Shown here one piece after another: positions 1 through 40,587 of a stretch of DNA of 40,587 nt. Position 1 is the stretch's first letter, and each line of letters opens with the position of its first letter. The DNA lies in assembly GCA_020832345.1 (NCBI GenBank), contig JAFIEY010000145.1:1-40587 (forward strand), given 5' to 3'. Below the pieces are notes generated by a model, which had not been told where the DNA came from, made no database searches, and saw only the letters and a list, made by a program, of their open reading frames with translations. A program made the translations under genes and the position numbers. Source of the stretch: Cryomorphaceae bacterium (lineage in GTDB: Bacteria > Bacteroidota > Bacteroidia > Flavobacteriales > Schleiferiaceae).

Positions 1-138
1 CCACTCTAAAAAGGATGATTTCAATCAAAATCGACGCGGAGGGGATTTTTGAGCCGGAGCTAACCAGCTGTTAGTGAGGATTCAAAAATCTACCGACAAG
101 GAAGATTTTGGCAGAAAGGGACTTTTTAGAGCAGACTC
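1..138 (+). repeat. Palindromic MITE/REP-like element, copy A (window-edge, lacks first 4 nt)
   Basis: The copy starts 4 nt inside the element and ends at GACTC (134-138). It matches copy G (40453-40587) at all but two of 135 aligned positions. It contains the inner stem GATTTTTGA(G)/TTCAAAAATC and the apical CTAAC/GTTAG hairpin. Its right terminal repeat supplies the last four codons and the TAA stop of the minus-strand AlbA_2 gene, so it has inserted into, or fused with, that coding region. The seen facts are the repeat match and the palindrome; mobility is inferred. Confidence 0.9.
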
Positions 139-953
139 AAAGTTTCTTTTATCATAAAAGGTACAGGGCCTGAGATTGGTGAAATTTCTTTGAACTCAGG
201 ATCGTTAGTTCCTTTAGGAAAAAAGACAATTTCTACTCGTGTGTATGGAAAAAATTTTTCTGGTTTTTCAGCAAACATCATTATTGCTATGTTTCGCGGA
301 AACAATTGCTCTGGAGGCCCTGACAGCAATTCCATCTGAGCTAAAATATCTGATTTGGAGTGAGTTTCTGACCAATCTTGTAATCTGCTTTTTGTAATGC
401 GTAAGTGGTCTTTTAGCAAGGTAAAGGAAATATCATTTAAAGAAGCGTCTGTATTTGCACGATCGTCAAATGGAACTTGATTGGCCAAACTAATTAATTC
501 CTCTCGTTCTTGTTTTCCCGCTTTTACAGAGCTAGCGTATTTGCGTATGTAGTAATGGTATTCTTTCTTTTTTGCAGTTATATCTTTAGGAACTTCATAA
601 GGACGGTTTGAACCACCGGGAATCCAAAGTACGATGACTATTTTACCGTCTAACTCCTCAATTTCCAATTTAGCATGATAAACAGGACGAATGAGATTAT
701 TAAGTCCAATCATTTGTTGCTGAATGGAATCAATTATATGCTTAGAAATCCCCTTTATTGGTCGAACCGGTATGCCCTCTTTGGCTTGGACACCCACAAC
801 TATGTATCCCCCACCGATATTACTGAAATCATTAGCAAAGGCACAAATAGATCGATAAATGGCCGGTGGATTCCACCCTTCTTTATATTCTATGCGGTCA
901 TTTTCTACAGACTTTCCACTCAATAAATTTTCTATGTTTATGGGAATAGGCAT
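126..953 (-). pseudogene. Truncated AlbA_2 (Schlafen-type) ATP-binding protein
   Basis: The 275-aa product resembles the N-terminal half of AlbA_2-domain, COG2865-type ATP-binding proteins. Family features visible are an IEYKEGWNP segment (residues 21-29), the CAFAND and GGGYIVVGV core (37-55), and IPGGSNRPYEVP further on. Relatives are usually about 450-550 aa and continue with an ATPase-like fold and a winged-helix C-terminus. Here the reading frame runs into palindromic repeat copy A just after a GPVPFMIKET segment, and the last residues (LSLL) plus the stop are encoded by the repeat's terminal inverted repeat. The remainder may lie beyond position 1. The start at 953 is the only ATG ahead of the conserved domain. 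Members are often annotated as transcriptional regulators or linked to defence loci, but this gene's role is unknown. A shortened but expressed protein cannot be excluded. Confidence 0.7.
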
Positions 954-1078
954 TTGGCTTGTAGGCTAGTTTTTGGGTTAATATCCTGTATTATAATTGT
1001 CAAGAAACAAATAAGTGGTTTATTATGGTGCAAGGTAAGGAATTTTGTTTAATATTGATATTTCGAAGATAGAGATTA

Positions 1079-1219
1079 AGTCTGCACCAAAAAGTCCCTT
1101 TCTACCAAAACCTACTTTATCGATAGACTTTAGAATACTCACTAACATAAAGTTAGCTCCGGATCAAAATTCCCCTCCGCGTGGATTTAAATTAAAATCA
1201 TCCTTATAGGAGATAAATC
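1079..1219 (-). repeat. Palindromic element, copy B (decayed, reverse orientation)
   Basis: This full-length but diverged copy runs on the minus strand. Recognisable blocks in plus-strand order are AGTCTGC, AAAAGTCCCTTTCT, CTCACTAACA, AGTTAGCTCCGG, CCCCTCCGCGT and AAAATCATCCTT. Its right terminal repeat is badly eroded. Copies A and B flank the truncated AlbA_2 gene in inverted orientation. It is the oldest-looking copy in the window judging by mismatch density. Confidence 0.8.
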
Positions 1220-1773
1220 AATACTTAAACTTTGAGTCCTTTTTAGACATGAATATAAGCTAGCCATCGACCAATAAAACAACCCCTTACTGGTTTTAAA
1301 CAGATATACACCCAATGAGGTGCTACATGTGCCTCACCGGAAAAAAGTCCTTTTTCCATCCATATCAAAGCCTTGATAAACAAAAGAATACAAAAAAAAC
1401 ATGCAAGATACCTGCCAGTGGTGTTAGAACAACACCGCTCAATCAGGAGAGCAAGTATTATTCATATACAAAACCCTAAGTGTTTTCAATTTAATCTGAG
1501 GACTCGGGGTCAAGTGTTTGTTTTTCAAAAAGTATCCCAATATTGGGATGGTTTGTTTTGGTTTTACGTGGGGTGGTGCAGGTTGCAACTCAAAATAAAA
1601 TCACAACCATTCCCCCCAAAAAATTTTCGTGATTTTTTGCCCATATCACAAAATTATATAATGCTTAACTGTTTGCGAGTATAAATTTGCAGAGCAATAG
1701 TAATACTCACCAATTGTATGTAAAATGATTTTTTTAGAAGTTTCTATTTTATTTGTAACCCAATCCAAGTCGT
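1220..1773. other. Gene-poor intergenic stretch with several hairpins
   Basis: No convincing gene is seen here. The stretch holds a GGAAAAA/TTTTTCC hairpin (1339-1357), a 9-bp stem AGTGGTGTT/AACACCGCT with a 5-nt loop (1417-1439), and a perfect 16-bp palindrome ATCCCAATATTGGGAT (1534-1549). The palindrome could be a dimeric regulator's operator, but it lies about 225 bp ahead of the TetR gene, so the link is speculative. The region is AT-rich and ends at the export operon. Confidence 0.4.
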
Positions 1774-2487
1774 ATGGAAGAACTCTTTAAAGGCATTCGC
1801 ATCGACGTAGATGCGAATATTTACGTGAAGGACCCCTATTCTTCTGACATAGGCAAATTAATCGTTGGTAAAGGCATCGATGTTTTGCTCGAACTTGGTT
1901 TAGAATCTTTTACCTTTAAAAAGCTAAGTGAACAAATCGGAACTACCGAAGCGAGTATTTATCGGTATTTTGAAAATAAACACAAACTCCTGCTCTACAT
2001 CAACGCTTGGTACTGGGGGTGGATGGAGTATAATTTGATGTTTATGCTTAGTAATGTGGAAAGTCCAGAAGACCAATTGGAACGCTCCCTTGACTTGCTT
2101 GTCAATGGTTCCAAAGTTACCCGCCACGACATGATTGACGTGATTAAACTTCAGGATCTCATTGTAGAAGAATCGGTAAAAGCATACTTTACCAAGGAAG
2201 TAAATGAGGAATATAAAAAGGGATTCTTTCAGCGCTTCCACCGGTTTGTCAAACGAATTACCGATATTATCTCAAATCTTAACCCCAAATTCCCCTACCC
2301 CAATTCTTTGTCAACTTCATTAATCGACAGCATCCATCAACAAAAATACTATCAACGCCACCTACCCTTTCTTTCAGATTTATCCAAAGAAAAGGAGAAC
2401 GGAATGGAGTTTTACCGTAGGTTTGTCCACGGGCAGTTGTGTTACCAACCAAATATTTCGGATGTTAAGTTGAAAACAAAATCCTAA
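1774..2487 (+). CDS. TetR/AcrR-family transcriptional regulator
   Basis: The 237-aa protein has an N-terminal TetR-type helix-turn-helix at about residues 46-70, with the typical phrase FTFKKLSEQIGTTEASIYRYF followed by NKHKLL. Its larger C-terminal helical part would bind a ligand and form the dimer. It is the first gene of a same-strand run with the ABC, HlyD and TolC genes, and the next start is only 18 nt after its stop, so it probably controls this export operon. The ligand cannot be told from sequence. The start is the first ATG of the frame; about 25 residues precede the HTH domain, slightly longer than usual. Confidence 0.88.
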   Translation: MEELFKGIRIDVDANIYVKDPYSSDIGKLIVGKGIDVLLELGLESFTFKKLSEQIGTTEASIYRYFENKHKLLLYINAWYWGWMEYNLMFMLSNVESPEDQLERSLDLLVNGSKVTRHDMIDVIKLQDLIVEESVKAYFTKEVNEEYKKGFFQRFHRFVKRITDIISNLNPKFPYPNSLSTSLIDSIHQQKYYQRHLPFLSDLSKEKENGMEFYRRFVHGQLCYQPNISDVKLKTKS

Positions 2488-2505
2488 AAAAACGCTTAAT
2501 CCTTT

Positions 2506-4200
2506 ATGGAAGCTCAATCTAATTATATTGTTCCGCTCAAACGGTTTTGGGGCTTAATCACCGCTGAAAGATTCAATATTTACCCCATATTCTTTTACGC
2601 CATCATCAATGGTGTGATTGTCCTGGCGTTACCACTGGGAATTCAAGCCATTTTAAATTTCGTCTTGGGAGGGAGATTATCCACCTCATGGGTGCTATTG
2701 GTCATTTTGGTAACCTTGGCACTGGCTTTTTCCGGTTTCTTGCAAATCAGTCAGTTATACCTTGTTGAGAAACTACAGCAAAGGGTTTTCGCAAAATCAG
2801 CCTTTGAGTTTGCCTACCGAATTCCCCGAATGAAATTATCCAAATTGGTGGGGAAATATCCGCCCGAACTGGTCAATAGGTTTTTTGATACGGTCAATAT
2901 CCAGAAAGGATTGTCCAAACTCCTCATGGACATGACCACTGCCCTATTGCAGATTTTCTTCGGTTTACTCTTACTCAGTGTCTATCATCCCTTTTTCGTC
3001 GCTTTTAGTTTGGTGCTTATTTTCTTTGTCTATTTGTTATTTCGGGCAACCAGTCCACGTGGTATGCTGACCAGCCTAAAGGAATCTTCATCAAAATACG
3101 AAGTAGCCTTTTGGCTTGAGGAAATGGCCCGCACGCTGGGCACCTTCAAGCTGGCCGGAAAAACCGTACTTCCCGAAGATCGCGTCAACAAACTCACCGA
3201 AGCCTATGTCGATAATCGACGGGCACATTTTAAGGTGCTCATCCGACAATACATCATCATGATTTCCTTCAAGGTGTTGATTGTCGGAACTTTACTTGTT
3301 ACAGGAAGCATCTTATTGATCAATGAGGAAATCAGTGTGGGCCAATTTGTCGCCGCGGAGGTCATCATTATTTTGGTGTTGGGCAGTATTGAAAAATTGA
3401 TTCTCACCCTAGAAACGGTTTACGACACGCTGACGGCTACGGAAAAAGTGGGGCAAATCATGGACATCGAATTGGAAGAATCCGGCAACATAGATCCTGA
3501 ATCAGAAAGTCGTAACAAGTATTCCATTGAGTTTAAAAATGTTTCCTTTACCTATCCGGGAACAGAAAAACACATTCTCAAAAAAATATCTTTCAATATT
3601 CGGGGTGGTGAAAAGGTTGTCATAACCGGATCGGTTGGTGCCGGAAAATCGACTCTACTGCAATTGATTGGTGGGCTATACGACAATTATACCGGTGAAA
3701 TTTTTATCAATGGTATTCAAATGAAGCTATTGGACATGAAAGCCCTTCGAACCTATATCGGTGATAGCATGTCGCAACAAAATATTTTCAGGGGAACCCT
3801 CCGAGAAAACATCACTTTGGGAAGACCCGATGAAAGCGGAGAAAACTTAAAAACCAGTCTTGAACTGACAGGTCTAAACAAATACGTGAAGCAACTTGCA
3901 CACGGTTTGGACGAAATGCTTTTACCGCAAGGCATGATGATTCCAAACGATATTGTCCGCAAGATCATCCTTGCGAGGTCACTGTATTACAAGCCCAGTC
4001 TGGTGTTGCTCGAATCTCCAATAACGCAGCTTTCTCCGGTGGAAAAAAACAATATGCTGGATTACACCTTTAGTCAGGAATATACCATGCTGGCCGTAAG
4101 CGAAGATCAGGAACTGATTAAAAGAGCGGATCGCATCATAGAATTGAAAAACGGTAAAATTACTTTTGACGGTGATTTATCAAACTATCAATCCCGATAA
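2506..4200 (+). CDS. ABC transporter (TM + ATPase half-transporter) with degenerate ATPase motifs
   Basis: This 564-aa protein has the exporter half-transporter layout: a transmembrane domain (about residues 22-310, five to six hydrophobic helices) followed by an ATP-binding domain (about 340-560). It sits directly before HlyD and TolC genes, so it is probably the inner-membrane part of a type I-like tripartite exporter. Walker A is intact (GSVGAGKST, 375-383) and a Q-loop Gln is plausible at 424. The other motifs have decayed. The signature LSGGQ reads IPNDI (479-483). The Walker B/catalytic pair DE reads ES (503-504). The D-loop reads TQLS (507-510). The H-loop His is Glu533. The fold seems intact and the frame is open, so this is not a simple pseudogene. 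As a homodimer it would have two abnormal sites. The substrate is unknown. Confidence 0.88.
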   Translation: MEAQSNYIVPLKRFWGLITAERFNIYPIFFYAIINGVIVLALPLGIQAILNFVLGGRLSTSWVLLVILVTLALAFSGFLQISQLYLVEKLQQRVFAKSAFEFAYRIPRMKLSKLVGKYPPELVNRFFDTVNIQKGLSKLLMDMTTALLQIFFGLLLLSVYHPFFVAFSLVLIFFVYLLFRATSPRGMLTSLKESSSKYEVAFWLEEMARTLGTFKLAGKTVLPEDRVNKLTEAYVDNRRAHFKVLIRQYIIMISFKVLIVGTLLVTGSILLINEEISVGQFVAAEVIIILVLGSIEKLILTLETVYDTLTATEKVGQIMDIELEESGNIDPESESRNKYSIEFKNVSFTYPGTEKHILKKISFNIRGGEKVVITGSVGAGKSTLLQLIGGLYDNYTGEIFINGIQMKLLDMKALRTYIGDSMSQQNIFRGTLRENITLGRPDESGENLKTSLELTGLNKYVKQLAHGLDEMLLPQGMMIPNDIVRKIILARSLYYKPSLVLLESPITQLSPVEKNNMLDYTFSQEYTMLAVSEDQELIKRADRIIELKNGKITFDGDLSNYQSR

Positions 4201-4202
4201 CC

Positions 4203-5543
4203 ATGCTAAACGTCGTTCAGAAAAGTAAATCCATTGGGACTGAAAAAATTGCGCACCAAAGCAGCTTTCGCAAAACCTTGGTGGGCAATCAGGCCAAAAA
4301 ACAAATGCGCATCCTTCTCGGCATGGGGGTGTTTTTTATTGTATTTTTATTTCTACCCTGGACACAGAATACCCGCGCAAGGGGAATGCTTATTGCCCTG
4401 GAACCGGAAAAACGTCCACAAACAATTCATTCCATAATTGCCGGCAGAATAGAACATTGGTACGTTCGTGAAGGTGATTTTGTCAGAAAAGGCGATACCA
4501 TCCTTTTCCTCTCGGAAACTCAGGATCAATTTATGGATCCCGAGTTATTGCGCAGAACACGGATGCAAATCGATGCCAAAAAAGCCTCGGTAATGGCGTA
4601 TGACCAAAAAATTTCCGCAATGGAAAGACAGGCAGACGCTTTGCGAAGAAACAGGGTTTACCGCATGGAGCAAGCCGACAATCGAATTATTCAAGCGCGA
4701 TTACAAGTAGCGTCTGATAGCATTTCGTTCGAAGCATCCAAAATAAACTTCGACATCGCCAAAAGGCAATTTGAACGAAGCCAAAAGCTTTTGGAAGACG
4801 GACTAAAATCTCTGACCGAAGTGGAAGTGCGCAACAACGCCTTTCAACGCGAGCAGGTAAACATTATATCCTCTGAAAACCGGCTAATCAGCAGCAGAAA
4901 TGAATTGCTTACCGCCATGATTGAAAGGAACTCCATTGATGTGGATTTTAAAAATCAATTGGCCAAAATTGAATCAGATATTTTTACGACCATTTCCAAC
5001 AAACTGGAAACCGAGGTGGAGGTGACAAAGTTGGAAAACCAATACAGTAATATTGCAGTCCGTGCGGGCAACTATTACGTTCTTGCACCCCAGGACGGAT
5101 ATTTGACCCAGGCCATTCAGGTTGGAATAGGAGAAACCATAGAACGCGGGGCCCGTATTGCCAGTATTTTACCGGCGGATTACAGCATTGCAGCAGAGGT
5201 CTATATCGATCCTATTGATCTGCCTCTGGTAAAACGCGGGAACAAAGTGCGTTTCATATTCGACGGATGGCCGGCCATCGTGTTTTCCGGCTGGCCTCAA
5301 GTGAGCAACGGAACATTTGGAGGTGTGGTACACGCCATCGACAACTTCACCAGCGCGAACAACCGCTATCGCGTATTAGTCACTCCCGATCCGGAATGCA
5401 CTGCCTGGCCGGAGCCACTGCGGATAGGTACGGGTGCAGAAGGCATCATGCTCTTTAACGATGTGCCCGTATGGTACGAAATATGGCGACAACTCAACGG
5501 ATTTCCACCTGATTTTTACAAACAGGATTTTATCATTAAATGA
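4203..5543 (+). CDS. HlyD-family periplasmic adaptor (membrane fusion) protein
   Basis: The 446-aa adaptor should link the inner-membrane ABC subunit to the TolC channel. A short cytoplasmic N-terminus is followed by one membrane helix (residues 36-53). Next come a first lipoyl half-motif (about 76-103, GRIEHWYVREGDFVRKGD), a long helical coiled-coil hairpin (about 115-280), a second lipoyl half (YVLAPQDGYLTQAIQVGIGE), and a beta-barrel domain rich in valine and glycine. It begins 2 nt after the ABC stop codon and the TolC start follows its stop by 1 nt, so translation is probably coupled. The C-terminus has a tryptophan-rich tail (PVWYEIWRQLNGFPPDFY) that I do not recognise as a usual HlyD feature. 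Confidence 0.9.
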   Translation: MLNVVQKSKSIGTEKIAHQSSFRKTLVGNQAKKQMRILLGMGVFFIVFLFLPWTQNTRARGMLIALEPEKRPQTIHSIIAGRIEHWYVREGDFVRKGDTILFLSETQDQFMDPELLRRTRMQIDAKKASVMAYDQKISAMERQADALRRNRVYRMEQADNRIIQARLQVASDSISFEASKINFDIAKRQFERSQKLLEDGLKSLTEVEVRNNAFQREQVNIISSENRLISSRNELLTAMIERNSIDVDFKNQLAKIESDIFTTISNKLETEVEVTKLENQYSNIAVRAGNYYVLAPQDGYLTQAIQVGIGETIERGARIASILPADYSIAAEVYIDPIDLPLVKRGNKVRFIFDGWPAIVFSGWPQVSNGTFGGVVHAIDNFTSANNRYRVLVTPDPECTAWPEPLRIGTGAEGIMLFNDVPVWYEIWRQLNGFPPDFYKQDFIIK

Positions 5544-5544
5544 T

Positions 5545-7020
5545 ATGGGAATAAAACCTAAATTAATCCTTCCGAAAATAAATATAAACTTGCTCAATGG
5601 GTTATCTCCCTCAAGGCATGTGCGTAATATCGTTTTGATTGCGATACTCTTCTTTTCCAATCGGATGGTGGCACAACAAGAAAAAATCCTTGAGTACAAC
5701 ACTTTTGTACAGTGGGTTGCTACAAACCATCCTCTGGCCAGACAAGCTGCCTTAACTGCACAAATCGGATCTGCTTCCGTTACGGCAGCCCGCGGTTTTT
5801 TTGATCCCATTGCCTATGCCACTGTGAATCATAAAACCTACAACGAACTCAATTATTACCAACGGGAAATGGCCGGCGTTGATATCCCTACCTACGGCGG
5901 TGTTTCTTTTCACGGCAGTTTTGAACGCAATAGCGGGCAATACCTCAACCCGGAAAAAACAGTGCCCACAGGTGGATTGGCCACCGTTGGCGCACGGCTA
6001 AATATCCTACAAGGACTGATGATAGACCAACGTCGTCTCGCGCTATGGCAGGCAAAAGCTTTTGAAAGGCAGTCGATTGAAGAGCAACGCATAGCGCTCA
6101 ACAACTTGTATCAGGATGCTGCAAATGTATATTGGGAATGGGCGCTCAGTGTGGAAAATTATCGCGTATTGGAACAAGGTCTCGCGGTGTCCATGCAGCG
6201 ATTCGTAGGCATTCGATCCTCCTTCCTGCAAGGGGAGCTTCCCGCCATTGATACAGTGGAAGCTTATGGGCAATTACAAAACATTAGCAACCAACTCAAA
6301 GATCAAGAAGCCCGGATGTATTCACTGCGCCAATTGGCCTCTACTTTTACCTGGAGCGATGAAGGTGCGCCCATGGACATAGATGGGGCAACCTTTCCAC
6401 AACCCATGCGAAACATCGACCCACAACTTTTTACGGAGGAGTTACTGGCCTCCATCCCAGATCATCCACTACTAAAAAGCCTTGACCAGGAAAGGGAAAT
6501 TCTCGATTTGGAGCGCAGGTGGAAAACCGAACAATTAAAGCCCACACTTTTTGTCCAGTACAATTTTCTCGGCGCGTCTGTGGGTGAATTTGAGCAACAC
6601 GGCTTTTTTGAAAACAATTATACCCTTGGAGGTGGATTTTCGATTCCCCTATTTCTGCGCAGAGAAAGGGGAAACTTACGTATTACCAAAGCCAAACTGG
6701 AACAAGTTGAACTCGATATTGCCAATACCAAGGCGCAACTTACGGCCAACCTACGCGGAGAAATCAACCAATTGAGAATTAATACGGAGCAACTTACCAT
6801 CAATGCAGAAAACGTCAGGGCCCTAGAACGACTTTTATCCGGTGAGGTGCAACGCTTTGATATTGGGGAAAGTTCTATATTTCTAATCAACAATCGGGAA
6901 AATGCCCTATTACAGGGGCAGATCACCCAAAATCGCGTACGGGCCCAATGGCTCATTACCCGTGCAAAAGTACTCAACGCAGCCGGTAAAGCCTGGGAGG
7001 AGTTAATTGAAGCGGATTAA
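5545..7020 (+). CDS. TolC-family outer-membrane efflux protein
   Basis: About 491 aa. The product has the long amphipathic helices with regularly spaced Gln, Glu and Ala expected of TolC, with segments such as YQDAANVYWEWALSVENY and a C-terminal helix pair. It is the outer-membrane channel of the TetR-ABC-HlyD-TolC operon. I chose the ATG at 5545, one base after the HlyD stop. A longer in-frame start at 5434 would overlap HlyD by 110 nt and gives no extra recognisable sequence. From 5545 the protein starts with a basic stretch and then a hydrophobic segment (NIVLIAILFFSNRMVAQ) that looks like a signal peptide with an unusually long n-region. The last 18 nt overlap the convergent DUF5686 gene, so no separate terminator lies between them. 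Confidence 0.88.
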   Translation: MGIKPKLILPKININLLNGLSPSRHVRNIVLIAILFFSNRMVAQQEKILEYNTFVQWVATNHPLARQAALTAQIGSASVTAARGFFDPIAYATVNHKTYNELNYYQREMAGVDIPTYGGVSFHGSFERNSGQYLNPEKTVPTGGLATVGARLNILQGLMIDQRRLALWQAKAFERQSIEEQRIALNNLYQDAANVYWEWALSVENYRVLEQGLAVSMQRFVGIRSSFLQGELPAIDTVEAYGQLQNISNQLKDQEARMYSLRQLASTFTWSDEGAPMDIDGATFPQPMRNIDPQLFTEELLASIPDHPLLKSLDQEREILDLERRWKTEQLKPTLFVQYNFLGASVGEFEQHGFFENNYTLGGGFSIPLFLRRERGNLRITKAKLEQVELDIANTKAQLTANLRGEINQLRINTEQLTINAENVRALERLLSGEVQRFDIGESSIFLINNRENALLQGQITQNRVRAQWLITRAKVLNAAGKAWEELIEAD

Positions 7021-9516
7021 TCCACCCAAGCCAATCATAGCCCCAAACCTACCCGTTTCAGGATGTACAACCATACCTATATCCAAGCGGAAAACGCGAT
7101 ATAAATTCTGGAGAGAATAACCAACCTCCAGATATTCACGACGATCTCCAGTAATTAACCCATTGACAAAAACTTGTTCGCGAGCACCCATCATTCTTGG
7201 ATAGAAAAACTGGGTTACGAGAAGTTTTCTGAAAGTGTAGCGGGTCATCAGCTGGGAATATTCACTTCGGGTACTAAAATCATAATAGGGCAATAGCCTA
7301 AAATGATCCATATCGCGGTGCGGGGCAAAAAAAGTTCGGTTGCCCAAAAAATGTCGCGCATCGGGGAATTCCGGATTGGTTCCAAAAAATGTACCCGCCA
7401 TCACATTCCACTCCAGAGTGCCACTTACACCGAAGTTTAATTCGTGTTGAAATCCCAAATTCAAGTGATGAAATGCATCACCCGATTGGTAAATCCCGCC
7501 CCGATAATCCAATTTCAATTGCGGTGTACCATCCAACAGCGGAGATTTTCGGCCATTGTACATTCTGTATTTTAGTCCAGGTCGATACAAAACCGAAACA
7601 TCGGTCGTATATGCGCGGTGTACCCACATTTCCGGATCCGTTGTGGGCCAGTTTGGCGTGAAGTCCCGGGTATTTGTGAAAAAGAAACTGTGTTCGGTTC
7701 GGTTGCTCAAAGGGTGACGCTGGGAAAACTCTACCCCACCGGAAATTTCCCATTTTCGCATAAATGACTTTTCCGATGAAAGTCGTAAAAATCTATCTTC
7801 GTACAACTTGATGAAATTTTCCCGCAGCAACAAAGTGTGTAAGGTATTTACCAATTGGGAAATGGGCTCGTCACGGTTGAATTGTCGGACGAATTTTCCA
7901 CCGGAAATTTCAACCGCAAAAGCTTTGTTTCTCGATGGTTTCTTCAACCCTATCCGTCCTTGTCCATAATGGGTGGTGGATGAAAAACCGTATCTATACT
8001 GTGCATCGGAATACAACTGCCAAGGCTTTAAAGTATCCAAACGATATACGTGACTGACCTTAGCCCCAACAAATAAACCTTCCACCGAATTAAACCCACT
8101 TTGCCATAGTGGCGTGTGCCATCGCAATCGAGATTTTTTTGATAATTTGTATTTGCCCCCGAGGAGAATTTGCATATAATCAAATGATTTTAAAGAATCA
8201 CTGCCATCAGATTGGACTTCCTCCAAACTATCTGCAATTTCGTAACCCCGAATTTCATTTTCTGTAAGTGGGATGGGGCGGTTCTTTTCCCAAAAATTTT
8301 CATCGACTTTTTTGGCGAGCGTATCAACTTCAAATGTCCTAAAACCTACAACTTCACTATTTTCTCTTTCCTTCTGCTGTTCCTTCTCCATCTTTTTCAG
8401 CTCCTTCCTCAAAGCTTTTTTATCCGTAAAAACAGAATCTTTTGGCGCATCCGGCACTGCGTCAAAATCAATTTTCATTTTGGCAATATTTGGATTGAGA
8501 ACCACTTTAAATTCATCCACATTGGCAACATAATCATAATTAAAGCGTACGCCCATCACCTTACCGTTTAACAAAATACGGTGGTTTACAGGCATCCAAC
8601 AATCACCTTTCACGGGTTGGTACATTTGGGACAAATCAACCTCGATGCCCTGGATATAAGTTTTGAGTTCAAGGCTGTGAATGGCGTAAAGGTCGTCAAT
8701 AATATAAATAAAACCTGAGTAGGTATCCATTCCGCGTGTTTTGGGCACCACACTAATTTTATAAACGGTTTTTCCATTTTCCTCAAAACTTCCCCGATAC
8801 CCAAAGTTATAATAATACATGGCATTATCTGCCAAGGGAGAAACCGCTCCAACAACCACCGGTTCATAAAAGCTCGCATTGACAAACATATTTGGTGAAA
8901 CCGATGAGTTTTCTGTTTTTGCGCGAATGGCGAGGACCTTTTCATAAATGGAATCGGGTTGGCGAAAATGAACTTCATTTACGGATTCTGTGGTAAAGGC
9001 CCTATTAAGGTAAATATCGTCTCGTTCCAATTGTTTCCTGATGAGAAAAGGGGCTTCCAGAATCATTCCAGTTCCCTTGGTATAAACCTTACACGAATAC
9101 GAGTCGTACATCATTCGATGATAGTTTCGCTTGGCGATGGCCTTTCTCATAATTGGATAAGCTGGGTCTTCCTTGCCCGGTCTAACTTCAATCACCTCTA
9201 ATTGCGTGGCATTAGACGTCAGAATAAAGTCAACCTGTTTCCATTCCTTCCCGTCGAAATGCACATCAATTTTTCGACTGCGAAAGCCAATATACTGAGC
9301 CACTGCCGAATAGTAACCCGAATCGAGGCGCATTTCATAATACCCGTGAATATTAGCCGATACGCCAGTGCCTTGTTTGGGCAAAAACACAGAAGCAAAG
9401 GAAAGCGTGTCTCCTTCCGCACCAATAACGTAGCCCCTAATGCCTTGGGCAAAATGGATCTGATAAAAACCCATAAAAATCAGACATATAGTAATCCGAA
9501 AAATTGGTTTAGGCAT
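7003..9516 (-). CDS. DUF5686 outer-membrane protein with carboxypeptidase-like regulatory domain
   Basis: The 837-aa protein has a signal peptide (cleavage near HFAQG, residue 24). Then comes a carboxypeptidase-D-like beta-sandwich (about 26-105, GYVIGAEGDTLSFASVFLPK). The DUF5686 block follows, with its characteristic DPAYPIMRKAIAKRNYH (about 117-133). The remaining two thirds are rich in alternating aromatic and polar residues, as in an outer-membrane beta-barrel. The family is widespread in Bacteroidota; its role is not established as far as I know. A charged, Lys/Glu-rich helix (about residues 365-385, KKALRKELKKMEKEQQKE) lies before the barrel. Its 3' end overlaps tolC by 18 nt. Confidence 0.88.
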   Translation of the reverse strand: MPKPIFRITICLIFMGFYQIHFAQGIRGYVIGAEGDTLSFASVFLPKQGTGVSANIHGYYEMRLDSGYYSAVAQYIGFRSRKIDVHFDGKEWKQVDFILTSNATQLEVIEVRPGKEDPAYPIMRKAIAKRNYHRMMYDSYSCKVYTKGTGMILEAPFLIRKQLERDDIYLNRAFTTESVNEVHFRQPDSIYEKVLAIRAKTENSSVSPNMFVNASFYEPVVVGAVSPLADNAMYYYNFGYRGSFEENGKTVYKISVVPKTRGMDTYSGFIYIIDDLYAIHSLELKTYIQGIEVDLSQMYQPVKGDCWMPVNHRILLNGKVMGVRFNYDYVANVDEFKVVLNPNIAKMKIDFDAVPDAPKDSVFTDKKALRKELKKMEKEQQKERENSEVVGFRTFEVDTLAKKVDENFWEKNRPIPLTENEIRGYEIADSLEEVQSDGSDSLKSFDYMQILLGGKYKLSKKSRLRWHTPLWQSGFNSVEGLFVGAKVSHVYRLDTLKPWQLYSDAQYRYGFSSTTHYGQGRIGLKKPSRNKAFAVEISGGKFVRQFNRDEPISQLVNTLHTLLLRENFIKLYEDRFLRLSSEKSFMRKWEISGGVEFSQRHPLSNRTEHSFFFTNTRDFTPNWPTTDPEMWVHRAYTTDVSVLYRPGLKYRMYNGRKSPLLDGTPQLKLDYRGGIYQSGDAFHHLNLGFQHELNFGVSGTLEWNVMAGTFFGTNPEFPDARHFLGNRTFFAPHRDMDHFRLLPYYDFSTRSEYSQLMTRYTFRKLLVTQFFYPRMMGAREQVFVNGLITGDRREYLEVGYSLQNLYRVFRLDIGMVVHPETGRFGAMIGLGGLIRFN

Positions 9517-9538
9517 TGGCGTAGGTGGTTTTATGCTG

Positions 9539-9546
9539 CGAAGATA
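9539..9546 (-). promoter_or_regulatory. Likely -7 element (TATCTTCG) of the DUF5686 gene
   Basis: On the minus strand TATCTTCG matches the Bacteroidota -7 consensus TAnnTTTG with one mismatch, 22 nt before the ATG. The same variant precedes bcp (39592-39599). No clear -33 TTG is seen. Confidence 0.4.
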
Positions 9547-9624
9547 TTAAATAAACTGTGGAATATCCTGTGTACAAAAAAAACCACAGAAGAAAATCGG
9601 TATGCATACTCAACCCCTACAAAC

Positions 9625-9632
9625 TATCTTTG
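9625..9632 (+). promoter_or_regulatory. Likely -7 element (TATCTTTG) of tatC
   Basis: This is a perfect TAnnTTTG 23 nt ahead of the tatC ATG, giving a predicted leader of about 17 nt. No -33 TTG is seen at the usual distance. Confidence 0.5.
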
Positions 9633-9655
9633 TCGGCACAAAACAAGACAAGTAA

Positions 9656-10462
9656 ATGGGCAAAGAAAATCCCCGGGCAGAAATGAGTTTCCTCCAGCAT
9701 TTGGAAGTCATGCGGTGGCATATAGTTCGTTCAGTTATTGCCATACTCACCATGGCCATTATACTTTTTGTTCAGAAGGAATGGTTGGTCGATTTGGTTT
9801 TGTTGGGTCCTGCCAAGGTCGATTTTTTCACCTATGATTTTTTTTGTCGGTGGAGTGGCCGTTTGTGGAACGGTTCTACATTTTGCATGGATGAAATGCC
9901 GTTTTCGCTGTTGAACGTAGAAATGGCGGGACAGTTTTCCGTTCATATTTGGGTGTCCTTGATTGGCGGTTTCATTTTTGCGTTTCCGTATTTGTTATGG
10001 GAGGTTTGGCGATTTGTAAAGCCGGGACTAAATGATCGCGAACGCAAAACCTCAAAGTGGTTTATTTTTATATGTAGTTTTCTTTTTGGCCTGGGCGTCG
10101 TGTTTGCGTACTTTCTGATTGTCCCCCTTTCAGTACAGTTTTTAGGTGGTTATAGGTTAAGCGAGTTTGTCACCAACCAAATAACCATTTCGTCTTACCT
10201 CAATACCGTTTCGTCCATTTTACTGGCATGTGCCATATTGTTTGAGCTTCCTATGGTGGTATTGTTTTTATCGCAAGCGGGATTGCTCACACCGGCATGG
10301 ATGCGAAAATACCGCAAGCACGCATTGGTCGTTACGCTGGCCATTTCGGCCATTATTACGCCTCCTGATATTTCGAGTCAGATATTGGTGAGTATTCCGG
10401 TGCTGATTCTATACGAAATCAGCATTTATGTTTCAGCCTTTGCCAACAGAAAACGGGCATAA
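9656..10462 (+). CDS. tatC: Sec-independent protein translocase TatC
   Basis: The 268-aa multi-spanning membrane protein matches TatC, the substrate-receptor subunit of the twin-arginine translocase that exports folded proteins. Visible features are the N-terminal SFLQHLEVMRWHIV motif (11-24), six hydrophobic segments, the first cytoplasmic loop YLLWEVWRFVKPGLNDRER with its conserved Glu, and SAIITPPDISSQ near the C-terminus. A large loop between helices 1 and 2 carries two cysteines. The usual HLEELR reads HLEVMR, so the position of the generally conserved Glu is Val18. No tatA or tatB lies nearby. It converges on the PID-CTERM gene with a 12-nt gap. Confidence 0.93.
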   Translation: MGKENPRAEMSFLQHLEVMRWHIVRSVIAILTMAIILFVQKEWLVDLVLLGPAKVDFFTYDFFCRWSGRLWNGSTFCMDEMPFSLLNVEMAGQFSVHIWVSLIGGFIFAFPYLLWEVWRFVKPGLNDRERKTSKWFIFICSFLFGLGVVFAYFLIVPLSVQFLGGYRLSEFVTNQITISSYLNTVSSILLACAILFELPMVVLFLSQAGLLTPAWMRKYRKHALVVTLAISAIITPPDISSQILVSIPVLILYEISIYVSAFANRKRA

Positions 10463-10474
10463 TCAAACCAAATC

Positions 10475-10639
10475 TCACAGATTATTTTGCTCTCGTACTT
10501 TTTTCACGCCATAGGCCAAACCGGCTGCCAGAAGAATGCCCAGCCCCCCATCTATAGGTGCGGGTGAATTAGGCGGAGTCGGTTGGGCATGCATTAAAAT
10601 GGGAATAAAGAGGATGAAGTAAAAAACAATTCGTTTCAT
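10475..10639 (-). CDS. PID-CTERM sorting-domain miniprotein (54 aa)
   Basis: This tiny protein consists almost wholly of an N-terminal signal peptide (MKRIVFYFILFIPILMHAQ), a short Pro-rich spacer (PTPPNSPAPID) and a C-terminal hydrophobic Gly/Ala helix (GGLGILLAAGLAYGVKK) with a basic end. The P-I-D-G-G-L-G core followed by a membrane helix and basic tail is what I recall as the PID-CTERM putative protein-sorting signal of Bacteroidota. There is essentially no mature domain besides the tag. I chose the ATG at 10639 because it begins the signal peptide; an upstream ATG at 10675 would add 12 unrelated residues and overlap the promoter. Function unknown. Confidence 0.8.
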   Translation of the reverse strand: MKRIVFYFILFIPILMHAQPTPPNSPAPIDGGLGILLAAGLAYGVKKVREQNNL

Positions 10640-10674
10640 GGCAGTAAAGTTTAAATTAAACAATTTGTTGGCCA

Positions 10675-10703
10675 CAAAACTAAAAAGTAAGAAAAAACTG
10701 CAA
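10675..10703 (-). promoter_or_regulatory. Strong Bacteroidota promoter of the PID-CTERM gene
   Basis: On the minus strand TTG, an 18-nt spacer, and a perfect TAGTTTTG -7 element (10682-10675) fit the Bacteroidota sigma-A consensus. The predicted start point is about 30 nt before the ATG at 10639, which excludes the longer ORF start at 10675. Confidence 0.65.
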
Positions 10704-10904
10704 CGTTAAAGTTTTATTTATGTAATAATAAAATTACAAATATCATTGTAGGAATTACCGGAAATGTTTTAAATACAGTGTTGTTGATTTTATGCGCTGT
10801 ATAACCAAATCTTTACAAAACCCTCCAAATCAATATATGTTTCTAAGGGACAAGAAGCATTGGCACCACAAAGTATCGTGACAGATTGTGTAGGAACACA
10901 TTTC

Positions 10905-12617
10905 TCAAGTAGCTTTCATCTTATCTACTTTGCTCAACTTTCTATACGTACCCGGCGGTAATCCCGTAATAGATTTAAAGTGGCGAAAGAAACTACTTTT
11001 AGATGAAAACCCGACCTGTTCGGCAATTTCTTCAAGACTGAGTTCTTTCCCCTGATCATTTTTTTCGTCGAGTAACAATTTTGCTTCCTCTACCCTGTAA
11101 TGGTTGACAAAATACATGAAAGATTCACCAAAAAATGATTTGGCAGCCTGATAAACATACGTTTTATTGGTGCCGCAAACCTCGGCCATTTTGGTGGCAT
11201 TTAAATCCTGATCCCGATAGAGTTTTTGGGATTTCATGTTTTTCAGAATAGAAGTCCACACCTCATTCAGAGAATCGTTAAAATCCTCATCCTGATTTTC
11301 AACAGAATCATCGATCTCTATAGGCTCAGATTTCAACGTAGAAGCAAAAGGGCTGTTTTTATCTTTTTGTCGTTTGTTAAAATCATAGATTTTTCTGTAC
11401 GCCTCTTTTTGCGTTTTATACGAGGTGACAATCATAATTATCAAGGAAATCAAAATCAAAATAAAAACAATTGAAACAACCAAAAGGGTGCGGGTTTTTT
11501 CAATTATCAACTCTTGTTTTTCAATTTGTTTTATCCGGTGTTGGGTTTCGTATTGTATGTGATATTCATTGACCAAGCTCTGCGAGGTAGTTATAGCCAT
11601 TGAATCAATGACATATAAAAAATCATCCAGATATTCTTTAATCATTTCATAATCCTTTTTTTCTATCGCAATACTCAGTAACGAATACTTCACTCTCCGT
11701 TGCTTGTAAAGTGTGCCAACATTCATGTTTTTAACAATTTCGTGAGCTTTATCCAATTCACCTATACGCACATAAAAATCAGCTTTAGCCAAATCAATCC
11801 AAACATCCACAGATTGATAACCATGCTCATTAACAATTTTTTCAGCTTTCGCAATCGTTTCATAAGCACCTTCTAAATCATCGATATACATGAGCATTTC
11901 AGACAATAAAATTAGGGTACCTGCTTGTTCGTAATAATTTTCAGATTTAACGTGATATTCTAATCCCCTTTCCAAAAAAATCACTGATTCAATAAATTTT
12001 CGCTGGTGGCCCATGAGTTTGCCCAAATTCTGATTGACAAGCGCAAGTCCCCCAACATCCTGAACTTCTTCAAAATAAACCAAGGCTTCTTCTAAAAACC
12101 TCTTGGATTCCGGATACTGTTCTAAATTGAGATAGACCAATCCCACGTTATTTTGAGAGAGTGCGACACCACGAAGATCTCCAAGCTCCCGATCGATTTC
12201 CAGCGATTCGAGGTAAACTTTTAGGGCTTCCTGGTAACGCCCCGTATTATCATAAATATTTCCAAGATTATTGAGAATGGCACCTCGCATTTTCATGGAT
12301 TTTTTGACGTAATCCATCGAAAGGGCCTGTTTGTAATAGCCGGCTCCGGCATAATAATCACCCTGAATATAATAGCCATTCCCCAGCCAATATGCCGCAG
12401 AAGCGCGAAGCGAATCCGAAACAAAGTCGGAAAACAAAACCTTTTCAGCAACTTGAATTATAGAATCCGGTCGTTCATACAACAGACTCGGGAAATTCTC
12501 TAAGGCTCGTTTCATGTCTTCCTCTTGGGAAAATCCTTGAAGGGAAAGTATTGTTAAACCAATAATAAAAAATTGGTGAAAAATATTTCGTAATTTAAAA
12601 GGTATCGAAATCATCAA
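10905..12617 (-). CDS. Membrane-anchored TPR / AraC-type HTH regulator
   Basis: The 570-aa protein has a signal peptide or anchor (residues 11-30), then TPR repeats (about 70-340, including YYKQALSMDY, LNNLGNIYDNTGRYQEALKV and QNNVGLVYLNLEQYPESKRF). A coiled coil (about 355-375), one strong membrane helix (377-398) and a C-terminal AraC/XylS DNA-binding domain (about 470-562) follow. The second HTH carries LSLEEIAEQVGFSSKSSFFRHFK and the end GLPPGTYRKL. The topology puts the TPR sensor in the periplasm and the HTH in the cytoplasm, a design known in Bacteroidota. No cognate target is evident; neighbours are the PID-CTERM gene and bshA. AraC members usually have a clearer first HTH; here it is ATKMAEVCGTNKTYVYQAAK. 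Confidence 0.9.
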   Translation of the reverse strand: MMISIPFKLRNIFHQFFIIGLTILSLQGFSQEEDMKRALENFPSLLYERPDSIIQVAEKVLFSDFVSDSLRASAAYWLGNGYYIQGDYYAGAGYYKQALSMDYVKKSMKMRGAILNNLGNIYDNTGRYQEALKVYLESLEIDRELGDLRGVALSQNNVGLVYLNLEQYPESKRFLEEALVYFEEVQDVGGLALVNQNLGKLMGHQRKFIESVIFLERGLEYHVKSENYYEQAGTLILLSEMLMYIDDLEGAYETIAKAEKIVNEHGYQSVDVWIDLAKADFYVRIGELDKAHEIVKNMNVGTLYKQRRVKYSLLSIAIEKKDYEMIKEYLDDFLYVIDSMAITTSQSLVNEYHIQYETQHRIKQIEKQELIIEKTRTLLVVSIVFILILISLIIMIVTSYKTQKEAYRKIYDFNKRQKDKNSPFASTLKSEPIEIDDSVENQDEDFNDSLNEVWTSILKNMKSQKLYRDQDLNATKMAEVCGTNKTYVYQAAKSFFGESFMYFVNHYRVEEAKLLLDEKNDQGKELSLEEIAEQVGFSSKSSFFRHFKSITGLPPGTYRKLSKVDKMKAT

Positions 12618-12686
12618 TGAGTGTTTGGGTTTTTTATTTACCCTTTTTTAACATGAGTCGTTTTTTGTTTACAAAAAGGGCAACTG

Positions 12687-12694
12687 CAAAAATA
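12687..12694 (-). promoter_or_regulatory. Likely -7 element (TATTTTTG) of the TPR/AraC regulator
   Basis: This is a perfect TAnnTTTG on the minus strand, 69 nt before the ATG at 12617, implying an AT-rich leader of about 60 nt. The rest of 12695-12923 is AT-rich spacer downstream of bshA, with nothing else recognised. Confidence 0.45.
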
Positions 12695-12923
12695 AAGGGA
12701 AAACCATCAAAAACCTAATTTTTTTGTCAAATTATTTTTAAATAAATAGGAACTTACGTAATTATCAACTTACTTCTGTTTTGCGAAAATTACAAAGCAA
12801 AATAGTATTAATGAGTAAATAAAATAATGAATATTTATCGAATAAATGGCTGATTTACTAAAACCTTACAAACAACCTTCTCAGTAATAAAGGTATTCTA
12901 AATTCATTACAATAAAAACAATA

Positions 12924-14045
12924 TCATGAAGAAACTGCTTTTTGATACACCGCCTCATACAGTGGAGCGATAAACTGAATATCAAATCGGTCTGCTTGCG
13001 CTTTTGCCCCCAATCGAAGTTTTTCTTCTAATTGCTGATTGCTAAAAATCTGTTTGATGTAGTGCGCCATTACATCAACGTCACCTACCGCAGCCGTAAA
13101 TCCGGTTTCTCCGTGGATATTGACCTCCGGCAACCCACCGGTATTGGAACTAACAACGGGCACACTACAAGCCATGGCCTCAAGGGCTGCCAATCCAAAA
13201 CTCTCTTTCTCGGAGGGTAACATAAATAAATCACTACATCGCAAAACCCGGTCGATATCCAATACTTTTCCGGTAAATATCACGTGATCTGCCACGCCGA
13301 GTTCTATCGCCAAATCGCGGGCTTTTTCTTTATCCGGGCCATCGCCCACCATGAGTAGTTTTACCCGATGATCTTTACAAACTTGCGCAAAAACCCTTAC
13401 AATATCGAGTAATCGCTTTACCGGCCTAAAATTGCTGATATGTGAAATAATCCGCTCTCCATCAGGTGCAAATTGTTTTCTCAAACAAGGTTTAGTTTCC
13501 AAATATACCGTTTTATCAATAAAATTTGGAATGACTTCAATGGGGCGGTTTATAGAAAATAAACGTTCGGTATCCTCCTTTAAACTTTTTGATACGCTGG
13601 TGACAACATCCGAGGCATTTATGCTAAAATTTACCGCATCCCGATAGATGGGGTTTTTCCCTACCAAGGTGATATCCGTGCCGTGTAAAGTTGTAATGAC
13701 CGGTATATTAATACCGTCTGCTTTGAGAATTAACTTTGCCATGTGGGCAGCGTACGCGTGGGGAATGGCGTAATGCACATGCAGTACATCCAATTTCCAT
13801 TTTCGAATGACCTGAACCATTTTTGAACTTAGCGCCAATTCATAAGGTTGATACTGAAATAGGGGATAATCGTGCATACTTACCTCGTGGTAGTAAGTAT
13901 TCTCCACCATTCCATTCAACCTAACCGGCTGATCATAAGTAATAAAATGAGCTTGATGACCTTTTAAGGCGAGGTACTTTCCCAGTTCGGTTGCAATTAC
14001 ACCCGAACCGCCAAAGGTTGGGTAGCAAACTATGCCTATCTTCAT
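12924..14045 (-). CDS. bshA: N-acetyl-alpha-D-glucosaminyl L-malate synthase BshA
   Basis: The 373-aa GT4-fold glycosyltransferase catalyses the first step of bacillithiol synthesis, joining L-malate to UDP-GlcNAc. Typical BshA features are the start MKIGIVCYPTFGGSGVIATE, HVHYAIPHAYAA, TTLHGTDITLVG (with the malate/UDP-side His), SNFRPVKR, and the sugar-nucleotide loop ESFGLAALEAMACSVPVV. I chose the ATG at 14045, since upstream codons add 37 residues without family similarity and include the promoter. No bshB or bshC is in this window. It diverges from the YciO-like gene across 110 bp. It implies that the organism makes bacillithiol, as many Bacteroidota do. Confidence 0.95.
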   Translation of the reverse strand: MKIGIVCYPTFGGSGVIATELGKYLALKGHQAHFITYDQPVRLNGMVENTYYHEVSMHDYPLFQYQPYELALSSKMVQVIRKWKLDVLHVHYAIPHAYAAHMAKLILKADGINIPVITTLHGTDITLVGKNPIYRDAVNFSINASDVVTSVSKSLKEDTERLFSINRPIEVIPNFIDKTVYLETKPCLRKQFAPDGERIISHISNFRPVKRLLDIVRVFAQVCKDHRVKLLMVGDGPDKEKARDLAIELGVADHVIFTGKVLDIDRVLRCSDLFMLPSEKESFGLAALEAMACSVPVVSSNTGGLPEVNIHGETGFTAAVGDVDVMAHYIKQIFSNQQLEEKLRLGAKAQADRFDIQFIAPLYEAVYQKAVSS

Positions 14046-14072
14046 TGGAGATGTTTTTTTCGTGGTAGCGCA

Positions 14073-14080
14073 CAAAAGTA
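14073..14080 (-). promoter_or_regulatory. -7 element (TACTTTTG) of bshA
   Basis: Perfect TAnnTTTG on the minus strand, 27 nt ahead of the chosen bshA ATG. It lies inside the longer ORF and so supports the shorter start. Confidence 0.55.
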
Positions 14081-14120
14081 ACCGCCAATTTGTTGCATTG
14101 ATTGTTAAATTTCCATTTAG

Positions 14121-14128
14121 TAACTTGG
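14121..14128 (+). promoter_or_regulatory. Possible -7 element (TAACTTGG) of the YciO-like gene
   Basis: TAnnTTTG with one mismatch, 27 nt ahead of the ATG at 14156, with a TTG about 16 nt upstream. Tentative. Confidence 0.35.
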
Positions 14129-14155
14129 CGCCCCAAACATCAATCGATTTTTTCA

Positions 14156-14779
14156 ATGTCTCAGATTATTAAAATATATCCCGAAAACCCCAATGCAAAA
14201 CACATTGCTAAAGTCATTGATTTACTGGAAAGTGGTGGAGTAATTATATATCCTACCGACACCGTGTATTCTATAGGTTGTGATTTAAACAATCCAAAAG
14301 CCATTGAGCGCGTGGCACGTATAAAAAACGTAAAACCCGAAAAGGCGGACTTTTCTATTATTTTTTACGACTTATCCATGCTGTCGGAATACACAAAATC
14401 TGTGGATACACCAACCTATAAAATCTTAAAAAAAGCGCTTCCCGGTCCTTTTACTTTTATTCTACCCGCCAGCAGCGCCATTCCTCGCCTGTTTAAAAAT
14501 AAGAAAAAAACCATCGGTATTCGAATTCCCGACAACAACATCCCGCGAACCATTGTGAAAGCATTGGGGCGCCCCATAATCGCTACCTCCGTTCACGACG
14601 ATGATGAGGTTTTGGAATATACCACAGATCCCGAGCTTATTTTAGAAAAATACGGACATTTAGTCGATTTGGTCATCGATGGAGGATTCGGCGATTTACA
14701 CGCTTCTACCATTATCGATATGTCATCGGGTGAGCCTGAAATTTTGAGACTGGGAAAAGGTGATCCCGATTTCATTTAG
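14156..14779 (+). CDS. YciO/YrdC/Sua5-family L-threonylcarbamoyladenylate synthase-like protein
   Basis: The 207-aa protein has the YrdC fold: a phosphate/ATP pocket segment GGVIIYPTDTVYSIGCD (near residues 28-44), a basic KxxxxAF-like segment diverged to KPEKADFSIIFYDL, PGPFTFIL, KTIGIRIPDN and PIIATS. Length and wording are closest to E. coli YciO, which starts with a similar MSQ..YIHPDNPQ segment. This argues for the YciO branch rather than canonical TsaC/TsaC2, which make the threonylcarbamoyl-AMP for tRNA t6A37. The ATG at 14156 gives the family start; the frame opens 18 codons earlier. Whether it makes t6A precursor here is unknown. Confidence 0.88.
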   Translation: MSQIIKIYPENPNAKHIAKVIDLLESGGVIIYPTDTVYSIGCDLNNPKAIERVARIKNVKPEKADFSIIFYDLSMLSEYTKSVDTPTYKILKKALPGPFTFILPASSAIPRLFKNKKKTIGIRIPDNNIPRTIVKALGRPIIATSVHDDDEVLEYTTDPELILEKYGHLVDLVIDGGFGDLHASTIIDMSSGEPEILRLGKGDPDFI

Positions 14780-14897
14780 CCTTTGCAAGAAATCCCTTGT
14801 AACCACAGCAAGCCACTTTTCAAAATGATTGATTGTTAGTCATTTAAAATTATTCAATCATTACAAAAAAAACGCTAAATTTTTAATGTATCGTGGT

Positions 14898-14905
14898 TAC
14901 TTTTG
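14898..14905 (+). promoter_or_regulatory. -7 element (TACTTTTG) of the M16 peptidase operon
   Basis: Perfect TAnnTTTG 33 nt before the ATG at 14938 and downstream of the alternative start at 14893. It implies transcription starts near 14912 and supports the shorter protein. Confidence 0.55.
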
Positions 14906-14937
14906 CGGTCGAAATTGCAACGACTTTTAACCACTTT

Positions 14938-16164
14938 ATGGGAAAAATTATTTCCTTTACGCTTCCCAACGGCATTCGGGTAATACACTACCCTACCGAA
15001 AGCCCTATCGCACATTGTGGTTTGTTTGTAAAAGCCGGTTCAAGAGATGAACTAGTAGGAGAACAGGGTTTGGCACACATGGTTGAACACATGCTTTTTA
15101 AAGGCACTAAACACCGCAAAACTTTCCATATTCTCTCGCGTTTGGACAGCGTTGGCGGCGAAATAAACGCCTTTACAACCAAAGAGGAAACTTGTATTTA
15201 CGCCTCTTTTATCGACACCTATTTTGCCCGGGCTACCGATTTAATTTTCGACATTGCTTTTAATTCCATTTTCCCGGATCACGAATTAAATAAGGAAAAA
15301 GACGTCGTACTTGAAGAAATTGACGCTTACAAGGACAATCCGGCAGAACAAATATTTGACGATTTTGAGGATATGGTTTTTGCCGGACATCCCATTGGCA
15401 GAAATATTCTAGGTACGCCCGAAAGTGTTAAATCGTTTTCGGTTGCCCAAATCAAAGCATTCATTTCCCGTGAATATCGTCCCAACCAAATGGTTTTTTG
15501 TTCCGTGGGAAAAATTTCTGAAAAGAAACTCAGGAAAATACTCAACACCCATCTGCCAGAAAATCAACATAAAACGACCGCTGGCAAAAATAGAAAACCC
15601 GTTAATCTATATTGTCCCAATAATGTCGCGATTGACCAAAACACCCATCAAGCGCATATTATTTTAGGCAACCGCGCCTATTCTGCCACCGATAAAAAAA
15701 GCATGGGTTTTTCTTTGCTCAACAACGTTCTTGGCGGACCAGCACTGAACAATCGCCTAAATCTCAACATCCGGGAAAAACACGGATTTGCATACCATGT
15801 GGAGAGTTTTTACAACCCGTATTCGGATACAGGGATTTTTGGTGTTTATATGGGTACGGATCAAAAACACATTGAGCAAACCATAAAGCTCGTCGAACGC
15901 GAACTCAAAGTCCTTCGCGAAAAAAAGCTCGGGGTTTTGCAACTTCACCGATCTAAAAAACAGTGGATCGGGCAAATTTTCCTCCAACAAGACAGCAATC
16001 TAAACCTCATGTTGAATCTGGGTAAATCCGTTTTACTCCACGAAAAAACGGATACCTGGGAGGAATTAAATCGGAAACTCAACGCCATTACATCTGAAGA
16101 TCTTCTTGAAATAGCCAACGAAATTTTTAATCCTCAACTGCTTTCCAGACTAATCTATCATTGA
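14938..16164 (+). CDS. M16 family (pitrilysin/MPP-like) zinc metallopeptidase
   Basis: The 408-aa protein shows the inverted zinc motif HxxEH as H47-M-V-E50-H51, with a conserved downstream acidic segment KDVVLEEIDAYKDNP (third zinc ligand near Glu126/127). GLAHMVEHMLFKGT and INAFTTKEETCIYA are typical of the catalytic beta-MPP-like branch. The second M16 domain lacks the motif, as usual, and contains HAHIILGNRAYS-like and LNNVLGGPALNNRLNLNIRE segments. No signal peptide is seen from the chosen start, so it is probably cytoplasmic. A TonB-receptor gene starts 7 nt after the stop, suggesting co-transcription; a role in degrading imported peptides is possible but inferred only from position. 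Confidence 0.92.
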   Translation: MGKIISFTLPNGIRVIHYPTESPIAHCGLFVKAGSRDELVGEQGLAHMVEHMLFKGTKHRKTFHILSRLDSVGGEINAFTTKEETCIYASFIDTYFARATDLIFDIAFNSIFPDHELNKEKDVVLEEIDAYKDNPAEQIFDDFEDMVFAGHPIGRNILGTPESVKSFSVAQIKAFISREYRPNQMVFCSVGKISEKKLRKILNTHLPENQHKTTAGKNRKPVNLYCPNNVAIDQNTHQAHIILGNRAYSATDKKSMGFSLLNNVLGGPALNNRLNLNIREKHGFAYHVESFYNPYSDTGIFGVYMGTDQKHIEQTIKLVERELKVLREKKLGVLQLHRSKKQWIGQIFLQQDSNLNLMLNLGKSVLLHEKTDTWEELNRKLNAITSEDLLEIANEIFNPQLLSRLIYH

Positions 16165-16171
16165 ATTATTA

Positions 16172-18487
16172 ATGTTTATGAAATTTGCTTTACTCCCCTT
16201 TTTAATTTTGGCAACTTGTGCACAATTATTGGCACAGCGGGCAACCATAAGTGGCTACGTAGAAGACGCACAATCCCGGGAACGCCTGGTCGGGGTGAAT
16301 GTGTTTATCAGCGATAGCCGAATAGGTACCGTAACCAATGCCTTCGGGTTTTTCAGCCTTACCGTCCCCACAGATACCCAAACCATTAATTTTTCTTACG
16401 TGGGCTACATGCGGGAAAGTCAAACCCTGGCCCTCCAAAAAGACACCTTTATTACCGTAGTTCTGAATGAAGGCGATCTTGAACTTTCAGCAGTAGATGT
16501 GGTAGGCGAAAAAAACACCGCACAAAAAACCCAAATGAGTACCATCGACCTCAATATTAAGGAATCTAAAAAAGTGCCCGCTTTATTTGGAGAAGTCGAT
16601 ATTCTAAGAGTCATGCAACTCATGCCCGGTGTGCAATCCGGAAACGAAGGCAGTGTTGGGTTGTACGTTAGAGGTGGTGGCCCCGATCAAAACTTAATTT
16701 TACTCGACGGGGTTCCCATTTATAACGTCAGTCACCTCTTTGGTTTTTTTAGTGTTTTTAATGCCGATGCCATAAAAAGCGCATCCATAATAAAAGGTGG
16801 ATTTCCCGCGAGGTATGGTGGACGATTGAGTTCTGTTATCGACATTACAATGAAGGAGGGTGATATGCGAAAATTCCGTGGTGAAGGTTCTATTGGATTA
16901 ATCGCTTCAAAGTTGACGCTCGAAGGGCCTATTGTAAAAGATAAAACATCCTTTATGATTTCCGGAAGACGTACTTATATCGACGCCTTAGCACAACCAT
17001 TTATTGCATCTCAGGAACCGGGCGCTCGCGCGGGTTATTATTTTGGCGATTTAAACATCAAGGTAAATCACAAGTTTAGCGATAAAGACCGATTATATGC
17101 GAGCTATTTTTACAACGTTGACAAATTTTACTTTCGCGGACGGGAAGGCAATGGTGAAGTTCGCGGAAACTTGAACTGGGGGAATTCGACAGGTTCACTT
17201 CGATGGAATCACCTATACAATTCAAGGCTTTTTATGAATGTCTCTGCAACCTATACCCGGTATCAGTTTGGAACCAGTTTTAGAAGTATTGAACCCGATT
17301 TTGATTTAACTGTTGGGTTGCGCTCCAACATTGAAGACTATGGTGCAAAGGCAGACTTTGAATACATTCCCAATAACAAAAACCACATTCGCTTTGGAGC
17401 AAATATAATTCACCATCAGTTTCGTCCAAGTACCGCCCAATTAAATGAAAAGACTTCGGGTTTTAGTTTGGACAGTATTTACAATCTTTCTCCGGTTCTT
17501 CAATCTCAGGAAGCATATCTCTACGCAGAAAATGACCACGAAATCACCGACCGATTGATGGCCAACTACGGTCTTCACTATGGCATGTATTTATTTGAGG
17601 AAAAATTCTATCACAGTCTTCAACCCCGACTTTCATTTCGGTACTTATTAAATGACCGCTCGGCCTTAAAAATAAGCTATGCCCGAATGCAGCAATTTTT
17701 GCATTTACTCTCCAGCAACAACGGCATTGGCTTACCAAGCGACTTATGGGTTCCCGCCACCAACGTCATTCCACCCATGATGGCAGACCAATTGGCTTTG
17801 GGATATGTCATCAATTCCCGCAACAATAAGTACGAATTCAGCACAGAAATTTTTTATAAAAAAATGACTGATTTGATTGAATTCAGGGGAGGAAGTTCGT
17901 TTATAAATCCCAACGACTGGCAAACGCGGGTCGAGACCGGAGGTATTGGTTGGGTTTATGGTATGGAGGTTTTTGTACAGAAAAAATTAGGCGACTTTAC
18001 GGGATGGGTAGGATATACGTGGATGAAAAACGACCGTCAGTTTGAAAACCTAAACAATGGTAAAGTTTTCCCGTATCGCTTTGATCGTCGCCACGACATA
18101 TCCATTGTGGCCAATTACGAAATCACCAAGAAAATAGACGTTTCCTGTACTTGGGTGTACGGCACCGGTATTGCCACCAATATACCAATTTACCAAACCG
18201 GAGTAGCGGAGCCTCCAAATACCGGACAATCATTTTTTGGAGGCGTTGATCATTATGGCGACCTCAATAGTTTTCGTTTTGCCCCATATCACCGTGGCGA
18301 TGTCTCTATCAATTTTCACAAAAAGAAAAAGAAATTTGAACGTACCTGGAACATCAGTGTTTACAATGTTTATAACCGTAGAAACCCGTTTTTCATTTAT
18401 CGAAACCGCGAATTTGGTCAATCAACCTTTCGTCAGGTTAGTTTGTTTCCCATTTTACCATCAATTAGTTACCGCGTAAAATTTTAA
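16172..18487 (+). CDS. TonB-dependent outer-membrane receptor
   Basis: The 771-aa protein has a signal peptide (to about residue 22, LLAQ), then a carboxypeptidase-like regulatory beta-sandwich (about 24-105, GYVEDAQSRERLVGVNVFI). A TonB plug follows (about 125-240, with LMPGVQSGNEGSVGLYVRG, GPDQNLILLDGVPIYN and GGFPARYGGRLSSVIDI). The long barrel ends in an aromatic C-terminal strand (PSISYRVKF). It should import a ligand across the outer membrane with TonB energy. It is followed by a DUF4249 lipoprotein 2 nt later, a usual pairing in Bacteroidota, and preceded by an M16 peptidase. It is not a SusC-type protein by length and lacks a SusD partner. Substrate unknown. Confidence 0.93.
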   Translation: MFMKFALLPFLILATCAQLLAQRATISGYVEDAQSRERLVGVNVFISDSRIGTVTNAFGFFSLTVPTDTQTINFSYVGYMRESQTLALQKDTFITVVLNEGDLELSAVDVVGEKNTAQKTQMSTIDLNIKESKKVPALFGEVDILRVMQLMPGVQSGNEGSVGLYVRGGGPDQNLILLDGVPIYNVSHLFGFFSVFNADAIKSASIIKGGFPARYGGRLSSVIDITMKEGDMRKFRGEGSIGLIASKLTLEGPIVKDKTSFMISGRRTYIDALAQPFIASQEPGARAGYYFGDLNIKVNHKFSDKDRLYASYFYNVDKFYFRGREGNGEVRGNLNWGNSTGSLRWNHLYNSRLFMNVSATYTRYQFGTSFRSIEPDFDLTVGLRSNIEDYGAKADFEYIPNNKNHIRFGANIIHHQFRPSTAQLNEKTSGFSLDSIYNLSPVLQSQEAYLYAENDHEITDRLMANYGLHYGMYLFEEKFYHSLQPRLSFRYLLNDRSALKISYARMQQFLHLLSSNNGIGLPSDLWVPATNVIPPMMADQLALGYVINSRNNKYEFSTEIFYKKMTDLIEFRGGSSFINPNDWQTRVETGGIGWVYGMEVFVQKKLGDFTGWVGYTWMKNDRQFENLNNGKVFPYRFDRRHDISIVANYEITKKIDVSCTWVYGTGIATNIPIYQTGVAEPPNTGQSFFGGVDHYGDLNSFRFAPYHRGDVSINFHKKKKKFERTWNISVYNVYNRRNPFFIYRNREFGQSTFRQVSLFPILPSISYRVKF

Positions 18488-18489
18488 CC

Positions 18490-19419
18490 ATGAAAAGAAT
18501 TGTCATCATTTTACCCATGTTAATGTTATTTGCCTGCGAGCAAATCATCGATTTGGATCTGCCGGAGCACGAACCAAAATTGGTGCTTAATGGTTTTTTT
18601 ATTGCCCATGAAGAAGGTGTTGATACTTTACCCCAAAATATTAAATCCTCATTGTTCCAAACGTCTTTTTCTATAAGCGTTTCCAAGGGTACCACTACGT
18701 CCGGAGAGATTCGATACCTCACGGATGCTAATTTGGAAATTCACGAAAATCAAATCCCGATTGCGTTCATGGACAGCAGCAATGAAGGAACACCATTTGG
18801 TAATAAATACTTTCCCGATATTGAAGTTGAGCCGGGAAACACCTATTCAGCTTATGCAAATCACCCCGAATTTGACGACGAAGTTTTTGCCGGGCAAACC
18901 ATACCGAGCTTTCCGGTTATTACTGATGTTTCCATTCGAACTTCGGGCAGCGATAAAATTATTACATTTACCATTGACGATCCGTCGGAGGTCAATTTCT
19001 ATATCATTAGATTATTTACCTCAACTTATCCGTTTTTTCAAGGTTCTCAATATTTTGTAAACCTCTTTAGTATTGTGGATGCAGATTATATAGGTTTGAA
19101 CGAAAACGATGGACTTGAAGCCGGACTAAGAACAGCTACCATTGGTATTCTGCGGGATAATAATTTTAACGGACAAAAGAAAACCTTGGAAATGCGCGTT
19201 CCTGAACTTTTTGTAGGCATGCCTGATGACGAGACACTTTTCCTGCTAAAAATAACCTCAGCTACCCGAGATATGAATTTGTATATGCGTTCATACTATC
19301 AAATGATAGAAGGTAATTTTACGCCATTTTCCGAACCAACTATTATTCACTTTAATGTGGAAAATGGTTATGGGTCGGTCTTAGGGGGTGCCGAGGTTGT
19401 AAAAGCTATTTTCCCATAA
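18490..19419 (+). CDS. DUF4249 lipoprotein, partner of the TonB receptor
   Basis: The 309-aa protein has a lipoprotein signal (MKRIVIILPMLMLFAC, Cys16) and DUF4249 features. The phrase EPKLVLNGFF is followed by a region of beta-strands with VEPGNTYSAYANHPEFDDEVFAGQTIPSFP. The family usually lies just after a TonB receptor with a carboxypeptidase-like domain, as here (2-nt gap). It is probably a surface or periplasmic-side lipoprotein that helps the receptor; the function is inferred from context. The gene ends 17 nt before palindromic element copy C. Confidence 0.85.
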   Translation: MKRIVIILPMLMLFACEQIIDLDLPEHEPKLVLNGFFIAHEEGVDTLPQNIKSSLFQTSFSISVSKGTTTSGEIRYLTDANLEIHENQIPIAFMDSSNEGTPFGNKYFPDIEVEPGNTYSAYANHPEFDDEVFAGQTIPSFPVITDVSIRTSGSDKIITFTIDDPSEVNFYIIRLFTSTYPFFQGSQYFVNLFSIVDADYIGLNENDGLEAGLRTATIGILRDNNFNGQKKTLEMRVPELFVGMPDDETLFLLKITSATRDMNLYMRSYYQMIEGNFTPFSEPTIIHFNVENGYGSVLGGAEVVKAIFP

Positions 19420-19436
19420 CCAAAGTGCGCAAGTTT

Positions 19437-19578
19437 GAGTCTCCTCTAATAAGTCCGTTTCTGCCAAAATATTCCTCGTCTGAAGATTTTTAAATCCTCA
19501 CTAACATCTAGTTAGCTCAGGTTAAAAAATTGCCTCCACGTCGATTTTTGTAAAAATCATCCTTTTTGGAGCAGACTC
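19437..19578 (-). repeat. Palindromic element, copy C (full length, reverse orientation)
   Basis: A 142-bp copy on the minus strand with intact GAGTC/GACTC ends and recognisable apical CTAAC/GTTAG stem. It carries about 15-20 substitutions relative to copy G. It lies just past the DUF4249 stop codon. The remaining sequence 19579-19709 is AT-rich; a weak -7-like TATATTGC lies near 19670. Confidence 0.88.
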
Positions 19579-19709
19579 AAGTTTTGAAGTTTTGCCGAGC
19601 TCAAAATTTTTAATGTGTATTTTATCGTTAAAAACTGTATAATTCCGTGGTTTCATTGCACCACTGACATTATATTGCGACCCCAAACCATCAAAGAAAT
19701 TTCCGGGGG

Positions 19710-20705
19710 ATGCATGTAAAAACTTTTCTGGTATTTTTATTTTTTTTCTTCGCGATTAATTGTGTCGGACAGCCTAAGGTTATTCCCATGAACCAGTGGC
19801 TCAATCGTCTGGAAACATTTGCGCTATACCCCAAAATTGACACAACTGTGATGAAAGCCTGTATGGTGACCAATGTGGGAAGTTCTGATAATTGGTTTAA
19901 CTTCCCGCCTACCCATGCGGTGCGTTTTGGCCTACACATTTCTGATTCTGTAGATGAGAGGAAGCACCCATATTTATCAGCTCTGGCTTATAAAAGATGG
20001 AAAAATTCGGATATTTGTCCGCCCGAAGAAATTACAGTCCCCAAAACCTATTTAAAATCCGTGGAACTTTTCGATCCTGGAAAACACAGTTGGCAACCCT
20101 TTCGCACAGATGGCCCTTTCCTCCTCTCCCACATTGCCGAAGTTTCTGCCACTACTGAACAAGCCTGGAAAAATGCCAACCCACATTTGATTTATGAAAT
20201 CATTCCCACTTCTGGGGCCATTTTGTTTTTCCCGGTTTACGAAAGCAGTCTTATCGATTCCATGTTGGATATGGCCAGAGTGGCTTATCGCGATTACCAA
20301 AAAGAACTTGCGAAAAAATCCCAGGCAAAGTATTATTCCGTTACCGTAAAGAGTGGACAAAGTCTGTCCATTATTGCCGAAAGGGAAAACGTTAGGGTAA
20401 GTGAAATTATGCGCTGGAACAAACTTGCAAGTGATCGAATTTATCCCGGACAAAAGCTGCTCATTCAGGGAGAAAAAGTTGTTCAGCAAAAAACGGAATC
20501 CGTAAATAAAACGGAACCCATGAAAAAATCGGAACCTGTAAGTTTTGACGGCGAAACCATTGACTATACGGTAAAACCCGGTGACTCCCTTTGGCTTATT
20601 GCCCAAAACCACGATGGTGTTTCGGTGGAAGAAATTATGTCCATAAACGACCTTAAGGATGCGAATATAATTGCTGGTCAGGTATTGAAATTACCAAAAA
20701 AATAA
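19710..20705 (+). CDS. Secreted protein with two LysM domains
   Basis: The 331-aa protein has an N-terminal signal peptide (MHVKTFLVFLFFFFAINCVG) that could also be read as a lipoprotein-like signal because of Cys18. An N-terminal domain of about 185 residues follows that I do not recognise (PxHAVRFGLHISDS, SWQPFRTDGPFLLSHIAEVS). Two LysM peptidoglycan-binding domains follow (about 208-253 and 284-329, each with VKxGxSLxxIA), joined by a short Lys/Glu/Pro-rich repeat linker (KTESVNKTEPMKKSEP). It opens a run of four same-strand genes with 1-5-nt junctions (LysM, SGNH, SGNH, MBOAT). LysM binding to glycan strands suggests that the module acts at the cell wall. Confidence 0.85.
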   Translation: MHVKTFLVFLFFFFAINCVGQPKVIPMNQWLNRLETFALYPKIDTTVMKACMVTNVGSSDNWFNFPPTHAVRFGLHISDSVDERKHPYLSALAYKRWKNSDICPPEEITVPKTYLKSVELFDPGKHSWQPFRTDGPFLLSHIAEVSATTEQAWKNANPHLIYEIIPTSGAILFFPVYESSLIDSMLDMARVAYRDYQKELAKKSQAKYYSVTVKSGQSLSIIAERENVRVSEIMRWNKLASDRIYPGQKLLIQGEKVVQQKTESVNKTEPMKKSEPVSFDGETIDYTVKPGDSLWLIAQNHDGVSVEEIMSINDLKDANIIAGQVLKLPKK

Positions 20706-20710
20706 CCCTG

Positions 20711-22249
20711 ATGAATCGCGATTTTGTTTCACCTTGGAAAACTTTGCTCGTCCTACTCAGCGTAGGACTGATCATTGGGTTGGGAATCGCATTTGAGTTG
20801 GATGGCGTTAAAATTGGAAATTTTGAATTCTTGTTTCCCACCGTGGAAGATTTAAGTGAACCCAAACGAAAGGTCAACATGGATCGCTTGCTTCAGGATT
20901 ATCACGAAATTGATATACGAGGCAAAGCAATTCCCCCAGAGGATTCCCTTCCCCTTGCAGAACCCGTGGACACTATAGTGGAAGAAGTTGAGGACGAACC
21001 AGAAGAATATATTCCGCCACCGAGAGATTTACAGTGGAATAGTGACCGACCACATCCGCTAAACCGCTTTTACACATCCCTTCGTCGTGGCGAGCAAAAG
21101 AAAAAGGTGTTTCGGGTTTTACACTACGGTGATTCACAAATTGAGGGAGACAGAATTACTTCACGCTTTCGGGAGGAGTTGCAAAGGAAATTCGGCGGAC
21201 GAGGACCGGGATTACAATCTTTTACACCATTGGTCACCAATTACTCCATTCGGGTGGAAACATCTGCCAATTGGAAGCGATACCCGGGTTTTGGAAAAAA
21301 GGACACCAGTATAACCCACAACGAATACGGGCCCTTGATTTCGCTTTCCCGGTATAAGCGAACCGACAGTTTGACGACGGCTACAGCCACCATAGGCCCC
21401 AGTAAATCAGGTTATGGGAGCATTCGCAGCTACGACAAAATTAAAATATACTTCGGTAAATTAAATACGCCGGTGGGTCTGTCGGTTGCTTTGGAAGACA
21501 GCATATTTTATCGGGATACACTGGGACCACAAACGCCTTCACCTTATACACTTAAAGTTCCCAAACCCCTAAAACCCATCACACTCACCTTTGACGGAGA
21601 ATCCCCTGATTGGTACGGGTTTTCAGCGGAAAGTTACTCGGGAATAATCGTGGATAACATTCCCCTTCGCGGTGCATCTGGAACATTTTTCAGCAATATT
21701 CCGGAAAGGCATTTCACCGGACACTTCAACCGTGATGAGGTGCGGCTAATTGTGTTGCAATTTGGTGGAAATGTAGTGCCGTATATTGATTCAGAAGAAA
21801 GAGCAAAAAAATATGGCAAACAAATCGAGCGACAAATTGCGGTTTTCCAATCGAGATTTCCCCGTGCTGATTTCATTTTTATAGGCCCCTCAGATATGGC
21901 GACCAAAGTCCGAACCCGAATGGAAACTTTTCCCTATTTAATTCACGTCCGGGATGCTTTAAAGGAAGCCGCTTTCAATCGAGGCATTGCCTTTTGGGAT
22001 ATTTTTGAAGTAATGGGAGGAGAAAATGCCATGACCGCGTGGGTGGAAAATGACCCACCACTCGCAGCACCGGATTATGTGCATTTCACCGTAAAAGGAG
22101 CAAGTGTGGTCGCTCAGTGGTTTAGTGAGGCACTTGAAAAGGATTTTGAAACGTGGAAAAAATCGCAAGAGGACAAAGCGGTAAAAAAAAGTGAAGAAGA
22201 GGAAAGTGTGCAAAATGCAGAAAAAGAAACATTAGAAACACAGGATTAA
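20711..22249 (+). CDS. Membrane-anchored SGNH/GDSL hydrolase-like protein
   Basis: The 512-aa protein has an N-terminal membrane helix (about 10-28), an acidic and Pro-rich linker (about 72-106) and an SGNH-type domain. Block I reads HYGDSQIEGD with Ser142 as candidate nucleophile. GGN at 352-354 fits the oxyanion Asn block, and DYVH (455-458) gives the Asp/His pair. The phrase FWDIFEVMGGENAM before the DxxH block is shared with the next gene, so the two are paralogues. The C-terminus is a charged Lys/Glu tail. Similar proteins act as O-acetyltransferases or O-acetylesterases on peptidoglycan or polysaccharides (PatB/Ape1-like, AlgX-like); which one applies here is not decided by sequence. 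It begins 5 nt after the LysM gene. Confidence 0.85.
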   Translation: MNRDFVSPWKTLLVLLSVGLIIGLGIAFELDGVKIGNFEFLFPTVEDLSEPKRKVNMDRLLQDYHEIDIRGKAIPPEDSLPLAEPVDTIVEEVEDEPEEYIPPPRDLQWNSDRPHPLNRFYTSLRRGEQKKKVFRVLHYGDSQIEGDRITSRFREELQRKFGGRGPGLQSFTPLVTNYSIRVETSANWKRYPGFGKKDTSITHNEYGPLISLSRYKRTDSLTTATATIGPSKSGYGSIRSYDKIKIYFGKLNTPVGLSVALEDSIFYRDTLGPQTPSPYTLKVPKPLKPITLTFDGESPDWYGFSAESYSGIIVDNIPLRGASGTFFSNIPERHFTGHFNRDEVRLIVLQFGGNVVPYIDSEERAKKYGKQIERQIAVFQSRFPRADFIFIGPSDMATKVRTRMETFPYLIHVRDALKEAAFNRGIAFWDIFEVMGGENAMTAWVENDPPLAAPDYVHFTVKGASVVAQWFSEALEKDFETWKKSQEDKAVKKSEEEESVQNAEKETLETQD

Positions 22250-22254
22250 ATACA

Positions 22255-23517
22255 ATGATACGAATTTGGTTTTTAAGTTTATTTATCCTTATTGGCATCA
22301 CAAGTTGGGGGCAAAATCCCAAAACTTTGAGTGAGATTGAGAAGAAATATCCATTTTTACACGCCGAAAATGCGTTGCTAAAACACTACGGGGACAAACA
22401 AGCTGCGCAATATTTCTTCGAAAAACTCATTATGCTCAATTTATGTGGGGAGGGCCGAATAAACGTCACCCATTTTGGAGGAAGTCACGTTCAGGCCGGA
22501 ACGCTTTCCCGCACCCTTTGGCGAAATTTACAATCTCTTTACCCCGACGCGCCCGGTTCACCGGGATTTGTATTTCCCTTCAACCTGGCCAAAACCAACA
22601 ATCCAAGACATTACAAAACGGAATCAAGAGCTAGCTTTGAAAGCATTCGTTCAGCAAGACCGTCCGAGCATGCCCGCTGGGGTATGGCTGCAATTACGGC
22701 TAAAACCATGGACACCACCGGTTTTTTTCGAATGTTTAATCAGGATGATGACAATAGGTACTGGAAATTTGACCGCTTCAGGGTTTATACACCAATTGGA
22801 GATTCCTGCTTTGCCTTATTCCCCGATTCCAACCTTCCGGTCATTGAGACGATAATAGACACCATGGCCGGGATGATAGAATATGTGCTTGACAAGGAAG
22901 TAACTGAGGTGGTTATGCACTGGAAAAAAACCGATAGTCTGCAAAAAGTACTGTATATCGACGGAGTTCAATTGCTCAACGACAAGCCCGGCATCACCTA
23001 CCACGCCATGGGCGCAAATGGAAACAGCACAAACTCCCTCGTTCGCAGTGAGGCCCTTTGGCCACAATTGAAATACCTCCATAGTGATTTGGTTGTTTTT
23101 GGTGTGGGAATAAACGATGCACATAAATCACAGTCGGCTTTTTCGGAAAGAGAATATGCCGATAATTATCGGAAAATTATTGATAGTTTAAGAGCTGTAA
23201 ACCCCAAGGTCGCGCTGTTATTTGTGACCAATAATGATAGCTACTATAAAAATATGCCCAATCCAAACGCCAAAAAAGTTCAACGCATCATGCAGGAACT
23301 CGCAACCGAATACGGCGGTTGGGTTTTTGACTTATTCAATTATATGGGTGGCATGAATGCTTCGCAAATATGGGAACACCACGGTTTGGGAAAACGCGAC
23401 AAAATTCACTTTACCAATGATGGATACCGCATTCAGGCAGACGCGATGTTCCAAGCCATACAACACGCCTTTTTTGACTATTTATCACAAACTTACGCTG
23501 AACCACTTGTTCCCTAA
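22255..23517 (+). CDS. Second SGNH hydrolase-like protein, variant block I (GGSH)
   Basis: The 420-aa protein has a signal peptide (MIRIWFLSLFILIGITSWGQ) and an SGNH-like fold. Block I reads HFGGSHVQAG (Ser77), so the usual Asp of GDS is Gly76. Block III reads GVGIND (Asn287) and the Asp/His block is DKIH (382-385). It shares the FxxxMGGxNA...W...D..HFT..G pattern with the preceding gene. Ser, Asn, Asp and His are all present, so catalysis is plausible. PatB-like acetyltransferases often have GDSH, and the His after Ser is kept here. The MBOAT gene start overlaps its stop codon (TAATG), which argues for translational coupling and a shared acyl-transfer task. Confidence 0.82.
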   Translation: MIRIWFLSLFILIGITSWGQNPKTLSEIEKKYPFLHAENALLKHYGDKQAAQYFFEKLIMLNLCGEGRINVTHFGGSHVQAGTLSRTLWRNLQSLYPDAPGSPGFVFPFNLAKTNNPRHYKTESRASFESIRSARPSEHARWGMAAITAKTMDTTGFFRMFNQDDDNRYWKFDRFRVYTPIGDSCFALFPDSNLPVIETIIDTMAGMIEYVLDKEVTEVVMHWKKTDSLQKVLYIDGVQLLNDKPGITYHAMGANGNSTNSLVRSEALWPQLKYLHSDLVVFGVGINDAHKSQSAFSEREYADNYRKIIDSLRAVNPKVALLFVTNNDSYYKNMPNPNAKKVQRIMQELATEYGGWVFDLFNYMGGMNASQIWEHHGLGKRDKIHFTNDGYRIQADAMFQAIQHAFFDYLSQTYAEPLVP

Positions 23518-25184
23518 TGGAAGTCGTCAATTACATACTCGGTAAATTATTCACACATTCGGGTGAATCGCCCCTGATATTTACACAGGTATATTTTTGG
23601 TACTTCTACGCAGCGGTGCTGTTCTTTTTCGCACTGCTTTATCCGAGAATGCGGCTTCGAAACGCTTATTTATTTTTCATTTCCCTGTATTTTTATTACC
23701 AGACCAGTGGTTTCTTTTTTCTCATCCTGATTTTTTCAACGCTAGTAGATTTTTTCATTGGAAAACAAATATTTAGAGCCAAAACAGATGTCGGAAAAAA
23801 ATGGTGGGTTGCTTTTTCTATTACGGTCAACTTGCTTGTACTTGGGTATTTCAAATACGCATATTTTTTCACCGAAAATTTCAATGCGCTATTTTCCACA
23901 AATATCGAGGTTTACAACCACTTTGCCCTTTGGAGTAATGGCTTTTTCGGATCGGAGTTTCGGGTAGATCGCATTTTGCTGCCGGTCGGAATTTCGTTTT
24001 TCACCTTTCAAACCATCAGTTATTCCATCGATATTTACCGGGGCTTAATAAAACCGGTTCGCTCCATATTCGATTTTGGATTTTATGTTTCATTTTTTCC
24101 GCAATTGGTCGCAGGGCCAATTGTCCGCGCATCCGACTTCATTCCACAGCTTTATAAGCCTTACCAGCTCAACAAGCTAGATTTCGGGATGGCCCTTTTT
24201 TGGATTTTAAACGGATTACTTAAAAAAATGGTTTTGGCAGATTATATCGCCGTCAACTTCATCGACAGGGTTTTTGCCAATCCCTTGAGTTATTCAGGTT
24301 TTGAAAATGTCCTGGCCCTTTATGGATATTCGTTGCAAGTATATGCCGATTTTTCGGGTTACACCGACATAGCCATAGGTCTGGCGCTTTTACTCGGGTT
24401 TCATCTGCCCTTAAATTTCAACTCCCCGTATAAAGCCAATAATGTGGGCGGCTTTTGGAAGCGTTGGCACATCAGCTTGTCGTCCTGGCTTAAGGACTAC
24501 CTTTATATTCCCATGGGAGGAAACCGAAAAGGTTCCTTGTTTTCCTATATCATGGTGGGCGTTATTGTATTTTTTATCAGTATTTTGTCGGGTGCGTTAT
24601 GGGTTCCTATGTTGGCGATTGGTGTCATAATAATATTCACCATTTTAGCACTGAATTTTCCCAAGGCAAAAAAGCAAATCGATACCAATATCAACCTCAT
24701 GCTCACCATGACCATTGGCGGATTATGGCATGGTGCGAGTTGGAGTATGGTGATTTGGGGCGCATTAAACGGCATAGGGTTAGTGATTTATAAATGGGTG
24801 AAAAACATCCTACCGTGGCGCAATAAAGAAAAGTGGTACAACCATGCTATTGGGGTATTCATTACCCTCAACTTCATCACTTTTACCCGGGTTTGGTTTC
24901 GAGGAGAAAATTGGGAGAAGTCCAATTTTATGTTAAATCAAATCGCCTACAAGTTTCAATGGGAAAACGCTTGGGCCGTCATGACTGAGTTTTCCAATGT
25001 GTTTCTGCTCATGCTGGCCGGTTATATTATTCATTGGCTTCCCGCAACATGGAAAATTCAGTACCGACACACCTTTGTTAGGTTGCCACTACCGGGGAAA
25101 ATTGTTGTGGGCTTTGTTGTGTTTTTAGTCATCTACCAAGTGATGTCTGCAGAACTTCAACCCTTTATCTATTTCGCGTTTTGA
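23517..25184 (+). CDS. MBOAT-family membrane O-acyltransferase (AlgI/PatA-like)
   Basis: The 555-aa polytopic membrane protein of the MBOAT family moves an acyl group, usually acetyl, across or onto an extracytoplasmic acceptor. Signature motifs are FWKRWHISLSSWLKDYLYIP with its conserved His, MGGNRKG, and the catalytic-His segment GGLWHGASW. A long hydrophobic stretch between these motifs (PMLAIGVIIIFTILALNF) seems to be one or two extra membrane helices. In AlgI or PatA systems the MBOAT passes acetyl to a periplasmic SGNH partner; here two such partners lie directly upstream with overlapping or nearly overlapping ends. The last 20 nt overlap a convergent sulfotransferase gene. Confidence 0.92.
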   Translation: MEVVNYILGKLFTHSGESPLIFTQVYFWYFYAAVLFFFALLYPRMRLRNAYLFFISLYFYYQTSGFFFLILIFSTLVDFFIGKQIFRAKTDVGKKWWVAFSITVNLLVLGYFKYAYFFTENFNALFSTNIEVYNHFALWSNGFFGSEFRVDRILLPVGISFFTFQTISYSIDIYRGLIKPVRSIFDFGFYVSFFPQLVAGPIVRASDFIPQLYKPYQLNKLDFGMALFWILNGLLKKMVLADYIAVNFIDRVFANPLSYSGFENVLALYGYSLQVYADFSGYTDIAIGLALLLGFHLPLNFNSPYKANNVGGFWKRWHISLSSWLKDYLYIPMGGNRKGSLFSYIMVGVIVFFISILSGALWVPMLAIGVIIIFTILALNFPKAKKQIDTNINLMLTMTIGGLWHGASWSMVIWGALNGIGLVIYKWVKNILPWRNKEKWYNHAIGVFITLNFITFTRVWFRGENWEKSNFMLNQIAYKFQWENAWAVMTEFSNVFLLMLAGYIIHWLPATWKIQYRHTFVRLPLPGKIVVGFVVFLVIYQVMSAELQPFIYFAF

Positions 25185-25821
25185 TCAAGGCTGCACCCAC
25201 GTCGGTTTGACAAAAATGATTTAAAAGTGAAATTTGGGATACATCGGCATTTAACAGCTTTTCGTAATCCAAAACGATGCGTGAATTTCCCCGAAGTTGT
25301 TTTTCTGCCTGCTCCTTGTATTTGCGCCAAAGCTGATGGGCTGCGGCTTCGTCCACAAGGATTTCCGATTGCACTTCTCCCGGTTGTTGTTGTCTTTCCA
25401 TGAGGCTACGAACAACCTCCTCTGCACCTCTACGCAGGTAAATTACTTTTCCGTCTGGAAACATTTTTAACCAATGGTCAAGCGTAAAAGTATTCCGCGG
25501 ATCTTTCCATCCCCATTTTTGTCGGCGCAGCCACAAAGTTAGCAGTTCACGACGTTGCGTTACCCCGAAGTGACTTTTGAGTAAACTGCGCTTATCGTGA
25601 GGCGGCCAATGTCGTTCTTCGGGCACAACCGGATTATCCCATGCACCACCCGCTGCTTGTAAAGCTTGTTGATTGAGTGATAAAAAATGCCAAGCTTCCT
25701 GATTTTTGTCCCGCGATACACCCATGTTAATTCCCGCATCGTGCATGGCCTTAGTCAACCATGAAGTTCCACTTCTATGGCATCCGATAACGATAAACGG
25801 AGCGGAAAAAGCAGGAAGCAT
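25165..25821 (-). CDS. Sulfotransferase-family protein (small)
   Basis: The 218-aa protein has the sulfotransferase P-loop-like 5'-phosphosulfate motif near the N-terminus (FIVIGCHRSGTSWLTKAM, 9-26). The WGWKDPRNTFTLD segment and KVIYLRRGAEEVVRSLMERQ fit the 3'-phosphate-binding block. The presumed donor is PAPS and the acceptor a sugar, glycolipid or protein; not known. It is shorter than typical sulfotransferases (about 260-300 aa) but all landmark motifs are present. Its 3' end overlaps the MBOAT gene by 20 nt in convergent orientation. Confidence 0.85.
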   Translation of the reverse strand: MLPAFSAPFIVIGCHRSGTSWLTKAMHDAGINMGVSRDKNQEAWHFLSLNQQALQAAGGAWDNPVVPEERHWPPHDKRSLLKSHFGVTQRRELLTLWLRRQKWGWKDPRNTFTLDHWLKMFPDGKVIYLRRGAEEVVRSLMERQQQPGEVQSEILVDEAAAHQLWRKYKEQAEKQLRGNSRIVLDYEKLLNADVSQISLLNHFCQTDVGAALIKTRNR

Positions 25822-25930
25822 AAAAGTTTGAATTTATTTCGGAAACAACACTGCTATTTATCTCAAATATTGAAAACAAGCGCTATACACCGACTTTGAT
25901 AACGGTAAATTACACCCACTGATAAAGGAT

Positions 25931-25985
25931 GAGTCTGCTCCAAAAAGTCCCTTTCTGCCAAAATCTTCCACTTTGGAGTGGACTC
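25931..25985 (-). repeat. Palindromic element, copy D (internally deleted, 55 bp)
   Basis: Only the two ends remain: GAGTCTGCTCCAAAAAG followed by TCCCTTTCTGCCAAAATC on the left, and CTTTGGAGTGGACTC on the right. The core of about 87 bp is gone. It sits between two sulfotransferase genes of the same strand, 20 nt downstream of the stop of the 295-aa one. It is the shortest copy and shows which ends are retained. Confidence 0.85.
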
Positions 25986-26005
25986 AAGAATAAATGCCTC
26001 CAAAA

Positions 26006-26893
26006 TTATTTTTCGGAAGATTCAGTTTTTTCATGTTCTTCCATGACTTCCAACTCATCTGTTGCTAAATCGGTTTCGTCTTCAGAACTTTCCGGGAGCA
26101 TGGTTGTTTCCCAACTTCCCACAGCAAGGGGAATAATGGTTTTCATTTTGGCGTAATGCGGCTCAAAATACACTTCGAGATATCGTTGTGCATAGCCCTC
26201 ATATTGTCCGGAATCCTCTGTGCTGTTTAATCTTGGGAATTCACCCCAATTATGCGATTTTACACCAATAAACTTTGCCAACGCGTTTAGGCAAGTTTCA
26301 GTATCTGAAACCAAATCCTCCAACCGAAGGGCAAACATTTGGCTGCGAGAAAAATGTTTTGAAAATCGCAACCATTGCTCTTCGTAATGACCTCTTGATT
26401 TGTATGTAAAATGCTGAAAGGCGGAATCAGGGGTATCCCAACTTTCACCCTTTTTCATGGCTTCAAGCACCCTGTTTTCCTCAGCGACCATAGCTTGCAA
26501 TGGACTGAGGTTTTCAGTTCCATCTGCTACATTCATGCGAAAGTGGGAAACGGCACGAGCGGCGGGATCGCGGAAAAGGAAAATCAATTTTACCTTGGGG
26601 TACATCTCGGCAATTCGCTCTGCAACCTTGGGGTGGTAAATGTAAAAAGGGCTGGCCTCTCCGCATTTTTTACCTTGAGCGCGTTGAAGCTGTTCCTGAT
26701 ACCACTCCTTTCCATTTTCATAATTAAAATCAAAAAAGTGAATTTCTTTATTCTGTGCCGCTTCAATTTCAGGATGCGAGCACAAGGCTTCATAGAGTGA
26801 ACTTGTGCCTGCTTTTTGAGCGCCAACAATAATAAAGTCAGGCTTACCGGGGAGTAAACTAACCTTCTTTTTCTTTTTAAATAATCCGAACAT
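26006..26893 (-). CDS. Sulfotransferase-family protein with acidic C-terminal tail
   Basis: The 295-aa protein has the 5'-phosphosulfate-binding motif GAQKAGTSSL (24-33) and the 3'-phosphate-binding block LIFLFRDPAARAVSHF (103-118, with Arg108 and Ser116), as in heparan-type N/O-sulfotransferases. Both flanks are unusual. The N-terminus is MFGLFKKKKKVSLLPGKP, and the last 28 residues are very acidic (SSEDETDLATDELEVMEE and onward). The basic start resembles the 54-aa microprotein encoded at 28731-28895. It may modify a cell-surface glycan; the acceptor is unknown. Element copy D lies just after the stop. Confidence 0.9.
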   Translation of the reverse strand: MFGLFKKKKKVSLLPGKPDFIIVGAQKAGTSSLYEALCSHPEIEAAQNKEIHFFDFNYENGKEWYQEQLQRAQGKKCGEASPFYIYHPKVAERIAEMYPKVKLIFLFRDPAARAVSHFRMNVADGTENLSPLQAMVAEENRVLEAMKKGESWDTPDSAFQHFTYKSRGHYEEQWLRFSKHFSRSQMFALRLEDLVSDTETCLNALAKFIGVKSHNWGEFPRLNSTEDSGQYEGYAQRYLEVYFEPHYAKMKTIIPLAVGSWETTMLPESSEDETDLATDELEVMEEHEKTESSEK

Positions 26894-26961
26894 ATTGGGT
26901 AAATTATAATGTCAAAAGTTAAATTTTGAATGTGCCGAAGGTATAAACAAAAATTGAAGTG

Positions 26962-27456
26962 CTAAAACAAAAAATCCACATAATGGAATCTGGTAATACC
27001 GTGCTTCTGGCAATAACCTCCGGGAACTTCGAGTACATAAAGCGCAGGTGCCCCCGACGGCAGGCTCTTTTCGCTCATAGGTTCTGTTTTTTCGGCAATG
27101 GAAACAATTTGTTTATCGCTATTGATGTAAATGATATCCAACGAAACATAGGTGTTTTTCATATAAAAACTCTGCGGTCTTTCCTGCTTCATCAAAAACA
27201 ACATGCCTGTATCGTCTTCCATGGATTTCCGATACATCATTCCGTACTGTATATCGATTTGCTTTTCAACCACCTCAATGCGAATTTCCCTGATGGTGTC
27301 CCCTCCTTTTTCTCGCATAAACCAAAGTTTTCCATCTTCGCGAAACTTGGGTTCTAATCGCTCCCGTTTAATGGTTTGTTTACTTTCCTTCGAACCATCG
27401 CAGTTGACGGCCATCAATGGTATTACAACAAACAGTGCAAAAATCCATCTTTTCAT
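26962..27456 (-). CDS. DUF192 domain lipoprotein
   Basis: The 164-aa protein has a signal peptide ending at Cys19 (LMAVNCDGS), a lipoprotein-like site though Asn before Cys is unusual. A DUF192 domain follows, shown by IDIQYGMMYRKSMEDDTGMLFLM, SFYMKNTYVSLDIIYINSD and APALYVLEVPGGYCQKHGI. DUF192 proteins are small secreted or membrane-anchored beta-rich proteins of uncertain function. It follows lgt by 58 nt on the same strand; as a probable lipoprotein it would itself be a substrate of Lgt. Confidence 0.88.
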   Translation of the reverse strand: MKRWIFALFVVIPLMAVNCDGSKESKQTIKRERLEPKFREDGKLWFMREKGGDTIREIRIEVVEKQIDIQYGMMYRKSMEDDTGMLFLMKQERPQSFYMKNTYVSLDIIYINSDKQIVSIAEKTEPMSEKSLPSGAPALYVLEVPGGYCQKHGITRFHYVDFLF

Positions 27457-27514
27457 TTTTGATGCAGATATAATGTTTTGATTTTTTTAATTTCAAGGTC
27501 AAACCCAAAAGTCG

Positions 27515-28654
27515 TCACTTTTTCTTTTTGGGCGGGTTTTTGGCCGCTTCGTTGAGTTCAACCTTTGCCCTATCTATATGGGTAGGTTTTAAAACAAAGA
27601 AAATACCCAGTAAAACCAAAGGGATACTCAAGTATTGTCCCATGTTGAGTTGAAGTTGCTGCTCAAAAGCAACCTGATTGGCCTTAAAAAATTCGACGAA
27701 AAACCGGAATCCGAAAATGGTAATCAAAAAGAGTCCGAAAATTCTACCCATGGCAAACTTAATGTTCGTGCGGTAAAAGAGGGTATAAAGTAAAATAAAA
27801 ATCAACAGGTAGGCGAGTGCCTCGATGACTTGCGTGGGATATCGGGGCACACCGAGCATGGGAATTTCGGCAAAAACGGCCTCGGTGGTTCGATGTATTT
27901 GTAAAGAATCATTCAGCACCCGGCTTTTGGGTGGAACGACCGTTTTGTTATCGATGGGTTGATTGCTCAACATGGAGGGGATTTGCATCTGTACAATGCC
28001 CTTTACATATTCATCGGATACCTCGGGCATGAACTGCACCCGCATGTTGTAAATAGGAAATTGTCCGAGATCTGAATATTGTTGGGTGGCGTCGGTTTTT
28101 TCAAATTCAACACTTTCCACGCCTTCGTAGATACGGAGAATGCGGCTTTTTGTGGGTTGTAAATACACCGTTTCAATGGAAGAGTTTCCTATGGCACCAT
28201 AAATTTCCGAATTGGCCATATTGCCCATTCGTATAAAACATCCCGCTAAAGCAATTGTAATTACCGCCCGATCCAATACCCAAAGTACGCTCATTTTAGA
28301 AACCTTTCTGGAAAAAATGATAAGGGCCAAAATGATGGCAACAGCGGCTCCGTGACTTGCAAGTCCGCCTTCCCATACTTTTAAAATTTCTCCCGGATGC
28401 TGCGAGTAATATGACCATTCATAGAAAAACACATGACCCAATCTGGCCCCAATAATGGTCGCAACAACAACATAAGTCAACAGGGAATCAAGCCATTGGA
28501 TGGGTATATTTTCCTGTTCAAAAATTCGTTTTACAATGTAATAACCAGATAAAAACCCAAGGGCAAAAAGTAAACTATAATACCTCAGGGTAAAAAATCC
28601 GATATCTAATCCCTGACTAAAATCCCAGGTATAGGTCAAAAGCGTATGCGGCAT
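27515..28654 (-). CDS. lgt: Prolipoprotein diacylglyceryl transferase Lgt with large insertion
   Basis: The 379-aa integral membrane enzyme adds diacylglycerol to the lipobox cysteine of preprolipoproteins. Seen are YSLLFALGFLSGYYI, EGGLASHGAAVA (His101), the Lgt signature IRMGNMANSEIYG (141-153, with Arg142, Asn145 and Glu150) and PRYPTQVIEAL (270-280) followed by the last helices. E. coli Lgt is 291 aa. Here about 110 residues (155-265), which look soluble and beta-rich, lie between the signature and the PRYPTQ block, placing an extra domain outside the membrane. The C-terminus is a basic tail (NPPKKKK). A -7-like TACTTTAG lies shortly upstream. Confidence 0.93.
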   Translation of the reverse strand: MPHTLLTYTWDFSQGLDIGFFTLRYYSLLFALGFLSGYYIVKRIFEQENIPIQWLDSLLTYVVVATIIGARLGHVFFYEWSYYSQHPGEILKVWEGGLASHGAAVAIILALIIFSRKVSKMSVLWVLDRAVITIALAGCFIRMGNMANSEIYGAIGNSSIETVYLQPTKSRILRIYEGVESVEFEKTDATQQYSDLGQFPIYNMRVQFMPEVSDEYVKGIVQMQIPSMLSNQPIDNKTVVPPKSRVLNDSLQIHRTTEAVFAEIPMLGVPRYPTQVIEALAYLLIFILLYTLFYRTNIKFAMGRIFGLFLITIFGFRFFVEFFKANQVAFEQQLQLNMGQYLSIPLVLLGIFFVLKPTHIDRAKVELNEAAKNPPKKKK

Positions 28655-28730
28655 AGACTAATTTTCTTGAGCCGCTAAAGTAATGCAAACTGAATAAGTA
28701 ATCACTGGTTTTTTCGCAGTTTTCCAATTG

Positions 28731-28895
28731 TCACTCCAAAGCTTCAATTTTTTTTATAATTTCATTGGCTTCAGCTGCCTTTTTATCACTTGCAGCTCTG
28801 TTGGTTGTGGACAACGCATGTGCTTCCTGGATCAGCTTTTTATATTGATATTCCAGCTTTTCTTTTTCACTTTTTTTCTTAAAGAATCCAAACAT
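28731..28895 (-). CDS. Lacal_2735-type microprotein (54 aa)
   Basis: A complete small ORF starts with MFGFFKKKSEKEKLEYQYKK and continues as a Lys/Glu/Ala-rich helix (EAHALSTTNRAASDKKAAEA) to a stop at 28731. Length, start and the EAHxLST-NR-SD-K-AEA pattern are what I recall of the Lacal_2735 family, a common tiny Flavobacteriia protein of unknown function. The basic and aromatic N-terminus could hold it to the membrane; the rest should form a coiled coil. It is upstream of lgt on the same strand, 76 nt away, and diverges from tgt. Confidence 0.82.
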   Translation of the reverse strand: MFGFFKKKSEKEKLEYQYKKLIQEAHALSTTNRAASDKKAAEANEIIKKIEALE

Positions 28896-29026
28896 GGTGG
28901 GTTTGTTTTAGATGTATTATTATTTCTGGTATTGCATTTTGCAAAGGGTCAATTGACGCTATTGCTCATAATCATTTAACCATAAAATCCGGCAATTTGT
29001 TCCGCAAAAAGCAAATTACTCCATCG

Positions 29027-29034
29027 TACATTTG
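29027..29034 (+). promoter_or_regulatory. -7 element (TACATTTG) very close to the tgt start
   Basis: Perfect TAnnTTTG ending 5 nt before the tgt ATG. If used, the transcript would start at or next to the ATG, giving a leaderless mRNA. Confidence 0.45.
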
Positions 29035-29039
29035 CCGCG

Positions 29040-30182
29040 ATGATAGACAAGCCTTTTTTCACCCTGGAAAAAACCGACCCCAAGAGCAGTGCGCGTGCAG
29101 GAAGAATTCAAACGCCCCACGGGGAAATCCGAACACCGATTTTTATGCCGGTTGGAACACTCGGAACGGTAAAAACTGTACCCCATCGCGATTTGCGCCA
29201 CGACGTAAAGGCGCAAATTATTTTGGGAAATACCTACCACCTCATGTTGAGACCCGGTATGGAAATTATGACGAAAGCCGGCGGGCTGCATAAGTTTTCT
29301 TCCTGGGACATGCCTTTGCTTACCGACAGCGGTGGCTATCAGGTGTATTCTCTGGCGTCAAACAGGAAGATAACCGAGGAAGGCGTCAAGTTTCAATCGC
29401 ATATTGATGGATCGCGACACTTCCTGAGTCCCGAAACATCAATGGAAATCCAACGACAAATCGGTGCTGACATCATTATGGCATTTGACGAATGCCCGCC
29501 CTACCCCTGCGATAAAAAATATGCCACCAACAGCATGCACCTCACCCATCGTTGGCTCGACCGAAGTATTACACATTGGAAAAAAAACCCTATGGCCTAC
29601 GGTTACAACCAGCAACTCTTTCCCATTGTACAGGGAAGTGTATATCCAGATTTGCGCAAAGCCTCTGCCGAATACATCGCCAATACTGATTGCGCGGGAA
29701 ATGCCATTGGTGGACTAAGTGTAGGTGAACCAGCCGAAGATATGTATGCCATGTGCGATTTGGTTTGTGGAATTTTACCGGCGAAAAAACCTCGATACCT
29801 CATGGGCGTAGGTACCCCGGCCAATTTATTGGAATGTATTTCCCTGGGCGTTGATATGTTTGATTGTGTAATGCCCACCCGAAACGGTCGCAACGGGATG
29901 ATTTTTACCAAAAACGGAATCCTCAACATGCGCAATCAAAAATGGCGCAACGATCACACACCGCTTGACCCCGACGGCGATTGCTATGTAGATCAAATGT
30001 ACAGCAAAGCCTATGTGCGACATTTATTTGTTGCCAATGAGTTTTTGGGCAAACAAATTGCTTCACTGCATAACCTTCGATTTTATCTTTGGCTCATGGA
30101 AACCGCACGTGAAAAAATCACTGAGGGGACTTTTAGTCATTGGAAAGCCCAAATAATACCAGCATTGCAAACCCGACTATAG
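29040..30182 (+). CDS. tgt: Queuine/preQ1 tRNA-guanine transglycosylase
   Basis: The 380-aa TIM-barrel enzyme swaps guanine-34 in GUN-anticodon tRNAs for preQ1. Present are KTDPKSSARAGRI, FMPVGTLGTVK, LTDSGGYQVYSL (Asp96), GGLSVGEP, and VDMFDCVMPTRNGRNG with the conserved Asp of the active site. The zinc site is altered: the usual CxCxxC reads G313-D-C315-Y-V-D318, so two of three cysteines are missing, though the distal HN (SLHNLRFYL) is kept. I recall related Bacteroidota enzymes also being cysteine-poor here, so this may be lineage-wide. The stop codon is followed after 1 nt by the LptG-type gene, so the two form an operon. Confidence 0.95.
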   Translation: MIDKPFFTLEKTDPKSSARAGRIQTPHGEIRTPIFMPVGTLGTVKTVPHRDLRHDVKAQIILGNTYHLMLRPGMEIMTKAGGLHKFSSWDMPLLTDSGGYQVYSLASNRKITEEGVKFQSHIDGSRHFLSPETSMEIQRQIGADIIMAFDECPPYPCDKKYATNSMHLTHRWLDRSITHWKKNPMAYGYNQQLFPIVQGSVYPDLRKASAEYIANTDCAGNAIGGLSVGEPAEDMYAMCDLVCGILPAKKPRYLMGVGTPANLLECISLGVDMFDCVMPTRNGRNGMIFTKNGILNMRNQKWRNDHTPLDPDGDCYVDQMYSKAYVRHLFVANEFLGKQIASLHNLRFYLWLMETAREKITEGTFSHWKAQIIPALQTRL

Positions 30183-30183
30183 C

Positions 30184-31266
30184 ATGTTCACCATCATCGA
30201 CCGCTATATACTCCTCAAGTTTTTGGGCACCTTTATATTGGTGATGATCCTAATCATGTCGATTGCGGTCGTCTTTGATGTCTCGGAAAAAATTGAAGAC
30301 TTCATAACCAAAGACGCGCCCCTCAAGGAAATCATCTTTGACTTCTACTTGAATTTCGTACTGTATTACGGGAATCTCTTCAGCTCGATGATTGTCTTCA
30401 TCTCCACCATTTTGTTTACTTCTCAAATGGCCAATCGCACCGAAATAGTGGCCATTCTCACCGGAGGCGTTGGCTTTATTCGCATGTTGTGGCCCTACCT
30501 TATCGGTGCTACTATTGTTGCATCAGGGAGCTATGTACTCAACCACTACTTCATTCCCCAAACCAACGAAACAAGATCTGAGTTTGACAATAAGTATATC
30601 CACACCGTCAAAAAGACGACCTTTAGAAATATCCACCGACAAGTTCGTCCCGGAGAATTGGTATTTCTTGAAACCTTTAATTTTCAAAGAAAAACTGGTT
30701 ATCGATTTTCATTTGAAACATTCGACAATCAAGTTCTAAAGACGAAAATATCCTCCGATTTTATCCGGTATGATACACTGACAAAAAAATGGACATTGGA
30801 CAATTACGTCATCAGAACCATTGAAGATGTTGGGGTGGAAACCCTCCATAGGGGGAAAAAAATTGATACGGTTTTACATTTTCTGCCCGAGGATTTAGCC
30901 CCGGATGTATATAATATCGAAACCATGACAACGCCCGAACTCAAAAAGCTCATTGAAGCAGAAAAGATTCGTGGAGCGGAAAGCATCAATGTGTTTTTGA
31001 TTCAGTACTACAGTAGAACATCATGGCCGGCAGCTACCTTTGTTTTGGTTTTAATTGCGGTATCGTTAAGCTCTAGGAAAAAACGAGGCGGACTGGGTGT
31101 CAATATCGCACTTGGATTAATGATATGTGTGATCTACATATTTTTTATGCAGATTTCCACCACCTTTGCCACCAATGGGAACCTTTCTCCATGGATTGCC
31201 GTCTGGATACCTAATTTCGGATTTTCTATTCTAGCTTTATACCTATATTACATTGCGCCTAAGTGA
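30184..31266 (+). CDS. LptF/LptG-family (YjgP/YjgQ) permease
   Basis: The 360-aa protein has N-terminal membrane helices (about 10-30, 50-75, 95-118), a periplasmic beta-jellyroll segment (about 125-265, with FRNIHRQVRPGELVFLETFN) and three C-terminal helices (about 280-355). This is the LptF/G arrangement; the pair forms the inner-membrane part of the LPS transport machine with LptB. Only one such gene is in the window. It starts 1 nt after tgt and overlaps the following EamA gene by 14 nt. Confidence 0.9.
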   Translation: MFTIIDRYILLKFLGTFILVMILIMSIAVVFDVSEKIEDFITKDAPLKEIIFDFYLNFVLYYGNLFSSMIVFISTILFTSQMANRTEIVAILTGGVGFIRMLWPYLIGATIVASGSYVLNHYFIPQTNETRSEFDNKYIHTVKKTTFRNIHRQVRPGELVFLETFNFQRKTGYRFSFETFDNQVLKTKISSDFIRYDTLTKKWTLDNYVIRTIEDVGVETLHRGKKIDTVLHFLPEDLAPDVYNIETMTTPELKKLIEAEKIRGAESINVFLIQYYSRTSWPAATFVLVLIAVSLSSRKKRGGLGVNIALGLMICVIYIFFMQISTTFATNGNLSPWIAVWIPNFGFSILALYLYYIAPK

Positions 31267-32194
31267 GACTACCGCCCAATGGCGATTGCACATCGTTGTT
31301 TTTGTTTGGGGATTTACCGCCATTCTGGGTCGATTAATTTCGTTGGAGGCGGTTCCCCTAGTTTGGCACAGGATGTTGATTGCCTCTTCTGTTTTGATGG
31401 TGTATTTATTGGCCACAAAAAAACTTCAGCCCCTGCCCTTTCGCCAGGTTTTACCCATTTTGGGCGCCGGCATGGTCATAGCGCTTCACTGGGTCACTTT
31501 CTTTTTAGCCATAAAAGTGGCCAATGTATCCATTACTTTGGCTGCCATGTCCACAGGGGCGCTTTTTGCATCCATTTTAGAACCCATATTTTTTAAACGA
31601 AAAATTGATCTTTGGGAAATAGGCCTGGGATTGGTCGTTGTGGGAGGGTTATACCTCATTTTCCGTGCAGAGACCGAACACATAGTGGGTATTTTAATCG
31701 CACTTGCTTCCGCATTTCTTTCTGCGCTCTTTTCGGTTATTAATGGGAAATTGATAAAAAAATATCCACCGACCACCATAACAAATTACGAACTCATTGG
31801 TGGCGTTTTGGGGATTTCCATATTCATGCTTTTCACCGGAAACTTTAACGAAAAAATGTTTGCCCTTGGAAACTGCACCGAAGCCGGATTTTGGCTATCT
31901 CTTGGCGGACATTGTGATCTCATCCTCTTGATTGTTTTGGGCACCATTGCCACCACCTGGGCATTTATTGAATCTGTATCCGTAATGAAATACCTCAGCC
32001 CATATACGGTAGTTCTTAGCATCAATATGGAACCGATATACGGAATTATCCTTGCCTATTTATTCTTTGGTGAAAGTGAAAAAATGGATCCACTTTTTTA
32101 TGTGGGAACCCTGATAATTTTAGGCGCACTTTTTACCGAATCATTGGTAAAAAAAAGAAGGCGAAAAAAATTAAAACAAGGGTTGCACAATTAA
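31253..32194 (+). CDS. EamA/DMT-family transporter
   Basis: The 313-aa protein has ten predicted membrane helices in two EamA repeats: WGFTAILGRLISLEAVPLVW and ALHWVTFFLAIKVANVS in the first, and VLGTIATTWAFIESVSVMKY plus EPIYGIILAYLFFGE in the second. It probably exports or exchanges a small metabolite; the substrate cannot be told. The start appears to be a TTG at 31253, overlapping the LptG-type gene by 14 nt, since no ATG or GTG is available in frame before the first helix. The C-terminus is strongly basic (KKRRRKKLK). Confidence 0.85.
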   Translation: MRLSETTAQWRLHIVVFVWGFTAILGRLISLEAVPLVWHRMLIASSVLMVYLLATKKLQPLPFRQVLPILGAGMVIALHWVTFFLAIKVANVSITLAAMSTGALFASILEPIFFKRKIDLWEIGLGLVVVGGLYLIFRAETEHIVGILIALASAFLSALFSVINGKLIKKYPPTTITNYELIGGVLGISIFMLFTGNFNEKMFALGNCTEAGFWLSLGGHCDLILLIVLGTIATTWAFIESVSVMKYLSPYTVVLSINMEPIYGIILAYLFFGESEKMDPLFYVGTLIILGALFTESLVKKRRRKKLKQGLHN

Positions 32195-32212
32195 AAATCG
32201 ACTGTATCTTTG
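32183..32212 (+). promoter_or_regulatory. Promoter of tRNA-Arg
   Basis: TTG (32183-32185), a 19-nt spacer and TATCTTTG (32205-32212) fit the Bacteroidota consensus in both parts. It overlaps the 3' end of the EamA gene. The predicted start is about 25 nt before the tRNA. Confidence 0.7.
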
Positions 32213-32244
32213 CAGCCCCAAAATAAGGGAATCAATTCCCAAAT

Positions 32245-32318
32245 GGCTCCGTAGCTTAATTGGATAGAGCACCTGACTACGGATCAGGAGGTTGGAGGTT
32301 CGAGTCCTCCCGGAGTCA
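32245..32318 (+). tRNA. tRNA-Arg (anticodon ACG)
   Basis: A 74-nt cloverleaf: acceptor GGCTCCG/CGGAGTC with one G-T pair, D arm GCTTAATTGGATAGAGC, anticodon stem CCTGA/TCAGG with loop CTACGGA, and T arm GGAGG-TTCGAGT-CCTCC. The discriminator is A. CA follows but no full CCA is encoded. ACG is expected to be edited to ICG and read CGU/CGC/CGA. Confidence 0.96.
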
Positions 32319-32320
32319 CA

Positions 32321-32355
32321 CGCAAAAGACCGGCATTGTCCGGTTTTTTTTTGCG
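32321..32355 (+). terminator. Rho-independent terminator after tRNA-Arg
   Basis: Hairpin CGCAAAA-GACCGG-cattgt-CCGG-TTTTTTTTGCG. A GC-rich stem is followed by eight T, and outer CGCAAAA/TTTTGCG pairing makes it workable from both strands. It lies between tRNA-Arg and the end of the DUF5916 gene. Confidence 0.8.
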
Positions 32356-32411
32356 CTAAACTTAAATGATGGCGCAGATTTTCATCCCCTTATCAGCGTG
32401 TTTTTAGAAAT

Positions 32412-34634
32412 TTACAGAACAAACCGCCAAATCAATTTACCCAAAATTTGGGTTTGCGGTTCAATGAGCTGAACTTCCGAAGTATTGACAATGTGATTGA
32501 CTATAAAAAAGAAATCCGCACCGATGATGGGAATCCATTGCAATCGGAAATTGAAAATAAACAAATCCCTGTCTTGATTGATTTGGGCGTAAATCAAACC
32601 AAACACCCGCGGATTTAGGGCATACTCAAATCGGGTTCCCAACAATTGATTGCTAAAAGAACCATCGGGTAAGTTGACGTTGTTCCACTCTACCGACGTA
32701 GAAACCGTAAGGTAAGCCGAAGTCCGCCAGCGAGCTGACCAAACTTGCTGTGTACTGGATCCCCCATAAAACTCACCAAAACTAAATCGGACATCACCGG
32801 ACAAGGTTCTGGATCCAAATGTCCCGGCTTGGAAACGGTATCGGGTGTACCAATACTCCCCTTTATCAATGACCACCTGTCGGGTTTCTGCTCCTTCATC
32901 TTTACGGTAAATGATGAAATCTTCGATAAGTCCCTCCGCATGCCGATCTATCATAAAATTGAAATATTCTCCTGAACGGGTAAAAAAACCAAAGGGTCGA
33001 ATTTCGTATAAAAAGGATTGAATAAACCGGGTGTCGTTATAAATGGTATAGGTAAGTTGACCCGGTGTAAAATCCCATTGTCTGATCCAACTAAGTGCCC
33101 CGGTGCTTTTTGGTCTTGGGCGATATAACACTTGAGCAAAGTATTCTTGAAAATTTTGCCGTCTTTGCAAACCGACCTCTGGGTTGAAATTTTGCGGACT
33201 ACGTTGCATCGAGGCAAAGACATTTATTTTGTCATTGGGGTATGCCAGATACGATCTATAAGCAAAAGCATCTCGCTGAAACTCTCCTCGGGAATTAAAC
33301 GTATGAATATATGCGCCCCCAATATTGAGGTTTCGCTTTCCTAAAAACTTATCGGTGGCATACCGAAAGTTTCCTCCGGTTGTGGTATGCCACCCCTCAT
33401 CGGTAATTTTATTTACCGTCATAAAACCTACGGTACTTTGATCCAGTACATCCTGTCGCCAGGATCCAACCGTGTAGTTGGTCATGGGTTCGGATTCTGT
33501 GGCACCCGTTTGAATGCTCATCAAACCCATTGTACTACCGCCTTCTTTCCCGAGTAAGCGAACACCGCCCAACATCGGAACGGGATTTCGATCCTCGTCT
33601 AGTCCAATTTGCCGACTGTAAAAGGGGATGATGCGATTTCCCCCAAAACCAAAATCAAAATAATCCTGTCCTTCGAGAAAGAATTCGCGCAACTCCGGAA
33701 AAAACAAAGGAAATCGGGTGAGATTTATCTGCTCCTGATCGCTTTCGACCTCAGCAAAATCAGTATTCACAGTCACATTTAGTCTGTAGGTAGGACTGAG
33801 TAAGTAATTGACATCACCGCCCATATTGCCCTGACGCCGAAAGACATTATCAGCAACATTTGATCCACCACCGATACCATAAGGTTTAAATTCAACAAAC
33901 CTCCGGTTGCGCAATCGGTTGAGACCCGTTAACTTTCCGGCTCGATTTACCTGTTGAATATTGGCATCTCTGGACCAACCCTGCCAAAAGACTTGTTCCC
34001 GTTTTCTTCGGATATTGCGCTCCACATTGAATCCCCAAATCCGGTTAATATCTTCCTTATCATTTCTAAATTTAAGGGTTGACAGGGGTATTTCAAATTC
34101 AGCAAACCAGCCCTCTTCTGTTCGGGTAACCCGCACATCCCATACGCCATTCCAAAACCGATTGACCGAGCTTCCGTTGTCGAAAACCTGAAGATCGGCA
34201 CGAGCGCCATTGGGATTTACAATAAACAAAAATCCATTACGCTTATCGTTGTATGTATCTATTATGATTTTAACATTATCGTCGAGATTATCGTTAAAAT
34301 CCCGCTTCATTTCCTTGGCTATAATTTTATCGGGTTCTGAATCATAACACCATACACCGATGTATAAATTTCTATCCGTGTACACCACAGCCACTTCAGT
34401 TTTTTCCGTTGCGGCATTTCCCTCCTCTAACTCCCGTTGTGTAAAATTGGAAATGCGTTGCGCTAGCATCCAGGCCGGTTCATTTAATCGTCCGTCCATT
34501 TTTATAACTTCCTCAGTAAAATACGCTTGTAATTGGTTTGGTGAACTGATTTGTGCATAGGTAAACCGGAAAGGAAAAAGCATTCCTAACATCAAAAAAA
34601 AACCAAAAACGAATCCAAACTGTCGTTTACGCAT
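32412..34634 (-). CDS. DUF5916 protein with CBM9-like N-terminal domain
   Basis: The 740-aa protein has a signal peptide (to about residue 28, FTYAQ), a carbohydrate-binding family 9-like beta-sandwich (about 40-215, with KMDGRLNEPAWMLAQRISNF and YTDRNLYIGVWCYDSEPDKI) and the DUF5916 region. DUF5916 is shown by VNPNGARADLQVFDNG, RLNVTVNTDFAEVESDQEQI, NLTRFPLFFPELREFFLEGQ and many aromatic barrel-like strands. It is probably an outer-membrane barrel with a periplasmic or surface domain; its ligand and role are unknown. It diverges from the two lipoprotein genes, with an 81-nt gap. Confidence 0.9.
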   Translation of the reverse strand: MRKRQFGFVFGFFLMLGMLFPFRFTYAQISSPNQLQAYFTEEVIKMDGRLNEPAWMLAQRISNFTQRELEEGNAATEKTEVAVVYTDRNLYIGVWCYDSEPDKIIAKEMKRDFNDNLDDNVKIIIDTYNDKRNGFLFIVNPNGARADLQVFDNGSSVNRFWNGVWDVRVTRTEEGWFAEFEIPLSTLKFRNDKEDINRIWGFNVERNIRRKREQVFWQGWSRDANIQQVNRAGKLTGLNRLRNRRFVEFKPYGIGGGSNVADNVFRRQGNMGGDVNYLLSPTYRLNVTVNTDFAEVESDQEQINLTRFPLFFPELREFFLEGQDYFDFGFGGNRIIPFYSRQIGLDEDRNPVPMLGGVRLLGKEGGSTMGLMSIQTGATESEPMTNYTVGSWRQDVLDQSTVGFMTVNKITDEGWHTTTGGNFRYATDKFLGKRNLNIGGAYIHTFNSRGEFQRDAFAYRSYLAYPNDKINVFASMQRSPQNFNPEVGLQRRQNFQEYFAQVLYRPRPKSTGALSWIRQWDFTPGQLTYTIYNDTRFIQSFLYEIRPFGFFTRSGEYFNFMIDRHAEGLIEDFIIYRKDEGAETRQVVIDKGEYWYTRYRFQAGTFGSRTLSGDVRFSFGEFYGGSSTQQVWSARWRTSAYLTVSTSVEWNNVNLPDGSFSNQLLGTRFEYALNPRVFGLIYAQINQDRDLFIFNFRLQWIPIIGADFFFIVNHIVNTSEVQLIEPQTQILGKLIWRFVL

Positions 34635-34703
34635 AAAAACCCGTCTTCAAAAAAGTGGGCGCTAAATTAAGAAAAGTCAAACAGTAAATACCCGTGAATT
34701 TCG

Positions 34704-34711
34704 TATCTTTG
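34704..34711 (+). promoter_or_regulatory. -7 element (TATCTTTG) very close to the lipoprotein start
   Basis: Perfect TAnnTTTG ending 4 nt before the ATG at 34716. If used, the mRNA would be essentially leaderless, as suggested for tgt. Confidence 0.45.
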
Positions 34712-34715
34712 TAAA

Positions 34716-35462
34716 ATGCAAAAAATACTTTTGAGCTTCACAATTTTTGGGTTGCTAATTGGCTGTAACCCCGATTCCTCTAAAGGAAACAACCAAAATA
34801 CCAATAAGGATCAAACTCCGGGTCCAGAAAAGGCTTTTAATTCCATTCATCAAAAAGTGATGAAATCTTCGTCCGTTTTTGGAGAGCGCATAGGTGGCTG
34901 GGAGGAATACTTCACCCTTGTTGAAACTGAAGACAGCGATTCTGCCTACTATTATGTTGCCTACGAAGAAATTCAGGGCAACCAAAAGCAGCCTTTAGCT
35001 ATTTACCAGCAAATCTCTTTTGTCGATGGTGATTGGAAAACCAAACAAATGATCGACACCTATATCAAAAGAACCGTTGAGGGAGAAAAATTCATCCATG
35101 TTTCCGATCCGGCAGGCAACACGGTCATTTTCAGAATTACAGATGAAGGACTGGTTTCTGAACGAACTTATGCCAAATTACAAAAACTTGAAAACCATGA
35201 TTTCTTGCCACTTTTTAGGCGAACCAGTGGAATCATTCTCCCGGGGGTAACCTTTCAAAGATGCAAGGATGATATATTGTTGGCCTTTTATGAAGACCAC
35301 CACCTGACCATTCTCAAAAATTTTCACGAACAATTGGTGGGAGAAAAAAAACGAGCGAGTGCCATTCTCGAAGGATTGTTTACCAAACCCGATTACGGAG
35401 AAAGGGAATTATTTCGTATTACCGAAATAAAAATGGTGAATGAGCGTTCTAATTGCCAATAA
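34716..35462 (+). CDS. Uncharacterised lipoprotein
   Basis: I do not recognise this 248-aa protein. The N-terminus (MQKILLSFTIFGLLIGCNPD, Cys17) is a clear lipoprotein signal, followed by a low-complexity Asn/Lys/Asp linker (about 20-38). The globular part is mixed alpha/beta with segments such as GGWEEYFTLVETEDSDSAYY and RTSGIILPGVTFQRC. Two cysteines (the second at the C-terminus, NCQ) might pair. A second lipoprotein gene starts 3 nt after its stop, so they are probably co-expressed. Confidence 0.75.
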   Translation: MQKILLSFTIFGLLIGCNPDSSKGNNQNTNKDQTPGPEKAFNSIHQKVMKSSSVFGERIGGWEEYFTLVETEDSDSAYYYVAYEEIQGNQKQPLAIYQQISFVDGDWKTKQMIDTYIKRTVEGEKFIHVSDPAGNTVIFRITDEGLVSERTYAKLQKLENHDFLPLFRRTSGIILPGVTFQRCKDDILLAFYEDHHLTILKNFHEQLVGEKKRASAILEGLFTKPDYGERELFRITEIKMVNERSNCQ

Positions 35463-35465
35463 TAT

Positions 35466-36056
35466 ATGATGAAGACACGCATTGTCGTTTTGGTACTTTT
35501 TTTCAGCTTTGGCCACCTGTTCTTTATTGGTTGCGGGCCTGATGATGTTCGTTTGCTCAATTTATCCTCGCCAGTTTGCTCCTGGATTCAAAAAGATATA
35601 CTTTACCGTCACGGAACAGAGGATCAACCATCGATCCTAAATTACCAAGAATCCGCTTTGGAAATCATGTTCCTCACCGAAGCCATTGCCAGCTATTCCG
35701 GTGGAAATACCGGTGGGAAAATTTGGGCGCGGGGCACCTCGCGATCCTACCAGCGCATCGATTCTATTTCGATTGTTTCTTCAGTGGACATCGATACCAT
35801 TCCGGCAGGCGCTGAACTGGCTGGTTCAGTTTTCACCTTTGTCCATTATCCAAATCTCCAACTCAGGGACTACGGCAGAAGCAAAGACCATTTTAACGAA
35901 TACATTCAAAACATCCGGCAATCCAGCGAATCCTACTTTATGTACCTGCGCATGCGTGAAAAATTTTCGGCTACACCTTTTAACCTCCAAATGGAATTTT
36001 TCTTAAACGATGGTTTCTCGCTTAAATGTGATTGTGGCTGGGTTCAGTTTTTATAA
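35466..36056 (+). CDS. Uncharacterised lipoprotein
   Basis: I do not recognise this 196-aa protein. It begins MMKTRIVVLVLFFSFGHLFF and has a lipobox IGC (Cys23). The mature part has a C-terminal CDCG motif (KCDCGWVQFL), and two further Cys in the protein could form disulfides. No repeats or known domain are seen. It follows the other orphan lipoprotein closely and its stop is 24 nt from palindromic element copy E. A start at the second ATG (35469) is equally possible. Confidence 0.72.
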   Translation: MMKTRIVVLVLFFSFGHLFFIGCGPDDVRLLNLSSPVCSWIQKDILYRHGTEDQPSILNYQESALEIMFLTEAIASYSGGNTGGKIWARGTSRSYQRIDSISIVSSVDIDTIPAGAELAGSVFTFVHYPNLQLRDYGRSKDHFNEYIQNIRQSSESYFMYLRMREKFSATPFNLQMEFFLNDGFSLKCDCGWVQFL

Positions 36057-36080
36057 GGACTTCGATATTAGTATTTTTTT

Positions 36081-36204
36081 AGTCCACTCCAAAAAGGATG
36101 CTTTCAATCAAAATCGAGGGGATTTTTGAACCGGAGCAAGTGAGGATTCGAAAGTCTATCGAAAAGGAAGATTTTGGCAGAAAGGAACTTTTTGGAGCAG
36201 ACTC
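36081..36204 (+). repeat. Palindromic element, copy E (loop-less variant, 124 bp)
   Basis: Ends AGTCCACTCC and GGAGCAGACTC, with the first G replaced by T. The apical CTAAC/GTTAG hairpin and a further 6 nt after AAAATCGA are missing. It fills most of the gap between the stop codons of two convergent genes (lipoprotein and ligA), a typical place for a bidirectional terminator. Confidence 0.9.
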
Positions 36205-36222
36205 ATTTTTCAATGGCTTACA

Positions 36223-39114
<2,892 letters not shown>

Positions 39115-39115
<1 letters not shown>

Positions 39116-39570
39116 TAGGAAGAAAATTCATTTTTCACTGCACGCAAAGCTTCGTCGATGTGTTGCTCGGCCTTAAGCTGACTATTAAAAGTATGGATGA
39201 CCTTTCCTTTACCGTTCATTACGTAGGTCACACGTCCGGGCATCAAGCCCAATAAATTTGTAGGAACCCCAACCTTTTTTCTAAAAGCATTATTAGGGTC
39301 AGACAATAAGGTAAAAGGCAAATTGTGCTTTTTGGCAAATTGTGCATGGGAAATTGGTGAATCGCTGCTGATGCCCACCACTGGAACATGTAAATCCTGA
39401 AAATCCTCGTATAAATCTCGAAAACGACAAGCTTGTTTTGTGCAACCCGGCGTATCATCTTTAGGATAGAAATACACGACAAAAGGTTGGCCTAATAAAG
39501 ATTCCATGGAAAAATTCTCACCGCGTTGATCCTTGAGTACATCGAGCGGAAAGGCGTCATTGATTTTCAT
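39115..39570 (-). CDS. bcp: Thioredoxin-dependent peroxiredoxin (Bcp/PrxQ)
   Basis: The 151-aa peroxiredoxin reduces hydroperoxides. FYPKDDTPGCTKQACRFRD holds the peroxidatic Cys43 and the resolving Cys48 (C-x4-C spacing of the PrxQ class), and GISSDSPISHAQFAKKHNLPFTLLSD is typical. The Thr/Pro of the PxxT/S-x-x-C motif are kept. First gene of the minus-strand operon with prmC and ligA; it may also use bacillithiol-linked redoxins, since bshA is present, but that is only inference. Confidence 0.95.
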
Positions 39571-39591
39571 AAAAAGTGGATTTACATTGTG

Positions 39592-39599
39592 CGAAGATA
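39592..39599 (-). promoter_or_regulatory. Likely -7 element (TATCTTCG) of bcp-prmC-ligA
   Basis: On the minus strand TATCTTCG differs at one base from TAnnTTTG and lies 21 nt before the bcp ATG; the same variant precedes the DUF5686 gene. Confidence 0.4.
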
Positions 39600-39670
39600 A
39601 CCATTTAAAGAGAAAAAAGGTTTTAGATTTTGCGTGATGAACAGAAAAACCAAAAAATGGGCAAAAAAAA

Positions 39671-39692
39671 AACCCCGAAAAAATCGGGGTTT
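39671..39692 (-). terminator. Rho-independent terminator of tRNA-Met
   Basis: AACCCCGA-aaaaa-TCGGGGTT hairpin with a run of T on the minus strand after the stem (A-run on plus at 39663-39672). It directly follows the tRNA on that strand. Confidence 0.8.
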
Positions 39693-39697
39693 AATCG

Positions 39698-39771
39698 TAG
39701 CGAGAACGGGATTTGAACCCGTGACCTCAGGGTTATGAATCCTGCGCTCTAACCAACTGAGCTACCTCGCC
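39698..39771 (-). tRNA. tRNA-Met (anticodon CAT, elongator type)
   Basis: A 74-nt cloverleaf read from the minus strand: acceptor GGCGAGG/TCTCGCT (two G-T pairs), D arm GCTCAGTTGGTTAGAGC, anticodon arm CAGGA-TTCATAA-CCCTG (one A-C mismatch at the loop side), T arm ACGGG-TTCAAAT-CCCGT, discriminator A. CAT could in principle be a lysidine-modified Ile tRNA; the overall sequence looks like Bacteroidota elongator Met. Confidence 0.93.
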
Positions 39772-39782
39772 AAAAGCGGGTG

Positions 39783-39790
39783 CAAATATA
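39783..39790 (-). promoter_or_regulatory. -7 element (TATATTTG) of tRNA-Met
   Basis: Perfect TAnnTTTG on the minus strand, 11 nt before the tRNA 5' end. Confidence 0.55.
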
Positions 39791-39920
39791 TAAACATCCT
39801 CGGTTTTAAAAACCACTTTTTTTAAAAATTTCAGAGGGATTTTTTTAGGTTGGTTTTTGTTTGGTTCACAACAAAATTTTTACCTATATTGCGCCATAAA
39901 TAATATCTACTTCAATCCTC

Positions 39921-40307
39921 ATGGAAAAAGTTAAGTTTCAAATAGAATTTCCGGTCAAGGCATCACCTACCATGCTATTTCCGTTCCTATCCACCCCCAG
40001 CGGTTTGGCCGATTGGTTTTCTGACGACGTTAATTCTCGCGGAGAGATTTTTACTTTTATCTGGGGTGATAGTGAGGAATCTGCAAAATTGCTCACCAAA
40101 AAGAAAGGAAAAATGATCCGCTTTCGTTGGATGGAGGATGAAGAAAATGGAGATGAATATTATTTTGAGTTTCAAATTGTAGTCGATGAACTCACCAAAG
40201 ATGTTTCTTTAATGGTCATTGATTATTCTGAGGAGAACGAACTTGAAGAAAACAAATTATTATGGGAAAGTCAGGTCAACAGACTTTTTCATAAAATAGG
40301 TTCCTAA
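39921..40307 (+). CDS. START-like/AHSA1-type domain protein
   Basis: The 128-aa single-domain protein of the Bet-v1/START-like fold as found in Bacteroidota has an N-terminal beta-strand MEKVKFQIEFPVKASPTMLF, the helix SGLADWFSDDV, and beta-strands rich in aromatic and acidic residues. It would form a hydrophobic cavity; ligand or partner unknown. A -7-like TATATTGC lies upstream near 39885. Its stop is 4 nt from palindromic element copy F. Confidence 0.85.
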   Translation: MEKVKFQIEFPVKASPTMLFPFLSTPSGLADWFSDDVNSRGEIFTFIWGDSEESAKLLTKKKGKMIRFRWMEDEENGDEYYFEFQIVVDELTKDVSLMVIDYSEENELEENKLLWESQVNRLFHKIGS

Positions 40308-40311
40308 AGTT

Positions 40312-40442
40312 GAGACCACGCCAAAAAGGATGATTTCAATCAAAATCGACGCAGAGAGGATTTTTGAACCGGAGCAAGTGAGGATTCAAAAATCTACCGA
40401 CAAGGAAGATTTTGGCAGAAAGGGACTTTTTGGAGCAGACTC
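40312..40442 (+). repeat. Palindromic element, copy F (loop-less variant, tandem with G)
   Basis: A 131-bp copy in which the apical CTAAC/GTTAG hairpin is deleted (11 nt shorter net) as in copy E. It has GAGACCACGCC at the left end and GGAGCAGACTC at the right. It starts 4 nt after the stop of the START-like gene and is joined to copy G by AAAGTT, which also precedes copy F. Confidence 0.92.
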
Positions 40443-40448
40443 AAAGTT

Positions 40449-40587
40449 GAGTCCACTCTAAAAAGGATGATTTCAATCAAAATCGACGCGGAGGGGATTT
40501 TTGAACCGCAGCTAACCAGCTGTTAGTGAGGATTCAAAAATCTACCGACAAGGAAGATTTTGGCAGAAAGGGACTTTTTAGAGCAGA
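40449..40587 (+). repeat. Palindromic element, copy G (full form, cut by window end)
   Basis: Same orientation as copy F, 6 nt away. 139 nt are present; only CTC of the GACTC end is beyond the window. It differs from copy A at two positions, so A and G are separate copies rather than one sequence read twice. Confidence 0.92.

Follow-up and report, generated by a model that had tools for sequence, protein, structure and literature searches.

Which polymer is acylated by an operon that encodes a LysM protein, two SGNH proteins and an MBOAT, and how do the two SGNH proteins share the work of adding and removing the acyl group? The operon lies in a 40,587-nucleotide stretch of DNA from a Cryomorphaceae bacterium (GCA_020832345.1, contig JAFIEY010000145.1), the whole of which is referred to here as the window. 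Its four genes, A to D, probably O-acetylate peptidoglycan and edit this mark, with D and B adding the group, C removing it and A binding the wall. The reading is based on the sequences, predicted folds, invariant active-site residues, a tyrosine motif, topology signals, co-occurrence and gene order, from which we infer the acetyl group, the peptidoglycan substrate and the way B and C divide the work. Peptidoglycan O-acetylation shields bacteria from lysozyme and restrains their own lytic enzymes.

Open reading frame calls on the window place the four genes on the plus strand between positions 19710 and 25184: A, a LysM protein of 331 residues (19710–20705); B, an SGNH protein of 512 residues (20711–22249); C, an SGNH protein of 420 residues (22255–23517); and D, an MBOAT of 555 residues (23517–25184). 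The A/B and B/C junctions are 5 nt each and C overlaps D by 1 nt (TAATG), which makes a single transcript of all four genes likely. Reading frames, junctions and Pfam matches all agree with the compact LysM/SGNH/SGNH/MBOAT module that an earlier note on this DNA had described. A gap of 290 nt separates A from an upstream DUF4249 gene, which belongs to a TonB-receptor set. A regulatory role for the gap was considered and dropped, promoter- and terminator-like sites being no commoner there than in shuffled sequences.

The end of D is overlapped by 20 nt by a convergent sulfotransferase gene. Two sulfotransferase-family genes lie 3′ of the operon on the minus strand (25165–25821 and 26006–26893); relatives of the first also adjoin D in three other loci (L035, L037 and L038), in varying orientation. 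The window further contains ABC export genes, TatC, Sua5, an M16 peptidase, a TonB receptor, LGT, TGT, LptF/G, a DNA ligase and one isolated GT4 glycosyltransferase. Pfam matches and a survey of the neighbours revealed no capsule, exopolysaccharide or other polysaccharide locus in the window. Assignment of the operon to a capsule or exopolysaccharide locus was rejected on account of these neighbours. The earlier note had held that an MBOAT belonging to a capsule locus elsewhere would undo its proposal; this is not the case, and a search of the host genome found no second MBOAT.

D is assigned to the MBOAT family by Pfam and is the only such protein of the genome. PatA of C. jejuni acetylates the tyrosine of its own C-terminal FXYXXF motif and requires a conserved histidine, and the acetyl-tyrosine peptide is the donor used by PatB (PMC12148441). 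D contains the corresponding MBOAT histidine, His405, in a WHG motif (24729–24731, plus strand; position from the alignment, role from PMC12148441) and ends in FIYFAF (25164–25181, plus strand), a form of the FXYXXF acyl-tyrosine shuttle motif (PMC12148441) with Tyr552 as its tyrosine. Both residues are invariant in 27 homologs, and D thus has the sequence features expected of PatA. That these features were shown to matter in PatA (PMC12148441) favours the acetylation reading. D is proposed from its sequence to be a PatA-like acyl-CoA:tyrosine transferase acting across the inner membrane; by analogy with PatA and from measurements in other species, the acyl group would be acetyl.

B and C are paralogous, as the earlier note had suggested (profile–profile probability 99.9, E 8e-33, 366 columns). 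Their AlphaFold models (mean pLDDT 82 for B and 91 for C) superimpose on Ape1 of N. meningitidis and C. jejuni with Z scores of 31–37 over 341–350 residues, the inserted carbohydrate-binding-like domain included. For the other SGNH folds listed, Z scores do not exceed about 17; PatB scores about 13–14. Foldseek and sequence profiles likewise match both proteins to Ape1. Like the Ape1 esterase (PDB 4k3u, 8gkd and 8gld), both have the full-length fold, the Ser-His-Asp triad and the inserted CBM35-like domain, but B differs in being membrane-anchored and C in often having GGSH instead of GDSH.

The B model consists of an N-terminal transmembrane anchor (residues about 8–27), a low-confidence linker and an Ape1-like SGNH domain. 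Topology prediction agrees in giving one strong, uncleaved N-terminal helix without a cleavage signal, so that the SGNH domain of B, like that of PatB, is predicted to lie in the periplasm, tethered by one N-terminal membrane helix. Its Lipase_GDSL_2 match in Pfam falls below the curated cut-off. Alignment of 27 homologs identifies the triad and oxyanion residues Ser142, Gly321, Asn354, Asp455 and His458 as invariant, with Ser142 (21134–21136, plus strand) as the block I nucleophile in GDSQ and D455-x-x-H458 (22073–22084, plus strand) as block V. In the model, a beta domain (approximately 21203–21640, plus strand) is inserted where Ape1 has its CBM35-like domain. Block II of B is the invariant Gly321, whereas that of solved PatB is Ser or Asn (PMC12148441). 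B resembles PatB less (Z 13–14) than Ape1 (Z 31–35), although fold rank by itself is compatible with a PatB function.

C is an Ape1-like SGNH protein with a signal peptide, also predicted in most of its homologs. It matches Lipase_GDSL_2 in Pfam and is the sole PF13472 match in the host genome. Ser77, Gly256, Asn287, Asp382 and His385 are invariant or nearly so among 26–27 diverse homologs. Ser77 (22483–22485, plus strand) is the block I nucleophile, within GGSH here and GDSH in many relatives, and D382-x-x-H385 (23398–23409, plus strand; from the alignment) forms block V. As in Ape1, the SGNH fold is interrupted by a CBM35-like domain and the triad is intact (model Z 34–37 over 341–347 residues). 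C is proposed to be a peptidoglycan O-acetylesterase, and B the acyltransferase partner of D. Since block II of B is Gly and the nearest solved relatives are esterases, B and C may both be esterases or both be transferases. Either B would be a transferase built on an Ape1 fold, or the roles of B and C would be exchanged.

A is a secreted protein with two C-terminal LysM domains (PF01476, E 6.6e-31), encoded by 20340–20465 and 20565–20696 on the plus strand. Its N-terminal ∼200 residues (19710–20340) matched no Pfam family; they are kept among neighbours (AVRYGL...VDER). The host genome has LysM genes at just four places. Where the upstream region is intact, most genomes of the window's family have a homolog of A immediately 5′ of B. 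Beyond this family, a LysM protein precedes B in two others, and L084 and L085 are among the loci with a homolog of A in that position. The separate LysM gene is a genuine but lineage-restricted addition to B-C-D. In Flavobacterium, Capnocytophaga, Myroides, Dysgonomonas and Aureivirga, LysM is found inside C, within the inserted domain. The C protein of L095 (7721–9922) has 734 residues with LysM domains close to its C-terminus, and an additional C-like gene lies upstream in divergent orientation. In L096, L097 and L098, three loci from other families, the gene immediately 5′ of B encodes a glucosaminidase (PF01832), which points to another link of the core to peptidoglycan. Links to peptidoglycan thus arose several times, as a separate LysM gene, as LysM within C and as a glucosaminidase before B, and their repeated occurrence indicates peptidoglycan as the substrate.

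Gene order across Bacteroidota, which the earlier note had named as a check, is conserved for B, C and D, the LysM gene being the lineage-restricted part. Among 60 related genomes, 23 full orthologs of D were found, and C and B adjoin D wherever the contig allows. Eighty named Bacteroidota loci were selected by B alone (from Flavobacterium, Myroides, Capnocytophaga, Dysgonomonas, Hymenobacter and others); in 74 of them B, C and D follow in this order on one strand, which is far beyond chance. In a set of 247 Bacteroidota genomes, B is present in 48 and D in 46, and all 46 genomes with D also hold B (Fisher p 5e-48, kinship ignored); in the two genomes with B only, it lies at contig ends. C occurs in 28 of the 48 B genomes, always together with B, and is absent from the other 20 clusters. 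D is found without C in 19 of 46 genomes and never without B. In L093–L098, where C is found downstream or on the opposite strand, B and D are still neighbours; besides B-C-D, the arrangements seen are B-D-C, B-D plus a convergent C, and a short SGNH gene followed by B-D. The B-D pair is the constant core and C is accessory, and on this ground we attribute transfer to B and removal to C.

In ten genomes (L103:6840–12520 and L186–L194), the orthologs of B and D flank genes for a small acyl carrier protein and an enzyme resembling fatty-acyl-AMP ligases, and nine of these ten cassettes also have a short SGNH gene upstream. Such a cassette joins a Dlt-like acyl supply to a PatA-like FXYXXF MBOAT, and our literature search found no paper on it. 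Its acyl group is probably not acetyl, and the acyl group handled by B-D relatives need not always be acetyl in the phylum.

Peptidoglycan O-acetylation (OAP) clusters, namely patA-patB-ape1 and ape1b-ape1c-pat (PMC1199599), are defined by an MBOAT together with two SGNH proteins, and the MBOAT gene D is likewise clustered with two Ape-family SGNH genes. Clusters of the ape1b-ape1c-pat type were described in 2005 in B. thetaiotaomicron, B. fragilis and P. gingivalis, and peptidoglycan O-acetylation was measured at 27% and 69% in the two Bacteroides (PMC1199599); a later review quotes 56–66% (PMC11382707). As in B-C-D, two genes for SGNH proteins of the Ape1 family come before an MBOAT gene, in the same order and the same phylum. 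Judged by gene make-up and order against the published description, the B-C-D core very probably belongs to this cluster type. Two differences stand out: the operon adds a LysM gene in front, and Ape1c is defined as being without the ∼100-residue segment after motif I (PMC1199599), whereas C carries an inserted beta domain and falls outside that definition. The patA-patB-ape1 clusters of Neisseria and Campylobacter resemble the operon in their FXYXXF-tailed MBOAT, membrane-anchored SGNH protein and secreted Ape1-fold SGNH protein, but gene order differs. PatB itself has no carbohydrate-binding domain, has Ser or Asn in block II and bears beta-hairpin wings, unlike B with its Ape1 fold, inserted domain and Gly.

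Dlt D-alanylation and the alginate AlgIJFX system likewise acylate an envelope polymer with an MBOAT and SGNH proteins. Membership of Dlt was rejected, as the window has no ligase, carrier or DltX and D scores 148 bits against the DltB model (NCBIfam TIGR04091), far below the equivalog cut-off of 375. Membership of AlgI/J/X was rejected too, no AlgJ- or AlgX-type domain being matched in B or C by Pfam up to E 0.1. The operon is best read as a Bacteroidota OAP cluster and not as a new pathway. Of the earlier note's proposal, wall acylation with one SGNH protein transferring and the other removing the group is thus retained as the best reading, and the distinct pathway drawn from two SGNH proteins plus LysM is not, the MBOAT with two SGNH proteins being a known make-up.

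Under this reading, D would take acetyl from cytoplasmic acetyl-CoA via His405 and load it onto its own Tyr552, in the C-terminal FIYFAF, at the periplasmic face. B, held in the inner membrane by one helix, would accept the acetyl on Ser142 and hand it to muramic acid in peptidoglycan. C would be an Ape1-type esterase that is exported to the periplasm and strips the acetyl there so that lytic enzymes can act. A would bind peptidoglycan through LysM and probably tether C, or all of the proteins, to the wall. Two parts would be out of the ordinary, the additional LysM protein that binds the wall and an atypical enzyme for acetyl transfer. We lean slightly towards the view that the Bacteroidota peptidoglycan O-acetyltransferase is not PatB but B, membrane-anchored and with an Ape1 fold, an inserted carbohydrate-binding-like domain and a block II Gly.

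The 1-nt overlap of C with D would suit an exchange of roles, in which D supplies C as the transferase and the esterase is membrane-anchored B, and the Ape1-type block II Gly in both proteins means that sequence alone cannot separate them. Such an exchange is unlikely, however, given that D dispenses with C and never with B, that B and D stay together where C has moved, and that the signal peptide and the LysM gains belong to C and not to B. It is also very improbable that B shares esterase activity, or a dual function, with C and that D itself or an unlinked protein moves acetyl to the polymer. Both do have the block II Gly of esterases, and both SGNH proteins of ape1b-ape1c-pat were called esterases, under the name Ape, in 2005 (PMC1199599); PatB was recognised as a transferase only after that paper. 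Described MBOATs of D's kind nevertheless require an SGNH partner (PMC12148441), and in the host genome nothing matches DUF459 above the cut-off and only C matches PF13472.

The target might instead be an exopolysaccharide, LPS or a lipid-linked glycan, with the two SGNH proteins working in series as AlgJ and AlgX do on alginate. An MBOAT with two SGNH proteins is indeed also found in alginate systems (PMC12148441), and the relatives with a ligase and a carrier suggest other acyl groups in the phylum. Acylation of another polymer is nonetheless quite unlikely: the window has no polysaccharide locus, B and C match Ape1 over their whole length and not the AlgJ/AlgX families, and the LysM and glucosaminidase associations indicate peptidoglycan.

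What is new beside the published clusters is the added LysM gene, LysM within the esterase, and a B protein that fails the block II test though it is the only consistent partner of D. Literature on MBOAT, SGNH and LysM in Bacteroidetes yielded no account of the four-gene form, of the added LysM gene or of LysM within the esterase. O-acetylation has been measured in Bacteroides, yet no later study assigning its enzymes was found (a 2018 review does not mention Bacteroides, and a 2024 review gives Pat enzymes for other phyla). If our reading of B is true, the transferase and the esterase would descend as paralogs from a single ancestor, and the proposed Gly-to-Ser/Asn rule separating transferases from esterases would fail across the phylum. 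LysM, as separate proteins or within the esterase, would direct removal of the group to the wall. An esterase-type active site would then carry out transfer, and gut and environmental Bacteroidota would use a PatB-free route.
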